Shown here: one piece after another, positions 1 through 55,259 of the stretch | Layout: every line of letters starts with the position of its first letter | How positions within the stretch are numbered: position 1 is the first letter of the stretch | Assembly (NCBI GenBank): GCA_902791165.1 | Contig: CADAVB010000012.1 | Location: 1 to 55,259 of the forward strand | DNA: 55,259 nt | Source: an uncultured Bacteroidia bacterium | GTDB lineage: Bacteria > Bacteroidota > Bacteroidia > Bacteroidales > F082 | Direction of reading: 5' to 3' | Notes under the pieces: model-generated | What the model saw: the letters and a program-made list of their open reading frames with translations, nothing else | What the model was told of the DNA's origin: nothing | Databases searched by the model: none | Made by a program: the position numbers and the translations under genes

Positions 1-244
1 CGACTGGATTCCGAACCTCGCCAGCGTGGGCTTCCATGCGGTGTGGGCTGGCTACTACATGGAGCCGCGCTACATCGTCGATCCCGAGGTGGGTATGCTT
101 ACTGGCTTGCGTGGCCACGGCTTCATGCTTGGACAGTATCTCGCCAAGATTTACGTCGATAAGTACCTCGGCAAGGAAGTGCCTGGCTATATGAAGGACC
201 TCGCTTTGAGCGGCAAGGGGTTGAGCGAGAACGCGTTCAAATAG
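1..244 (+). CDS. FAD-dependent oxidoreductase (DAO-like), C-terminal fragment
   Basis: This is the 3' end of a gene that starts before the window; the reading frame is open from base 2 to the TAG at 242-244, giving 80 residues. The fragment reads like the end of a D-amino-acid-oxidase/glycine-oxidase family flavoprotein. A stretch with VDPEVG, GLRGHGFMLGQ and an amphipathic helix ending near KYLGK matches the usual closing FAD-binding strand and helix of that family, where GHG contacts the cofactor. Substrate cannot be told from the tail. A terminator-like hairpin follows at 276-306. The family call rests on pattern recognition of a short fragment. Confidence 0.55.
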   Translation, partial: DWIPNLASVGFHAVWAGYYMEPRYIVDPEVGMLTGLRGHGFMLGQYLAKIYVDKYLGKEVPGYMKDLALSGKGLSENAFK

Positions 245-275
245 TTGAAAGTTGAAAGTTTATAGTTAAAAGTTA

Positions 276-306
276 GGGCTGTCGTGGTTTGCGGCAGCCT
301 TGTTTT
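276..306 (+). terminator. Rho-independent terminator after the oxidoreductase
   Basis: GGCTGTCG (277-284) pairs with CGGCAGCC (292-299), with one G-T pair and a 7-base loop, followed by TTGTTTTA. The stem belongs to the same palindrome family that recurs at 2639, 6405 and 12386. Just upstream, 243-275 is an array of GTTGAAA-like heptamers. Confidence 0.7.
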
Positions 307-334
307 ATTATGTAATCAAATTACATAGACAAAC

Positions 335-1813
335 CTATACTTCGATCATTTTCTTCGAATTGAATCCGTTGGTTAAGTGTTCTCCTTGTGAGATGTAACC
401 CAACTGATTGGATGTGATTTTTGTTTTGCCTATCTGCGCATCGATATTACGATGCGAATGTCCGTAAATCCAATAGTCGATACCAGAATCAGCAATATAT
501 TCACCCAATTCCACAGTAAAAGCGCCATTAATGTTGCTGTCGCGAAACTCTTCTGCCGTACAGAGTTGCGTCGGCACATGATGGGTAAGCACAATTTTCG
601 TTCTGGCCTTGCTCTCGGCAATCGCCTGTTTCACAAACTGCATGCAACGGTCATGTTCGTGATTGAAGTTATCTGCATTAAGGCGATGTCCCTCATATCT
701 GATTCTATAGAAATCGCTCACCCCTCGCTCTGTCAAATAAACATTGTATGGTTCAATATAAGACCAAAGTGTGGAAACAATGATGTCCATCTCTTCCAAA
801 TGCACCACACTATTGTAATAAGCGTGGATGTTAGAGCGAATTTGCTTGCAATAACCATCTTGCATGGTGGAAAGATCGTAATAGCCATAAAAATCGTGAT
901 TGCCAAAGCAAACAATCACCTCTTGATAATGCTCTGACGCCCAATCCCAAAAGGAGTATCGCGAGTAAGTGTCCTGCTTTGAATCAGGCAGGTCGAGATA
1001 GGCTGAATCGCCAGCAACAAGTAAAATATCTCCTGTCACTTCCAATGGATGTTCCTCAAGCCATTTCCTATTCTGCGGAAACTCAAGATGCAAGTCGCTA
1101 ACATATTGTATTCGCAGTGATTGCGGTTTGTACTCAGCAATGCTTTTCATGGTTTCCAACACCAAATCAGTCCGCTCAATCTCATCGGACGAAATAGCGC
1201 ATTCCAACTCCTCTGCAATATTCGGCCTTTTTAGCATCATAGCAAACTGCTCAGAGACAAAAGATTGGACTTGTTTGTCTTCCGCCTTGAATCGATCTAT
1301 GAAATCCGCACAATAATTAAGGACATACACCAAATCCTCAAAGTCTTTTGCCCCTCGCCAATCCTCTCCCCCTCGCGAAAGCAACGCATCAATTTTCGTT
1401 GCCACGTAATATGTCGCGGTAAGGCGATAAATGGTTTTTCCTGAAGGCAAAATACAAGGCTCTCGTTTGGCAAATCCTGGTCGATACCATTGATTACCAA
1501 ACGATAGCACATCTTCGTTCATCGACATCACATCCACCTTTTCGCCATTGAACAGCCATCGACAAAAAGGAGCATTGGGCGTTTGATCGTTCTGGAAATG
1601 CTTTTCACGGAGCAGTTCCTCAAAAGCTACATGTTCCTTGTATGAAGTGGAGTCGACGACGCAATCCACATCCGTAGTAGTCCGTGGTTCTGTGGCTGTA
1701 GGATCGGTCGCATACAAGCCTGCCATTGCTCCGCCAACATAAACAAGCCTATCGTTCAAGTCTTGCATTGCCTCTGCAATTTCTTGGAGGCGTTCATTAT
1801 TGGTTTTCGGCAT
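335..1813 (-). CDS. Nucleotidyltransferase-metallophosphoesterase fusion protein
   Basis: This 492-residue protein joins two complete enzymes. Residues 1-225 form a polymerase-beta-type nucleotidyltransferase: GG at 27-28, the metal-binding pair D48/D50 in TTDVDCVVD, a third Asp at D94, then a helical part with K140 and a KDFEDL motif as in AbiEii-like proteins. Residues 233-492 form a calcineurin-like metallophosphoesterase with every metal motif: SDLH (D240, H242), GD (D269), GNHD (304-307), H411/H412 and GHSH (451-454). Both active sites look intact. The start overlaps the end of the upstream winged-helix gene by 17 bp, so they are co-transcribed and probably co-translated. Inference: a toxin-antitoxin-like or nucleotide-modifying module in which one half could add and the other remove a nucleotide. 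No signal peptide, so cytoplasmic. I know of no named system with this fusion. Confidence 0.85.
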   Translation of the reverse strand: MPKTNNERLQEIAEAMQDLNDRLVYVGGAMAGLYATDPTATEPRTTTDVDCVVDSTSYKEHVAFEELLREKHFQNDQTPNAPFCRWLFNGEKVDVMSMNEDVLSFGNQWYRPGFAKREPCILPSGKTIYRLTATYYVATKIDALLSRGGEDWRGAKDFEDLVYVLNYCADFIDRFKAEDKQVQSFVSEQFAMMLKRPNIAEELECAISSDEIERTDLVLETMKSIAEYKPQSLRIQYVSDLHLEFPQNRKWLEEHPLEVTGDILLVAGDSAYLDLPDSKQDTYSRYSFWDWASEHYQEVIVCFGNHDFYGYYDLSTMQDGYCKQIRSNIHAYYNSVVHLEEMDIIVSTLWSYIEPYNVYLTERGVSDFYRIRYEGHRLNADNFNHEHDRCMQFVKQAIAESKARTKIVLTHHVPTQLCTAEEFRDSNINGAFTVELGEYIADSGIDYWIYGHSHRNIDAQIGKTKITSNQLGYISQGEHLTNGFNSKKMIEV

Positions 1814-2327
1814 AGCAATTCATTCTTTTGGTCAGTTCTTCAATAGCAATACTTTTTTCTCTTGCTCGACCCATGCGCAAAGCATCCACAATTACCAACA
1901 ATTGGTAAAGTTCCTCATCGCGCATAGCTGCTTCTGGCACGGAGGGATAAAGCGGCTCAATGTGTTGACCTCGTGCGTTTCCTCTTACGTAATGCCACAC
2001 ATAACTCTCAGCACCATTACTGATTGCATCACTGATGGGCGCAGCGCTCACATAAGTAGGCACTCCCCGACCGACACGCCCTGCTTCAGCAGGAAACACA
2101 TACGCAATGCCATGAATCAAGAACTCTTGCAAAGCCAAAACATTCACCTTTTTTTTATGGCGGTCGATCAATTGCGCTTTCTTACAACGCTCTAAACTCT
2201 TGCTCACATTTGACGCACTCATGCCCAACGAATCGGCTATTCCACGACAGGACATCGACTTCCCCTGAGTGGTCATTTTTTTAAATAAAACTACAATATC
2301 TTGTGGCAACATCATATTATATATCAA
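1797..2327 (-). CDS. Winged-helix regulator / antitoxin-like partner
   Basis: A 176-residue protein with an N-terminal winged helix-turn-helix (about residues 20-62: CRGIADSLGMSASNVSKSL, then a basic wing). A conserved-looking C-terminal part (RGQHIEPLYPSVPEAA, LLVIVDALRMGRAR) contains no enzyme motif. From memory, this C-terminal pattern is found in HTH proteins encoded beside nucleotidyltransferases, but I cannot name the family. It sits directly upstream of the nucleotidyltransferase-phosphoesterase and overlaps it. Its promoter carries a perfect 10-bp inverted repeat, so autorepression is likely. Whether it is only a repressor or also neutralises its partner is not visible from sequence. 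Confidence 0.75.
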   Translation of the reverse strand: MIYNMMLPQDIVVLFKKMTTQGKSMSCRGIADSLGMSASNVSKSLERCKKAQLIDRHKKKVNVLALQEFLIHGIAYVFPAEAGRVGRGVPTYVSAAPISDAISNGAESYVWHYVRGNARGQHIEPLYPSVPEAAMRDEELYQLLVIVDALRMGRAREKSIAIEELTKRMNCYAENQ

Positions 2328-2339
2328 TTATTTATAGTT

Positions 2340-2391
2340 AAGTGTTCTCTGTTCGCGAATCGAGAACACTTGCTTTGGAAATGCAAAAATA
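2340..2391 (-). promoter_or_regulatory. Promoter and inverted-repeat operator of the HTH/nucleotidyltransferase module
   Basis: On the minus strand a TATTTTTG box (2384-2391) fits the Bacteroidetes -7 consensus TAnnTTTG. Just downstream, overlapping the expected transcript start, is an inverted repeat with perfect 10-bp arms: AAGTGTTCTC (2340-2349) and GAGAACACTT (2362-2371), with TTCGCGAA as an inner palindrome. The placement is typical of an autoregulatory operator bound by the winged-helix product of the first gene. Confidence 0.75.
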
Positions 2392-2422
2392 AACATTTTC
2401 TTTGAATTTGGTGTTCCTAACA

Positions 2423-2460
2423 CGAAAAACGCCCGAGAAGCGATTCTTGGGCGTTTTTCG
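2423..2460. terminator. Symmetrical terminator between the T9SS gene and the HTH module
   Basis: CGAAAAACGCCC (2423-2434) and GGGCGTTTTTCG (2449-2460) form 12 perfect pairs with A and T runs on the two sides, so it can act in both directions. It ends the long minus-strand transcript from 6308 and insulates the HTH module promoter. Confidence 0.85.
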
Positions 2461-2477
2461 GTTTTGAAGCTATTATT

Positions 2478-5400
2478 TTATTTCACCACAAACTTCCGCG
2501 TTTCGCCTGCAAAGGTGATGAAATACATTCCCTGCGGCAAATTGGACACATCAATTTGTTGGGTTTCGGCATTGAGGCTGCCCGAGAGGACGGTCTGGCC
2601 CATGAGGTTGGTGATGCGGTAGGTTCGCGCCGCCGTAGGGCTGTCGCATTGCGGCAGCCGTACAGAAACGTTCAAAACGCCGTCTGTCGGGTTGGGATAG
2701 AGGCTGAACTGGATACTCGTAGGTTTAGATTCTTCAACACCGTGAATATCCGAATAAATGGCGTCACAGTCATCGTCGCCATTTTTGAAGACTATCATTT
2801 CGTCAATCCAATAGCAACGGAAACCGTTTACTCGTAAGCCTTCAACATTGCGCATCAGTCTCTCAGGGAAAAAGCTGGACTGGTGACCGACACCGCATAC
2901 AATGTCGCCACTAAAAAGGCTGTTTGCATCGCTTACGTGCAATACCCGGAAAGTCCTATCATTGTACTCCACACTGTCAATGGCATCCACATGCATAATA
3001 AGGCTTTGCGTGCCGACCCTGATTTGCCAAGTGTCGCCAATCTCGGCTACAAGATTGTATAGCGTGGTAAACTGATGCAAGTCGCGATTCCACCAATAAA
3101 CGACACCTTCTTCCTCATATACATATTCGTGTGTCACAACAATATCCCTACTCTTGTCATAAAGCGTGTTGGTGCGGATGATGATTTGCACATCCTTATG
3201 GCTGATGGTCGTGTCGCCAGCATATTCTAGATGCTGGTATGAGATATTGCCATTGACATCTTGGATTTCGTAGTACCACTCAGATTGAATGAACGGAATA
3301 AGAGGAGCATCTTGGAAATCGAACATGGGTAAGCCGCCATTGATACCATATTCATCTTTTCGCCAAACACACAGATTGAGATATTCGGGCAATGAGTCAA
3401 GTACAACGGAACTGCCAAAGTTTAAGGCTTCAAGAAGATCATCGGTACCGTATTGTGGTTCGCTGAGCATCCAATTGTTAAACACTTCACCTGGAGTGAA
3501 GGCTGACGAACCCAACAGGTCGGGCAGATTCACGTTACCACAGGACGGAAGATTATCCTGCTCAAGCCAGTAGCAGTTCATGTAATGGTCTGAAACATCA
3601 CTTTGACCAAGGATGGCACCACAGCGAGAATTAAAAGGTATATCCGAAAGCGTGATAGCACTCGCATTGTAAACATTGTAAATGCTTCCTGTTGATTTAC
3701 CCACGATGCCACCAATTGTTGTGACATCCCTACCAGCATCGCCATAAATGGCTGAAACCTCGCCATGATTATAGGAGTTGGCCACCACGCCACTATGATC
3801 ACCAACAATGCCGCCAACCATCGAACCAGAAGTCGATACGGTTTGCACATTGCCCATATTGGCACATTCCGCGACCAAGCCATCCATATTGATACCGATG
3901 ATACCTCCAGCGTTATAACCCGCAGTGACATCACCCCTGTTAAAGCATCTATAAACCTCAATATCCCAGCAATACGCACCAATTCCGCCTCCAAATTGCC
4001 CCAAATTGATATCACCGAAATTTTTACAATCCCTGACAACAAAAGCCGATGATTCATCATGGCCAATGACACCGCCAGAACCCAGAATGCCACCTAAATG
4101 CTCAGTACCTAAAACATTGGAATAATTCACACAATTCTCGATGACCAAAACGCAATTTTGGGAACAAGCATAACCGACTATACCTCCACAGGAATAGCCA
4201 TTGGAACTAAATCTTACGTTACTCGTGCAATCCATGATGAATACTGTGTCCGTTTCTGCATTCACGGCAATGACATTGCCAACGATTCCGCCCTGACCTC
4301 CCGAGGAAACTGTGGTAATCATTTCGCAACTTGTCACATTGCAATTGAGGAAGTCGGTATTTCTTGCTTCCCCTGCAATGAAGCCCATGACGTTTCCAGT
4401 TATGATTCTTGAATTCGATACCGTTAGATTCTTGATAATAGCCCCTTTGACATCGCCAAACAGACCTGAACAAATATGGTATTCGCTTATATACATTCCG
4501 CTGATTATATGCCCATTACCGTCAAAGACACCACGAAAATACGATGGGTCAGACGAAGAAGAAACTAATCCTATCACAGGCCATTCAAGCGTGCCGTCCT
4601 TGTCGTTGAGGCAAATGTCATTCACAAGGACATAATGTGCCGTGCATCCAATGCCGTTGTTAATCTGCTGTGCAAGCAGAGCCAACTGTTGCGGTGTGGC
4701 AATCTGATAAGGATTCTCCTCCGTTCCATCGCCACCTTCGTATGATTCAGCAATAGTGCCGTCCCAGCAATTAGTATTAAACGGATATACTGCATCACAT
4801 GAATAGAAACCTTGGTGATAAATTTCCTCACCGTTCACAAGATAGCAGCGTAGGAAGTCGGGATATGGTCCATCGTAGGCAATTCCTTGACAAGAGGAAG
4901 GATAAGGGAAAAGACCCTCCACACTTCCTAAACCGTCTATGATATAGCCCTTTCCATAGTAAAACAACTCGCCCTCAACAGGTGCGACAATCTGAACCCG
5001 ATAGGTATGCCCTTCGTAGAGGATATCTTCAATGGAGCGCACCTCGATTTCGTATGAGCAATCGTCCACCTCGCATATCCATGAATCGCCCACCTCGGCA
5101 TTGAAGTCATATAATATTGTAAAGTCATCTATAGTTGAGTTATACCAATACACCTTGCGGTTGTCTTCGTAAACATACTGATAGTCCACTCCACCGAGAA
5201 ACTGTTGTGAAATGATGCTGCACCGATGCCCAAGGATAAGGGTTTCACCAAGCACCTCAATATGATAAAATGATACATTACTGCCCATAAAAGAGGGGAG
5301 GTTGAAATACCATTCAGCACCTTGGGGAGCAAAAGAGTTGTAGTTGGTGTCAATATAACCAACCTCATCTATGCTTTTCCAATGAGAATAGCCGCTGAAA

Positions 5401-6308
5401 TAGTACAGATACTTGTCATGGCCTCTGAAGAGCGTGCCGCTAGCCCCAGAGAGTTGTTCTCCTATCTCATGGAAGTGGGCACCCTGATCATTGGAATAAG
5501 CCAACACTATATGGCCGCCGTGTCGTCTGTAAATATATTCGACACCATTGTCGGCAACTCCCAACGACTCTGACATTGAACCTGCCAGATAAAAGCCGGG
5601 GATATGCTCAAATCCATTATATTCGCCTGCACATGCAACAGCTACAACGTCACCAGCGGGATTAAACTCCATATCCTTGATGCTGATGTTTTGGAACGCG
5701 ACAAGTTCCCAATGTTGCATATCTGACAAATCAGACCGATAGATGCCATCGTTTTGCGCATTGTTTGACCAGAAGCTGACAAACACCTCACCTGACTCGC
5801 TAACAATCACATCACCAATGTGATGTGTTTCGCTCATTGGAGAAATGTCGGCACTACTCCAAGTCGCACCACCATCGAGGGTGAAACACAATTTTCTGGG
5901 GCTGCAACCATCAGAGCCCCAAATCATTAGAGTGTCATTTGATGCAGCATACATACCTTCCACCAAACATGCAGGGAACATAGAGGTGTTATGCCAAGTG
6001 CCGCCATTGTTGTCAGAATAGTAAACCACCTGATATAATTCGGGTACGAGAAAAATTCTGCCTTGTTCGCTGACTGTCATGTGAGCACCACCAGTGATGG
6101 TCGCATTTCCAAAAACGGGTTCCCATGTCAAGCCTTCATCCGTTGATCGGCTTAGGCAACCCATATCAAAGGAAGTCGAATAAAGATAGCCATTCGAACC
6201 AACCGCCAGAATATAGCCAGGAGCATCGATAGGCTTCCAAACATTTTGCGCCTCCAAAAAAACATAGCATCCGAGGCAAAAGAAAATGAGTGATAATATC
6301 TTTTTCAT
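2478..6308 (-). CDS. Giant T9SS-secreted protein: BNR propeller, GLUG repeats, sorting domain
   Basis: A 1276-residue secreted protein with a signal peptide (about 1-20, ending LEAQ). Residues 20-330 contain Asp-box/BNR motifs (STDEGLTW, SDNNGGTW, TLDGGATW, SNDQGAHF), as in sialidase-type beta-propellers. A roughly 200-residue module then begins at FAPQGAEWYF. Residues 540-930 hold many GLUG-type GGIVG repeats. A second divergent copy of the module (from SEWYYEI) precedes a type A T9SS sorting domain (YPNPTDG, YRITNLMGQ, GMYFITF, C-terminal VVK). It is a paralogue of the next gene, sharing the module, GLUG part and sorting domain but having a propeller where the other has leucine-rich repeats. 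Likely cell-surface adhesin or binding protein. A palindromic repeat lies in frame inside the sorting domain at 2639-2659. Confidence 0.85.
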   Translation of the reverse strand: MKKILSLIFFCLGCYVFLEAQNVWKPIDAPGYILAVGSNGYLYSTSFDMGCLSRSTDEGLTWEPVFGNATITGGAHMTVSEQGRIFLVPELYQVVYYSDNNGGTWHNTSMFPACLVEGMYAASNDTLMIWGSDGCSPRKLCFTLDGGATWSSADISPMSETHHIGDVIVSESGEVFVSFWSNNAQNDGIYRSDLSDMQHWELVAFQNISIKDMEFNPAGDVVAVACAGEYNGFEHIPGFYLAGSMSESLGVADNGVEYIYRRHGGHIVLAYSNDQGAHFHEIGEQLSGASGTLFRGHDKYLYYFSGYSHWKSIDEVGYIDTNYNSFAPQGAEWYFNLPSFMGSNVSFYHIEVLGETLILGHRCSIISQQFLGGVDYQYVYEDNRKVYWYNSTIDDFTILYDFNAEVGDSWICEVDDCSYEIEVRSIEDILYEGHTYRVQIVAPVEGELFYYGKGYIIDGLGSVEGLFPYPSSCQGIAYDGPYPDFLRCYLVNGEEIYHQGFYSCDAVYPFNTNCWDGTIAESYEGGDGTEENPYQIATPQQLALLAQQINNGIGCTAHYVLVNDICLNDKDGTLEWPVIGLVSSSSDPSYFRGVFDGNGHIISGMYISEYHICSGLFGDVKGAIIKNLTVSNSRIITGNVMGFIAGEARNTDFLNCNVTSCEMITTVSSGGQGGIVGNVIAVNAETDTVFIMDCTSNVRFSSNGYSCGGIVGYACSQNCVLVIENCVNYSNVLGTEHLGGILGSGGVIGHDESSAFVVRDCKNFGDINLGQFGGGIGAYCWDIEVYRCFNRGDVTAGYNAGGIIGINMDGLVAECANMGNVQTVSTSGSMVGGIVGDHSGVVANSYNHGEVSAIYGDAGRDVTTIGGIVGKSTGSIYNVYNASAITLSDIPFNSRCGAILGQSDVSDHYMNCYWLEQDNLPSCGNVNLPDLLGSSAFTPGEVFNNWMLSEPQYGTDDLLEALNFGSSVVLDSLPEYLNLCVWRKDEYGINGGLPMFDFQDAPLIPFIQSEWYYEIQDVNGNISYQHLEYAGDTTISHKDVQIIIRTNTLYDKSRDIVVTHEYVYEEEGVVYWWNRDLHQFTTLYNLVAEIGDTWQIRVGTQSLIMHVDAIDSVEYNDRTFRVLHVSDANSLFSGDIVCGVGHQSSFFPERLMRNVEGLRVNGFRCYWIDEMIVFKNGDDDCDAIYSDIHGVEESKPTSIQFSLYPNPTDGVLNVSVRLPQCDSPTAARTYRITNLMGQTVLSGSLNAETQQIDVSNLPQGMYFITFAGETRKFVVK
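2639..2659. repeat. Palindromic repeat inside the sorting-domain coding sequence
   Basis: GGCTGTCGC (2639-2647) and GCGGCAGCC (2651-2659) form a hairpin around a 3-base loop, preceded by GTAG. The same family occurs between genes at 276, 6405 and 12386. In protein A it encodes the residues between NVSV and TYRITN, a stretch absent from ordinary sorting domains. Confidence 0.7.
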
Positions 6309-6358
6309 GGTATTTGTGTTTTAATTGGTTGTTTAGCTGTTTCTCGTTTTGGTTTTAA

Positions 6359-6425
6359 GGGCTGTCGTACCTCGGCAACCGTTTATCGTCGTGGCTGCAC
6401 TGGCGGCTGCCACACCGTGGCAGCC
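6359..6425. repeat. Two palindromic repeats between the T9SS paralogues
   Basis: The 133-bp gap between the two T9SS genes holds GGCTGTCGTACCTCGGCAACC (6360-6380, imperfect hairpin) and GGCTGCCAC/GTGGCAGCC (6405-6425, nine perfect pairs, followed by CTACAAAGCC). Both belong to the family found at 276, 2639 and 12386. No convincing -7 box was seen for the 6308 gene, so it may be read from upstream. Confidence 0.6.
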
Positions 6426-6441
6426 CTACAAAGCCGTGTAT

Positions 6442-9400
6442 TCATCTCACTATAAATTTTCTTGTTTCGCCTGCAAAGGTAATAAAATACATTCCTTGCG
6501 GCAAGTCCGACACATTAATTTGTTGGTTTTCAGTATTGATATTGCCCGAGAGGACGGTTTGGCCGATTAGGTTGGTGATGCGGTATCCTTCGTAGGGACG
6601 CACCGCGTGCGTCCGAATAAACAATACGCCGTCCGTCGGGTTGGGATAAACCGCGAAGGCCGCATCATCCATTTCACCGAGGCCGTTATGGATTTGTTCG
6701 TACACCTCGTCGCAGTCGCGATCGCCGTATTTGAACACCAACTCACCCTCGCGCCAATAGCAGCGGATGCCTTCCACGCGGTAGGCTTTGCCTTTCGTCA
6801 TCAGCCTTTCGGGGAAGAAACTAGTCAAATGCCCAATGTTGCATACTATGATGCCACTAAAGAAGTTTTCCGCATCACGTACATGTAGCGTCTTGTATTG
6901 ACGGCCATCATATTCGTACAACTCCACCGCGTCGACATGCATGATAATGGATTCCGTACCCACTTTGATTTCCCATTCGCTGCCTTCTCTGGCATCATAA
7001 TCATAAAGCACTGTGAACTCCTGCAAAGTCGGATTCCACCAATAGACTCGGCAGTCTTCTTCATAGATATATTCCCGTGTAACATCAGTATGTCCACTTT
7101 TATCATACAATGTATTGGTACGGATGATAATCTTCACATCTTTGTTGTTAATTGTTGTATCGGCCGCATATTCCAAATGTTGGTAAGTGATACTACCATT
7201 TTCGTTCAAGATTTCATAGTACCATTCCGACCTCGGCAATCTACCGTCACCCTCAATGAAATTAGTGAAACAATTCCAAACATTGTGGGCCTGATATGCA
7301 CACAAAGAACCATTGGGAATATATACAGGGATTTCGTTAGGGATGGAATCAAACGCCCATTGTTGGGTGGAAGGTGGAAGATAGGCATCAATGGAGATGG
7401 AGCGAAGATTGGAGCAATGGGCAAAGCCAAAGAAAGATATGCCCCTTAAGGTGCTAGGCAACATCAATGCCTCCAATTGATTGCAACGATTGAACACGCC
7501 ATCACTAATGAACGTGAGCGATTCAGGGATGACAAGAGTATCACCAAACTGACAGCCATCAAAGGCTTGTGACCCAACTTTCGTTATTGTACTTGGAAGA
7601 TTAAGCCTACCAGTGAAAGCACAATTCATAAATGTTTCATGCTCAAGTTTTTGAAGGCCATCAGGAAGTCTCAATTGGCCATTGAAGTGACAATCCTTGA
7701 AAGCTGCGGCACCGATGGAATCCACTGAATTGGGAATGACTAACGAACCAGTAAATCCACATTCGACAAAAGCAGCTGAACCTATTGTAGTCAAGCCTTC
7801 GGGAAGCGTCAATATGCCATTCATGTTGCCGCATTTACAGAAAGCCGCCTCGCCTATCGTCAACAGATTGTCGGACAAAGTCAATTCGGTCAAATCAAGA
7901 CAGTCGTAGAAGGCTCGGTCACCAATTCTGACCACCGAATTAGGAATGGACAATGGCCCCGTGAAAGCCGTATATTCAAAGGCATGAGATCCGATTTCCG
8001 TCACCGAGTTAGGGATAACCAGATCGTGTCTCCATCTTCTCCAATTCATAAATGCATATTCTGCAATCTTAGTCACCGTAAACCCAAGGCCATAGTAATT
8101 CACTGTGTCAGGAATGACCAAAGTCGACGGACCTTCACTACCCTCTCTCACCCCTTCGAGACATACCATCGCTGGGTCAAAACTAATGACGGAATAACAC
8201 AAATCGTCAACCACAAAGCTATTCAGACCTGGTCCCACATTATTACCTATACGCGGAAAGCCATTGTTCCAGCCACTATTGTAATCTTCCAGCCAAACCG
8301 TCAAATAAGAATACTGAGGCACAGAATCAAAGACGGCCACTGCGCCATAATTCAAGGCTTCCAAAAGGTCGGTGGTGCCGTATTGTGGTTCGTTGAGTTG
8401 CCATTTGGTGGAAGTCATGCCCGAATGGAACGCTGAAGAGCCGTGAAGCTCAGGCTGGCTGATGTTGCCGCAGGCAGGAATGTCGTTCTCAAGCCAATAG
8501 GCATTGAGGTATCGGCAGTCTTCTATTCCATAACCGATGATATTGCCGTAACCAAACAACACATCAGGGAATGCAGACACATCCGGCCCTGTAACAGTGC
8601 CTGTGTTATAGACATTATAGACGATAGCATCAGGCGTGCCGATAATGCCACCAGCAAAAAGCCAGCTAAGGGCATCACCGGGCTCATCATAGGCGGCGGT
8701 CACATTACCTCGGTTGTAGCAATTGGTCACAAAACAGGAACAATCTCCCACAATACCGCCCACGGAGCCTGAATACAACGCGGCTATGGAAACATTGCCC
8801 TTATTGATACATCGGGTGATGAGGGAAGCCCCAGTGCCGACAATGCCTCCGACAAAGGTGCCTGAAGCCGTATTATGACCTGTGACTGTGCCATAATTCG
8901 TACAACCAATGACATCGAGGAAGGGGCTCCATTGGGAAGAAGCACGCCCAACGATGCCGCCAGTAGCATATTCCCCGACAACCTCACCATAATAGGAATA
9001 ACCGCGGTCTCCATTAGTGCATTGCGACACAGTGACGTGTTCCGCTTCACCCACAATGCCTCCCACACCATAAGTATCAGCACCTATCACCTTGTATTGA
9101 TTCTCACAATCCGTAATCGTACCGTTAATCATTCGTCCGACAATACCACCTGCCGCAGATTCACTTTGGATGCAGAAGGCTTGGTAGTACTGAAGTGTAG
9201 AGCAATTGGAAATCTCACATGGCGTTTGCGAAAGCGAATAGTCCTTGTTGACTTCTCCCACAATGCCACCAGCAGCCCATGAGCCATGCACAGTCACTGC
9301 CTGTTGCACAGAGCTGTTCGTGATGTGAATAGTCTGTTCGTTCACGCCATGCCTGCCAAATGGCATTCCAGCATAACCGATCAAGCCACCTGCCACGCCG

Positions 9401-10536
9401 TCCCAATGGTTGGTAAGGACTGAAGAACCGTAGGAAATGCTACAACCAGAGATGTCAGTCAGGCCGGCATGTCCCACCAATCCACCCACATATTTTCCGT
9501 TTCCTGTTACGCTACATTGCAACAGTCGGACACTCTTAATCTCAGCATTGTCGGTACAGCCAAACAAACCACCCACGGGTTCCAATTCGCCGTTGTCAAT
9601 GATTTGGTGCATCCCAATAATGGAATGGTCTTGTCCATCAAAATGACCCGTAAAATAACGGTATGTGGTGTCGAGCGAACCATTGCCTGGTGTCAGGACG
9701 GGCATTCCGATAGGTGTCCATTCCGAAAAGGCACCCGTGCAACCTGACAGGCTGATATCCTCGGTAAGCACATAATAAGCATCACCGCCCGTGCCGTTGT
9801 TGGTTTGCTGCGCAAGCAAGGCTAGTTGTTGCGAAGTCGCAATTTGATAAGGGTTATTGGCGGTGCCATCGCCGCCTGCATAGGCCTCGGCAACGGTACC
9901 ATCCCAACAATAGCCGTATTCATCGCAATCATATTCGCCATAATGGTAAAACATCTCACCATCAATGAGATAACAACGCAGATAATTAGGATATTGGCCA
10001 TCATAAATTGAGCCATTACAAGCATCTGGATAAGGGAATAGTCCGCTGAGTTCGCCGATACCCTCAACGATTGTACCTTGATTGGAATAATAAAGATCAT
10101 AATTACCCCAGCCATAGACATATTGCACCCGATAGGTATGTCCTTCCCATGTAAGCTGGGAAACCTGACTCACTCTGACTTCAAAGGTACATGCATCCAC
10201 CTCGCAAATCCACGAGTCGCCTTCCTCGGCATTGAAGTCATATAGTGTTGTGAAGTCTTGCAAAGTCTGGTTGTACCAATACACCTTGCCATTATCCTCA
10301 TAAACATACTGGTTTATTCCATTGCCACCCAAATACTGCGGCGAGATGATGCTGCATTGGTGGCCTTGAATAATCGTATCGCCAAGCACCTCCATGTGAT
10401 AATAGGAAACGGGGCTGCCCATGAAGGAACTGAGATTAAAGTACCATTCTGCGCCTTGGGGAGCGAAACTGCCTGGCTGTGCCATACCGACAATGGCGAA
10501 GGCAAACAAGATAAGTGTTGATAATAGCTTTTTCAT
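6442..10536 (-). CDS. Giant T9SS-secreted protein: GLUG repeats and BspA-type leucine-rich repeats
   Basis: A 1364-residue secreted protein. I place the start at the ATG at 10536, which gives a clean signal peptide (MKKLLSTLILFAFAIVGMAQ); an in-frame ATG at 10572 adds 12 unlikely residues. Order: a 200-residue module starting FAPQGAEWYF, a long GLUG region with repeated GGIVG (about 230-720), BspA-like leucine-rich repeats (about 780-1090; units such as VIPNSVTEIGSHAF and LPEGLTTIGSAAF), a second module copy (SEWYYEILNENG) and a type A sorting domain ending RKFIVR. It is the paralogue of the 2478-6308 product. BspA-type repeats are known in oral and gut adhesins, so host or glycan binding is plausible. 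A palindrome of a different family (6596-6614) is in frame in the sorting domain. Confidence 0.85.
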   Translation of the reverse strand: MKKLLSTLILFAFAIVGMAQPGSFAPQGAEWYFNLSSFMGSPVSYYHMEVLGDTIIQGHQCSIISPQYLGGNGINQYVYEDNGKVYWYNQTLQDFTTLYDFNAEEGDSWICEVDACTFEVRVSQVSQLTWEGHTYRVQYVYGWGNYDLYYSNQGTIVEGIGELSGLFPYPDACNGSIYDGQYPNYLRCYLIDGEMFYHYGEYDCDEYGYCWDGTVAEAYAGGDGTANNPYQIATSQQLALLAQQTNNGTGGDAYYVLTEDISLSGCTGAFSEWTPIGMPVLTPGNGSLDTTYRYFTGHFDGQDHSIIGMHQIIDNGELEPVGGLFGCTDNAEIKSVRLLQCSVTGNGKYVGGLVGHAGLTDISGCSISYGSSVLTNHWDGVAGGLIGYAGMPFGRHGVNEQTIHITNSSVQQAVTVHGSWAAGGIVGEVNKDYSLSQTPCEISNCSTLQYYQAFCIQSESAAGGIVGRMINGTITDCENQYKVIGADTYGVGGIVGEAEHVTVSQCTNGDRGYSYYGEVVGEYATGGIVGRASSQWSPFLDVIGCTNYGTVTGHNTASGTFVGGIVGTGASLITRCINKGNVSIAALYSGSVGGIVGDCSCFVTNCYNRGNVTAAYDEPGDALSWLFAGGIIGTPDAIVYNVYNTGTVTGPDVSAFPDVLFGYGNIIGYGIEDCRYLNAYWLENDIPACGNISQPELHGSSAFHSGMTSTKWQLNEPQYGTTDLLEALNYGAVAVFDSVPQYSYLTVWLEDYNSGWNNGFPRIGNNVGPGLNSFVVDDLCYSVISFDPAMVCLEGVREGSEGPSTLVIPDTVNYYGLGFTVTKIAEYAFMNWRRWRHDLVIPNSVTEIGSHAFEYTAFTGPLSIPNSVVRIGDRAFYDCLDLTELTLSDNLLTIGEAAFCKCGNMNGILTLPEGLTTIGSAAFVECGFTGSLVIPNSVDSIGAAAFKDCHFNGQLRLPDGLQKLEHETFMNCAFTGRLNLPSTITKVGSQAFDGCQFGDTLVIPESLTFISDGVFNRCNQLEALMLPSTLRGISFFGFAHCSNLRSISIDAYLPPSTQQWAFDSIPNEIPVYIPNGSLCAYQAHNVWNCFTNFIEGDGRLPRSEWYYEILNENGSITYQHLEYAADTTINNKDVKIIIRTNTLYDKSGHTDVTREYIYEEDCRVYWWNPTLQEFTVLYDYDAREGSEWEIKVGTESIIMHVDAVELYEYDGRQYKTLHVRDAENFFSGIIVCNIGHLTSFFPERLMTKGKAYRVEGIRCYWREGELVFKYGDRDCDEVYEQIHNGLGEMDDAAFAVYPNPTDGVLFIRTHAVRPYEGYRITNLIGQTVLSGNINTENQQINVSDLPQGMYFITFAGETRKFIVR
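6596..6614. repeat. GGACGCAC palindrome inside the second sorting domain
   Basis: GGACGCAC (6596-6603) and GTGCGTCC (6607-6614) are perfect 8-bp arms around CGC, preceded by GTAG. It encodes THAVRP between GVLFI and GYRITN. An intergenic relative, GAGACGCAA/TTGCGTCTC, stands at 40023-40043. Confidence 0.7.
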
Positions 10537-10598
10537 CGGTCTGATTATTTGATTGTTAATTATTTGATTCAAAATTTAAAGATTTAAGATTTAAAGAT

Positions 10599-12077
10599 TT
10601 ACACTGCATTGACAATTTCCTCAAACGTGCGTGTATCGTCGGGGAGGTTCATCTTCATCTGCTTGATGCGCGACTTGCGGCGGTAGTACGACTCAGTCTG
10701 GGTGTCCAAAAGGATGGAAATCACTTGATTGGAGAATCCGTTCTTGGAGAGGCAGCAGATGCGCACGTCCCACTTGCTGAGTTTGGGATAGCGTTCCAAG
10801 AGGCGTTGCGAGAAGCCGTCATACACCAAGTCGGTGAGGCTGATGAAGTCGGCCCAGTCGTCGTCGGCAAGGGTGAAGTTCATCGTTTCCACGGTTACTT
10901 GCTCGCCGAGGGTTTGCGCCGTGGCAAACACCTTGTTGCGCTCCATGATTTTGTTGGTCATCAGCAGCTCTTTTTGCGAGAGTGTCTGGCGGTCGCGGCG
11001 CAGGTCGTCGTTGGTGCGGATGAGGTTCTCCATGTCGCTCACCAATTCGTGGATGCGGTTTTGGTTGCGCTCCACCTGATTGCGAAACTGCTCCACGGCC
11101 AATTTGTGGTCGCTCACTTTCTTCCTCACAATCAGAGCGATAACGAGCAAGGCTATCACCACCACGGCGATGATGAGCCAGAGTTTGAGGCTGCGGTTGC
11201 GGTGCAGGCTTTCCATCTCGCTCTTTTGCGCCTTCAGTTCGTATTCGGCCTTGAGGCGTTGCAGGTTGTCGGAAGCGTGTTCTTGGTCACTCTGTATCAT
11301 GTTTTCCGTGAAAAGGTCTTGGTATTCAATGGCTTTGGCGTAGTCGCCTTCGTTGTAGGCGATGGCGTAGAGCGTTTGATAAACCGACATCTTCAGTCCG
11401 GCGCGATTGCTGCGCAGGGCGGCGTTGAGGTAAGGCTTGGCCTCGGCGTAATTCTTTGTGTAATAATGAAGTACGCCCATTGTCATGTTGGCGATGTCGG
11501 TGTTGTTGTCGTCGAGTTCACCTTCTAAGGCGCGGCTGACGCAGTTCATAGCCTCGGGGAAGTTGCCGACGGGCAGGTAGTAGTCGCGGCCGATTTCGAG
11601 GTAGAGGTCGCTTTGCATGGCTTCGTCATTAATCAAGGTGGCGATGCTGAAGGCCGTGTCGTAGTAGCGTTTGGCTTGCGCAAACTGTTCTAACGAGTTT
11701 GCCACGCGCCCGCAGTTGCGCATGGCGGTCATCACGGCGGCGGAGTCGCTGATTTGGCGGAAACATCCGATGGCTTCGCGGTGCATGGTGAGGGCATCGT
11801 CGAAGAGGCCGTGTTTGTTGTACATCGCGCCGAGGTTGTCTTTGAGTTGTCCTTCCAAGCGGAGGTTTTCCGAAGTTTTCTCGCAGCCTTCCATCAGCGA
11901 GAGGGCTTGCAGAAACCTTTCGGCGGCTTCTTCCGAAAGACGTTGCCCGCGCAGCTCGACACCTTGTTCATATAAGGCTCGGGCTTGTTGCAGGCGTTTC
12001 TCGGACGAGTCGCAAGCCGCCAGCATCATGCCGAGGGCGAGTGTCATAAGCATTAATAGTCTTAAGTTTGTGTTCAT
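10599..12077 (-). CDS. TPR transmembrane regulator with C-terminal HTH-like domain
   Basis: A 492-residue protein started at the ATG at 12077. That start gives a lipoprotein-type signal (LMTLALGMMLAAC, Cys22); the longer open frame upstream only translates a heptamer repeat array. About residues 25-290 are tetratricopeptide repeats (periplasmic), 298-318 is one membrane helix (LKLWLIIAVVVIALLVIAL), then a coiled coil and a C-terminal domain (about 405-492) with an HTH-like pattern (LSKWDVRICCLSKNGFSNQVISIL ending in a basic helix). This architecture is common in Bacteroidetes and fits a membrane-spanning one-component transcription regulator. A paralogue lies at 50046-51626. Its target may be the neighbouring T9SS genes, which lie downstream in the same direction. 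Confidence 0.75.
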   Translation of the reverse strand: MNTNLRLLMLMTLALGMMLAACDSSEKRLQQARALYEQGVELRGQRLSEEAAERFLQALSLMEGCEKTSENLRLEGQLKDNLGAMYNKHGLFDDALTMHREAIGCFRQISDSAAVMTAMRNCGRVANSLEQFAQAKRYYDTAFSIATLINDEAMQSDLYLEIGRDYYLPVGNFPEAMNCVSRALEGELDDNNTDIANMTMGVLHYYTKNYAEAKPYLNAALRSNRAGLKMSVYQTLYAIAYNEGDYAKAIEYQDLFTENMIQSDQEHASDNLQRLKAEYELKAQKSEMESLHRNRSLKLWLIIAVVVIALLVIALIVRKKVSDHKLAVEQFRNQVERNQNRIHELVSDMENLIRTNDDLRRDRQTLSQKELLMTNKIMERNKVFATAQTLGEQVTVETMNFTLADDDWADFISLTDLVYDGFSQRLLERYPKLSKWDVRICCLSKNGFSNQVISILLDTQTESYYRRKSRIKQMKMNLPDDTRTFEEIVNAV

Positions 12078-12091
12078 AGGCTCAGTTTTTT

Positions 12092-12172
12092 GACTTCGGG
12101 ACTTCGGGACGCGGGACTTCGGGACATTGCCCCTCTCGTAGCCTCGCAGTCCCGTAGTTACGCAGTCTCGTG
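12092..12172. repeat. Heptamer-type short repeat array
   Basis: The plus strand carries GACTTCGG/GACTTCGGGAC-type units followed by CGTAGCC, CGCAGTC, CGTAGTT and CGCAGTC units spaced seven bases apart. It fills the space upstream of the TPR regulator; 12078-12451 has no gene and contains only this array and the terminator at 12386-12430. Confidence 0.6.
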
Positions 12173-12385
12173 TACGAAACACTTCGCAAAAATATACAGA
12201 AAAATCGCTTGTCAAGAGGTTTTTTGGGCGACTTTCGGTTTTGTCCATGCTTTTTATGGTTGTTTGTTTTTATTTTATTGATAATCAATATTATAAAAAC
12301 AACATAGACAGCGTTTTGTCCTTATGGTTTTGCTGCAAGAAGCCGCCAAAAGAGGCAAAAAAGGCGCAATTTTGGAATGCATAAA

Positions 12386-12430
12386 CACAAAACAAGGCTG
12401 CCGCGATTACCGTGGCAGCCTTGTTTTGTG
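12386..12430. terminator. Long symmetrical terminator hairpin
   Basis: CACAAAACAAGGCTGCC (12386-12402) and its exact reverse complement (12414-12430) form a 17-bp perfect stem with an 11-base loop and T-rich ends on both strands. It ends the minus-strand 12452-12994 gene. The core GGCTGCC...GGCAGCC belongs to the palindrome family described at 2639. Confidence 0.85.
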
Positions 12431-12451
12431 GGGATGGTTGCGGTAAAACGA

Positions 12452-12994
12452 TTACCATTCAATGCCGATGCGCAAAGACACGCCGGCGGGGCTGACTTCA
12501 CGGTCGCCATGGACATAGTTCCCGTTTTCGTCGTAGCCAGAATAATACTGGGTGATTTTGTCGTAGTAGGTGCCAGCCACCATCATGCTGACAGCAAAGT
12601 CGCGCTTGGAAGCGAAACGTACGCCAAAGGCAAGGTCGCCGTATGCACCCATATCGTCGCCGATGAAGGAACCGAGGCGCATGCTGACAATGGGACTCAC
12701 AACCTTGGTGTTGTTGAACTGATAACGGACATTGGTGTAGATGGGCACCAAAGCGCGGTCTTTGTTGAAATCAACGCCGATACCCACGCCAGCGTAAATG
12801 CGACCGTTGAAATAGAAGCCGTGGGTGGTTGAAAGGCTGATGCTGTTGGGCATATTCTTGTCGAAATGCCAGGTGTTGCCTTGTTCGAGGAAGCCTTGAT
12901 AGCCGCTAGGAACACGGACTTTACTTTCTTGTTCTTGGGCAAACACGCCCGCCGTCATAAGCAGCATGACGAGAGAAAAAAGTACTTTCTTCAT
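12452..12994 (-). CDS. Small outer-membrane beta-barrel protein
   Basis: A 180-residue protein with a Sec signal (MKKVLFSLVMLLMTAGVFAQ) followed by alternating hydrophobic/polar strands (YFNGRIYAGVGIGVDF, YGDLAFGVRFAS) and a C-terminal strand ending in an aromatic residue (VSLRIGIEW). This matches the outer-membrane beta-barrel (OMP_b-brl) type of 8 or so strands common in Bacteroidetes. No specific function can be assigned. It is transcribed alone and followed by a strong terminator. Confidence 0.7.
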   Translation of the reverse strand: MKKVLFSLVMLLMTAGVFAQEQESKVRVPSGYQGFLEQGNTWHFDKNMPNSISLSTTHGFYFNGRIYAGVGIGVDFNKDRALVPIYTNVRYQFNNTKVVSPIVSMRLGSFIGDDMGAYGDLAFGVRFASKRDFAVSMMVAGTYYDKITQYYSGYDENGNYVHGDREVSPAGVSLRIGIEW

Positions 12995-13072
12995 AACAAT
13001 TGATTTTTAGGATAATGATGATTAAAGGTTGCTATTTTTTGGTTTCATTCTAAAGTCGTTGAAATTGCGGCC

Positions 13073-13675
13073 TCATCTTCTGCTCAAGAAAGAGCCAGGC
13101 ATACGCGGGCGTGGCTCCGACGGATTGGCCTTGCGGCTGTCCGACTTGGAGGGCGTTCCCTCAACGCGCTTCAGCCAAGCGTTTTCGATATAAACCCTGT
13201 TGTCAATGTCTTGGCCGTAGGTGTTCTCATACTCAAAACTGTTGCTCGTCAGGTTGTTGATTCGCAGCAATGTGGTGCTATAGTCAGCCGCCGACATATA
13301 GAGAATCTTCTGCTTGCTGTCGTAGGAATAAGTGTAACGATACACCAAAACCGTGTCGGGGCATTGGATGTAAATCGTGTCGTCGTCTTGGACAACCATC
13401 AGCGAGTCGATGGCGCTGTCGCGCATTTCGCAGGTTTGGTTGTCTTTGAAAGTCAAGTGGATGCCGTTGTCGAAGTCGTTGATGTTGAAATTATGGAAAC
13501 TTTCCTTGTAAGAACCATCGATGGGCGCTCCATGATAGTCGGTGTTGTAGGTTTGGTAATGGATTTTCTCGACACCCCAGGTGCCGATGAATTTCGTGTA
13601 GTCGTCCTCCTTGCCGCACGAGGCGCAGAAGGTGGCGGTCAGCGCAAATAATGCTATCAGTCGAATTCTTTTCAT
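13073..13675 (-). CDS. Lipocalin-like lipoprotein
   Basis: A 200-residue lipoprotein (MKRIRLIALFALTATFCASC, lipobox Cys20). After the signal it begins KFIGTWGVEKIHY, the W-containing first strand typical of the lipocalin-like families common in Bacteroidetes, and continues with short strands (HLTFKDNQTCEMRD, VLVYRYTYSYDSKQKILYM). The last 30 residues are basic and proline/serine rich and look disordered. The next gene is a shorter relative in the same orientation, with only 15 bp between them, so the two are probably co-transcribed. Function unknown. Confidence 0.65.
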   Translation of the reverse strand: MKRIRLIALFALTATFCASCGKEDDYTKFIGTWGVEKIHYQTYNTDYHGAPIDGSYKESFHNFNINDFDNGIHLTFKDNQTCEMRDSAIDSLMVVQDDDTIYIQCPDTVLVYRYTYSYDSKQKILYMSAADYSTTLLRINNLTSNSFEYENTYGQDIDNRVYIENAWLKRVEGTPSKSDSRKANPSEPRPRMPGSFLSRR

Positions 13676-13690
13676 GATATTGTGTTGTGT

Positions 13691-14179
13691 TTAGGGTTCA
13701 ATTCGTTTGACAAAAAAGCGTTCAAAAAAGGGTTGTGGCTCTGCAAGGCGGTTGGTCCACGAGGCCACGAAAGAGGTTTCATCCATGCTTTCGATGTTGA
13801 ACACGGCGCGGTTTTCTTCCAAATACAGCGAACCGTAGAGCGCATAGAGCCACGAACTGCTTTCCACGGTAAGCGTTTGGTTTGCTGTGTCGTACATGTA
13901 ATTGCACGAAAACTCCTTGATGAAAGCGGGACTGTTGTTCAACTTGAGTTTCCCCGTGCCGTTGGCGTTGAAAAACAATTCGTAATCGCCTCCTGTGGCG
14001 ACTTCAAAGTACGAGGTGTCCCACTGCTCGTTTCCTAGGCTGTCGGTGCGACAACTGACGTATTGCGCGCAGCCCCAATGCCCCACGATGGGCGAAACAA
14101 CCTCTTTTTTGCATGAAACAAACAAGGCGGTCATCGCGGCCAGCACAAACAAGAATACTATGTGTGTCTTTTTTTCCAT
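13691..14179 (-). CDS. Lipocalin-like lipoprotein
   Basis: A 162-residue lipoprotein (signal ending ALFVSC, Cys23) with the GHWGCAQYVSC first strand and a DYELFFNANGTGKLKLN segment, resembling lipocalin-like/copper-resistance-type small barrels. It is the first gene of a two-gene unit with 13073-13675. A TATTTTTG promoter box lies at 14194-14201 on the minus strand, overlapping the promoter of the divergent phosphatase gene. Function unknown. Confidence 0.65.
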   Translation of the reverse strand: MEKKTHIVFLFVLAAMTALFVSCKKEVVSPIVGHWGCAQYVSCRTDSLGNEQWDTSYFEVATGGDYELFFNANGTGKLKLNNSPAFIKEFSCNYMYDTANQTLTVESSSWLYALYGSLYLEENRAVFNIESMDETSFVASWTNRLAEPQPFFERFFVKRIEP

Positions 14180-14193
14180 GACGAAAATCGCTG

Positions 14194-14218
14194 CAAAAAT
14201 AAGATTTTTCTAATTTTG
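14194..14218. promoter_or_regulatory. Overlapping divergent promoters
   Basis: Minus-strand box TATTTTTG (14194-14201) serves the lipoprotein at 14179; plus-strand box TAATTTTG (14211-14218) serves the phosphatase at 14231. The boxes are nine bases apart, so polymerase at one may block the other. Confidence 0.6.
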
Positions 14219-14230
14219 CTGCACAAAAAA

Positions 14231-15541
14231 ATGTTTATGATGAGGTTTAGGACGATTCCTTTTTTGTTTTGGCTCTTGCTTGGTGCCGCTTTTTCGGCTT
14301 CGGCGCAAGACACGCTCACCGTCATGCAATATAACTTGTTGTACTACGGAAACTATAACACCAGCTACTATTCGTGCTTTGAAACGAACAACAACACACA
14401 GCGCAAGGATGAATGTATCCGCACCATAATGGGCTATGTCAAACCGGATATTTTTACGGTCAATGAATTTGGGGCGACGGATGCCTTGCTCGAAAATTTC
14501 ATCAGCCACAACCTGAACACGGGTTCCATCGACTATTGGCGTTCCGACAGTCGCATCAACCACGCCAACAGCCAAATTGTCAATCACCTCTTCTATGATT
14601 CGCGCAAGTTAGAGCTGAAAAAACACGTGGCCCTTCGCACTTCACCCCGTGATACCGATGTTTACGAGCTTTACTTGAAGACCCCAAGCCTGGCCATTGG
14701 CGACACCATCAAGCTGGTGTGCATCGTGGCCCACCTCAAGGCTGGCCTCAGCGACGAAAGCCGTCGTTACACCGCTTTGAAAATCGCCATGGACTACGTC
14801 AACGAAAACTATCCTACCGACAACGTGTTGATTATGGGCGATTTCAACATGTATTCGTCAAGCGAAAGCGGCTATCGGCTGCTGACGCAGACCTATCCAA
14901 ACCAAGAGATTTGTTTCATCGACCCCTTGGCCTCCGTTGGTGGGGTTGGCAGTTGGAGCGAGAACAGCCAATTTGCCGCCTATCACACGCAAGCCACGCA
15001 CTACCACTCGGAAGAGTGTTTTGTGGGCGGCGGATTGGACGACCGTTTCGATTTCATTCTCATGGCCGACGAAATCAACTTTGGTTATAAAGGGCTGCGA
15101 TATGTGCGCAATTCCTATAAGGCGGTTGGCAACGACGGTCGGCATTTCAACCACGACATCGACTTCAACGGCAACACCTCTGTGCCCGCTGCGGTTCTTG
15201 ATGCCCTTTTCGACGGCTCCGACCATCTCCCTGTAACGATGAAAATGGCCGTTGATGGCAAATTGGGTCTTTACGAGTCGGAGGCAGCCTGGCAAGCCAG
15301 CATTGCGCCCAATCCAGCCTCGACAACGGCCCAAATCCATTTCGTGAATCCAAACGAAGGAGAGGTGGTAATCAGCCTCTATTCGCTGCAAGGACAAAAA
15401 GTGGCTTACCAATCGAAATCCTTTGCAGCAGGATGGCAACAAACGGAAATCGACCTCAACGATGTGGCTCCAGGTTTCTATATGCTACGCATCAGCACTA
15501 GCGAAGGCATGTGCCAAACCTTGAAACTGATAGTAAAGTAA
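14231..15541 (+). CDS. Secreted endonuclease/exonuclease/phosphatase-family protein with T9SS sorting domain
   Basis: About 436 residues. The start is placed at 14231 (14240 is equally possible) because the promoter box ends at 14218 and the signal peptide (RTIPFLFWLLLGAAFSASAQ) begins there; the longer upstream frame would start before the promoter. The EEP-fold active site is complete: MQYNLLY, NEFGA (catalytic Glu), HLKAG, GDFNMY and the closing SDHLP. The final 80 residues form a sorting domain (APNPAS, YSLQGQKV, PGFYMLRIS, LIVK). Expected to act outside the cell on nucleic acid or a phosphodiester substrate; which one cannot be read from sequence. Confidence 0.8.
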   Translation: MFMMRFRTIPFLFWLLLGAAFSASAQDTLTVMQYNLLYYGNYNTSYYSCFETNNNTQRKDECIRTIMGYVKPDIFTVNEFGATDALLENFISHNLNTGSIDYWRSDSRINHANSQIVNHLFYDSRKLELKKHVALRTSPRDTDVYELYLKTPSLAIGDTIKLVCIVAHLKAGLSDESRRYTALKIAMDYVNENYPTDNVLIMGDFNMYSSSESGYRLLTQTYPNQEICFIDPLASVGGVGSWSENSQFAAYHTQATHYHSEECFVGGGLDDRFDFILMADEINFGYKGLRYVRNSYKAVGNDGRHFNHDIDFNGNTSVPAAVLDALFDGSDHLPVTMKMAVDGKLGLYESEAAWQASIAPNPASTTAQIHFVNPNEGEVVISLYSLQGQKVAYQSKSFAAGWQQTEIDLNDVAPGFYMLRISTSEGMCQTLKLIVK

Positions 15542-15544
15542 TTT

Positions 15545-16359
15545 TCAGTGTGTTAGGATTTCCAGTCCTGTTTCTGTCATCAAGAAGGTGTGCTCCCATT
15601 GGGCCGAAGGTAGCTCGTCGTCGGTGATGACGGTCCAACCATCGGCGCTATCGACGAAAACTTTCCATGTGCCCATATTAATCATCGGCTCGATGGTGAA
15701 TACCATGCCTGGAACGAGGAGCATCCCTGTGCCTTTCTTGCCATAGTGGAGCACCTCGGGGTCGTCGTGGAATTTAAGACCTACACCATGTCCGCACAAG
15801 TCGCGTACCACGCTGAAGCCGTTTTTGTGGGCGTGCTTGTGGATGGCGTTGCCGATGTCGCCAACAAAACCGAAGGGCTTGGCGGCTTCCATGCCGATGT
15901 ATAGACATTCCTTGGCCACATCGACGAGTTTTTGCTTTCGTGCAGTGGTTTCGCCGATGACATACATTCGGGATGCATCGGAATAAAAACCGTCCAAAAT
16001 GGTGGTGACATCGACGGGATGCCGTGGCAAACCACCTCGTTGATGGAGGTGCACACGCTCTTGGGGAAGCCTTCGTAGCCCAGCGGGGCAGGGATGGCGC
16101 CATGCTCGATGGTGTAGTTGTGAACCAAGTCGTTGATTTCCAATGTGCTCATTCCCGCGTGGATTTTTTCGCCCACGAGGTCGAGGATGGCCGTGTTGAT
16201 TACGCCGCTTTTTTTGATGCCTTCGATTTCCTCTGGAGTTCGTATGAGGCTACGCTTGGGCACCATCGCGCCACGTGCTTCCAATGCCATCACTTTTCGG
16301 TCTAATGCTGTCGGTTCTTGACCGGCCGGGACACGCCATTTCTTACGCCTTATAAACAT
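15545..16359 (-). pseudogene. map: Type I methionine aminopeptidase, frameshifted
   Basis: Methionine aminopeptidase removes the initiator Met from new proteins. The N-terminal half (16359 down to about 16016) reads normally to TSINEVVCHGIPS, including the His of CHGI. The rest continues in another frame from VDVTTILDGFYSD, which holds the two metal Asp residues, to GHGVGL, FTIEPMIN and WEHTFLMTE. At the junction (about 16012-16016) the family normally has some 12-13 more residues with a GDIVN motif, so about 37-38 bases are missing, with loss of frame. Either a real disabling deletion or an assembly error. It lies 18 bp downstream of the PfkB kinase gene, probably in one operon. Bacteroidetes often carry a second map copy elsewhere. 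Confidence 0.8.
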
Positions 16360-16377
16360 ATTCCGATGTATTTTGGA

Positions 16378-17355
16378 TTACAACGTTGCCAAGTTTTCGT
16401 GTATTTTCTTCCAACGGGCAGCATCCATCTTGGTGCCCAACACCTCAATGACGTTGGCTGCCACAATGCCTCCCATCGTGCCGCATGTCTTCAAATCTTT
16501 GTCTTGCACCAATCCAGCCAAAAATCCGGCGGCCCACATGTCGCCAGCCCCGTTGGTGTCAATGACATTGGCTTTCATCGGTGCTACGGTCACCATTTCG
16601 TTGCCGCGCTTGATGTAAGCCCCTTTGGACCCCACTTTCACCACTGCGATTTCACAGCGCGAGGCGAGGAAATCCAAGGCCTGAAGCGGTTCCATGCCCG
16701 TCAAGGCGAAGGCTTCTTGTTCGTTGGCGAACACATAATCTATATAGTTTTCAATCAGTTGCATGAAATAGTCGCGACTTTCCTCGACCACATTGTAACT
16801 GGCCATATCGATGGCGATTTTCAAACCAGCCTTTTTGGCGGTTTGAACGGCCTTGTTGAGCATATTGGGATTGGCCACGAGGTAGCCTTCCACATAGAAA
16901 ATATCCCAACCGTCAAACAGCTCCGGCGTGATGTCGTCGGCGCAAAGCTCGATGGCGGCACCAAGGCAGGTGGCGAAGGTGCGCTCGCCGTCATTCGTCA
17001 CAAAAGTCATGGCGCGACCCGTGGGCGTGTCGCTTTTCAGCATGAGTGGTTTCACATGAGTGTCGGCCATCTGCTTCTCGAAAAACTGCCCCACTTCGTC
17101 GTTGCCCACTTTGCTCAAGAACCCAGCTTCCACATCGAGTTGGCCCAAGCCGCTCATGGTGTTGGCCGCCGAACCGCCCGAGGCTCGTTGGCAACCAAAT
17201 TGATCATACATCATTTCGGTGATTTTCAATGCGGTTGGAATATCAACGTAGGTCATGCTGCCTTTGGGAAGGCGCATTTCTTGAAGGATGTTTTCGTTGG
17301 GAATTTGGGCGATGAAATCGACCAAGGCGCTCCCGATGCCGAGTATTTTTTTCAT
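16378..17355 (-). CDS. PfkB-family carbohydrate/adenosine kinase
   Basis: A 325-residue cytoplasmic kinase of the ribokinase (PfkB) family. It shows the N-terminal GIGSALVDFIA strand, the GGSAANTM substrate motif, GNDEVG, and the C-terminal signature DTNGAGDMWAAGFLAG, where the Asp is the catalytic base and GAGD forms the anion hole. The sequence most resembles the adenosine/ribokinase-like branch found in Bacteroidetes; the true substrate is not certain. A TACCTTTG promoter box is at 17396-17403 on the minus strand. The frameshifted map gene follows closely. Confidence 0.8.
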   Translation of the reverse strand: MKKILGIGSALVDFIAQIPNENILQEMRLPKGSMTYVDIPTALKITEMMYDQFGCQRASGGSAANTMSGLGQLDVEAGFLSKVGNDEVGQFFEKQMADTHVKPLMLKSDTPTGRAMTFVTNDGERTFATCLGAAIELCADDITPELFDGWDIFYVEGYLVANPNMLNKAVQTAKKAGLKIAIDMASYNVVEESRDYFMQLIENYIDYVFANEQEAFALTGMEPLQALDFLASRCEIAVVKVGSKGAYIKRGNEMVTVAPMKANVIDTNGAGDMWAAGFLAGLVQDKDLKTCGTMGGIVAANVIEVLGTKMDAARWKKIHENLATL

Positions 17356-17395
17356 TGGGATTCAAAGATTTAAGATTCAATATTCAAAATTCGCG

Positions 17396-17403
17396 CAAAG
17401 GTA
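17396..17403 (-). promoter_or_regulatory. -7 promoter box of the PfkB kinase operon
   Basis: TACCTTTG on the minus strand is an exact match to TAnnTTTG, 41 bases before the ATG at 17355. Confidence 0.55.
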
Positions 17404-17492
17404 CGAAAAAATAGATTCCCTTCGTCAAATAAAAAATTTCATACTGATAATCAATCAGATATAAAATATTTGAAAAATTTCGATGAAAAAAA

Positions 17493-17523
17493 CTTGTCAG
17501 TAATGAAAAAAGCTGTACCTTTG
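17493..17523 (+). promoter_or_regulatory. Promoter of tRNA-Asn
   Basis: TACCTTTG (17516-17523) is an exact -7 box, with CTTG at 17493-17496 and a 19-base spacer as a near match to the -33 TTTG. The transcript would start some 30 bases before the mature tRNA. Confidence 0.6.
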
Positions 17524-17558
17524 CAGCCGCAAAACAGAAAGTTCTGTGACAGAGTGCA

Positions 17559-17632
17559 GCCTCCTTAGCTCAGTTGGTTAGAGCATCTGACTGTTAATCA
17601 GGGGGTCTCAGGTTCAAGTCCTGAAGGGGGCG
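17559..17632 (+). tRNA. tRNA-Asn (GTT)
   Basis: A full cloverleaf can be drawn: acceptor GCCTCCT (17559-17565) with AGGGGGC (17625-17631), a D arm with the usual AGTTGGTTAGA loop, anticodon stem TCTGA/TCAGG around CTGTTAA with anticodon GTT, T arm TCAGG-TTCAAGT-CCTGA, and discriminator G at 17632. The CCA end is not encoded. A promoter precedes it and a terminator follows. Confidence 0.97.
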
Positions 17633-17676
17633 CTTTTTATGTTTCATGTTATTAATTTTTTGGCCTCGTAGATTCT

Positions 17677-17700
17677 CCCCGATTCTACGGGGTTTTTTTT
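17677..17700 (+). terminator. Terminator of tRNA-Asn
   Basis: CCCCG (17677-17681) pairs with CGGGG (17688-17692) around ATTCTA, followed by eight T. Confidence 0.75.
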
Positions 17701-17740
17701 CATGCGGTTTTCAACCTTCGGTTGCCACCGCATTCAAAAA

Positions 17741-17881
17741 GCAGGGGTTTCGCATTGCTTCACCGCCTGCTTAATATCCTGTCGCCCCTACGGGGCTGGG
17801 GAAATCGGTATAACGTTTATAGGCAGAGGTTTCATTACATTCCACCGTCTGCCTACATTCTGTCGCCCCTACGGGGCTGGG
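17741..17881. repeat. Two imperfect 60-bp direct repeats with a CCCCTACGGGG core
   Basis: Copy 1 (17741-17801) and copy 2 (17822-17881) both run CAG(A/G)GGTTTC...CACCG(C/T)CTGC...TGTCGCCCCTACGGGGCTGGG. Each contains the palindrome GCCCCTACGGGGC. Copy 2 stops exactly at the stop codon of the sugar transferase gene. The unit resembles interspersed repeats I have seen in Bacteroidales genomes. Confidence 0.7.
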
Positions 17882-18484
17882 TTAGAAAATGGTCTTGAAA
17901 ATCAGTTTGATGTCGCCCCCAAACGTCCAGTTTTCCAAGTATTTTAGATTGATTTTCACCTTGTCGGGCCAGATGATGTTGTCGTTGTAGGCTTTCGGGT
18001 CGGCTTGTTGGGCAAGGAGTTCTTCTTCGTTGCGGTATTTGATGCTGGCCGGACCGGTGATGCCTGGACGAAGCTGGAGTATGCGGCGCTCGTCGCCTTG
18101 AAGTTGGTCGGCGTAGCCTTGCATATCGGGGCGCGGCCCGACGAGGCTCATCTGACCGATTAATACATTAATTAATTCGGTGAGGCAATCCACTTTGCTA
18201 TGGCGCAGCCAGTGGCCGATGCGCGTGATGCGCGGGTCGTTGGCCGTGGTGATGCTGTCGCCTTCGGATTGGTCTTTCATCGTGCGGAACTTGCAGATTC
18301 TGAAAGGTTTGCCATTCTTTCCGATGCGCCATTGGAGGAAAAAAGCAGGTCCTTTCGAGTCCAATTTGATGAGCACAGCAATGATGAGCAAAGGCAAAAA
18401 CAGCACCACAAGTCCCACGAGTGCCACGATACGGTCGAAGCACCACTTGAAAAAGTATCCTATGTTGTGTTCACTTTTCGCCAC
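17882..18484 (-). CDS. Undecaprenyl-phosphate sugar phosphotransferase
   Basis: A 200-residue bacterial sugar transferase (WcaJ/PglC-like short form). It transfers a sugar phosphate onto undecaprenyl phosphate at the inner membrane, the first step of surface-glycan assembly. Visible: the N-terminal membrane segment (VALVGLVVLFLPLLIIAVLI), the basic KFRTMK motif, LVGPRPDM and RPGITGPAS. Its length is that of the monotopic catalytic unit without the large N-terminal domain. It overlaps the end of the upstream acyltransferase-like gene by 14 bp and is the last gene of the polysaccharide cluster. Confidence 0.88.
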   Translation of the reverse strand: MAKSEHNIGYFFKWCFDRIVALVGLVVLFLPLLIIAVLIKLDSKGPAFFLQWRIGKNGKPFRICKFRTMKDQSEGDSITTANDPRITRIGHWLRHSKVDCLTELINVLIGQMSLVGPRPDMQGYADQLQGDERRILQLRPGITGPASIKYRNEEELLAQQADPKAYNDNIIWPDKVKINLKYLENWTFGGDIKLIFKTIF

Positions 18485-19175
18485 GCTGCATGGCCTCCAT
18501 GTTGAGAATTGCCTTTACGCGCGGCAAAGATAGGATTTTTCTGAATGGGTACAGCATTTTGACCGCAATCTTCATCCACCAGCAGTAATGCACCTCTAAT
18601 TGACAATAGGCTTTTCGGAAGTTGAAGTTTTGGATGAGGAAATCATGGATTTGGGAGTGTTCGGTGATGGTTCGGGCACTGTCGCTCACATATCTAAAAA
18701 GCTGTTTTTCAAGATAATGTTGGTTCAAATGTTGGTAAAGTCCATAGTACGGATAATAGCTTCCTTTTTTGTATTTTGTCATGATGCCGGTCATGCCGTA
18801 TTCGCAGCAGTCGCCCCACAATGTCACGGTGCAAAACCCAACCATCTGTTGTGTTTCCTTGTCGAAAATGCCCCAATAATCGAAAGGTTTTTCATGACAT
18901 TGGTTCAAGTACTCCATGAAAACGTCATGATTCATTTTCCTGTCGTGAACAGCATAATCGGCATAGGTTTCGTCGATGATTTGATAGCCTTTTTCCTTGA
19001 GATCCTCGAAAGGTATAAGCCGATAGTCGAAATAGTTGAATGCATGATGGATCTTGTTGCGTGTCCGCGACGACAAGCCTTCCAAGCCTTCGTATTGGTC
19101 TTTGATGATGTACCAAAAACCGGTTTCCTTCTGGCAGTCAAAATTGTAGGTGTTCCTCACCAACAAGCCACCCAT
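18471..19175 (-). CDS. GNAT-like/FemAB-like transferase in the polysaccharide cluster
   Basis: I place the start at the ATG at 19175, one base after the stop of the glycosyltransferase, giving 234 residues; a longer frame to 19301 would overlap that gene by 125 bp. The centre (about 55-200) has the strand-helix pattern of acetyltransferases: DYWGIFDKETQQMVGFCTVTLWGD, an EYGM strand, and a DFLIQNFNFRKAYCQLEVHY C-terminal strand. It most resembles GNAT or FemAB-type acyl/aminoacyl transferases; the motif evidence is weak. Position between a glycosyltransferase and the sugar transferase suggests modification of a sugar precursor. Confidence 0.5.
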   Translation of the reverse strand: MGGLLVRNTYNFDCQKETGFWYIIKDQYEGLEGLSSRTRNKIHHAFNYFDYRLIPFEDLKEKGYQIIDETYADYAVHDRKMNHDVFMEYLNQCHEKPFDYWGIFDKETQQMVGFCTVTLWGDCCEYGMTGIMTKYKKGSYYPYYGLYQHLNQHYLEKQLFRYVSDSARTITEHSQIHDFLIQNFNFRKAYCQLEVHYCWWMKIAVKMLYPFRKILSLPRVKAILNMEAMQRGEK

Positions 19176-19176
19176 A

Positions 19177-19983
19177 CTAAGAAGATTGCTGCAAGCCTCT
19201 TTGTCGAGCTTTTGCTCTTCGTGAGGCGGTCCGGCAAATCGCCAAGCGGAAGGCATAACTACTGAAATAAGCAAGAGCTTTAAAAAAAGGCAATTTCTCA
19301 TTTTGCCGATACACCCTCCAAAGGTCGGAAGAAGCCTTCAATTTGTTGGAACTGGCAGAGTGTTGGCGGATACGATAGGAAGTCAAGGGATGGTCGATAG
19401 CGTATGCGAAGAATCCTTTTTTCAGGATATTGAGCCATGTGGCGGTGTCTTCGCTGGTGCGGAAATTGGGAACTATGATTTCACCAACGATAGTCTTGTC
19501 AATCATTACAGTGGAACAGCCTATGATGGTGTTGCGAAGATAGGCTTCATAATTCAAATTGCGAGCCGCTTTGACGATTTTTTCCAAAGATTTTCCTGCT
19601 TCGTCGACGCAATCGTAGCTTGAATAACTAAAACCGATGTTTCGCTCGGTCATAAATTGCAATTGTTGTTCAAGTTTTTCAGGATGCCAAAGGTCATCAG
19701 CATCGAGGAAAGCCAAAAAACGGCCTTTTGCCATGTTAAGGCATTGGTTTCGGGTATCGGCAATGCCGGAATGTTTGGATTTGATGATAAAATGAATCCT
19801 ATCATCCTGATTTTGAATGTTTTTTACAATTTCAGCTGTCTTATCTGTCGAAGCATCATCAACAATGAGCAGTTCCCAATGCGGATAAGTCTGTCCCTGC
19901 ACTGATTGGATGGTGTAGGCAATAAACTTTTCCATGTTGTAGCATGGCATTATGACCGATACCAACGGCTGGTTTTCCATCAC
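19177..19983 (-). CDS. Family 2 glycosyltransferase
   Basis: A 268-residue cytoplasmic GT-A enzyme that adds a sugar to the growing surface glycan. The nucleotide-binding start (VSVIMPCYNMEKFI), DDASTD, the metal-binding DADD and the SYRIRQHSASSNK segment typical of this family are present. It overlaps the manC stop by 4 bp, so the genes are coupled. The last 25 residues are basic and unlike the family. Confidence 0.88.
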   Translation of the reverse strand: MMENQPLVSVIMPCYNMEKFIAYTIQSVQGQTYPHWELLIVDDASTDKTAEIVKNIQNQDDRIHFIIKSKHSGIADTRNQCLNMAKGRFLAFLDADDLWHPEKLEQQLQFMTERNIGFSYSSYDCVDEAGKSLEKIVKAARNLNYEAYLRNTIIGCSTVMIDKTIVGEIIVPNFRTSEDTATWLNILKKGFFAYAIDHPLTSYRIRQHSASSNKLKASSDLWRVYRQNEKLPFFKALAYFSSYAFRLAICRTASRRAKARQRGLQQSS

Positions 19984-21047
19984 ATCAATCCTTCAATCCA
20001 AACCTTAATCTGTTGTTCGTCCTTGAGGCGGCACACCAAAAGCGAATGGTCACGGTAGGCCACGAGATAGTCCTCCAAGCCTTGCACCACGGCCTCGATG
20101 CCCTCCTCTATATTAATAATGGTGTTCTTGTTATCGACAGAAACCACCTTGCCGCGAATGGCGTTGCCGCAATTGTCTTTCTTGGCGTGGGTGAACAGCG
20201 AGCCCCATGTGCCGATGTCGCTCCAGCCAAAGTCGGCGGGGATGGTGAAGGTGTTCGGCGACTTCTCCATCACGCCGTAGTCGATGCTGATGTTGGGGCA
20301 GTCCACAAAGTGGTCGTTGATGAAGTCCTGCTCCTCGGGCGTTCCGAAGTTATAGACCCCTTTCTCAAAAACCTCGACCATTTCAGGCAAATACTGTTTG
20401 AACGCCTGCATGATGCCGTCCAAAGTCCAGAGGAAGATGCCGCTGTTCCAGAGATAATTACCTTCCGAAACAAACTTCACGGCAGTTTCATAATCAGGCT
20501 TTTCCTTGAACATCTCCACTTTCACCACTTCTTTACTCCTCACTCCCAACTCCTCACTCCCAACTCCACACTGAATATACCCATACCCCGTTTCCGGTCG
20601 GCTCGGCTTGATGCCAATGGTCATCAGCGCGTTTTGGTTTTTCGCCAAAAAGTCAAAGCCCATACGGATAATGCGTTGAAATTCAGCTTCGTTGGTTACC
20701 AAGTGGTCAGCAGGTGTAACAACGATGTTGGCCTCTTTGCAGCGGCTTTGGATGTGGTAGGCCGCGTAAGCGATACAAGGCGCGGTGTTTCTCCTTGCCG
20801 GCTCGCAAAGCACTTGGTCGGGATGGAGCATGGGCAGGTGTTCCAGCACGAGTTGCTTGTAGGCCTTGTTGGTCACCACGAGGAAGTTTTCGTCGGGGAT
20901 GACGGGGCTGAAACGCTCGTAGGTGCTTCTGATAAAGCTCTTGCCTGTGCCGAGAATATCAAGGAATTGCTTGGGATAGTTGTCCTTGCTGAGCGGCCAG
21001 AACCGGCTTCCGATGCCGCCGGCCATGATGATGCAGTAGTTGTTCAT
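19980..21047 (-). CDS. manC: Mannose-1-phosphate guanylyltransferase
   Basis: A 355-residue enzyme making GDP-mannose from mannose 1-phosphate and GTP. The signature MAGGIGSRFWPLSK...PKQFL is followed by TPADH, NSGIFLW and FGWSDIGTW. The C-terminal isomerase domain of the bifunctional form is absent, as usual in Bacteroidetes. GDP-mannose feeds the surface polysaccharide made by neighbouring genes. A heptamer tandem repeat (20535-20567) sits in frame and encodes about a dozen residues (VGSEELGVRSKEV) at a surface loop just before the KVEMFKEKP strand. The frame is kept, so the enzyme is probably active. Confidence 0.9.
   Translation of the reverse strand: MNNYCIIMAGGIGSRFWPLSKDNYPKQFLDILGTGKSFIRSTYERFSPVIPDENFLVVTNKAYKQLVLEHLPMLHPDQVLCEPARRNTAPCIAYAAYHIQSRCKEANIVVTPADHLVTNEAEFQRIIRMGFDFLAKNQNALMTIGIKPSRPETGYGYIQCGVGSEELGVRSKEVVKVEMFKEKPDYETAVKFVSEGNYLWNSGIFLWTLDGIMQAFKQYLPEMVEVFEKGVYNFGTPEEQDFINDHFVDCPNISIDYGVMEKSPNTFTIPADFGWSDIGTWGSLFTHAKKDNCGNAIRGKVVSVDNKNTIINIEEGIEAVVQGLEDYLVAYRDHSLLVCRLKDEQQIKVWIEGLM
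20535..20567. repeat. Heptamer tandem repeat inside manC
   Basis: The 14-base unit ACTCCTCACTCCCA occurs at 20535-20548 and 20549-20562 and continues with ACTCC; each unit is two heptamers. It is an insertion relative to ordinary manC sequences. Confidence 0.75.
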
Positions 21048-21066
21048 TTATGGTGATTTGTCTTGG

Positions 21067-21813
21067 TCATTTGGTGCCAAACAATGATTTTCCTTTTTCG
21101 TTGAGATAAGGCATTATGTCGTCCTTGCTGATTTTGCAGAAGGGCAGTCCTTCTGAGAACGGGGCGATTTCGTAGGAGGCGTAGCAGAACACGATGCTGT
21201 CGTTTTCCACCCAAGGATCGGCGGAGGGCAATACAAATTCCTCATTCCATTCAATGAGAGCTTCGTACACATCTGTTCCCGAATCGCCAAAATACTGCGT
21301 GCAAAGGTTTTCAAGCACGATTTCTTTGAGTTGTTCGGGGTGGTCAAAAATGTCGTATCCTACGGGTTGTCCGTCTGATTTTCTGAACGTTTTGCCCGAC
21401 GACCAAGGCATTCCGTGGGCGCCTCCTGTGTAGAGATAGCCGTCCGTCAGGTAGGTCACGTAAAGGTCGGTCTGTTCGAGCAGGGTGTACGACGAAATCA
21501 GTTCCGACAAAGGCTCGTTGCCGTCTTCTTTAAAGAAGCGGTTTTTCTCGCTCTTTGCGTAGTCGGCAGGGGCTTGGTTGGATGCGCGGAGCATCCAGTT
21601 AAGGATGTTGTCGTGAAGCGCCTTGTTATCGGTTACGGGAAGTTCCATCTCAATCGAATAGGTGGCATAGCCTTCTGAATATTCGTTTTCGAGGAAAACG
21701 CTGTCGGCATACGAAAAAGGCTCGATGTCCACAAAATTGGGATCGGCTGTTTCGGTTCGATTGCCACAGGCACAGAGTGCAAACAATACTATTGGAATAA
21801 GCAGTTTTTTCAT
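21067..21813 (-). CDS. DUF3298 (RsiV-like) lipoprotein
   Basis: A 248-residue lipoprotein (MKKLLIPIVLFALCAC, Cys16). The central YVTYLTDGYLYTGGAHGMPW segment and the C-terminal VFCYASYEIAPFSEGLPFCKISKDDIMPYL are typical of the DUF3298 domain found in RsiV, the lysozyme-sensing anti-sigma factor. There is no membrane helix or anti-sigma part here, so it is an envelope-anchored relative of unknown role. It has its own TATTTTTG promoter box at 21845-21852 and lies between capD and manC, a likely later guest in the polysaccharide cluster. Confidence 0.8.
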   Translation of the reverse strand: MKKLLIPIVLFALCACGNRTETADPNFVDIEPFSYADSVFLENEYSEGYATYSIEMELPVTDNKALHDNILNWMLRASNQAPADYAKSEKNRFFKEDGNEPLSELISSYTLLEQTDLYVTYLTDGYLYTGGAHGMPWSSGKTFRKSDGQPVGYDIFDHPEQLKEIVLENLCTQYFGDSGTDVYEALIEWNEEFVLPSADPWVENDSIVFCYASYEIAPFSEGLPFCKISKDDIMPYLNEKGKSLFGTK

Positions 21814-21844
21814 GACACTATGATTTGAGTAGTTTAAATTTTTG

Positions 21845-21852
21845 CAAAAATA
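21845..21852 (-). promoter_or_regulatory. -7 promoter box of the DUF3298 gene
   Basis: TATTTTTG on the minus strand, 32 bases before the ATG at 21813. Confidence 0.55.
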
Positions 21853-21887
21853 GACCTTTTTCAGGGAATGGTCGTTGTGCGGCTGAA

Positions 21888-23039
21888 TTATTTGTCTAAT
21901 TGGCTGAAAATGCTGTTGTTGCTCTTGAATTCGGGGACGATGGCTTTCATCTGGGCCACAATCCGCATCGGGTCGCAGGTGTCGAGTTCGGCGTGGAGCT
22001 TGTCGAGCATGGCGTCCACCTCGGCCGATTCGTATTTCCTGACCACGGCGTGCATGATTTGCTCGTGCTCGGTCTTGATGGTGTTTTCCTCGTTGGCCAA
22101 AACCTCTTCATAGAGCTTTTCGCCTGGGCGCAGTCCTGTTTCGATGATTTTAATATCAGGACGGCGGGCTAGTTTGCGCATCTTTTCGGCCAAGTCCCAA
22201 ATCTTCACTTTCTCGCCCATGTCGAACACGAAGATGTCGCCGCCTTTGCCGATGGAACCAGCTTCGAGCACGAGGCTACAGGCTTCGGGGATGGTCATGA
22301 AGAAGCGGGTGATGCGGCGGTCGGTGACAGTGATTGGGCCACCGTTCTCAATTTGCTTGCGGAACAGCGGCACGACCGAACCGTTTGAGCCCAGCACGTT
22401 GCCAAACCTCGTCGTGATGAACTTGGTGTTGCTCTGTCGGCTTTGCGTGTAAATCTCCGCGATGCGCTTGGTGGCACCCATCACGTTGGTCGGATTAACG
22501 GCCTTGTCGGTCGAAATCATCACGAACTTTTCCACGCCGTATTCCATGGCCAAATCGGCCACGATCTTGGTGCCGAACACATTGACAAACACGGCCTCGT
22601 AGGCGTTTTCTTCCATGAAAGGCACATGTTTGTAGGCTGCCGCGTGGAACACGACTTGCGGATGGTATTCCTCAAACACCTCGCGCATCCTGAGCGGGTC
22701 TTTCACGTTGGTGATAACGAAGGCCATGTTGTCTTTCTTGTCCTTGAATTCGGGGGTGTTGTTCAGCTCGAACTGGAAGTCGTACATCGGCGACTCGGCT
22801 TGGTCGAGCATGATGAGTTTCCTTGGGTTGTAGTGCATGATTTGGCGGCAAATCTCGCTGCCGATGGAGCCGGCTGCACCTGTGACGAGTATGGCTTTGT
22901 CCTTGATTTCGCGGGCCACGTTTTCCTTGCCGAGAATGATGGGGTTGCGGCCCAAGAGGTCTTCGATCTTGACATCTTGGATTTCTTTGGTCGTAACCTT
23001 TCCGTCCACCCATTGGTTGAAATTGGGTATCGACTTCAC
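21888..23039 (-). CDS. CapD-like nucleotide-sugar 4,6-dehydratase, catalytic part after a frameshift
   Basis: This frame (GTG at 23039, 383 residues) encodes the NAD-binding and catalytic part of a membrane-bound polysaccharide biosynthesis protein: IEDLLGRNPI linker, VTGAAGSIGSEICRQI Rossmann motif, AAAYKHVP, STDKAVNPTNVMGATKR and FGNVLGSNGSVVPLF. In relatives this is fused to an N-terminal membrane domain, here encoded separately at 23036-23758. Coding-like sequence (DSRRKEIVELGLSHNLI) continues upstream of the GTG in the same frame, which shows a frameshift rather than a natural split. The product would convert a UDP-sugar for glycan synthesis. Confidence 0.8.
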   Translation of the reverse strand: MKSIPNFNQWVDGKVTTKEIQDVKIEDLLGRNPIILGKENVAREIKDKAILVTGAAGSIGSEICRQIMHYNPRKLIMLDQAESPMYDFQFELNNTPEFKDKKDNMAFVITNVKDPLRMREVFEEYHPQVVFHAAAYKHVPFMEENAYEAVFVNVFGTKIVADLAMEYGVEKFVMISTDKAVNPTNVMGATKRIAEIYTQSRQSNTKFITTRFGNVLGSNGSVVPLFRKQIENGGPITVTDRRITRFFMTIPEACSLVLEAGSIGKGGDIFVFDMGEKVKIWDLAEKMRKLARRPDIKIIETGLRPGEKLYEEVLANEENTIKTEHEQIMHAVVRKYESAEVDAMLDKLHAELDTCDPMRIVAQMKAIVPEFKSNNSIFSQLDK

Positions 23040-23758
23040 GATGAGGTTGTGCGACAGGCCAAGCTCGACGATTTCCTTGCGGCGGCTGTCTTGGAGACGA
23101 AGCTTGGGTCCAAAGCCACCGCTGACGAATAAATCCTCACGCCGTTTATCTCATTGCCGATGCGCACGGGATTGTCATCGATGAAAGCCTTGATTTTATA
23201 AGCCGACTTGGTGTCGAGCATTGTGGAGCGTTGCAGCATGGTGCCCGCATCGCCAGCGCCGTAGATGATGGCGTTCAGTTTGCTTTCGGTGTTCTTGTAA
23301 ACCTCATTGTACAAGCGCCTGATGGTGAGCCTCATGATTACCATCAGCACGATTGTAACAAGGAAGTGGTAGAAGATGGTCGCATAGCGCGGATAGATGA
23401 AAGCAACCAAAGAACGATCAACCCTCATTAAGATGAGTTTGCTGATGACAAGAAAAGCCATCGCGCCCGAGCAGGAAAACAGGATTTTGCGCACATCGTT
23501 GAAGCCTGAGTAGCGCAACATTCCGTCGTAGGTGCGACTGAGCAGGAATGCGATGAGATAGACAACAAGCACTAATATCATGCAATCCCAATCGAAAGAG
23601 GACACGTCGATTTTGTTGAAATACAGCATGAAGTTGGCTATGATATATGCCAGCGCCACAATGACCATATCGGTTGCCAAAATCCAATAGCGTGGCAGCG
23701 AGTTGCTGTTGTGCTTGCCGAATATGAAGTTACAAAACTGGTTGATGAGTTTTCTCAT
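23036..23758 (-). CDS. CapD-like protein, N-terminal membrane part before a frameshift
   Basis: 240 residues with four membrane helices (about 28-45, 58-75, 95-112, 130-150) and a nucleotide-binding segment (NAIIYGAGDAGTMLQR), ending normally at VALDPSFVSK and then reading out of frame for 17 residues (TAAARKSS...) to a stop. It overlaps the downstream catalytic frame by 4 bp (GTGA). Relatives have about 14 more residues at this point, so roughly 40 bases appear missing near 23087-23092. The two pieces together match one protein of about 640 residues. Confidence 0.78.
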   Translation of the reverse strand: MRKLINQFCNFIFGKHNSNSLPRYWILATDMVIVALAYIIANFMLYFNKIDVSSFDWDCMILVLVVYLIAFLLSRTYDGMLRYSGFNDVRKILFSCSGAMAFLVISKLILMRVDRSLVAFIYPRYATIFYHFLVTIVLMVIMRLTIRRLYNEVYKNTESKLNAIIYGAGDAGTMLQRSTMLDTKSAYKIKAFIDDNPVRIGNEINGVRIYSSAVALDPSFVSKTAAARKSSSLACRTTSS

Positions 23759-23831
23759 AATGAAACTGTCTGATTATCAAGTTTACAACCTGCGAAAATA
23801 CGTTTTTTCTTTCTAGTCAGCAAAAAAAATT

Positions 23832-25796
23832 TTAATCTTTATTGTGGTTGTGTTGTAAATCATTGATTGTTACCTGTTTACAAACGCCAAAATTATCTTT
23901 TGTTTTGTCCGAAACGGCCTGGCGGAGCTGCATAACGGCCTTGAAGTCGGCATCGATTTTCTGTCGGGCGACTTCGAAGTTGAGTGGCTCGAAGAAGACG
24001 GCATCGGCTTTCAAAATGTCGCGCTTGTGCTCGTCGTACTGGATTTGGTCGGCCATTTCTTTCGCCTTTTGCGGCTCATTTTCGCGCAGATAGACGTAAG
24101 CAAGGTTGAGATAAGGATATAGGTAGCTTGGGCTGATTCTAATGGCTTCCTTGAAGCAGGCTTCCGCCTCGGCGAGGTCGTGGGCGGTGTAATATTCGGC
24201 CAACCCTAGGTCGTTGAGGTTTTCCTTGCAGAAAGGCGCATGATGGCGGGCTAGACGGAAGCTGACGAGGGCTTGCGGATGGCCTCCCGCTTTCTCGGCC
24301 TTGCCCAAATACCAATACATCGGCAATCCCACGGGGTCGATGTTGTAAAACACCGACAAAGCGCGTTTGCAGTAACGTTCCACGGCTTTAAAGTCGCTGT
24401 TTTTCAAGGCTTGCTGCATCCTGAAAGCGTTGCGCTCGCCCTTGTAGCGGAAGCCGCCAATAACGACTAAGGTCAAAGCCACAAGCAAAAAGACCGCGTT
24501 CCAGCCTTTGCTGAGGATTCGCGGCTCGCCGTCGTCAATGGATTGGAACAAAATAGCCATGAGAATGGCCGTCCAAACGATGTGCTCAATACGGCTGTTG
24601 GGAAAATCAAAAAGGGCGTTGGCGCAGCTCCCGACAAAGAGGCTCAAAACGATGGCTCCGTACAGGAAATCTTTTCGGTTGTCGGTTTCACGGAGGGCAA
24701 AAGAGGCTTTGACCATCAACGAAACGAGGAAAATAACATAGAGAAGTAGCCCAACATAGCCTGTTTCGGAAAGCACGCCGAGATACTCGTTGTGCGGCTT
24801 GGTGAAGTTCACATTCCACACGTCGGCACGGTAAAGCCCTTTAAGACCCGCTCCGGGGAAGTGGATTTGCCAATTGCCGATGCCACAACCCACAAAAGGA
24901 TGATTATCAACGATTTGATAAGTCTTTTCCCACAACAGGCAACGCTCGGCCAACGAGGAGGTGCTCAGCATCTTGGTTTCCACCTCGCTCTTTTCGGTGG
25001 AGTGCGGAACGGAACGAGCGGCAAACCATCGCAGCCCGACGGTGAAAAAGGCATAGGCAAGGACTATGGATGCAATGAGGGTTACACGGTAGCCTTTTCG
25101 ATGACGAGGAACCAACAGCATCAGTCCGAAAACAGCAGCCGCGACAATAGCGCCAATCAGCACCGCCCTTGACTTCAGCACGACAATGACGGCGAAAGCA
25201 ACGGCAAACAAGATGACGGAAAGCCATTTGGGAGTTTTGCTTTCAAAAATTGAAAAAGACGTGAGCAAAAAGGCCGAAAGCAAAAACAGCATGGCCGAGA
25301 GCAGGTTCTTGTGGCCGTTGATGCCGCTGACGCGGTAGAGTTGCCCGAAACTGAAACTCTCGATGTGGAGCAACTGGGCGACGGCAAACAACAGACATAC
25401 GGCCAAGACAACGGCTGCGGCAACCCATAAGGCTTTTTGCGCAACCTTTCGGTTTGTCGATAACAGGCTGTAAAAGAGGATGATAATAAGCGGTGTGAGT
25501 AACTGGGTAGCGAAAGCGAATATCGCTTCGGCGGTGTTGGTGGCCCAAAAGATGGAACAGCCGCTGAACAGGACAAACAATAAATAAAGGCTAAAAATGG
25601 GTGAGTTCGGCACACGCCAGCCTTTCTTGCCGACGAGAGCCAAAAGAAAAACGATGGCCAGACCCACTGCAACGGGAATGAATCTGGCCATCAAGAAGTT
25701 GTCGTACAAATTGGGCAACCCGATGGTGCAACAGGCAACGATACCCACTGCGATGCATAAAGTTCGGGTGGTGTTGCCCATCACGTTGGCCTGCAT
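23832..25796 (-). CDS. O-antigen ligase/polymerase (Wzy-like) with C-terminal TPR domain
   Basis: A 654-residue polytopic inner-membrane protein. About twelve hydrophobic segments fill residues 10-445, with the ligase/polymerase loop (PFVGCGIGNWQIHFP and KPHNEYLGVLSETG; the HNEYL motif is typical) around residues 300-345. The last 190 residues are soluble helices with TPR character (NLNDLGLAEYYTAHDLAEAEACFKEAIRISPSYLYPYLNLA). It should link or polymerise undecaprenyl-linked glycan units at the periplasmic face. It starts 3 bp after the upstream lipoprotein gene; the ATG at 25781 is an alternative start. Confidence 0.85.
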   Translation of the reverse strand: MQANVMGNTTRTLCIAVGIVACCTIGLPNLYDNFLMARFIPVAVGLAIVFLLALVGKKGWRVPNSPIFSLYLLFVLFSGCSIFWATNTAEAIFAFATQLLTPLIIILFYSLLSTNRKVAQKALWVAAAVVLAVCLLFAVAQLLHIESFSFGQLYRVSGINGHKNLLSAMLFLLSAFLLTSFSIFESKTPKWLSVILFAVAFAVIVVLKSRAVLIGAIVAAAVFGLMLLVPRHRKGYRVTLIASIVLAYAFFTVGLRWFAARSVPHSTEKSEVETKMLSTSSLAERCLLWEKTYQIVDNHPFVGCGIGNWQIHFPGAGLKGLYRADVWNVNFTKPHNEYLGVLSETGYVGLLLYVIFLVSLMVKASFALRETDNRKDFLYGAIVLSLFVGSCANALFDFPNSRIEHIVWTAILMAILFQSIDDGEPRILSKGWNAVFLLVALTLVVIGGFRYKGERNAFRMQQALKNSDFKAVERYCKRALSVFYNIDPVGLPMYWYLGKAEKAGGHPQALVSFRLARHHAPFCKENLNDLGLAEYYTAHDLAEAEACFKEAIRISPSYLYPYLNLAYVYLRENEPQKAKEMADQIQYDEHKRDILKADAVFFEPLNFEVARQKIDADFKAVMQLRQAVSDKTKDNFGVCKQVTINDLQHNHNKD

Positions 25797-25799
25797 GGT

Positions 25800-26489
25800 T
25801 TATTGGATTTCAATCGTCTGAACGTTCCCGTATTGGATGGTGTCGGACAGACGGGCGTAGGCTCTGATGTAGTACTTGTGGTAGCCCGAAAGGATGCTGA
25901 TATAGCTGCTAAAACTAGAATACCAATGCCCCGTGGGTGTACCGGCAACGACATAAAGATCTGACTCGTACTGAGGGTACTCATTTTCTTCGCTGTAGCA
26001 AAATCCCACTTGATTAACTTTATACAATTGGGCTCCTTCCACTTCACCAATAACATGAATTGAGTGGTCCCAAGAATAGACATCTGGGTCGCGGGTGTAA
26101 ACTCTTAGCGGCCTTTCTTCTGGAGAGAGGCTGAGGACGTTGCCATAAACAAATTTGTCGAGAAGGCCATCCCCGTTGAGGTCGAACGCAGCGAAAGCGC
26201 GGTAATAATACTGCTCGTATTGCCAGAGTTCACTAAAACAAACAGTGTCACCCATTTTGAAGGTGCCGTTTTGGATGGTCAAGTCAGGATCATAGCCGCA
26301 GCATGCACCGACTTTACAGTTTTCCGCATCAGATGATGTAATTTCGGCACCAGTCTTGAAACCGTCGTAGGTGAGGTCGTAGGCTGGCACGGTGCGAACA
26401 GTCACGTTGGTGTCAATGGTGGGCTTGCACGAAGTCGCAAACAGCAGCGCCGCCGCCGCGACAAAGGTCAAAAAGAGGGTCTTTTTCAT
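25800..26489 (-). CDS. Lipoprotein of unknown function
   Basis: A 229-residue lipoprotein (MKKTLFLTFVAAAALLFATSC, Cys21). The body has repeated strand patterns (YYYRAFAAFDLNGDGLLDKFVYGN, YYIRAYARLSDTIQYGNV) resembling fibronectin-like or Ig-like repeats used in Bacteroidetes surface lipoproteins. The two GN-ending strands suggest two copies of one domain. First gene of the transcript containing the O-antigen ligase, with a TATTTTTG box at 26524-26531. A role in surface-glycan export or anchoring is only inferred from position. Confidence 0.6.
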   Translation of the reverse strand: MKKTLFLTFVAAAALLFATSCKPTIDTNVTVRTVPAYDLTYDGFKTGAEITSSDAENCKVGACCGYDPDLTIQNGTFKMGDTVCFSELWQYEQYYYRAFAAFDLNGDGLLDKFVYGNVLSLSPEERPLRVYTRDPDVYSWDHSIHVIGEVEGAQLYKVNQVGFCYSEENEYPQYESDLYVVAGTPTGHWYSSFSSYISILSGYHKYYIRAYARLSDTIQYGNVQTIEIQ

Positions 26490-26523
26490 GTTTTTTGCTT
26501 TTGGTTAAACAATGTATGCGCCG

Positions 26524-26531
26524 CAAAAATA
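26524..26531 (-). promoter_or_regulatory. -7 promoter box of the polysaccharide cluster
   Basis: TATTTTTG on the minus strand, 34 bases before the ATG at 26489. Probably drives the lipoprotein, ligase and possibly the genes beyond. Confidence 0.55.
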
Positions 26532-26560
26532 AGCATTTTTTGGATTAAGGCACAAAATAA

Positions 26561-27178
26561 TCATGTTTTCTGCACTTCCGCCAAGGCCGCCACGAAATAG
26601 GTTCTGCCGTTGGTTTCGCAGTGGCATTTGTAGCGGGTGCGCTGTTTTTCGCCCTTGCGGAAGACGAGGCCGTTTTTCAGCGTGAAGCGCGCGCCTTCAG
26701 GCAATTGCTCAACGGTGACGAGGTTTTCAGCGTTTTTGTCGTATTGGTGCAAAACCCGTTGCAAATTTTGGTCGGCGGTGCTGCTTGCTTTGATGTGCTT
26801 GAGGTGGTTTTGCAAGGCTTGGAGCACGTCTTTCGGAAAGACTGATTCGGTCAAGAAAGGCAGCAAAAGCGTGGTGAAACGGTTTTGCCATTCGGTGCCA
26901 TGGGGCTGCACAAACCTTAATCCAAACTGCTGATACACATCATAATGCGCAACCTCATGAATGTATGTAATGAGCATTTGGTAAGGGTTCAAATCCAAAT
27001 TGAGGGTGATGGTGCAGATGCCATTTTTGGCACGTGGCGGACGGAAGTCGCCCAACTTCGACGAGCGTGGCCGCTTGAAATGGAGCTTGAAGCGGCGTTG
27101 GCCGTAGATCTCGCCGACCATCGCCACCGCAGCCTCGGGGAAGAAGCGTTGCAGCAGTTGGAGTTCCTCAGGCTTCAT
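26561..27178 (-). CDS. SprT-like zinc metallopeptidase family protein
   Basis: A 205-residue cytoplasmic protein of the SprT family. The zinc site HEVAHYDVYQQFG (HExxH) with the downstream HGTEW supplying a third ligand is clear, and the C-terminus ends with a short RYKCHCETNGRTYFV pattern instead of a full zinc ribbon. Eukaryotic relatives (Spartan) cut DNA-protein crosslinks; the bacterial role is poorly defined. It overlaps the small lipoprotein gene upstream by 11 bp and closes the operon that begins with DUF4292. Confidence 0.8.
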   Translation of the reverse strand: MKPEELQLLQRFFPEAAVAMVGEIYGQRRFKLHFKRPRSSKLGDFRPPRAKNGICTITLNLDLNPYQMLITYIHEVAHYDVYQQFGLRFVQPHGTEWQNRFTTLLLPFLTESVFPKDVLQALQNHLKHIKASSTADQNLQRVLHQYDKNAENLVTVEQLPEGARFTLKNGLVFRKGEKQRTRYKCHCETNGRTYFVAALAEVQKT

Positions 27179-27341
27179 CGCGCAAAATCAAGGTGTTTTC
27201 GAGTTCTTGCTGAGGCACATAGCTCCACTTGGTGCAGGTGTTGCAGTTTCGCGGTGCGCGACGACGACCTGGCACTTCCTTGGTCTTGCAGGAGGCAAGC
27301 ATCATGGTTAATGCTAACAATATCAACAGTTTGTTTCTCAT
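27168..27341 (-). CDS. Small lipoprotein (57 residues)
   Basis: MRNKLLILLALTMMLASC (lipobox Cys18), followed by a short basic stretch, CNTC and an acidic tail. Its ATG overlaps the stop of the envC-like gene as ATGA, and its end overlaps the SprT gene by 11 bp, so it is translated as part of this operon. Function unknown; its position next to an amidase activator suggests a cell-envelope role. Confidence 0.75.
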   Translation of the reverse strand: MRNKLLILLALTMMLASCKTKEVPGRRRAPRNCNTCTKWSYVPQQELENTLILRDEA

Positions 27342-28654
27342 CTCGATAACCAGTTTGCGGGGTTTTGCCTGACTTGTTGCTTCAGCAGCTCGAAGTGCAG
27401 TTCGGTCTTGTTTTCGGTCTTGCTGGTGTGCACCGTGCCGATGCCTTGCTTGGTCTTCACTTTGTCGCCGCGTTTCACCGTGACGTTTTCGAGGTTGGAA
27501 TAGACGGTGAAATACTCGCCGTGGCGGATGATGACGACGGTGTTGCTGCCCGTCAGCTTGGTGACGCTGGCCACTTCGCCGTTGAACACGGCGCGGGCGG
27601 TTGCGCCCGCTTGGGTGGCAATGTCGATGCCGTTGTTGGTCACGGTCACCTTGCTCGACACGGACGAGGCGTGTTTGCCGTAGGACGACGAAATCACGCC
27701 GCGCTCCACGGGCCACGGCAGCTTGCCCTTGTTGCTGACGAAGCTCGTCGAAAGCGACTTTTCGGCGGGTGTCAGGGCCATGCCTGTCTCTGTTTTGGTC
27801 GTGGTCGAGGGTTTTGTCGTGGTGGTTTTTCCTTTGTCCTTGTTGGCGGCTTTCTTCTCGGCCTCCTTGCGTTTGCGCTCGGCTTCGGCGTTGGCCTTGC
27901 GGATTTCCTCGGCGATGATGTCGTCGATGGCCTTTTGCAGCTTTTGGGCCTGCTGCTGCTTGTTCTTGATGTCTTGCTGGATGCTGCCTTCCTGCTTTTT
28001 GAGGTTGGCCACTTGTCGGTTCAACTCTTCTTTTTCTCCTTGCAGCTCAGCCTTTTGCACCTTTTCGTCGGCAAGCATGGCGGCGCGTTCTTCGCGGGCT
28101 TGTTGGCTGGCTTCCACCTCGCCGCTGATGCGTTTTTCGGTGGCGGCGATTTGGTCCATTTTCAGTTTTCGGGCGTCGGTGAACTCGCGGATGTAGCGCA
28201 GCCTGCGGAAGGCTTGGTTGAAGTCCTTGGAGGCGAAAACGAAGCCCAAACGCTCGTAGTTGTTGCGGTTTTTGTTGGCAAACGTGACCATTTTTGAATA
28301 CTCCTTCTGCAACTTGCCGAGGTCGGAATTGAGCGCCTTGATGTTGCTTTGCCCGGCCTTGATTTCCTCGTCGAGGACGGCGATTTGCTCGTTGTAGGCC
28401 TTGATGAGTTGCTCACGCTGCTTGATTTTCTTTTCGAGGAGGATGACCTCGTTGAGGGTCATTTCCCTGTCTTTCTTGGTCTTTTTCAGCAGTTGGTTGG
28501 CATTCGAGATTTCCTTTTGCAAGTTGGAGATTTCGGTTTGCAGCTGTTTTTTCGACTTGCCTTTGGTCTTTTGGCAATACGCGGGGAATGAAAGCAAGGA
28601 AAGGAATAAAAAGCTGATAATCAGAAAAAAGCATTTACCTTTGACTCGGGACAT
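27338..28654 (-). CDS. EnvC-like murein hydrolase activator with degenerate LytM domain
   Basis: About 438 residues from the ATG at 28654, which gives a signal peptide (CFFLIISFLFLSLLSFPAYC); the longer frame upstream runs through an ATGACC repeat array. A long coiled coil (about 30-260) leads to a low-complexity Lys/Thr linker and a C-terminal M23/LytM fold. The zinc ligands of active M23 enzymes are replaced: NNGIDI where HxGxDI is expected and ELHFEL where HxH is expected. This is the state of EnvC, which does not cut peptidoglycan but switches on amidases at division sites. In other Bacteroidetes this gene follows dut, TPR and DUF4292 genes. Confidence 0.85.
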   Translation of the reverse strand: MSRVKGKCFFLIISFLFLSLLSFPAYCQKTKGKSKKQLQTEISNLQKEISNANQLLKKTKKDREMTLNEVILLEKKIKQREQLIKAYNEQIAVLDEEIKAGQSNIKALNSDLGKLQKEYSKMVTFANKNRNNYERLGFVFASKDFNQAFRRLRYIREFTDARKLKMDQIAATEKRISGEVEASQQAREERAAMLADEKVQKAELQGEKEELNRQVANLKKQEGSIQQDIKNKQQQAQKLQKAIDDIIAEEIRKANAEAERKRKEAEKKAANKDKGKTTTTKPSTTTKTETGMALTPAEKSLSTSFVSNKGKLPWPVERGVISSSYGKHASSVSSKVTVTNNGIDIATQAGATARAVFNGEVASVTKLTGSNTVVIIRHGEYFTVYSNLENVTVKRGDKVKTKQGIGTVHTSKTENKTELHFELLKQQVRQNPANWLSR

Positions 28655-28665
28655 TTGTTTTTTTT

Positions 28666-28759
28666 GACCATGACTATTGACCATGACCATGACAGCTTTT
28701 GAACGTGGTGTAAACCTAACGTTTTTGAAAAAGCGGTCATGGTCATAGTCATAGGTCAT
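28666..28759. repeat. Inverted arrays of ATGACC-type units
   Basis: GACCATGACTATTGACCATG-type units (28666-28693) face TCATGGTCATAGTCATAGGTCAT-type units (28735-28759) on the other side of a 40-base spacer, forming a large imperfect inverted repeat between DUF4292 and envC-like genes. The 139-bp gap holds nothing else recognisable. Confidence 0.6.
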
Positions 28760-28793
28760 CGTTCCTCGTTTCGTGTCAATCTGTATGTTCGCT

Positions 28794-29351
28794 CTATTCT
28801 CCATTTCTTGCATTTATCCGAAACCGCTCCATTTTGTCGGTGATTTTCAGCGGAAACGTCGCTTTTTCGTCGAGTTTGATGTTGTTGTATCTGATTTTGG
28901 CGCTCATGTTGCCCATTAAGAAGGTTTTCAACTGAACGGTTTGGTTCTCAACGGGCGGAAGGCCCTCGTTATTGTCCAAGAGCAAAGTTTGTACCAAATT
29001 CAGGCTGAGCGGCATCCCAAGTTGCGCCGAAACGGTGTCCAAAGGCTCGGCCAAGTAGCTCTTTTCCAATCGGTTGAGCACCCAAACGGAATCTGCGCTG
29101 ACTTTGGCGCGAAGCACTTCCACGCCCATCGTGGCGGTCACGTTGAGCCAAACAATACTATCCTTCCGCATCCTGACTTGCCCCGACAAGTCGTTGAACG
29201 CCATGCCGTTGCCTTCTGCCTGGATGGCCATGTTGGCCGTCATCCATTCAAAGGCTTGGTTTTGCGGCGGCTGCACAACTTTCTTCCGCGAGGCGCAAGA
29301 GGAAGCCACGAGCAGCAGGGCGAGGAACGATATGGTTAGTCGGTTTTTCAC
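28794..29351 (-). CDS. DUF4292 lipoprotein
   Basis: About 185 residues from a GTG at 29351, giving a lipoprotein signal (VKNRLTISFLALLLVASSC). The earlier in-frame ATG at 29447 lies upstream of the TATTTTTG promoter box (29391-29398) and is unlikely. The body (IVWLNVTATMGVEVLRAKVSADSVWVLNRLEKSYL) matches DUF4292, a LolA/LolB-like half-barrel fold family of the Bacteroidetes envelope. In relatives it sits between the TPR gene and the envC-like gene; here its upstream neighbour is the accessory island. Confidence 0.78.
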   Translation of the reverse strand: MKNRLTISFLALLLVASSCASRKKVVQPPQNQAFEWMTANMAIQAEGNGMAFNDLSGQVRMRKDSIVWLNVTATMGVEVLRAKVSADSVWVLNRLEKSYLAEPLDTVSAQLGMPLSLNLVQTLLLDNNEGLPPVENQTVQLKTFLMGNMSAKIRYNNIKLDEKATFPLKITDKMERFRINARNGE

Positions 29352-29390
29352 GGTTGGGTTTTGTTCAAGAATTGTTCCAAAATGAAGTGG

Positions 29391-29398
29391 CAAAAATA
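29391..29398 (-). promoter_or_regulatory. -7 promoter box of the DUF4292-envC operon
   Basis: TATTTTTG on the minus strand, 39 bases before the GTG at 29351. It replaces the read-through the operon would have had from dut. Confidence 0.55.
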
Positions 29399-29549
29399 CT
29401 ACAAACTCCTCAAACACAATATAAATTTGTACGTTTTCTCCTTGCATTTGTCCCTAAACGGGCAAAAAGTGCTTTCGCGGACGAATAAACGACTGCAAGA
29501 AGTGGTATTTCCACCTAACTGCCTTTTTCCGTGAAAAAAATGTCTGAAC

Positions 29550-29580
29550 GTTGCGCGTGTACGGAAAATTTGTATTTTTG
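29550..29580 (+). promoter_or_regulatory. Promoter of the structured RNA
   Basis: GTTG (29550-29553), a 19-base spacer and TATTTTTG (29573-29580) match TTTG-N19-TAnnTTTG with one mismatch. Transcription should start around 29584-29586, right at the first helix of the RNA. Confidence 0.7.
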
Positions 29581-29584
29581 CAGC

Positions 29585-29797
29585 GGTTCTTTGGCGGACT
29601 TTGTGCCGCCGACATAATAGAACACGAAGCGTTATGCTCGTCTTGCTGATAGAAACGTGAGAAACTTCTAAGAAATGCAAGGACTGGTATAATGGTTCGC
29701 GCTGTTAGCGTGGACTATATTGTCATTTCTGCATTTCTAGGTAATTCTCACGACCTCTATCAGGAGAAGTGGTATATCAGTGCCACGCTTCTTTTGT
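29585..29797 (+). ncRNA. Structured RNA of about 210 nt with its own terminator
   Basis: No convincing reading frame crosses this stretch, but base pairing is dense. Hairpin 1: GTTCT (29586-29590)/AGAAC (29619-29623) enclosing GGCGG/CCGCC. Hairpin 2: ACGAAGC (29624-29630)/GCTCGT (29636-29641). A long rod follows: CTGATAG (29646-29652)/CTATCAG (29757-29763), CGTGAGAA (29656-29663)/TTCTCACG (29745-29752), CTAAGAAATGCA (29668-29679)/TGCATTTCTAG (29730-29740) with one bulge, and an apical stem CGCGCT-GTT-AGCGTG (29698-29712) extended by weaker pairs. AGAAGTGG (29765-29772) with CCA..CTTCT (29783-29792) and a T run forms a terminator. I do not recognise the family. It resembles a retron msr-msd layout or a 6S-like rod only in outline. 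The promoter is exact enough to expect a discrete transcript. Confidence 0.75.
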
Positions 29798-29802
29798 TTA
29801 AT

Positions 29803-29888
29803 CTGTTCGTTGGGGCACGGATGGGCGTAAAAGAGTGAACGGGGAAGCCGAAAACCTTAGAGTAGGCGGGGAAAGCAAGCAACTACAG
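29803..29888 (+). promoter_or_regulatory. Second RNA domain closing at the start codon of the membrane protein gene
   Basis: CTGT (29803-29806) and GTTG (29809-29812) pair with CAAC (29880-29883) and ACAG (29885-29888), one base before the ATG at 29890. Inside are GCC/GGC and ACG/CGT stems in a purine-rich sequence (GGGGAAGCCGAAAACC). It may be a leader controlling translation of the downstream gene. The pairs are short, so the fold is less certain than that of the upstream RNA. Confidence 0.45.
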
Positions 29889-29889
29889 A

Positions 29890-30738
29890 ATGAATGTGAA
29901 TACAAATACCGAAGTTACATTATATGATTTCCTCAATTATGAGGTGATTGGCGTATTGTTGCTTTTCATTTGTGGTTTCGAACCGAGTGATACGATAGAT
30001 AATTGGCCATTTTTTGTCTTTGCATTCATTGCTGGGCTTGTGTTTTCAAAGCTTGCTGAAAATGCATTCTGGACAAAATGGACAAGAAATCCGAAATGGG
30101 CGATTCGAAAGGGAGTTGATACTTTGAATAACTCCATAGGATACAAAAAGTTTGATTCTGAACATTATACAAAGAACGTCTATTATATAGAGTATTATTG
30201 CGTTTCTAAAAATCCTATTTATAAAACCATACAAATACTTGAAACACAATATAGATTTGTAGAAAATCTGATTTTGTTGTCAATTATTTGTTTTGTTATT
30301 TGTTTTTGTAAGCCTTGTGAGTTAAAACAATTGTTTTGTTTAGGCTGCAAAAGCGGTGAAGCAATTATTGGAATTTATAGTTTTATGATACTTTTTACTT
30401 TTGTAGGGTGTATTATTAATAAATTCCCACTGCCACAAAAGGGAATGGTTGAACTACGCAAAACAATAGTTTCAATAGTAATTTACTCTTTGATAATAGT
30501 ATGCTTGATAATCTCTAATTGGTTACATATCAAGTCATTTTTTGATAGCTTTAATTCGGTTTCAGATCTCGATCTTTTATCATTAATTCGGTTTGATACC
30601 AGTTCTTCTTATTGTTTTATATTCGCTGCATTAGTTTTGCTATATCTCGCCTATAAAATCCAACTCAAAATATCCACATTGGTAATTGAAGGAGCCTATT
30701 ATTCAAATATAATTGATAATCAAAAAGAAAGAAACTAA
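29890..30738 (+). CDS. AT-rich multi-spanning membrane protein, unknown
   Basis: A 282-residue protein with about six membrane helices (18-30, 38-54, 125-142, 157-177, 192-213, 239-258) and a soluble loop at 57-120. No enzyme motif is visible; cysteines cluster at 132-153 (CFVICFCKPCELKQLFCLGC). Base composition is clearly more AT-rich than the flanking operons, a sign of transfer. The gene lies directly behind the structured RNA and 14 bp before the next gene, with which it surely forms a unit. I cannot assign a family. Confidence 0.7.
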   Translation: MNVNTNTEVTLYDFLNYEVIGVLLLFICGFEPSDTIDNWPFFVFAFIAGLVFSKLAENAFWTKWTRNPKWAIRKGVDTLNNSIGYKKFDSEHYTKNVYYIEYYCVSKNPIYKTIQILETQYRFVENLILLSIICFVICFCKPCELKQLFCLGCKSGEAIIGIYSFMILFTFVGCIINKFPLPQKGMVELRKTIVSIVIYSLIIVCLIISNWLHIKSFFDSFNSVSDLDLLSLIRFDTSSSYCFIFAALVLLYLAYKIQLKISTLVIEGAYYSNIIDNQKERN

Positions 30739-30752
30739 TAAATTAGATTAGT

Positions 30753-32102
30753 ATGGAAAATATAGATGAAGCCGAAGAAATGAACGATTCACTTGTTCCG
30801 ATGGAAAAAACACCAAAAGAAATCACATCATTAGAACAAATGGAGTCGTGGTTAACAACCTTGGAAATTGGTGCAAATATTTCTGCGCAAGAAGCTTTAA
30901 AGGCTCAAATACAAGTCATTAGATTCATCCAATCGCCAACTTTGATAGATACAACACTTGATACATTAATTCTGTGTTTGAAAAAATCTCTCAAAAAAGC
31001 GGAGAATGAAGATGAAAAAGAGCATTTAAGAGAATCCTTCTCACTAATGATTCAAAACTATGTGTTCTTTTTCGATGCGCGTATGCAATATGCAATCAAA
31101 GAAAACAAAGATGCAGCCCGACAAATCTTTTTGCAGGCAGGTCAAATGCTATCAAATAGTGTAAAAAATGTGGCACTTATGGCTGTTAGCGGAAAAAGGA
31201 TAAAGGAGATTGCAACTGTTATGGTACATAATTTATTTGATGAAGACGATGATGCAAGTGCGATAAATCTATTTAATCGTATCTGGATATGGTGGAACAA
31301 AGACAAAATCATAGCAGAAAAGAAAGAAGAGTTTTATGTTACTCTTTATAATATTTGCAAGAAATTGGGAAAATATCAACCGCTGATAGGTGAATCTATT
31401 CTTATCAATGGTATGATAGAACGCTATACGCCAGCTATTTGCAATTATTCTCGAGAAAAAGCATTAACTCAAGGTGAATTCAATGTTTCCAAGTGGCAAA
31501 AACGCTTTAATGAATTGGAAAAGAAGCAACAGAAACAGCAAAATGAAATAGAAAAGAAGCGACAGAAACAGCAAAATGAAATAGAAAAGAAGCGACAAGA
31601 AGAACTTGTTCGTATTGATGCTAATATTAAAGAGTATTCGACAAAAGGGATTCGTTGGAAAAGATTTATTTTTGTTTGTTTAGGTTCGCTGGGAACATTT
31701 GTTGTTAGCCTAATAATTGGATTGATTCGTCTGATAGCCAAAGAAATTGATGACAATAATGTTGGTGGTTGGTTTGCGGAACAAATGTATTGGACGTTGG
31801 GGTTTATTGGAGTTGTTATTGCTGTTTTCTTTCTCGTCGAAATTGTCAATATTATCAATAGTCGTAATTATGCAAAGAAATTGATTAGGAATAGAGATAA
31901 TGACATTGCAAAAGTTAATCAACAATATGATGTTAAAAGGGATGAATTGCAAAACCAAATGAATGAATTGCAACGACAGATGGAAAGCCAAATGAATGAA
32001 TTGCAACGACAGATGGAAAGCCAAATGAATGATGTTTATGCAGAAGCACAGAGTATTGCTGAAGAACTAAAACAAATAGCGGAGTCGTATAACGAAATTT
32101 AA
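30753..32102 (+). CDS. Membrane protein with two coiled coils carrying 11-residue repeats, unknown
   Basis: A 449-residue protein. Residues 1-245 are soluble and helical (TPR-like or all-alpha). A charged coiled coil (250-290, EKKRQKQQNEI units) leads to two membrane helices (304-329 and 344-368), then a second coiled coil (375-449, QMNELQRQMES units). Both coiled coils are built from exact 33-bp tandem repeats. The two helices would put both coiled coils on the same, probably cytoplasmic, side. It is AT-rich like its partner at 29890-30738. No known domain recognised; the layout recalls membrane sensors or effectors of defence systems, which is inference only. Confidence 0.72.
   Translation: MENIDEAEEMNDSLVPMEKTPKEITSLEQMESWLTTLEIGANISAQEALKAQIQVIRFIQSPTLIDTTLDTLILCLKKSLKKAENEDEKEHLRESFSLMIQNYVFFFDARMQYAIKENKDAARQIFLQAGQMLSNSVKNVALMAVSGKRIKEIATVMVHNLFDEDDDASAINLFNRIWIWWNKDKIIAEKKEEFYVTLYNICKKLGKYQPLIGESILINGMIERYTPAICNYSREKALTQGEFNVSKWQKRFNELEKKQQKQQNEIEKKRQKQQNEIEKKRQEELVRIDANIKEYSTKGIRWKRFIFVCLGSLGTFVVSLIIGLIRLIAKEIDDNNVGGWFAEQMYWTLGFIGVVIAVFFLVEIVNIINSRNYAKKLIRNRDNDIAKVNQQYDVKRDELQNQMNELQRQMESQMNELQRQMESQMNDVYAEAQSIAEELKQIAESYNEI
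31518..31597 (+). repeat. 33-bp tandem repeat, first coiled coil
   Basis: Copies at 31518-31550 and 31551-31583 differ at one base (CAACAG/CGACAG), with a partial third copy to 31597. The unit encodes 11 residues (EKKRQKQQNEI). Confidence 0.9.
31955..32032 (+). repeat. 33-bp tandem repeat, second coiled coil
   Basis: Two identical copies, 31955-31987 and 31988-32020, and a partial third to 32032. The unit encodes 11 residues (QMNELQRQMES). It is unrelated in sequence to the first array but has the same length. Confidence 0.9.
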
Positions 32103-32133
32103 ACGGATACCACACTAACTAAACGGATATACT

Positions 32134-32352
32134 ATGCAAGTATTTCGTATCACACCCAAGCGCACCCTGCGCATCAATGGCCAGGTGTTGTCGCCAGAAA
32201 TGGTGGTTACCGTAACCACGAAAATGCAAGTTTCAGACCCGTTCTACAACGGCGCGGTCGAAATCCAAGAGGCGTACATGCGCATCTATGGCTTCGATTA
32301 CAAAAAGGCGTGTTGCAGAAAAGACTATTTCACTTTTGAAGCCTTGGGATAA
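32134..32352 (+). CDS. Small DUF6140-like protein
   Basis: 72 residues. The pattern FRITPKRTLRINGQVLSPEMVVTVTTK...NGAVEIQEAYMRIYGFDYKKA resembles the short DUF6140-type proteins I recall from Bacteroides accessory regions: a small beta domain followed by a YGxDxKKA helix. No function is known. Its TAA overlaps the ATG of the zinc-ribbon gene by one base, so the two are translated together. GC content returns to normal here after the AT-rich pair. Confidence 0.65.
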   Translation: MQVFRITPKRTLRINGQVLSPEMVVTVTTKMQVSDPFYNGAVEIQEAYMRIYGFDYKKACCRKDYFTFEALG

Positions 32353-32534
32353 TGGAAAGCATACTCACCAAACCCTGCCCCCGCTGCCAAGCTGAAGTCA
32401 CCCTCCTCACCCTGCCAGAGGGCGCAATGACAGACCCTGCGCCGCCCAAGAGGCGGCTGTTTGCCGTAAAGCGTTGCCCCAAATGCGGCAAGAGGGTGCT
32501 GTTTTGGGCGGGAGGGAGAGAAATCGCAGAATGA
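32352..32534 (+). CDS. Small zinc-ribbon protein, copy 1
   Basis: 60 residues with two CxxC knuckles (CPRCQ and CPKCG) about 33 residues apart, typical of a zinc ribbon that could bind nucleic acid or protein. The sequence between (LLTLPEGAMTDPAPPK) is shared with a second copy at 34366-34554. The coding DNA of the two copies forms direct repeats on either side of the AbiE pair. Confidence 0.7.
   Translation: MESILTKPCPRCQAEVTLLTLPEGAMTDPAPPKRRLFAVKRCPKCGKRVLFWAGGREIAE
32376..32505 (+). repeat. 130-bp direct repeat, left copy flanking abiE
   Basis: Aligns without gaps to 34396-34525; by eye 12 of 130 bases differ (about 91% identical). The shared part begins TGCCCCCGCTGCCAAGC and ends GGGTGCTGTTTT. 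Confidence 0.85.
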
Positions 32535-32569
32535 TTTTGAAAGATAGGCTTGAAAAGAATTGCCGAAGA

Positions 32570-32600
32570 TTTGTCATATCAACAAAAAGCCGTATTTTTG
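32570..32600 (+). promoter_or_regulatory. Promoter of abiEi-abiEii
   Basis: TTTG (32570-32573), exactly 19 bases, then TATTTTTG (32593-32600): a perfect match to the Bacteroidetes consensus. The start codon at 32638 follows after a leader of about 30 bases. Confidence 0.75.
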
Positions 32601-32637
32601 CACAAAATTTTGAACAGAAAAGGTGTTTTTTGCGAAT

Positions 32638-33399
32638 ATGGCAACAAAAATAAAGCAAATATTGGATTTGGCGGGTGCGGATGGGCTGCTTTTTGGAAGT
32701 TGGATGAGCGCCCAAGGATTGGACAGCAAGCAGCAACACGCTTACGTCAAAAGCGGCTGGTTGGAGCGCATGGCGCATGGCGCGTACAAACTGGCAGGTA
32801 GCAAGCCAACCCTGCTAACCGCAGTGTCGTGCTACAACACCCAGCTTGGCAAACACTGCATTGTGGGTGCATCGACGGCCCTTGAACTTCGAGGACTGTC
32901 GCACTATGTGCCCATGGGAAAGCCTCTTGCCTTCCTCTTCACCGACAACAAGCAACGACTGCCAAGATGGCTGCTCGCTTACGAGTGGGACCGCACCGTG
33001 CGCTATCAAACCACATCATTCCTTGGCGGCGACCTCATAGGTGTGGAAACGATGACCATCGAAGGGCATCAGCTGCTGGTATCGACGCCCGAAAGGGCCA
33101 TGCTTGAATGGCTCAATATGCCCAATGTGGCTGACTCTCTGCTCGACATTTACTATGTAATGGAGATGTTGACCACCCTGCGTCCAAGACTGCTGCAGCA
33201 ATTGTTGGAACGCTGTGGCTCGGCCAAAGTGAATCGGTTGTTTGTGTATATGGCCGAGAAAGCCAACCACCAGTGGCTTCGCGCTTTGAGACCAGAACAA
33301 ATTGACTTCGGCAAAGGGCGAAAGATGATTACTCCAACTGGCAAATACATCAACAAGTACAACATGACAATCCCCACAGAATTGGCAGAGTATGAATAG
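32638..33399 (+). CDS. abiEi: AbiEi-type antitoxin / transcription regulator
   Basis: 253 residues from the ATG at 32638 (an ATG at 32623 is closer to the promoter and adds MFFAN). An N-terminal winged helix (IKQILDLAGADGLLFGSWMSAQGLDSKQQHAYVKSGWLERMAHGAYKL) is followed by the AbiEi C-terminal domain (HCIVGASTALELRGLSHYV, STPERAMLEWL). In studied type IV toxin-antitoxin systems AbiEi represses its own promoter and counteracts the AbiEii toxin without binding it. It overlaps abiEii by 8 bp. Confidence 0.85.
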   Translation: MATKIKQILDLAGADGLLFGSWMSAQGLDSKQQHAYVKSGWLERMAHGAYKLAGSKPTLLTAVSCYNTQLGKHCIVGASTALELRGLSHYVPMGKPLAFLFTDNKQRLPRWLLAYEWDRTVRYQTTSFLGGDLIGVETMTIEGHQLLVSTPERAMLEWLNMPNVADSLLDIYYVMEMLTTLRPRLLQQLLERCGSAKVNRLFVYMAEKANHQWLRALRPEQIDFGKGRKMITPTGKYINKYNMTIPTELAEYE

Positions 33400-34297
33400 T
33401 GTTTACAGACAAAAGGTTGAACTATTGCTACGGTTGGTCCCGTTGGTGATGGATGAAGAGGTCTTCGCTGTTCACGGGGGCAGCGCCATAAACCTGTTCG
33501 TCAATGAAATGCCTCGCTATTCCGTTGACATCGACCTCACCTATATTCCATTGGATGATCGTGAAAAGAGCCTAAAGGAAATCAGCAGCCATTTGGAAAC
33601 AATGGCGAGCAAGGCAAAGCGCATGTTCCGTGGGTTGCACGTCATCCCTAATTATGGAACCAGCAAACTTTTGTGCGAATACCGTGGGTATCAAGTGAAG
33701 GTTGAAGTGAACCAAACCAAGAGGGGCATTGTGGGCGGCGAGCTACAACATCTGCCGCTATGCACAAAGGCCCAAAACGAGTTCGGCATGTATTGTGAGG
33801 CTGCGATAGTACCCATGACACAATTGTATGGCGGCAAGGTGGCCGCAGCTTTGAGTCGGCAACACCCTCGGGATTTGTTTGACATCAAACACATGACGAT
33901 ACCTATGACGGCAATCCGCGAGGGACTGATATTCTGTTTGTTGGGAAGCGACCGGCCAATCCACGAATCTCTTTCGCCAAAACTGATAGACCAACGTATG
34001 GCTATGGCAAACCAATTTGAGGGAATGAGCGATGTGCCTTTCTCCTATACCGAGTTTGAAGAGACACGCGAGCGATTGATACGGGATGTAAGAGAATTGC
34101 TGACCGAAGAAGACAAACAATTCTTGATAGGATTTGAGAGGGCCGAACCTGTATGGTTTGGTTATGAGTTCGCGAACCTCAAGGACTATCCTTCGGTAAA
34201 GTGGAAATCCATGAATCTTGCAAAGTTGAAAACGAAAAACCCAGACAAGCTTAAAGCGGAAGCGGAGAAATTGGAGCGTTGTCTATATTTGGACTAA
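33392..34297 (+). CDS. abiEii: AbiEii-type nucleotidyltransferase toxin
   Basis: 301 residues. The polymerase-beta motif is complete: HGGSAINLF (28-36), the metal pair D46/D48 in YSVDIDLTYI, and a third acidic residue in YQVKVEVNQ. Further along are TQLYGGKVAAALSRQHPRDLFDIKHM, the conserved Lys and Asp region of AbiEii. Relatives transfer nucleotides to tRNA or other targets and cause growth arrest, aborting phage infection. Paired with abiEi; both have normal GC for this genome and are bracketed by the zinc-ribbon direct repeats. Confidence 0.87.
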   Translation: MNSVYRQKVELLLRLVPLVMDEEVFAVHGGSAINLFVNEMPRYSVDIDLTYIPLDDREKSLKEISSHLETMASKAKRMFRGLHVIPNYGTSKLLCEYRGYQVKVEVNQTKRGIVGGELQHLPLCTKAQNEFGMYCEAAIVPMTQLYGGKVAAALSRQHPRDLFDIKHMTIPMTAIREGLIFCLLGSDRPIHESLSPKLIDQRMAMANQFEGMSDVPFSYTEFEETRERLIRDVRELLTEEDKQFLIGFERAEPVWFGYEFANLKDYPSVKWKSMNLAKLKTKNPDKLKAEAEKLERCLYLD

Positions 34298-34365
34298 CAC
34301 TGTCATAATGAATACTCTCGAAAACAAAGCCTTCACAAGGCAGAACTGAGAAAAATCTATGGTAA

Positions 34366-34554
34366 ATGAATGATAATATGGCACTTACCCGCACTTGCCC
34401 CCGCTGCCAAGCCGAAATCACCCTGCTCACCCTCCCCGAGGGCGCAATGACAGACCCTGCGCCGCCCAAGGCGCGGCTGTTTGTCGTCAAGTGTTGCCCC
34501 AAATGCGGCAAACGGGTGCTGTTTTTTAGTATGTCTTGCTGCATAGACCAATAA
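34366..34554 (+). CDS. Small zinc-ribbon protein, copy 2
   Basis: 62 residues, nearly the same as the 32352-32534 product over the CPRCQ to CGKRVLF core, with different ends. It is the right-hand partner of the duplicated DNA around abiE. The ATG at 34378 is another possible start. It stops 10 bp before the convergent ATPase gene. Confidence 0.65.
   Translation: MNDNMALTRTCPRCQAEITLLTLPEGAMTDPAPPKARLFVVKCCPKCGKRVLFFSMSCCIDQ
34396..34525 (+). repeat. 130-bp direct repeat, right copy flanking abiE
   Basis: Partner of 32376-32505. Recombination between the copies would remove 2,020 bp, containing exactly the abiE pair and one zinc-ribbon gene. Confidence 0.85.
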
Positions 34555-34564
34555 ACAACACAAC

Positions 34565-36001
34565 TCACCCAAACAGTGCGTCCATCGTGAGCTTGACGGG
34601 GATGTCGTCGGAATGGGCGTTTTCTGCCAATGGTGCGGCGGTGATGAGCGTCAAGTAAAGGCTTTGCCTTGTGCCCGTCTCGCGGCGGAAAGCTTCCAAA
34701 CGGTAGGCCATCTTTTGGGCTTCATCCTCTGTCAGGCTGTACTCCTTCGTGGAATACTTTATCTCACAAACATTGACCACATCGTCGGCGCGGTCAATGA
34801 TGAGGTCGATTTGCGCGGTAGGTGTGCTTTCCTTGCTTCGCCAACTGTATTGCTCTGACGCGATGGTGTCGATGTGTAGTGTCGCCTTGATTTGTTCGAC
34901 GTGAAGCAGACAGACGCGCTCGTAGGCCAAGCCTAACCACGTGTTGGTTTCGGGCGTACCCAAATGATTGGCCCAAAAACGGCTGTCGCTGCCCGACTTG
35001 TCGGCAAAATGGATGTGGAACAAAGAGAACATGTCCACCAACTGATAGATGCTGCCTTTGCTTTTCACCACCTTCTTCTCGCGCACTTTATACTTCCGCA
35101 CCATACCACATTCTATCAGGTTTTCAAGCTGTTCCGATAGGTTTCCGCCCGAATCCTTGTTCAGTTTCTGCATCAGTTCGGCACGGGTCAGGCCTTTTTT
35201 GTGACGGGCCAGCAACTCAACAATCTCCGTATAAGGCTCGGGGGAGCGGAACAAGGTCTTGAACAACCGTTTGTATTCGCGGCGCAACGGCCCATTGACA
35301 TCGAAATAAAGGTTGTCAATGTTTTGCGTCAGGCTCAAATTAGAATCCAAAAGGCTCAAATAATAAGCCACGCCGCCAAACATCATATAGGACTGCACAA
35401 CCGAAAGCCGACTCCAATGGAAACCGTTATTAATAAGGTATTGCTCCGTTTCTTTAAGTGTAAAGGGCAACAGCTTCATTTCGTGAGTGATACGGTCATG
35501 CAGCCCGCCGTGGCTGTCGATGATGTTTTTGATCATCCAAGTGGTGGCACTGCCGCAAACAATAAGTTTGATGTTATTGTGTAGCGAAGCCCAACTGTTC
35601 CAGAAATGTCCCAATGCCTTGGCAAACCCTGACCCGTGCGTGTCCAAGCTGGGAATTTCGTCCAAAAACACAATGCAGTCGCCACCCGCATCCACCTTGG
35701 GCTGCAAGGCCTTGCGGAGCAGGGTAAACGCTCGCATCCATGTGGCGGGGCGCTCCTTGACCTCAAAACCGTAAAGGTCCATGGCATCCATGAAAGCCTC
35801 TATTTCCTCGTCAAAGTCGCCTTCGAGAACGCCTGTCATGCTGAAAGTCATTCGACCATGGAACAGTTGATTGATTAAAAAGGTTTTACCGACCCTTCTT
35901 CGGCCATAAACGGCGATAAACTCCGGCCTTCCCGACCTGACATATTTCTCAAACTCGGCGATTTCCTTCGCTCTTCCGACAATATTTGGAATCTTTTCCA
36001 T
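34565..36001 (-). CDS. AAA ATPase with DUF234 / PD-(D/E)XK-like C-terminus
   Basis: 478 residues. The Walker A motif YGRRRVGKTFLI (residues 32-43), Walker B CIVFLDEIPSL (108-118) and a sensor region CGSATTWM mark an archaeal-type STAND/AAA ATPase. A winged helix (about 265-330) leads to the DUF234 part, which ends in a nuclease-like fold: AQIDLIIDRADDVVNVCEIKYS, giving the D...ExK catalytic pattern. Such proteins are common accessory genes in Bacteroidetes and archaea; function is unproven but a DNA-targeting or defence role is often suggested. It is monocistronic and convergent with the zinc-ribbon gene. Repeated TTAGCCAAAAC words upstream suggest a specific repressor. Confidence 0.85.
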   Translation of the reverse strand: MEKIPNIVGRAKEIAEFEKYVRSGRPEFIAVYGRRRVGKTFLINQLFHGRMTFSMTGVLEGDFDEEIEAFMDAMDLYGFEVKERPATWMRAFTLLRKALQPKVDAGGDCIVFLDEIPSLDTHGSGFAKALGHFWNSWASLHNNIKLIVCGSATTWMIKNIIDSHGGLHDRITHEMKLLPFTLKETEQYLINNGFHWSRLSVVQSYMMFGGVAYYLSLLDSNLSLTQNIDNLYFDVNGPLRREYKRLFKTLFRSPEPYTEIVELLARHKKGLTRAELMQKLNKDSGGNLSEQLENLIECGMVRKYKVREKKVVKSKGSIYQLVDMFSLFHIHFADKSGSDSRFWANHLGTPETNTWLGLAYERVCLLHVEQIKATLHIDTIASEQYSWRSKESTPTAQIDLIIDRADDVVNVCEIKYSTKEYSLTEDEAQKMAYRLEAFRRETGTRQSLYLTLITAAPLAENAHSDDIPVKLTMDALFG

Positions 36002-36024
36002 GCTTTTGTACTTGTTTGACGCTG

Positions 36025-36137
36025 CAAAATTACAAAAACATTTTAATTTTTAGCCAAAACTTGTAGTTTTTGTTAGTTTTGGACGAAAATAGTTCGATTT
36101 TTAGCCAAAACTCACAAATATCGATGGTTTTGGCTAA
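36025..36137. promoter_or_regulatory. Promoter and repeated operator words upstream of the ATPase
   Basis: A minus-strand TAATTTTG box lies at 36025-36032, 24 bases before the ATG at 36001. Behind it the 11-base word TTAGCCAAAAC occurs at 36050-36060 and 36101-36111 and inverted (GTTTTGGCTAA) at 36127-36137; GTTAGTTTTGG (36072-36082) is a partial copy. The first copy falls where the -33 element should be. Confidence 0.6.
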
Positions 36138-36183
36138 TAATAACCTTTCTGCAATATGGATAGTTCGGGACGAAGTTCTTCAT

Positions 36184-37770
36184 TTACTTCAACTTACTCT
36201 TAATCGCCTCATAATGCTTGGTGTAGGTTTCGTCTGGTTCGGGAAGCAGTTTTAGGGCTTTGCTCATGTGTTTTTCGGCTTCTTTGTAGTCGCCTTTCAT
36301 GTAAAGCACCCAGGCGTGGGTGTCGAGATAGGTCGGGTTGTTAGGTTCGGCGGCGATGGCTTTGGTGGACATTTCCAAGGCCTTGTCCAAGTCTTGGCCT
36401 TTCACGGCAAGATAATAGGCGTAGTTGTTGAGAACCAGCACGTTGTCGGGGTCGTTGCGCAAGGTGCGCTCGTAGGCTTCAAATGCTTTTTCCTCCTCGC
36501 CTTGCTCGTGGTAGAGGTCGCCCAAAAAAGCGTCGAAGTTGGCCATTTGGATTTTGTCCGTGGTGTAGCGACGGCCTTTTTCCAAATAGCTTATGGCGTT
36601 CTCGTTGTCTTTCAGTACCGCATTGGAAACGCCTGCGTACCAATAGAATACAGGCTGCATCGGGTAGTATTTCAGCGCTTTGACGGCGTGGTCGCGGACG
36701 GACTCGTTCTCGTTGAGCCTTGATTCGCTGATGATGAGGTTTTGCCACGAGAGGAAGTCGGTGCTGTCGATGGCGAGCGACTTTTTGTAATAGGTGCGGG
36801 CCAACGAAGCGTTTTCCGTGACGATGTAATAGGAGCCGAGAATCAGGTAGCCTATTTTGTCGTCGGGATGGGTTTCGCTGAAAGCCTGGCCGCATCGCAA
36901 AGCCTGCTCATTCACGTTGGGCGAATCTTGGTTTTTCTGCATCCAATAGTCGTAGATATTGGCCTTGGTGTTGAGGTCGAGGCTCTTGTTTCGGATGGCG
37001 GCAATCAGCTCGTTGAAGGCTTTCTCCTTGTCGCCGTTTTTCTCGTAAAACTCCAAAAGCGAAATGTTTATGTAGGGGTCGTTAGGGTTCACTTCCTTGA
37101 TTTTCTCATACATGCGCAGGGCGTCTTTTTCCTTGCCTTGTTCGGCATACACTTGCGCTAACATGCTGTAGTAGCGTGGGTTTTCGGGGTTTTCCTTGAT
37201 GAGTTTCTCGAGTTCGGAAACCACCTTTTTCTTGTCGCCTTTCCGGTTGAGGATGCCCAAGCGTTGCTCCGTGATAATCTCGTTCTGCCCGACTTGCTTC
37301 TCCAGCACGTCCATCTTGGCCAAAGCCTTGTCGTATTGCTCCGTAATCATGTAAGCGTCAATGAGTTCGGTGAGCATGTCGGGGTCGTCGGGATATTTTG
37401 CGGTGAGCGATTCGTAGAGCTTGATGAAGTCGTCGTATTGCTCCAGATTGCGGTAGAATTGCCCGAGGCGCAGTTGATACCACTTGTTTTCGGGGTCGAG
37501 TTCGGCGGCCTGCTGAATCATGCGGAAGGCGTCCTCCATGCGACCGGCGTTGTAGTATTGTTCGCAAAGCTCAAACATCGAAGCGTCGTCGTTGGGCATG
37601 AAGCGCAAGGCCTGCTCGAAGTTGCGGATGGCGCCTTCGGTGTCCTCGCGGTACTTGCTTTGGAGGCCGTTAGAGAAATAAGTGGCGTTCTTTTTCTTGT
37701 CGGGCTTTTCTTGCGCCGTCGCGCCCGCGGCAAAGCCTATTAGTATAAGGAATAAAAACAGCTTTTTCAT
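36184..37770 (-). CDS. TPR protein of the dut operon
   Basis: 528 residues from the ATG at 37770, which gives a signal peptide (MKKLFLFLILIGFAAGATAQ). The rest is a chain of about 13 tetratricopeptide repeats (for example NPRYYSMLAQVYAEQGKEKDALRMYEKI and NPTYLDTHAWVLYMKGDYKEAEKHMSKAL). Secreted to the periplasm or anchored at the outer membrane, presumably as a scaffold. It follows dut by 7 bp. In relatives DUF4292 and the envC-like gene come next; here the accessory island comes between. Confidence 0.85.
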   Translation of the reverse strand: MKKLFLFLILIGFAAGATAQEKPDKKKNATYFSNGLQSKYREDTEGAIRNFEQALRFMPNDDASMFELCEQYYNAGRMEDAFRMIQQAAELDPENKWYQLRLGQFYRNLEQYDDFIKLYESLTAKYPDDPDMLTELIDAYMITEQYDKALAKMDVLEKQVGQNEIITEQRLGILNRKGDKKKVVSELEKLIKENPENPRYYSMLAQVYAEQGKEKDALRMYEKIKEVNPNDPYINISLLEFYEKNGDKEKAFNELIAAIRNKSLDLNTKANIYDYWMQKNQDSPNVNEQALRCGQAFSETHPDDKIGYLILGSYYIVTENASLARTYYKKSLAIDSTDFLSWQNLIISESRLNENESVRDHAVKALKYYPMQPVFYWYAGVSNAVLKDNENAISYLEKGRRYTTDKIQMANFDAFLGDLYHEQGEEEKAFEAYERTLRNDPDNVLVLNNYAYYLAVKGQDLDKALEMSTKAIAAEPNNPTYLDTHAWVLYMKGDYKEAEKHMSKALKLLPEPDETYTKHYEAIKSKLK

Positions 37771-37777
37771 TGGTTTT

Positions 37778-38215
37778 TCAATTTTTCCCCGTATGCCCAA
37801 AACCTCCCGCGCCGCGTTCCGTTTCGGAGAGCGTTTCCACTTGCACAGGCTCGGCTTGTTCGCATTTGGCGATGACCATTTGCGCGATGCGGTCACCGCT
37901 GTTGATGACGAAAGGCTTGTCGGACAAATTAATCAAAATGACGCAAATCTGTCCGCGATAGTCCGCGTCAATGGTGCCAGGCGAGTTCAAAACGGTGATG
38001 CCGCTTTTCAGTGCCAAGCCGCTGCGAGGCCGCACCTGGCCTTCGTAGCCTTCGGGGATTTCCATGTAGAGGCCCGTTGGCACAAGGCCGCGCTGCATAG
38101 GTTCAAGCGTGATTGGGCCTTCGGGCAGATAGGCGCGGAGGTCCATGCCTGCCGAGGATTTCGTTTCGTAGGCGGGCAAGGGATTATTGGAGGTGTTTAC
38201 GATGTTTAATTTCAT
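37778..38215 (-). CDS. dut: dUTP diphosphatase
   Basis: A 145-residue trimeric dUTPase that hydrolyses dUTP to dUMP and keeps uracil out of DNA. All five family motifs are visible: [17 protein letters not shown], the [14 protein letters not shown] substrate motif, GDRIAQMVI and the C-terminal [10 protein letters not shown] that closes over the active site. Promoter box TATTTTTG at 38242-38249 on the minus strand. First gene of the dut-TPR operon. Confidence 0.95.
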
Positions 38216-38241
38216 GGGTAAGTGGATTTCAAATATAAACG

Positions 38242-38332
38242 CAAAAATAGGGTTATTATTTGGAATGGACTTCAGATTTTTGTCAAACTCACAAGTTATT
38301 TGTCGCTCATGAAACGAAAAATAGTATTTTTG
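38242..38332. promoter_or_regulatory. Divergent promoters of dut and the M49-like peptidase
   Basis: Minus-strand TATTTTTG at 38242-38249 for dut. Plus-strand TTTG (38299-38302), 22 bases, TATTTTTG (38325-38332) for the peptidase gene at 38371. Confidence 0.65.
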
Positions 38333-38370
38333 CCCCTTGAAATCTATCCAAAATTTAAATTCTAACTATT

Positions 38371-40014
38371 ATGAAAATCAAACATTTGGTATGGGTCGCG
38401 ATTGTAGCCTTGGCCGCTACATCATGCGACAACAAGAAGCCTGAACAAGTACAAGAGCCTGTTCAGCAAAAAGCGAATCTGTCGGATAAGTACGCCGAGT
38501 ACACGCTGACGACCAACATCGACCACCTGAGCGACAACGAGAAGCAAATGCTGCCGCTGCTCTTCGAGGCCTGCGACATCATGGACGGCCTCTTCTGGAG
38601 AGAGAACTACGGTGACAAGGAAGAACTCATGGCGAAGATTGGCGACAATGCCGACGTCAAGAAATTAGCCACCATCGCCTACGGCCCTTGGGACGGCCTC
38701 AACGGCAACAAGCCTTTCGTGGAAGGCATCGGCGACAAGCCCGCCGGCGCCCAGTTCTATCCCGCCGACATGACCGAGGAGGAATGGAACGCCCTCGCCG
38801 ACCCGAACAAGAACAGCCAGTACACCATGATCGTGCGCGATGAGAACGGTGCGCTGAAGTGCGTGTGGTATCACGACTATTTCGCCCAAGAAATCGAGAG
38901 AGCCGCCTCGCTGCTCGACCAAGCCTCTGAACTCGCTGGCGACAAGGAGTTTGCCCAATACCTGAAACTCCGCGCCAAAGCCCTCCGCACCGACGACTAC
39001 TTCGAGAGCGACATGCAGTGGATGGATGTGCGCAACAACAACATCGACCTCGTGATCGGACCCATCGAGAACTACACCGACGCCCGCTATGGCATCAAGG
39101 CATCGCACGAAGGTTTCATCCTCATCAAAGACCAAGAATGGACGAAGCAACTGGCCCGCTACGCCGCTTTCGTGCCTGAACTGCAAAAGCAACTGCCTGT
39201 GCCGGAAGAGTACAAGAAAGAAGTGCCTGGCGACGACGTGGATTTGGCCGCTTACGATGCTGTTTATTACGCCGGCGACTGCAACGCCAACTCGAAGACC
39301 ATCGCCATCAACCTGCCCAACGACGAGCGCGTGCAGCTGCAACGCGGCACCCGCAAGCTCCAGCTCAAAAACTCGATGCAGGCCAAGTTCGACAAGATTC
39401 TGGAACCCATCGCCCGCGAGCTGATGACTCCCGAATCGATGGAGCACATCAAGTTTGACGCTTTCTTCGCCAATGTAATGTTCCACGAAACCGCCCACGG
39501 CATGGGCATCAAGAACACCATCACGGGCAAAGGCACCGTGCGCGAAGCCTTGAGCAACCAATACAACGCCATCGAGGAAGCCAAAGCCGACGTGCTGGGC
39601 CTCTACTTGGTCACCAAACTCGCCGAAATGGGCGAATACACCACCACCACGATGGAAGACAACTACACCACCTTCATGGCGGGCATCTTCCGCTCGGTGC
39701 GCTTCGGTGCCGCCAGTGCCCACGGCAAGGCCAACATGCTTACCTTCAACTACTTCCAGAACGAAGGCGCTTTCACCCGCAACGAAGAAGGCCGCTACGC
39801 CATCGATTTCGAGAAGATGAAAGTGGCCGTTGAGAAGCTTGCTGGCGACATCCTCAAGCACCAAGGCGACGGCGACTACGAAGCCACCAAGGCTTGGATG
39901 GCCGACCAAATCGTCATCAAGCCGCAGCTGCAAGCCGACCTCGACCGCGTGAACAAGGCTGGTGTCCCCACCGACATCTATTTCAACATGGGCCCGCAGG
40001 TGCTGCTGAAATAA
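38371..40014 (+). CDS. Dipeptidyl-peptidase III-like zinc lipoprotein (M49-related)
   Basis: 547 residues, a lipoprotein (VAIVALAATSC, Cys19). The metal site is HETAHG followed by EEAKAD about 50 residues later, the arrangement of the M49 superfamily. Classical DPP III has a six-residue HExxGH; this protein has the shorter HExxH, as I recall for the Nudix-linked plant branch (HExxHG, EEAKAD). Conserved blocks WDGLNGNKPF and NYTDARYGIKASHEGFI also point to that branch. It probably cleaves dipeptides or small peptides in the periplasm. Codon use is strongly GC-ending, unlike the island, suggesting high expression. Confidence 0.8.
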   Translation: MKIKHLVWVAIVALAATSCDNKKPEQVQEPVQQKANLSDKYAEYTLTTNIDHLSDNEKQMLPLLFEACDIMDGLFWRENYGDKEELMAKIGDNADVKKLATIAYGPWDGLNGNKPFVEGIGDKPAGAQFYPADMTEEEWNALADPNKNSQYTMIVRDENGALKCVWYHDYFAQEIERAASLLDQASELAGDKEFAQYLKLRAKALRTDDYFESDMQWMDVRNNNIDLVIGPIENYTDARYGIKASHEGFILIKDQEWTKQLARYAAFVPELQKQLPVPEEYKKEVPGDDVDLAAYDAVYYAGDCNANSKTIAINLPNDERVQLQRGTRKLQLKNSMQAKFDKILEPIARELMTPESMEHIKFDAFFANVMFHETAHGMGIKNTITGKGTVREALSNQYNAIEEAKADVLGLYLVTKLAEMGEYTTTTMEDNYTTFMAGIFRSVRFGAASAHGKANMLTFNYFQNEGAFTRNEEGRYAIDFEKMKVAVEKLAGDILKHQGDGDYEATKAWMADQIVIKPQLQADLDRVNKAGVPTDIYFNMGPQVLLK

Positions 40015-40022
40015 TCATTGTA

Positions 40023-40043
40023 GAGACGCAATGCTTGCGTCTC
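40023..40043. repeat. GAGACGCAA palindrome
   Basis: GAGACGCAA (40023-40031) and TTGCGTCTC (40035-40043) are nine perfect pairs around TGC, preceded by GTA. A relative lies inside a coding sequence at 6596-6614. Confidence 0.75.
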
Positions 40044-40054
40044 AACCAACCAAC

Positions 40055-40087
40055 AAAAAAGGATGACCGAAAGGCCATCCTTTTTTT
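40055..40087. terminator. Bidirectional terminator between convergent genes
   Basis: A run of A, then GGATG-A-CC, a GAAA loop and GG-C-CATCC, then seven T. It serves both the M49-like gene (+) and the Omp28-like gene (-). Confidence 0.9.
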
Positions 40088-40106
40088 GTTGCATCGCAAT
40101 CAACGA

Positions 40107-42455
40107 TTAGTGGTTCACCACAACGCGCTGGTTGCTGACCGTGCCGTCGCTCTGGCGGATGTTGAAGAAATACACGCCGTTGCTGAATTGGCTCATGTTC
40201 ACATCAACGGAGGTGCCGTTGGCGGGAACGATGGCCACCATGGCGCCAAGCATGTCGTAAACCTTCACGCTTTCGATATTGCTGCCAGCCATCACGCGCA
40301 CGTTGCCGCTGGTGGGGTTGGGATAAATCTTGGCTTGTGAGGTGATTTCCGTAACGCTCAGCAGCTCGCCGTCGATTTCAACCAAGAAATTGATGGTTCC
40401 ACCGTCATAATTGACATTAACCGAAGTGCTGGCATAGCTTCTTTCTCCCGTATTGATGGGCGAAATGGTGAAATGGAATTCCTCGCCGGCTTCCACCATG
40501 GCGGGCAATTCAGCAGCCAGTTCGATGTTCAGGTAAGGTCCGCCTTCGCTGACGCCCTCGGTAATGGAGCTGATTTGGATGGGTGTCATTGTGCCGAGGT
40601 TGGCATTTTGGACCGACAAGTCGAGCGAAGGATTCTCGATGTCCAAGATGACATTGGACGAACCGACGACAACCAAGCCTTCGTCTTGCATGTCACTTCC
40701 AGGTGCAGCCACGCTCTTGACAGAAGTCTTTTCCTCGGCGTAGAGGGCCACAACGCCAACCACATAGAACACACCGGGTTCAGCATCAAACGAATAGGTG
40801 GTTTCGGTGGTGTTTTCGGCCACAAGCTCGTCATTGACATAGACGTTGTATCCGATGGGTTCGCCTTGGGCGGGAGCATCCCACGAAGCCGTCATCATGT
40901 TTCCTTCATTTTCAACCAAAGCGAGGTTCTCGACGGGATAAGGATGGATGTCGGAATAATCGTAGGCATAGTGGCTGTTGAAGATTTCCTTGGTGCCGTG
41001 GTTTTGCACCCAGATGGCCACTTCGAGGTCGCTCATTTCCTCGACGTGGGTTGCCGACAAGTCTTGGGTGAATTCCAGACGTTGCAGCTCACCGGCGACA
41101 AAGTCGATGGTTGAGCCTTGTGCGTTGGGCAACATCTTCATGAAGACATGGTGGAAAGTGGTTTCGCCGTTGCTTCCAACATTGCCGTGGGTTTCCTTTT
41201 CATTGACGGACACATAGATGCGGGCGTTGACATTGATGTATGGCATCACATCGGCCACGATGGAGATGGTGTTGCCGTCAACCGTGAAGGAGCCTCTGAC
41301 GTCCATGAAGGACGGGATTTCGGCATGTTGGTTGAATTGGTTTTGGACACCGCCGAAATTCAACGATTCTGCGTCGAGGAAAGCCAAAGGAACGGCATTG
41401 ACGCTATAGTAATCGCGGCGCGTTCCGCCTTCTGCGGTGTAATACGGGTCGCCGTTGCCAGGCCAGTTCATCTGGTACTTGGTGTAGGTGTATCGGCCTT
41501 GGTTGTTGTTGCAGAAATTGTTCATCGTAACGTTAGGTTGCACGCACGGGCCGCAAGTCGATGACGAGAAATGCTCGATCATGGGTGTCCTTTCGGTCGT
41601 ACTATAGGCCACGCTAACGGCTTTTGAAAGGGTGTTGTTGTTGGCGTTGTTGTCTGTTTCGCCATTGACTAAATTGATGCTGTAGCTGACATTGTAGCTT
41701 CCAGGCGTCAGCAAAGTGGGAGCCGTGAAGTTCAGGTTCGTGGTGCCGAGGGAAGCGATGTTGGTCGAGAAGGTTTCGGTAACAGGTTCCATGCCTTCCA
41801 CTTGGTAGGTGGCTTCGACGGAGGTCACGGAGGCGGTGCCATAGTTGAAGACCTTTATGCCAAAATTGGTCTCACCGTTGCCGATGTATGGGGGAAGCAA
41901 GGCTGCCTCAAGGCCGAGGTCGAGTTCTTCGAGCGTGAAGATCTTGATGTCGTCAAAGAACCAGTCGTTGATGTTGTAGCTGCTGCCGCTGAAGTAGATG
42001 CAGAACTTCACATTGGCCTGGCCCATGTCGGGCGTGTTGATCGTTTGGCTCACCGAATATGCGTTGTTGGCGCTGTAGCCTTGGCTCCAACCAGTGTTCC
42101 AAGTGGTGCCGCCGTCGGATGAGGTAGCCACGCCGATGGTGTTGGAGCCTTGATAGTTGTCCAAAGCGTGCTTGAACGAGAACACGACGCTGCTAACGCC
42201 CGTCAAGTCGATAGCGGGTGAAACCAGGCGTGTCGTTCCAGAGAATTGTGGACTCCATGAGAGGTGCATCTCGTTGGCCTCGCCACCGGCGTTGTTGGTG
42301 GTCGATACCGACCAGTTGTTAGGTTGTCCGTTGATGGTCCAGCCGGCAGGCATTGTGGCGCCATCGAAGGATTCTTGCAGCAAAACCGCGCGGTTTTGCG
42401 CCATGGTTGCCGTCGCAAAAAGGAGGGCAAACGCGAAAAGTAAGGTTTTCTTCAT
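40107..42455 (-). CDS. Omp28-related T9SS surface protein
   Basis: 782 residues with a signal peptide (LLFAFALLFATATMAQ). Residues 25-175 form a MAM/choice-of-anchor-J-like jelly roll (LLQESFDGATMPAGW...WFFDDIKIF), followed by Ig-like domains and an Omp28 thioredoxin-like segment (MIEHFSSSTCGPCVQPN with CxxC, about residues 295-400). A fibronectin-like domain follows (about 530-590), and a type A sorting domain closes it (YPNPTSGNV, YDMLGAMV, GVYFFNI, VVVNH). Expected on the cell surface via T9SS. Promoter box TATTTTTG at 42496-42503 on the minus strand. Confidence 0.82.
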   Translation of the reverse strand: MKKTLLFAFALLFATATMAQNRAVLLQESFDGATMPAGWTINGQPNNWSVSTTNNAGGEANEMHLSWSPQFSGTTRLVSPAIDLTGVSSVVFSFKHALDNYQGSNTIGVATSSDGGTTWNTGWSQGYSANNAYSVSQTINTPDMGQANVKFCIYFSGSSYNINDWFFDDIKIFTLEELDLGLEAALLPPYIGNGETNFGIKVFNYGTASVTSVEATYQVEGMEPVTETFSTNIASLGTTNLNFTAPTLLTPGSYNVSYSINLVNGETDNNANNNTLSKAVSVAYSTTERTPMIEHFSSSTCGPCVQPNVTMNNFCNNNQGRYTYTKYQMNWPGNGDPYYTAEGGTRRDYYSVNAVPLAFLDAESLNFGGVQNQFNQHAEIPSFMDVRGSFTVDGNTISIVADVMPYINVNARIYVSVNEKETHGNVGSNGETTFHHVFMKMLPNAQGSTIDFVAGELQRLEFTQDLSATHVEEMSDLEVAIWVQNHGTKEIFNSHYAYDYSDIHPYPVENLALVENEGNMMTASWDAPAQGEPIGYNVYVNDELVAENTTETTYSFDAEPGVFYVVGVVALYAEEKTSVKSVAAPGSDMQDEGLVVVGSSNVILDIENPSLDLSVQNANLGTMTPIQISSITEGVSEGGPYLNIELAAELPAMVEAGEEFHFTISPINTGERSYASTSVNVNYDGGTINFLVEIDGELLSVTEITSQAKIYPNPTSGNVRVMAGSNIESVKVYDMLGAMVAIVPANGTSVDVNMSQFSNGVYFFNIRQSDGTVSNQRVVVNH

Positions 42456-42495
42456 AGTGATGATTTTTTAAGATGGTTTCTAAATGTTTCGGGCG

Positions 42496-42503
42496 CAAAA
42501 ATA
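42496..42503 (-). promoter_or_regulatory. -7 promoter box of the Omp28-like gene
   Basis: TATTTTTG on the minus strand, 40 bases before the ATG at 42455. Confidence 0.55.
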
Positions 42504-42547
42504 GGAATATTTTTGGAAGAAAGAAACATTTGTGCAAAAAAATGTCG

Positions 42548-43450
42548 TCAAACCAAAATCAACACCCCGTAAACCAAAACCAACAGGAACGTGTTTCTGA
42601 CCTGCTGACCCAAAAACGGGTCGAGCAGCTCGTGATTCGTCGTTTTAATAGCGATTAAGTCCTTGACAAACAGAGGCAAAAGCAACATAAAAAGGTAGGA
42701 ATACCACGGTGCATGGTGCAAGACGAGATAAACGGCAAGGCAGACAAAGGCCCCGCCGATAAGCAAGCAATGGTAAACGAAAGCCTTTTTCAGCCCGATT
42801 CTCACCACGAGGCTGTTTTTGCCCGAGGTGCGGTCGTTCTCGATGTCGCGCATGTTGTTGATATTGAGCACGGCGTTGGAGAGGAAGCCCATCGCGCTGG
42901 CGGGCAACAGAACGCTGAAATCAAGGATGGGTGTGGCCAAAAAATAGGTTCCTGCCACGGCTGCCCAGCCAAAGAAAAGGAAGCAGAACAAGTCGCCGAG
43001 GCCGCGATAGCCGTAAGGTCGCTTGCCCAAGGTGTAAAACAAGGCTGCCAAAATCGCGCCGATACCCAAAGCGGAAAAGGCAATCACCATACCCCACGAA
43101 GCACGGGCAAACAGCACCGTGAGCAGCAACAATCCGCCCGAGGCAAGACACAAGAGCGTTGCAACGGCGATGCCGCGTTTCATCTCCTTTTCAGTGATTT
43201 CGCCGCTTTGCATCTCGCGCTGCGGACCCACACGGTTTGCGCCATCAACGCCGCTCTTGAAGTCGCCGTAGTCGTTGGCGAGGTTGCAAAGCACTTGGAG
43301 CAGTATGGCTGTGAGAGCCGCGAAAAGGATAGGCCCAGGGTAAAAGAACTTGGTTTGGGCAGCCAAGAAAGCGCCCAACAGCACGCCTGAAAAAGAGAGC
43401 AGCACCGTCCGAAGCCGGGCTGCTTTTATCCAAGTTTTCAACTTTGCCAT
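42548..43450 (-). CDS. menA: 1,4-dihydroxy-2-naphthoate polyprenyltransferase
   Basis: A 300-residue integral membrane prenyltransferase (UbiA superfamily) that attaches the polyprenyl tail in menaquinone synthesis. Both Asp-rich motifs are present: NLANDYGDFKSGVD and NMRDIENDRTSGKNSL. About eight to nine membrane helices are evident. The motif detail (GANRVGPQREMQSGEI) fits MenA rather than UbiA. Menaquinone supports anaerobic fumarate respiration in Bacteroidetes. A REP-like hairpin separates it from the helicase gene. Confidence 0.9.
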   Translation of the reverse strand: MAKLKTWIKAARLRTVLLSFSGVLLGAFLAAQTKFFYPGPILFAALTAILLQVLCNLANDYGDFKSGVDGANRVGPQREMQSGEITEKEMKRGIAVATLLCLASGGLLLLTVLFARASWGMVIAFSALGIGAILAALFYTLGKRPYGYRGLGDLFCFLFFGWAAVAGTYFLATPILDFSVLLPASAMGFLSNAVLNINNMRDIENDRTSGKNSLVVRIGLKKAFVYHCLLIGGAFVCLAVYLVLHHAPWYSYLFMLLLPLFVKDLIAIKTTNHELLDPFLGQQVRNTFLLVLVYGVLILV

Positions 43451-43497
43451 AGTTTGTTTTTTTGTTGTTTTGCGTCATTGACTACGTCGAATCTTCG

Positions 43498-43564
43498 ATT
43501 TGCGAGCGTAGCGAAGCAATCCATAGCTTATTTCTGGATTGCTTCGTCGTTCCTCCTCGCAAAG
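43498..43564. repeat. REP-like hairpin element (GCGAAGCAATCC type)
   Basis: Outer arms TTTGCGAG (43499-43506)/CTCGCAAA (43556-43563) and inner arms CGAAGCAATCCA (43512-43523)/TGGATTGCTTCG (43535-43546). It fills the 135-bp gap between the helicase and menA genes and recurs, truncated by the window end, at 55213-55240. Confidence 0.8.
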
Positions 43565-43585
43565 ACGCGAAGCGTCACTAATAAA

Positions 43586-45676
43586 CTATCTCCTACGGCC
43601 TCCGCCACGGCGTTTCGGCGAGTAATAATCATCGTCATAGCGGCTGCCGCCACGGGTGCCACGGCCAGAGCCTCTCGACGAGGAATGTCCGCCACCGCGC
43701 GAGCCACCGCCGCTTCTCGAACCGCCACGGCTGCTGCCAAAACCGCGCTCGGCATTGCGCTCCTTGCGGCTCGGACGGTCGTCGTCGTCGAAGAAGACGT
43801 CGATGTCGTCCAAGCGGTCTTTCCAGTCGGGGTCGAGCCATTCGCGCCCGTCGCGCGAGCGTTCCGACTTATAGAACGGCTTGTCATCGTCGAAGTCCTT
43901 CTTTTTCTTCGACTTTTTCTCAAAGAAGTCGTCGCGTTTTTCGCGTCGTCCGCCACGGTCGCGGTCGCGGAAGTCGTCGCGGTCGCGGCGTTCTTTGCGT
44001 TCCTTGCGTCCGCCAAAGTCTTTCTTCTCGCCACCGGCTTTGCGGTCGGGCTGTTCCTTGGCCACTTCCACGATGATGCCACGCGGGTTGCTGCGCGGGT
44101 CAGCGAAACTTTCGAGGATAAGCGGCACGAAGCTTTCTTCCACGTCCACATATGAATAGTCGCCGAACAGGTCGATGCGCCCGATGGGGATGTTCTTGGT
44201 GCGCGTTACGTCGTTGATTTTGACGATAATCTTTTGCGGCAGGATGTGGTCGTTTTTGCCCATGCCGAAATAGAGGCGCTTCATGGTTTCGTCCTGATGG
44301 TCGCGTTCCTTCTTGCGTTCTTTCTTGTCTTTCTTTTCGTCATGCTCATCCACATTGAGGTCGATGGCATCCTTGTAATAGTCGAGGAAGCGGTTGAAGT
44401 TGAGCGCCACCATGCGGGTGATGAGTTCTTCGCGGCTCATCCATTCCAATTTGCGGATGATGACGGGCAGGTAGTCGTCGATGTCCTCGCGATTAATATC
44501 GACGTGCTCGATGCGGTCGATGTGGTTAAAGAGCTGTTTTTCGCACACTTCCTTGCCGGTGGGGATGATGGCTTTCTCGAAAGGACGTCCCACGATTTTC
44601 TCGATGCGCTTGATTTTGCTCTTTTCGCGCAGGTTGATGAGGCTGATGCAGATGCCGCGTTGCGAGGCGCGACCCGTGCGGCCCGAGCGGTGCACGTAGG
44701 TTTCGATGTCGTCGGGAAGGTTGTAATTAATAATGTGTGTCAGCTCCTTCACGTCGATGCCGCGTGCGGCCACGTCGGTGGCCACGAGCAGTTGCAGCGA
44801 GCGCTTGCGGAAGTGGTCCATCACGTTGTCGCGCATGGCCTGCGAAAGGTCGCCGTGCAAGGCGGCGGCGTTGTAGCCGTCTTGAATCAGGTTGTCGGCA
44901 ATCTCTTGTGTTTCGAGCTTGGTGCGGCAGAAGATGATACCATAAATCGACGGCGTGTAGTCGATGATGCGCTTGAGGACGGCAAAGCGGTCCTTGGCGG
45001 CCATCATATAGTACTTGTGATCGACATTAACGGTTCCAGAGTTACGTTCGCCTACAGAAACCTTCACGGGGTCGGTCATGTAGTTTTTGAGGATGGCTTC
45101 CACCTCTTTCGGCATGGTGGCCGAGAAGAGCATGGTGTTGCGGCCTTCTTTGGGCATGTATTCAAGGATGTCATCGACTTCCTCTTGGAAGCCCATGTTG
45201 AGCATTTCGTCGGCTTCGTCGAGCACCATGGTTTTCACGTTGCTGAAATCGACACGGTTGCGGCGAATCATATCGCGCAGGCGGCCAGGTGTGGCCACAA
45301 TCACTTGCGGCTTTTTGGCCAAGTCCTTGAACTGCATTTCGATGCTGGCGCCGCCATAGACGGGCACAATTAGGATTTCTGGAATATACTTGGCATAGTT
45401 ACGCAAGTCGCGGGTAATCTGCATACAAAGTTCGCGCGTCGGACAAAGAATCAAAGCTTGGACGCAACGTTGCGTTTCGTCGATTTTGTTCAACAACGGC
45501 AAACCAAAAGCGGCTGTCTTACCCGTTCCCGTCTGTGCAAGACCCACAAAGTCAATATCTTGCTCTAAAAGTACAGGAATGGTCTTCTCCTGTATCGGCA
45601 TAGGATTCTCAAACCCCAGCTCCTTAATAGCCTTCAACAGAGCGGGATTCAATCCAAAATCGGTAAATTGTGACAT
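43586..45676 (-). CDS. DEAD-box RNA helicase with DbpA-like RNA-binding domain and RG-rich tail
   Basis: 696 residues from the ATG at 45676. All helicase motifs are visible: the Q motif region (FTDFGLNPALLKAI, PMPIQEKTIP), AQTGTGKT, PTRELC, DEADEML, SATMP, ATDVAARGID and HRSGRTGR. A DbpA-type RRM (about 480-560; FGMGKNDHILPQKIIVKINDV) and a long basic Arg/Gly/Asp/Ser-rich tail (560-696) follow. This is the CsdA/DeaD layout; such enzymes unwind RNA in ribosome assembly and at low temperature. Promoter box TACTTTTG at 45710-45717 on the minus strand. Confidence 0.92.
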   Translation of the reverse strand: MSQFTDFGLNPALLKAIKELGFENPMPIQEKTIPVLLEQDIDFVGLAQTGTGKTAAFGLPLLNKIDETQRCVQALILCPTRELCMQITRDLRNYAKYIPEILIVPVYGGASIEMQFKDLAKKPQVIVATPGRLRDMIRRNRVDFSNVKTMVLDEADEMLNMGFQEEVDDILEYMPKEGRNTMLFSATMPKEVEAILKNYMTDPVKVSVGERNSGTVNVDHKYYMMAAKDRFAVLKRIIDYTPSIYGIIFCRTKLETQEIADNLIQDGYNAAALHGDLSQAMRDNVMDHFRKRSLQLLVATDVAARGIDVKELTHIINYNLPDDIETYVHRSGRTGRASQRGICISLINLREKSKIKRIEKIVGRPFEKAIIPTGKEVCEKQLFNHIDRIEHVDINREDIDDYLPVIIRKLEWMSREELITRMVALNFNRFLDYYKDAIDLNVDEHDEKKDKKERKKERDHQDETMKRLYFGMGKNDHILPQKIIVKINDVTRTKNIPIGRIDLFGDYSYVDVEESFVPLILESFADPRSNPRGIIVEVAKEQPDRKAGGEKKDFGGRKERKERRDRDDFRDRDRGGRREKRDDFFEKKSKKKKDFDDDKPFYKSERSRDGREWLDPDWKDRLDDIDVFFDDDDRPSRKERNAERGFGSSRGGSRSGGGSRGGGHSSSRGSGRGTRGGSRYDDDYYSPKRRGGGRRR

Positions 45677-45709
45677 GAAATGGTTTTGTTTTAGTGTAAT
45701 AAAGTGCGG

Positions 45710-45717
45710 CAAAAGTA
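45710..45717 (-). promoter_or_regulatory. -7 promoter box of the helicase gene
   Basis: TACTTTTG on the minus strand, 33 bases before the ATG at 45676. Confidence 0.55.
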
Positions 45718-45791
45718 ATAATTATTAGCCAATTAGATGGAATAAATGTTCTTTTTGGCAAAAAAAGGCGGTGCAAATGATGTTTTTTTGC

Positions 45792-45799
45792 TAATTTTG
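45792..45799 (+). promoter_or_regulatory. -7 promoter box of the serine hydrolase gene
   Basis: TAATTTTG ends only 10 bases before the ATG at 45810, so the leader would be just a few bases. Confidence 0.55.
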
Positions 45800-45809
45800 C
45801 TTTTTGATT

Positions 45810-47000
45810 ATGAAACGCAGGACCTTTCTTATAGGATTTGTTTTGGTGTTCTCGTTCATGCTCTTTTTCTGCGGAAGAAGATGCGGTCGCACTCATGTGC
45901 AGGTCAATGTGGACAGTCTGTTTTACGACTTGGGCAAGGAACGGTTGGCGCAATGTGCCAAGCGGGCCGACGCGGTCTTCACGGCATGGGAACGCAACGG
46001 TTTTAACGGCGTGGTGCTTTTTGCCGAGCAGGACCAAATCGTTTATGAAAAGGCTTTCGGTTTTCGCGATTTGAACAAACGCCAAAAAGACTCGCTGCGC
46101 ATTGACGATGCTTTCCAGCTCTCGTCCGACTCGAAGATGTTCACTGCCACTGCGGTCATGCTTTTGCAGGCCGAAGGCAAACTCGACTACGATGACGATG
46201 TGCGCCAATACATTCCAGAATTGCCCTACGAAGGCATTACGGTACGCCAATTGCTGCATCACCGATCCGGCTTGCCGCGCTACGACGCTATGGCCGACAA
46301 GCATTGGCCCGACCGCAAAAAGCCTTTCTCCAACGAAGCTTTGGTCAAGATGCTTGTGGAGCGAAAGCCCGAGCCTTACGGTGCGCCCAATGCCACTTTC
46401 TTTTACAACAACATCAACTATGCACTATTGGCCACCGTGGTGGAACGCGCCACAGGGCAGCATTTCGAGGACTTCATGCGCGAGCGCATCTTCGAGCCAT
46501 TGGGCATGGAGCAATCCTACATTTATTCCATGCGCGACGATGCGACGGTGTCGCTTTATATGCCCACCGACGTGCACGGCCACGATGTGTATCGCGGCGG
46601 CCCAGTGAAGGCACAAAACGACTACCTTAACGGCGTGATGGGCGACAAAATCATGTTTTCGACCGTCGGCGACCTTTGGAAATTCAACCAAGCCATAGAC
46701 GCACACATTTTGCTGCCTGATAGCTTGCAAGTCGAAGCCTTCAAGCCAGGGTCGGCGGAGTGGAAAAACAACGAAAATTACGGCTTCGGATGGCGTATGA
46801 GTTTAGACCACCCCGACATGTATTTTCATTTCGGATGGTGGAAAGGCTACCGTAGCGTGGTGGTTCGCGACGAAGTGCACCAGCGTTTTTTGGCCGTATT
46901 GGGCAATACAACCTACAATCTGCCTCCCGATGCCATGTGGGAGTTTGTGAGCGACACAAGCCTTTGCTTGCCCGCCTCCGAGCCTTGGCCGATGCAGTAG
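45810..47000 (+). CDS. Serine beta-lactamase/penicillin-binding-type hydrolase
   Basis: 396 residues from the ATG at 45810. A single N-terminal membrane segment (TFLIGFVLVFSFMLFFC) precedes a class C/PBP4*-like serine hydrolase domain: the nucleophile motif SDSK (SxxK) in QLSSDSKMFTA, YNN (YxN) in FFYNNINYALLA, and HRSGLP. Members are esterases, D-aminopeptidases or DD-peptidases as often as beta-lactamases, so antibiotic resistance should not be assumed. It is convergent with the response regulator, with two bases between stop codons. Confidence 0.82.
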   Translation: MKRRTFLIGFVLVFSFMLFFCGRRCGRTHVQVNVDSLFYDLGKERLAQCAKRADAVFTAWERNGFNGVVLFAEQDQIVYEKAFGFRDLNKRQKDSLRIDDAFQLSSDSKMFTATAVMLLQAEGKLDYDDDVRQYIPELPYEGITVRQLLHHRSGLPRYDAMADKHWPDRKKPFSNEALVKMLVERKPEPYGAPNATFFYNNINYALLATVVERATGQHFEDFMRERIFEPLGMEQSYIYSMRDDATVSLYMPTDVHGHDVYRGGPVKAQNDYLNGVMGDKIMFSTVGDLWKFNQAIDAHILLPDSLQVEAFKPGSAEWKNNENYGFGWRMSLDHPDMYFHFGWWKGYRSVVVRDEVHQRFLAVLGNTTYNLPPDAMWEFVSDTSLCLPASEPWPMQ

Positions 47001-47002
47001 CT

Positions 47003-47686
47003 TTATTTCAATACCAACTTGAAACCCACACCATGCACATTCAGGATGTCCACGTTCGGGTCTTCCTTGAAATACTTGCGCAGTTTGGTGATATAAACGT
47101 CCATCGAGCGGGCGTTCAGGTAGTTTTCCTCCTCCCAAATGGTTTTCAAAGCCTTGGAGCGTTGCAAGGTGTTGCCCATGTTTTCGCAAAGCATGAGAAG
47201 CAGGTCGGCCTCCTTGGAAGTCAGCTTCTTCACCTCGTTACCCTTGGTGAGCAAATGACGTGGCGCATCGAAAACGAAGTCACCCAAATGGAATACCGAT
47301 GTTTGCGAAGAAGGCATCGAACAGCGACGATGGATGGCTTTCACACGCATCAGCAATTCGTCCATACTGAAGGGCTTGGTGACATAATCATCGGCTCCAA
47401 TCTTGAATGCGTCCAAAATGGTTTCTTGGTCTTTCTTCGCCGAAAGAAACACAATCGGCATGGAGGGTTGCAAAGTTTTAATCTGTTTTGCCAAAGTCAG
47501 ACCGTCCATTACGGGCATCATTATATCAGTAATGCACAGGTCGAAAGGGCTGGCTCCCAAAGCTTGTAAGGCTTCTTCCCCATTGGAACAAATGGTGGTG
47601 GAAAATCCTTTTGAATCAAAAAAAGCCTTCAAAATCATGCCCAAAGGCTTATCGTCTTCGGCTAATAATAATTTAACGTGTTGCAT
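47003..47686 (-). CDS. OmpR/RprY-type response regulator
   Basis: 227 residues from the ATG at 47686. The receiver domain (1-120) has the acidic pocket (LAEDD), the phospho-acceptor Asp in CITDIMMPVMDG and the Lys in DDYVTKPFSMDEL; the C-terminal winged helix (130-227) ends RKYFKEDPNVDILNVHGVGFKLVL. It resembles RprY of Bacteroides. No histidine kinase lies in the window, so it is an orphan here. Confidence 0.88.
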   Translation of the reverse strand: MQHVKLLLAEDDKPLGMILKAFFDSKGFSTTICSNGEEALQALGASPFDLCITDIMMPVMDGLTLAKQIKTLQPSMPIVFLSAKKDQETILDAFKIGADDYVTKPFSMDELLMRVKAIHRRCSMPSSQTSVFHLGDFVFDAPRHLLTKGNEVKKLTSKEADLLLMLCENMGNTLQRSKALKTIWEEENYLNARSMDVYITKLRKYFKEDPNVDILNVHGVGFKLVLK

Positions 47687-47876
47687 GTTAAAGTCGTTAT
47701 AATTCGGTTTGTTAGTTCCAGAATGAAACGGACGCCCCGCTGAAAAATTGTGCAAAGAAAAGAATAAAATTCCAAATGAGCAAAAATAGATGAAGATGAT
47801 TCAAAAGAAGGTGAATTTTTAGGCCACCCTGTATGTTTTTTGTTTATCTTCGCGGCATGTTCAAAAATCCATCAAC

Positions 47877-49208
47877 ATGAAATTAGACCTTTCACACACC
47901 AATCCGTTCCTTGACAATGCTGTTGTCAAAGATTTAGAATCAAGAATACCAGATACTTACAAAGCTGTTTTCGACAAGACCGGCGCGGGCAACGACTTCC
48001 TCGGTTGGGTCAATTTGCCCTCCGAAATCAGCGACGACTTTTTGGCCGACATCGAGCAAACGGCAGCTGCATTGCGCAAAAAGTCCGACATTTTTGTCGT
48101 CGTCGGCATCGGCGGCTCCTATCTCGGTGCGCGTGCCGTTATCGAAGCTTTGCAAAACCACTTTGCGCCGCTCACGGGCGAAAAACCGCTCATCGTCTAT
48201 GCCGGCCACAATATGAGTGAAGATTATCTTGTTGATTTGCTGAACGTTCTCGACAAGAAGGACTATTCCTTGGCCGTCATCTCCAAGTCGGGCACCACCA
48301 CCGAGCCGGCCATAGCCTTCCGCATCCTCAAGCAACACATTATTAATAAATATGGCGAACAGGAAGCCGCCTCGCGCATCGTGGCCATCACCGACAAGGC
48401 CAAAGGCGCACTGAAGCAATTAGCCAATGTGAAGGGCTACAAGACCTACATCGTCCCCGACGACGTGGGAGGTCGCTTCTCCGTCTTGACTCCTGTGGGC
48501 TTGCTGCCCATTGCCGTGGCGGGCATCGACATCCGCGTTTTGGTGAAAGGTGCCGTCGAGATGGAAAAACTATGCAAGTCCAACCCGACGATGGACAATC
48601 CCGTTTCGCAATACGCCGTGGTGCGCCACGCCTTGTATCTCAAGGGTCTGACCAATGAAATCATGGTGAATTACGAGCCGCGTTTGGTGTTTTTCAGCGA
48701 ATGGTGGAAGCAGCTTTACGGCGAAAGCCACGGCAAGCAGCACAAAGGCATCTTCCCCGCTTCGGTCACATTCAGCACCGACCTCCATTCTATGGGACAG
48801 TACATCCAGGACGGTCTGCGCAACCTCTTCGAGACCGTGATTTCCGTTGAAAACGCTAACCACGAGCTGCGCGTCCCCACCGAAGCCGACGACCTCGACC
48901 AGCTGAACTACATCGCTGGGAAGCGCATTTCTGAAGTCAATCACAAGGCGGAACTCGGCACCGTGCTCGCCCACGAGGACGGCGGCGTGCCCAACATCCG
49001 CATCGTCATCCCCGAAATCTCGGCCCATGTGCTTGGCGAACTAATTTACTTCTTCGAGATGGCCTGCGCCCTCAGCGGCTACATGTTAGAAGTCAATCCC
49101 TTCGACCAGCCCGGCGTGGAGGCCTACAAGAAAAACATGTTCGCCCTGCTTGGCAAGAAAGGCTTCGAGGAGCGGACTGCTGAATTGAAAAAGCGGTTGA
49201 AATTGTGA
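47877..49208 (+). CDS. pgi: Glucose-6-phosphate isomerase
   Basis: 443 residues, the short Bacteroidetes/Firmicutes form. It interconverts glucose 6-phosphate and fructose 6-phosphate in glycolysis. The sugar-phosphate motif SKSGTTTEPAIAFR, the DDVGGRFSVLTPVGLLP block, the catalytic Glu region (HGKQHKGIFPAS, YIQDGLRNLFETV) and the closing HKAELGTVLAHEDGGVPN are all clear. Complete from ATG to stop. A strong inverted repeat follows at 49241-49287. Confidence 0.95.
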   Translation: MKLDLSHTNPFLDNAVVKDLESRIPDTYKAVFDKTGAGNDFLGWVNLPSEISDDFLADIEQTAAALRKKSDIFVVVGIGGSYLGARAVIEALQNHFAPLTGEKPLIVYAGHNMSEDYLVDLLNVLDKKDYSLAVISKSGTTTEPAIAFRILKQHIINKYGEQEAASRIVAITDKAKGALKQLANVKGYKTYIVPDDVGGRFSVLTPVGLLPIAVAGIDIRVLVKGAVEMEKLCKSNPTMDNPVSQYAVVRHALYLKGLTNEIMVNYEPRLVFFSEWWKQLYGESHGKQHKGIFPASVTFSTDLHSMGQYIQDGLRNLFETVISVENANHELRVPTEADDLDQLNYIAGKRISEVNHKAELGTVLAHEDGGVPNIRIVIPEISAHVLGELIYFFEMACALSGYMLEVNPFDQPGVEAYKKNMFALLGKKGFEERTAELKKRLKL

Positions 49209-49213
49209 GTTAT

Positions 49214-49287
49214 AGCGGTTTATACCGCATAAAATTACCGTATAGCGCGCCGTAACGCATTTTTTTTTCGAGTTACGGCGGGCTATA
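49214..49287. repeat. Nested inverted repeats downstream of pgi
   Basis: GCGGT/ACCGC (49215-49228) is followed by a 16-bp inverted repeat with one mismatch: TATAGCGCGCCGTAAC (49241-49256) and GTTACGGCGGGCTATA (49272-49287), with nine T in the loop. It may end the pgi transcript or be an interspersed palindromic repeat; it lies immediately before the -7 box of the next gene. Confidence 0.7.
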
Positions 49288-49300
49288 TAGTAAATTTGAT

Positions 49301-49308
49301 TATTTTTG
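49301..49308 (+). promoter_or_regulatory. -7 promoter box of the barrel protein gene
   Basis: TATTTTTG ends 20 bases before the ATG at 49328. Confidence 0.6.
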
Positions 49309-49327
49309 CCCCGTAAACACAAATAAT

Positions 49328-49840
49328 ATGCTCATTAAAATGAAAAAGGCAATTCTTATTGTAGTTGCAGTTATGGGTTTAGCCTTTGCAGCAAAGGCAC
49401 AGAACAATGCCCTTGGTGTTCGCCTCAGTGGTGGCAATCAATGGTATTGTGGGGAAATCTCCTATCAGCGAAGTATAAATGACCTTAACCGCATAGAGGC
49501 AGACCTTGGTTACAGGGTTGATGATGAGTATGACATAGGGTATTTGTTTTTAACGGGCGTCTATCAACTGCATTTTGATATTTCTGCCGCTAAAAACCTT
49601 GGGTGGTATTTTGGTTTTGGTCCCAGATTAGGAATATTATACTATGATGGTCACTCCGGTTATGATAATCCAATTAACTTTGCAGGCGCGTTAGGTGTAG
49701 TAGGTCAAGTTGGTATGGACTATCATTTCGATGCCATACCGCTCCAGCTTTCATTGGATTTTCGTCCGTGCTTGTATCTTATCCCTAACGCTGTATTACG
49801 ATGGGCTGATTTCGGCCTTAGCATCCGATATAGGTTCTAA
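49328..49840 (+). CDS. Outer-membrane beta-barrel protein
   Basis: 170 residues (166 if the ATG at 49340 is used, which gives the cleaner signal MKKAILIVVAVMGLAFAAKAQ). The mature part is a set of amphipathic strands (GVRLSGGNQWYCGEISYQRS, YLFLTGVYQLHFDIS, GWYFGFGPRLGILY) and ends in a terminal strand with final Phe (FGLSIRYRF), the beta-signal of outer-membrane barrels. About eight strands. Transcribed alone, with a terminator after it. Function unknown. Confidence 0.75.
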   Translation: MLIKMKKAILIVVAVMGLAFAAKAQNNALGVRLSGGNQWYCGEISYQRSINDLNRIEADLGYRVDDEYDIGYLFLTGVYQLHFDISAAKNLGWYFGFGPRLGILYYDGHSGYDNPINFAGALGVVGQVGMDYHFDAIPLQLSLDFRPCLYLIPNAVLRWADFGLSIRYRF

Positions 49841-49869
49841 TGGCGGCACTTCGAGCCGAAAAGAACGAA

Positions 49870-49897
49870 AAACCGCACAATGTTGCGGTTTTTTTTT
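49870..49897 (+). terminator. Terminator after the barrel protein gene
   Basis: AACCGCA (49871-49877) and TGCGGTT (49884-49890) pair around a 6-base loop and are followed by seven T. Confidence 0.85.
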
Positions 49898-50016
49898 GCC
49901 ACAACAACAACCAAATGTTTGTAATCAAAAACCATAATCTATTGATTATCAATATTAGTTATTTACAAAAACTTGTAATGGTCGATAGGATTGCATTTTT
50001 CATCGAAATTTTGTAA

Positions 50017-50024
50017 TACATTTG
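50017..50024 (+). promoter_or_regulatory. -7 promoter box of the second TPR regulator
   Basis: TACATTTG, an exact consensus match. It lies inside the longest open frame and therefore argues for the internal start at 50046. Confidence 0.65.
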
Positions 50025-50045
50025 CACCGAAAAACAGAACACGCC

Positions 50046-51626
50046 ATGAACTGCAAATCGGTGAAAACGAAAACAGTTTTTTTGTGCCTCGCAGCACTTC
50101 TGCTCTTCCCCTCTTGCAACACGAAAAGCAAGACGGAGCAGATGCGCGCCGTGGTGGAGGAGGTGCGTGCCAAATACAAGGCCTACGAGGACATCAGCCA
50201 AGACGACCAAATCTTTGAGGCTTACGACTACTTCGTGCGCCAAAAGGATTACGAAAACGCCGCGCCCGCCGCACTCTACAGCGGCTGCGTGCGCCAAACC
50301 AAAAAGGAATATGAGGCCGCCATGAACTGCTACAAGAAGGCGGACGAGTATGGTAGGCAGGTCGGCGACTCGGTGAGTGCGGCCTTCGCGAGATATTATA
50401 TAGGTGACCTGCTCAACAACAGCGGCCACGAGGTCGAGGCCATCTCGAATTACAAGGCCGCCGCCGAACTGTGGGGCGACAGCCTTTCGCGCAAAGCCAA
50501 GTGCCTCAACGCCGTGGCCATGATGAATATCGTCATCGACGAATATGACAGCGCATTCGTCTATCTCGAACAAGCCTTGAATTTGGCGCAAACCGCAAAG
50601 GATAAGGTCACCGAAGCCTCGGTTTGGAACAACTATTCCGTTGCCTATCAACTTCTTGACGAGAATGATGCCGCCTTGGACTGCCTGCGCAAGACCTTGC
50701 CTTTGGTGGACGAAAAACGCCTTCCCATCGCTCTGCTCAACCTCGCCAAAGTGTATTTGGCCTTGGACGAGCGCGACTCGTTGGAATACTACAAAACACG
50801 GATGCTCAGCGCGATTGAGGAAGTGGAATGTCGGCCCGAAACACAAGCTGCCGTTTATGGCTTCTTGATAAAAGACGCGCTTGCTGTGGGCGACTATGAA
50901 AGTGCTTATCTGTTTGAAAAACAACACGAAAAAGTCGCCTTGGACTTGCTTTCCGACCAAACCCAAAGTTCCGTCTTGGAGATTCAAAAGAAATACGACT
51001 TCGAGGCGCAGGCCAATCGGCACAACCGCCAAATGCTCTCACGACAAAGGCTCATCATTGTACTGACCATCGTCTTGATTGCCGCCTTGGTTTTGGTCAC
51101 CGTCTTGATTCTCAACGCTTTGAAAAAGAAACGCATTGAGGCCGAAATCAATGCGAACCTGCTGGAACTGAAAAAACGTAACGCGCAACAACAGCAAGCG
51201 CATTACGAGATGCAAGCACAATACGACAAACTACAGAAACAAAACGCGCAGCAAAGCGAATTACAGGCAGAATTTGGCGACAAGCTGAAAGACGAATACT
51301 TGCAGAAATGCAACATCATCCGCTGTTTCGAAGTGTTGTCGCGTGACAGAAGCAATGCAATGGCTTTCAAGGATTTGGAGAAGTCGCTTTTTGAAGGCGA
51401 AGACCATTGGGCGGGTTTTGAGGCCGCTTTCGAGGGCGTACATCCGGGCTTCATCGCCTCGGTCAAAGAACAATATCCTGACCTCAGCGAAATGGAATTC
51501 CGCTACTGCCTGCTTTCGCACTTCAAACTTTCGCGTCAGGAATACGCCGATGTGCTCGGTTGCAGCGTCTATAATGTCGATAAGGTAAGGGCAAGCCTCA
51601 ACAACAAAATGAAAGAAAATGTATAA
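50046..51626 (+). CDS. TPR transmembrane regulator with C-terminal HTH-like domain
   Basis: 526 residues, started at 50046 because the promoter box at 50017-50024 excludes the earlier frame. Lipoprotein-type signal (FLCLAALLLFPSC, Cys24), periplasmic TPR units (about 40-300), one membrane helix (336-357, IVLTIVLIAALVLVTVLIL), a Gln-rich coiled coil, and a C-terminal domain (about 430-526) with PDLSEMEFRYCLLSHFKLSRQEYADVLGCSVYNVDKVRASL, an HTH pattern like LuxR-type ends. Paralogue of 10599-12077. It is followed at once by four small envelope-protein genes in the same direction, its likely operon or targets. Confidence 0.78.
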   Translation: MNCKSVKTKTVFLCLAALLLFPSCNTKSKTEQMRAVVEEVRAKYKAYEDISQDDQIFEAYDYFVRQKDYENAAPAALYSGCVRQTKKEYEAAMNCYKKADEYGRQVGDSVSAAFARYYIGDLLNNSGHEVEAISNYKAAAELWGDSLSRKAKCLNAVAMMNIVIDEYDSAFVYLEQALNLAQTAKDKVTEASVWNNYSVAYQLLDENDAALDCLRKTLPLVDEKRLPIALLNLAKVYLALDERDSLEYYKTRMLSAIEEVECRPETQAAVYGFLIKDALAVGDYESAYLFEKQHEKVALDLLSDQTQSSVLEIQKKYDFEAQANRHNRQMLSRQRLIIVLTIVLIAALVLVTVLILNALKKKRIEAEINANLLELKKRNAQQQQAHYEMQAQYDKLQKQNAQQSELQAEFGDKLKDEYLQKCNIIRCFEVLSRDRSNAMAFKDLEKSLFEGEDHWAGFEAAFEGVHPGFIASVKEQYPDLSEMEFRYCLLSHFKLSRQEYADVLGCSVYNVDKVRASLNNKMKENV

Positions 51627-51630
51627 AACC

Positions 51631-52071
51631 ATGAAATACAAACCTTTATTATTATCCATTCTCACCGTCATCGTTTTGACATTCGCTTCGTGTGAGAAAC
51701 AAAAACCCATGATGAATTACGTCTCGGGCGACGACAAGGACAAAATCGACCTGAAAGGCTCGCTGATGAAACCCGACATGCGTTATGTCAACATCTACGC
51801 TGAATTGGTTGAAAAAGTCGTTTATGTCTATTTCAACGAAATGGTAGAAAACTGTGCCATGACTCTCACCGCGAAAAACGGCGACGTGTTTTTTGCCCGA
51901 AGAGTGAGCAAACAACAACCTGCCACACTGCGCATTTTCATGGGCAATGAGCCTACCGGCGACTACAAACTCTACATCACCAACGGCGTGGACGAAGCCT
52001 CGGGCTGGTTCCATTTTGAAAATCCATCGGAAATCAAACTTAGTATTAACAATAAAAACATTCTACAATGA
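51631..52071 (+). CDS. Small lipoprotein, DUF3244-like
   Basis: 146 residues from the ATG at 51631 (an ATG at 51619 would overlap the regulator). Lipoprotein signal ending LTFASC (Cys21). The body has an Ig-like run of strands (VVYVYFNEMVENCAMTLTAKNGDVFFARRV, ATLRIFMGNEPTGDYKLYITNG) resembling the DUF3244 families of short Bacteroidetes surface proteins that bind or assemble through a beta-sandwich. The stop overlaps the next ATG (ATGA). Confidence 0.6.
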   Translation: MKYKPLLLSILTVIVLTFASCEKQKPMMNYVSGDDKDKIDLKGSLMKPDMRYVNIYAELVEKVVYVYFNEMVENCAMTLTAKNGDVFFARRVSKQQPATLRIFMGNEPTGDYKLYITNGVDEASGWFHFENPSEIKLSINNKNILQ

Positions 52072-52619
52072 AAAAAACTATCATGATTTGCATGGCACTC
52101 ATAGCGTTGTGCTCGTGCTCAAAAAATGTCGAATTACTTCCCCTCTCGGAAGAAGACGCTACTGCCATTCCCTACCAAATGGGACAAACGGTGAAATTCC
52201 TCAACCAAGACAACGACACGATTGTCTTTCAAGTGGTAATAGACTTTACCCATCCTTCAGACGGCTATGATTATTACCATAATTATGGAGCGGACTCGAT
52301 ATATTTTGGTATGCCAAGAGACTATTGCTATGCCCGAACGGTGGACTTGGCTTGTGATATCTACCCGTTCTTTATCAGCTTCACCATTCTTCCGGAAAAA
52401 GAAATGTATTTCAACTGGCATCACGAGCTGGTCATCAGTTGCGATTTGCCTTCCTCGTATGAAAATGTCACAATAAATGGCATCGACTTCGAACTCGTCC
52501 ATCACGAAAAACTCTACAACCAATACACGGGTGAACTGCTTTACGACTGGTACTACAACGAAGAGTATGGCCTACTGTACTTCGAGAGAGGCGATTTCTC
52601 ATTGACGAGAATCCCATAA
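52068..52619 (+). CDS. Small lipoprotein, paralogue of 53267-53881
   Basis: 183 residues, lipoprotein signal (MICMALIALCSC, Cys17). The block IPYQMGQTVKFLNQDNDTIVFQVV is shared with the product at 53267-53881, and both end in an aromatic YYNEE/YYSER...GFSLT stretch. No known domain. Translationally coupled to the preceding gene by a 4-bp overlap. Confidence 0.65.
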   Translation: MKKTIMICMALIALCSCSKNVELLPLSEEDATAIPYQMGQTVKFLNQDNDTIVFQVVIDFTHPSDGYDYYHNYGADSIYFGMPRDYCYARTVDLACDIYPFFISFTILPEKEMYFNWHHELVISCDLPSSYENVTINGIDFELVHHEKLYNQYTGELLYDWYYNEEYGLLYFERGDFSLTRIP

Positions 52620-52640
52620 AAAACTAACCCCCAAATAGTT

Positions 52641-53261
52641 ATGAACAAAAAACTGATTTTTCTTGGCTTACTCGTTACCTTTGCGGTGCCCTCCTTCGCG
52701 CAGCGCGACACCATCAGGAGCAACAAGAACGAGTTCAGCTTTGGCTATGGCATCAAGCCCTCTAGTAGCTTCCGCCTAGGTTTAGGCAACCATTTTCATC
52801 CTACCGAGGACAACGTTGGTGCCATCTTTGCCACCTACACACGCCGCCTCACCAAGGTCATAGGTGTCGGGGCCACCTATTGCTTCGACCCGCGCGTCTT
52901 CAAATACTACGAGAACATCAACACGCTCGAAGGCCCCATCTGCCGCCTCACTGAATCGAGCCACACGCTCATGGTTCACCTCAAAATCAATTGGCTGAAC
53001 ACCAAGTATGTAAACCTTTACAGCAAGGTCGGGCAAGGCTTTATGACCTGGAGATTCGGCCTCACGGAATACCAACCCGACTTGTATGAAATCGACATTC
53101 CTTCCAACAGATACTACGACAGGATTGGCTACGCCTACCAGTTCGTTCCCATTGGTATCGAGGTCGGCACCAAGCAATACGCAGGTTTTCTGCAAATCGG
53201 CCTCGGAATGGAAGGCTTGGTTAGCATCGGATTTCGTTACGGACTAATGGATAAGGAGTAA
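52641..53261 (+). CDS. Outer-membrane beta-barrel protein between two paralogous lipoproteins
   Basis: 206 residues with a signal peptide (LIFLGLLVTFAVPSFAQ), amphipathic strands (NEFSFGYGIKPSSSFRLGLGN, VGAIFATYTRRLTKVIGVGATY, YAGFLQIGLGMEGLVSIGFRYG) and glycine/aromatic spacing typical of an 8- to 10-strand barrel. It sits 21 bp after one small lipoprotein gene and 5 bp before its paralogue, so barrel and lipoproteins may act together. Confidence 0.7.
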   Translation: MNKKLIFLGLLVTFAVPSFAQRDTIRSNKNEFSFGYGIKPSSSFRLGLGNHFHPTEDNVGAIFATYTRRLTKVIGVGATYCFDPRVFKYYENINTLEGPICRLTESSHTLMVHLKINWLNTKYVNLYSKVGQGFMTWRFGLTEYQPDLYEIDIPSNRYYDRIGYAYQFVPIGIEVGTKQYAGFLQIGLGMEGLVSIGFRYGLMDKE

Positions 53262-53266
53262 GCATC

Positions 53267-53881
53267 ATGAAAAAACATTTGATATTTTGCATCGCCCTCG
53301 TGGCCGTGATGGCCTCATGCGTGAAAGAGCCTCAAATCTACCGCAAACTCACCGCTGTAGAATCGGCGGCCATCCCTTATCAGATGGGGCAAACGCTCCA
53401 ATTTGTGGACCAAGACGGCGACACGCTTTGCTTTACCGTTGTACACGACACCACTTATGTGGCCTATAACTACGACGACCCCCGTTACAACCCCTTCGGA
53501 AAAATGTCCATTGCGCCTCGTCCCTATTTCTATGCTCGTGAAGTGGTGCTTCAAAGTCCGCCCGAAGACAGTTGCCTGCTGCGTTGCATCGTGGCCCCCG
53601 AGAAAGTGGTCAGCATCAGTTATGAATTATTTGCGCACGACGTTGATATACACGGGAATCCCATCAATTATTGGCACACGGTTTTGGGTCGTTCTCTTCC
53701 ATTGAGCGAACTCCCGACAAAGAGTTTCAGCCTTGGCGAAACCGTTTTCGAGAACGTGTATTACGACGAAGGCTCCTATTCATGGAACGACGATGGCGGC
53801 TCGTGGGCATGGTACTACAGCGAACGAGCCGGACTGCTCTCCGCCAAAGACAGAGGCTTTTCTTTGACTTTGCTGCCGTGA
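53267..53881 (+). CDS. Small lipoprotein, paralogue of 52068-52619
   Basis: 204 residues, lipoprotein signal (CIALVAVMASC, Cys17). Shares IPYQMGQTLQFVDQDGDTLCF with its paralogue and has the same C-terminal pattern (WYYSERAGLL..GFSLTLLP). Last gene of the regulator-led run; a terminator follows at 53919-53949. Function unknown. Confidence 0.65.
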   Translation: MKKHLIFCIALVAVMASCVKEPQIYRKLTAVESAAIPYQMGQTLQFVDQDGDTLCFTVVHDTTYVAYNYDDPRYNPFGKMSIAPRPYFYAREVVLQSPPEDSCLLRCIVAPEKVVSISYELFAHDVDIHGNPINYWHTVLGRSLPLSELPTKSFSLGETVFENVYYDEGSYSWNDDGGSWAWYYSERAGLLSAKDRGFSLTLLP

Positions 53882-53918
53882 AGCGAATCGTCGCGTATTG
53901 TGGCCATTTGGGTTTTAT

Positions 53919-53949
53919 AACCAGCTTGAAGTTTCAGGCTGGTTTTTTT
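53919..53949 (+). terminator. Terminator after the lipoprotein/barrel operon
   Basis: AACCAGC (53919-53925) and GCTGGTT (53938-53944) form a 7-bp stem followed by a T run to 53949. Confidence 0.85.
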
Positions 53950-53950
53950 G

Positions 53951-53958
53951 TAATTTTG
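53951..53958 (+). promoter_or_regulatory. -7 promoter box of the U32 gene
   Basis: TAATTTTG directly follows the terminator T run and ends only five bases before the ATG at 53964, so the mRNA would be nearly leaderless. Confidence 0.6.
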
Positions 53959-53963
53959 CGCCC

Positions 53964-55199
53964 ATGAAAAACAACATCGAAATCATGGCTCCCGTTGGCT
54001 CTTACGAGGCCCTTGCAGCCGCCATACAAGCTGGTGCCGGCAGTGTTTATTTCGGCATCGGCAAACTCAACATGCGCTCGCGCTCGGCAAAGAATTTCAC
54101 CTTGGACGACCTGCGCCAGTTGGCCGAAACCTGCAACGAAAACGGCGTAAAGAGCTATGTCACAGTGAATACGGTCATCTACGACGAGGAAATGGACGAG
54201 ATGCACCAACTTTTGGATGCCATCAAAGCCAACGGCATTTCGGCCATCATTGCCTCCGACCAAAGCGTAATCCAATATGCGCGGCAAATCGGCGTTGAGG
54301 TACACATGTCCACGCAATGCAACATCACCAACCTTGAGGCCGTGCGCTATTATTCCCAGTTCGCCGATGTGATGGTGACCGCCCGCGAGTTGAACATCGA
54401 CCAAGTTCGTTATATCACCGAACAAATTGAGAAACAGCAGATTCGTGGCCCGCACGGCGACTTGGTGCGCATCGAGGTGTTTTGCCACGGGGCCTTGTGC
54501 ATGGCCATTTCGGGCAAGTGCAACCTCAGCCAAGACCTGTTCAATTCTTCCTCCAACCGTGGCGCTTGTTTGCAACTCTGTCGTCGCGGCTACGACGTGC
54601 GCGAGCGCGAGGAAGGCTATGAGTTGTCCCTTGACAATGAATATATTATGTCGCCCAAAGACCTTTGTACCTTGCCGTTTTTAGACCGGGTTTTGGACGC
54701 AGGCGTAGAAGTGCTGAAAATCGAAGGTCGTGGACGCTCGGCAGAATACACCAAAATGACGGTGGCGGTTTACAGCGAGGCGGTGAAAGCCATTCAGGAA
54801 GGTACTTTTACGCAAGAAAAAGTCGATGCTTGGATGGAACGGCTGCGCGGCGTTTACAACCGTGGTTTCTGGGACGGCTATTATTTGGGTCGTCGAACTT
54901 TTGAGTGGTCAAAGCAATACGGCTCGCAAGCCACCAAGACCAAGGAGTATGTTGGTCTTATCACCAATTATTACAGCAAGTTGGGCGTGGCTGAAATCCG
55001 CATGGACACCCACGAACTCAAACTCGGCGAACAAATCATGATTATCGGGCCGACCACCGGCGTTTATGAAGACACTTTGAGCGAAATCCGCGTGGATTTG
55101 GGCTCTGTTGAGCAAACCGTGAAAAGCGAGCTGTGCTCCATTCCCGTGAAGTCGTTGGTAAGGCGCGGCGACAAAGTTTATAAGGTGGTAATGAATTGA
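53964..55199 (+). CDS. U32-family protein (TrhP/YegQ-like)
   Basis: 411 residues from the ATG at 53964; the earlier frame runs through the terminator and promoter. The U32 signature is clear: MAPVGSYEALAAAIQAGAGSVYFGI at the start, EVFCHGALCMAISGKCNLS, NRGACLQLCRR and LCTLPFLDRVLDAGVEVLKIEGRGRSAEY. The four conserved Cys (CHGALC, SGKC, RGAC) are present. YegQ/TrhP proteins hydroxylate tRNA uridine-34 from a prephenate-derived donor, while others were named collagenases; for a genomic Bacteroidetes copy the tRNA role is more likely. C-terminal beta-barrel part complete. Confidence 0.88.
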   Translation: MKNNIEIMAPVGSYEALAAAIQAGAGSVYFGIGKLNMRSRSAKNFTLDDLRQLAETCNENGVKSYVTVNTVIYDEEMDEMHQLLDAIKANGISAIIASDQSVIQYARQIGVEVHMSTQCNITNLEAVRYYSQFADVMVTARELNIDQVRYITEQIEKQQIRGPHGDLVRIEVFCHGALCMAISGKCNLSQDLFNSSSNRGACLQLCRRGYDVREREEGYELSLDNEYIMSPKDLCTLPFLDRVLDAGVEVLKIEGRGRSAEYTKMTVAVYSEAVKAIQEGTFTQEKVDAWMERLRGVYNRGFWDGYYLGRRTFEWSKQYGSQATKTKEYVGLITNYYSKLGVAEIRMDTHELKLGEQIMIIGPTTGVYEDTLSEIRVDLGSVEQTVKSELCSIPVKSLVRRGDKVYKVVMN

Positions 55200-55200
55200 C

Positions 55201-55240
55201 ACGCTTCGCGTCATTGCGAGCGAAGCGAAGCAATCCAGAG
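55201..55240. repeat. REP-like element, second copy, cut by the window end
   Basis: ACGCTTCGCGT is followed by CATTGCGAGCGAAGCG and AAGCAATCCAGAG, matching the left arm of the hairpin at 43498-43564. The right arm would lie beyond the window. Confidence 0.7.
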
Positions 55241-55259
55241 AAAAACTATTTTCCATGCA

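Follow-up and report, generated by a model that had tools for sequence, protein, structure and literature searches.

Does a folded RNA lying directly ahead of two membrane protein genes form one system with them, or does it belong to something more general? The question is raised by a locus in a 55,259-nt stretch of DNA from an uncultured Bacteroidia bacterium (hereafter the window), where a first-pass annotation had proposed an RNA-membrane system made of a structured RNA and the two genes behind it, ORF1 and ORF2. The features on which our analysis rests are collected in Table 1.

Table 1. Features of the RNA locus, in window coordinates.
Feature	Position	Strand	Basis or remark
Promoter: TTG, 19 nt, then TATTTTTG	29551..29580	+	Read directly from the sequence
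5' hairpin of the leader	29586..29624	+	Fold; segment comparisons
Core of the RNA (GAAGCG ... CGCTTCT), 167 nt	29626..29792	+	Model R1, 159.1 bits; covariation
5' strand TTATGCT-CGT-CTTGC	29632..29646	+	Proposed helix X with the mid-rod, crossing the P2 stem
Hairpin loop CAGTGCC, 5' half of pseudoknot PK2	29778..29784	+	Downstream matches
Loop partner GGCACGG, past the supposed terminator	29814..29820	+	6/7 pairs in the window copy
DUF805b-like element (Rfam RF02914)	29838..29868	+	30.1 bits, below the gathering score of 35.6
ORF1, membrane protein, 282 aa	29890..30738	+	First gene after the leader; 97 nt separate core and ATG
ORF2, 449 aa, two hydrophobic segments and coiled coils	30753..32102	+	Second gene behind the leader

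A folded RNA with covarying stems

Folding of positions 29586-29800 yields -86 kcal/mol, against -53.6 +/- 4.3 for 200 dinucleotide shuffles (z -7.48), none of which folded as well. The 5' hairpin, long rod and T-tailed hairpin described before are all present in this fold. Compensatory changes in the stems, suggested in the first-pass annotation as a check, were found too: 343 double-change cells were counted, where shuffles gave 111 +/- 12 and slid partners 18 to 83, in a structure derived from the same alignment of related rows on which the counting was done. Fold and covariation together thus bear out the claim of a structured RNA.

A further helix (helix X) is proposed within the core. 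In alignment A1, for which 8 of 138 cores were dropped (no recognisable end) and 95 of the remaining 130 kept, the rest being redundant, 95.5% of the cells are paired in its TTATGCT part and 88.1% in its CTTGY part. The TTATGCT part changes on one side only, a pattern that lends the helix weak support. A full 7/7 match was found at positions 40-100 in 136 of 154 cores against 114 of 770 shuffles (some of the 136 match at a later site; for comparison, 36 of 154 match in the core's 3' portion).

Copies across Bacteroidales

For the search of other genomes we used R1, a covariance model of the 168-position core. Its E-values are rough, and counts at E<=0.001 include weak matches; at this threshold the RNA is found in 42 of 60 relatives, among them 35 of the 36 genomes of the genus. 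A phylum-wide draw gave matches at E<=1e-8 in 4 of 198 genomes, and the largest number in a single genome is 18. Copies are many, in Bacteroidales of gut and rumen. Cultured carriers include B. gallinarum DSM 18171 (locus L070) and B. acidifaciens DSM 15896 (locus L052). We base nothing on matches scoring below about 45 bits, apart from those at loci L198 and L204, which are named as weak; some matches at L189 and L190 (44-53 bits) may be due to chance or represent distant forms.

The source genome itself holds nine matches at E<=0.001 (five at E<=1e-8), which precede different genes where looked at. This also bears on whether the RNA, given its rod shape, could be a known housekeeping RNA such as 6S. 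At the gathering score Rfam 15 returned only tRNA for the window and nothing for the 15 loci scanned, in line with the earlier failure to recognise the RNA; at E<=10 the region 29400-32400 gave, apart from DUF805b, just five matches, all with an E-value of 0.77 or higher and none to 6S. Rfam scans and multi-copy occurrence rule out 6S or another Rfam RNA, and we give a housekeeping RNA practically no weight. No title among the literature matches listed dealt with this kind of RNA, a comparison that did not extend to the candidate lists of PMC8040213.

Most collected copies (123 of 161) come from loci fetched by an exact 20-mer, because of which the apparent invariance of the core start is overstated. 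The 20-mer is present in 17 IMG/VR contigs; one of these, L163, was judged by eye to carry genes for an integrase, a primase and a relaxase and to be a mobilizable element. A plasmid or phage RNA was considered and rejected: with blastn at E<=1e-3, window positions 29540-29900 had no match in PLSDB or INPHARED.

Genes behind the RNA

An open reading frame on the same strand follows within 300 nt in 160 of the 161 collected copies (15 of these frames run off the locus end and 5 are under 60 residues). With copies lacking enough flank omitted from each test, an ORF of at least 60 codons lies behind the core in 141/145 cases against 66/132 for the antisense control, and an ATG is found at 40-90 nt in 108/145 against 11/132 on the antisense side. 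Among the 38 copies that were not fetched by the 20-mer, 25 have an ATG at 40-100 nt.

The genes themselves differ widely. Scanning 118 of the 121 non-redundant downstream proteins (three short or doubtful ones being omitted) gave 87 Pfam families, and the top family has 5 members (best 25 of the 87 listed). Judged by these matches, the genes behind the RNA are unrelated to each other. Signal-peptide-like starts were seen in 92 of 113 downstream genes against 274 of 902 neighbouring ORFs (p about 1e-25, by a crude hydropathy rule), which suggests that most of them encode exported or membrane proteins.

The two membrane proteins and their island

Several statements made earlier about the window proteins were confirmed: both ORFs are AT-rich (GC 0.30 for ORF1 and 0.34 for ORF2, against 0.49 for the window), and the AbiE pair and ATPase noted as neighbours were recovered as AbiEi, AbiEii and an ATPase. 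A simple hydropathy scan agrees with two helices for ORF2 but not with six for ORF1, for which five segments exceed the threshold. The genes flanking the island are about 6.7 kb apart in the window, but in 13 of the 15 same-genus relatives that have both on one contig they match within 300 nt of each other; the segment is therefore an accessory island, as had been proposed.

The annotation had also likened the layout to retrons and type III toxin-antitoxin systems, for which our comparison found no support. Among the Pfam families listed for 10 window proteins there is no reverse transcriptase (for the TPR protein, the best 25 of 36 families). As to a ToxN-type nuclease, ORF1 has no Pfam match, and those of ORF2 are weak and below cut-offs. 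ORF1 matches no PADLOC model either; the best match of ORF2 is LeoBC (PADLOC, 1.3e-6, over the coiled-coil part), all its matches being weak.

If RNA and membrane proteins together formed a defence or toxin-antitoxin-like system, the surrounding island, which holds AbiE genes and an ATPase that may serve defence, would be a fitting place for it. The sole clear ORF1 homologue among 99 genus genomes, in genome G302 (56% identity), also has a divergent RNA copy about 70 nt upstream (40.7 bits), by which the link between RNA and ORF1 may be old, and at L204 an ORF2-like gene is preceded by a weak R1 match of 36.7 bits. Against this stand the absence of a PADLOC model for ORF1 and, above all, the distribution. 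The RNA is present in nearly every genome of the genus, but at E<=0.001 ORF1 matches in 3 of 99 genus genomes (its own, G302, and G278 with two short matches of E 7.6e-4) and ORF2 in 2 of 99 (its own, and G297 with distant homologues); among these 99 the two genes occur together in the window only. RNA and both genes are thus no conserved unit, and the repeated linkage that had been named as support is not seen. As the RNA is found order-wide before unrelated genes, which we take as the refutation that the annotation had provided for, we consider the proposed RNA-membrane system very improbable.

Where the RNA starts and ends

The Bacteroidetes promoter consensus reads TTTG ... TAnnTTTG. A promoter of this type does precede the RNA, as claimed, and TATTTTTG fits its TAnnTTTG box. 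Such a box is found upstream in 137 of 152 copies against 12.1 expected in shuffles, and for 107 of these 137 the distance from the end of the box to the core is 35-49 nt. Between core and ATG it occurs in 3 of 129 spacers against 4.5 by chance. Given a box upstream of the core and none beyond chance in the spacer, transcription probably includes the RNA as a 5' leader.

The claimed terminator fared less well. Region 29400-32600 holds two terminator-like sites against 2.1 expected in shuffles. Of 126 copies, 70 have at least five T among the 8 nt that follow the stem, a count without a shuffle baseline (64 if the last stem base is taken as the starting point), and a T-rich tail is thus neither a constant nor a rare feature of the copies. 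The hairpin loop, in addition, finds a partner beyond the hairpin: a full 7-nt match between loop and downstream sequence (G-U allowed) occurs in 85 of 155 copies against a mean of 35.4 and a maximum of 45 in 30 permutations, with PK2 variants including CAGTTCC/GGAACTG and TTGGCTC/GAGCCAA. Because terminator sites are at chance level, the tail is variable and the loop pairs past the hairpin, an end at 29797 is unlikely and the RNA probably continues. Given the T-rich tails, transcription may nevertheless terminate there, which would make the RNA a free small RNA or an attenuator.

A free, self-terminated small RNA that acts in trans and merely happens to lie before genes would agree with the separate promoter and with the tail in those 70 of 126 copies, as well as with many paralogous copies per genome, as described for FopS of B. 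thetaiotaomicron (PMC11697453). It leaves the fixed ATG spacing and the pairing beyond the hairpin unaccounted for, and a gene read independently of the RNA would sit poorly with spacer promoter boxes that are not beyond chance. We therefore hold this explanation to be unlikely.

Exchange of core and gene

Eight pairs of loci share upstream sequence and 5' hairpin but differ in core and gene, and one pair shares the core too; further pairs bearing on the junction are four with a doubtful upstream (core kept, gene not) and one with a doubtful core. The 5' hairpin has other sequences in other copies and, by segment comparisons, tends to go with the site and not with the core. Where upstream sequences are unrelated and core identity is at least 90% (49 pairs), the match extends for a median of 2 nt before GAAGCG and runs unbroken from GAAGCG onward for a median of 41 nt; 38 of the 49 also have unrelated genes. 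These pairs point to the first base of the core as the exchange junction. An 858-bp unit (97.6% identical) is found at two different loci (L023 and L041) with unrelated flanks, and the window island is missing in 13/15 relatives: the RNA seems to move together with the genes behind it.

Patchwork inside the core was not found: no mosaic (one outer third at >=95% and the other at <78%) occurs in 12090 pairs of 156 cores, and a single pair has a first third at >=95% and a last third at <80%. The middle third is the most conserved (>=95% in 176 pairs, in 92 of which the first third is <80%). The absence of mosaics is no proof of movement as a unit, because mosaics would break stems.

It might be argued from the sharp junction and the intact cores that the core is mainly a DNA element, either a folded recombination site (attC-like) or a homology patch for cassette exchange, whose transcription is incidental. 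The sharp edge, however, is perhaps partly the limit of purifying selection, and such an element would explain neither the fixed promoter nor the fixed ATG spacing nor the pairing between core and spacer. A tyrosine recombinase query (one query) matched in 6 of 157 regions, nowhere nearer than about 3.9 kb. A DNA element of this kind is, in our judgement, improbable.

A probable cis-acting leader

We regard it as probable that these copies form a new family of mobile, cis-acting, pseudoknotted 5' leader RNAs before unrelated accessory genes of Bacteroidales. The sequence holds what characterises a leader: a same-strand gene at a short fixed distance, an upstream promoter and covarying structure. 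A single promoter would be followed by 5' hairpin, core RNA, short spacer and gene, with the leader controlling expression of the gene behind it. The 3' strand CCACGCTTC would have three alternative partners, namely the 5' end (P1), a local hairpin (P5) and, via CC, the spacer (PK2). Because P1, P5 and PK2 share nucleotides, a factor or ligand favouring one pairing could expose or occlude the sequence ahead of the start codon, or allow polymerase to read past the hairpin.

The comparison of loci shows core and gene exchanged beneath resident promoters. A bolder version, possible though doubtful, is a new kind of mobile gene cassette with a pseudoknotted RNA switch as its constant part. Core and gene would be swapped at one exact base (GAAGCG) under promoters that stay in place, either through dedicated DNA recombination or by being copied from RNA; gained surface-protein genes would then be under one RNA control from the start.

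In the Bacteroidales, a major group of gut bacteria, surface and secreted proteins are exposed to the host, to phages and to competitors. One leader common to many unrelated accessory surface-protein genes would be a shared control point for recently acquired genes, and makes testable how transferred genes come under control. The R1 core also provides a sequence handle for finding exchangeable genes, chromosomal or on mobilizable elements.

Relation to known systems

The DUF805b RNA (RF02914) is likewise multi-copy in Bacteroidales, and the copies read stand a short way ahead of an ATG. Six of its listed matches, that of the window among them, follow an R1 match at a distance of no more than 50 nt. 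It differs in being a separate sequence of 35 positions, most listed matches have no adjoining R1 match, and the core itself gives no match to the DUF805b model.

Integron gene cassettes combine a constant element with exchangeable genes, which are swapped at one exact nucleotide downstream of a promoter that stays in place. R1 units resemble them in all these respects. Unlike in integron cassettes, the constant element precedes the gene, is long and probably transcribed, and no adjoining integrase was found (one query).

The FopS small RNAs of B. thetaiotaomicron share with the R1 RNA their many paralogous copies per genome; they differ from it by their description as small RNAs that repress SusC-like transporters (PMC11697453).

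The R1 RNA resembles riboswitches and protein-binding leaders: a promoter is followed by a structured 5' leader whose stems covary, the ATG is near, and pseudoknots and mutually exclusive pairings are proposed. Unlike such cis-regulatory leaders it is tied to no single pathway or gene family, since it precedes unrelated, mobile genes.

Features of the RNA locus in the window
Feature	Position	Basis
Promoter	29551-29580	read from sequence
5' hairpin	29586-29624	
RNA core (167 nt, GAAGCG ... CGCTTCT)	29626-29792	
DUF805b element	29838-29868	RF02914, 30.1 bits (cut-off 35.6)
ORF1, membrane protein	29890-30738	
ORF2, membrane protein	30753-32102	
DUF6140 gene	32134-32352	
First zinc-ribbon-type ORF	32352-32534	
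Second zinc-ribbon-type ORF	34366-34554	

Structure of the RNA

The first-pass annotation of a structured RNA with a promoter in front is borne out: 29586-29800 folds at -86 kcal/mol against -53.6 in shuffles (z -7.48). With Rfam 15 at the gathering score, a tRNA is the sole match in the whole window. At E<=10 the single clear match in 29400-32400 is the DUF805b element, located between the RNA and ORF1 and distinct from the rod of the RNA; the remaining five have E 0.77 or worse.

We aligned 95 of 130 cores (alignment A1) and built a covariance model, R1. Its pairs hold in 93.9% of the A1 cells, and the stems show compensatory changes: pairing survives a change on both sides in 343 cells, where 500 shuffles give 111 +/- 12 and sliding the partners by 1 to 3 columns gives 18 to 83. 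These controls flatter the structure somewhat, since A1 contains related rows and is itself the source of the structure. One pair of stem P2b is G-C in 60 of the 95 rows and C-G in 33, and neighbouring pairs covary likewise. A helix X is proposed in which the 5' strand TTATGCT-YRT-CTTGY would join the middle of the rod; its parts are paired in 95.5% and 88.1%, with changes almost all one-sided. We also propose a pseudoknot, PK2, joining the last-hairpin loop to a site mostly starting 15-29 nt past the core. Full 7-position matches are found in 85 of 155 copies (mean 35.4, maximum 45 in 30 permutations), and the window copy matches at 6 of 7 positions. The end stem P1 is AAAGC with GCTTT or a G-U form in 11 of 25 weaker or later covariance-model matches examined, and GAAGC/GCTTC elsewhere in the family. 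Since P1, a local hairpin and PK2 have nucleotides in common, the pairing scheme suggests that they may be alternative states.

Spread of the family

A DNA search with 29580-29800 matches 22 of 60 relatives and five places in this genome (GCA_902791165.1), and the 20-mer GAAGCGTTATGCTYRNCTTG matches at least 119 stretches in GTDB contigs. Among the 20-mer matches listed, locus titles name Bacteroidales or taxa including them (genera such as Bacteroides, Phocaeicola, Prevotella, Alistipes and Barnesiella), except L057 ('Firmicutes') and L110 ('Staphylococcus'). At E<=0.001, R1 matches 42 of 60 relatives and 35 of 36 genomes within the genus (in the list, 23 of the 36 have a match scoring 100 bits or more); this genome has nine such matches, five of them at E<=1e-8. 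Ten genomes reached via the loci, and hence picked for carrying the 20-mer, all have R1 matches (1 to 15 each); seven of the ten, with 4 to 15 matches, are isolates bearing the name Bacteroides or Phocaeicola. Around a B. acidifaciens genome (G060) 26 of 61 genomes match at E<=1e-10, while a phylum-wide draw gives 4 of 198 at E<=1e-8, this genome included. Judging from these counts, the family belongs mainly to Bacteroidales, R1 being specific at that level.

The genome of L110 (G065) is a 2.6-Mb single-scaffold MAG with four R1 matches at E<=0.001. By eye, the gene behind its RNA resembles a Bacteroidales gene, so the Staphylococcus title may be in error. Genome G051 has 18 R1 matches; for at least nine of the copies listed, the contig ends no more than about 650 nt away, which suggests that they sit inside longer repeats.

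The island and its two membrane proteins

The RNA does lie in an accessory island beside an AbiE pair and an ATPase, as first described. Matches to the flanking DUF4292 and TPR genes are less than 300 nt apart in 13 of 15 same-genus relatives (both on one contig), against about 4 kb in G002 and G021 and about 6.7 kb in the window, where the island holds the RNA, ORF1, ORF2, small genes, AbiEi-AbiEii and an ATPase of PADLOC candidate family PDC-S27. The two zinc-ribbon-type ORFs are similar and flank the AbiEi-AbiEii pair like a repeat around a module; the DUF6140 gene precedes the first.

Reading the RNA and both membrane proteins as one system does not hold. At E<=0.001 ORF1 is found in 3 of 99 genus genomes (its own, G302 at 56% and G278 with short weak matches) and ORF2 in 2 (its own and G297, at 33-35% over the first half); among these 99, no genome but its own has both. 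With the RNA in 35 of 36 genus genomes, we regard its role as half of an RNA-protein system as a misreading. G302 has a divergent RNA copy about 70 nt upstream of its ORF1 homologue, with another gene after that homologue. In L204 an ORF2-like gene has a weak R1 match upstream of it (36.7 bits).

A probable leader before mostly exported proteins

A same-strand ORF of at least 40 codons lies within 300 nt behind 160 of 161 collected copies, the ATG at a median of 56 nt (40-100 nt in 126 of 160). On the sense side 108 of 145 have an ATG at 40-90 nt (11 of 132 in the antisense control) and 106 of 145 a signal-peptide-like start (15 of 132). Upstream of the RNA, 137 of 152 copies have a TAnnTTTG box, where 12.1 are expected; in the spacer between core and ATG the box does not exceed chance (3 of 129, 4.5 expected). 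Transcription of the gene therefore probably starts at the promoter ahead of the RNA. Counting against this, at least 5 T fall within the 8 nt following the stem in 70 of 126 copies, so termination or attenuation may occur there.

Among 121 non-redundant proteins, a crude hydropathy rule gives a signal-peptide-like start to 92 of the 113 with at least 100 residues. The rate among other ORFs from these loci is 274 of 902 (Fisher p ~1e-25). A Pfam scan of 118 of the 121 gives 87 families, BspA-type leucine-rich repeats being the commonest (5 members); WG repeats, Ig-like domains, trypsin, lipocalin and outer-membrane barrels are among the 25 families listed.

A second repeated spacer motif, approximately GTTGCGCCCGACACGWATTTAGGG, stands directly before the ATG in L007, L023, L026, L039 and others; it has no Rfam match in L023 and L026 (gathering score) or L007 (E<=0.5). 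DUF805b elements match 46 of 60 relatives at E<=0.001 (33 above the cut-off) and occur in same-strand rows, 0.4 to several kb apart, in L213 (G024:C44), L214 (G025:C19), L215, L216 and L217, as if each served one gene.

Movement and exchange

Loci L023 and L041 have an 858-bp unit in common (97.6% identity) at different chromosomal places. The unit starts some 103 nt upstream of the core and stops directly past an intrinsic-terminator-like sequence 3' of the gene; L028 has a different gene at the place of L041. Among 148 copies with full flanks, site and hairpin are kept with core and gene different in 8 pairs, and with the core kept too in 1; in one further pair the core is doubtful (87%). 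Four pairs whose upstream is doubtful share hairpin and core and differ in the gene. In 49 pairs the upstream is unrelated and the core at least 90% identical (median 2 matching nt before GAAGCG), with unrelated genes too in 38; copy pairs are not independent. Some of the 49 may reflect old divergence around a constrained core, yet two pairs, compared by segment identities and base-level views, are hard to explain that way. In L102/L175 the core (97%) and gene plus spacer (83-94%) are kept, and identity is lost before GAAGCG (hairpin 67%, promoter 63%, upstream 43-46%). In L030/L104 identity is 93-100% over upstream sequence, promoter and 5' hairpin but only 74% in the core, close to the 71% of random pairs, and the genes are unrelated.

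Of 157 locus regions, 32 of them with under 1 kb of upstream sequence, 13 have a MobV-type relaxase gene that ends fewer than 350 nt ahead of the core. Judged by eye, G357 carries a mobilizable element in tandem repeat that includes the RNA and three genes for exported proteins. Repeats of the TTATCGTCCATAATCGATAAAA type occur near ATPase-type genes beside the cassettes, roughly 750 to 2100 nt past the core, in L023, L028 and L041.

The first-pass annotation did not recognise the RNA; it is a real family, for which neither Rfam 15 nor the literature searched for this kind of RNA gave a match. Its likeliest role is that of a mobile leader acting in cis on genes for accessory proteins, most of them exported, with a putative regulatory step.
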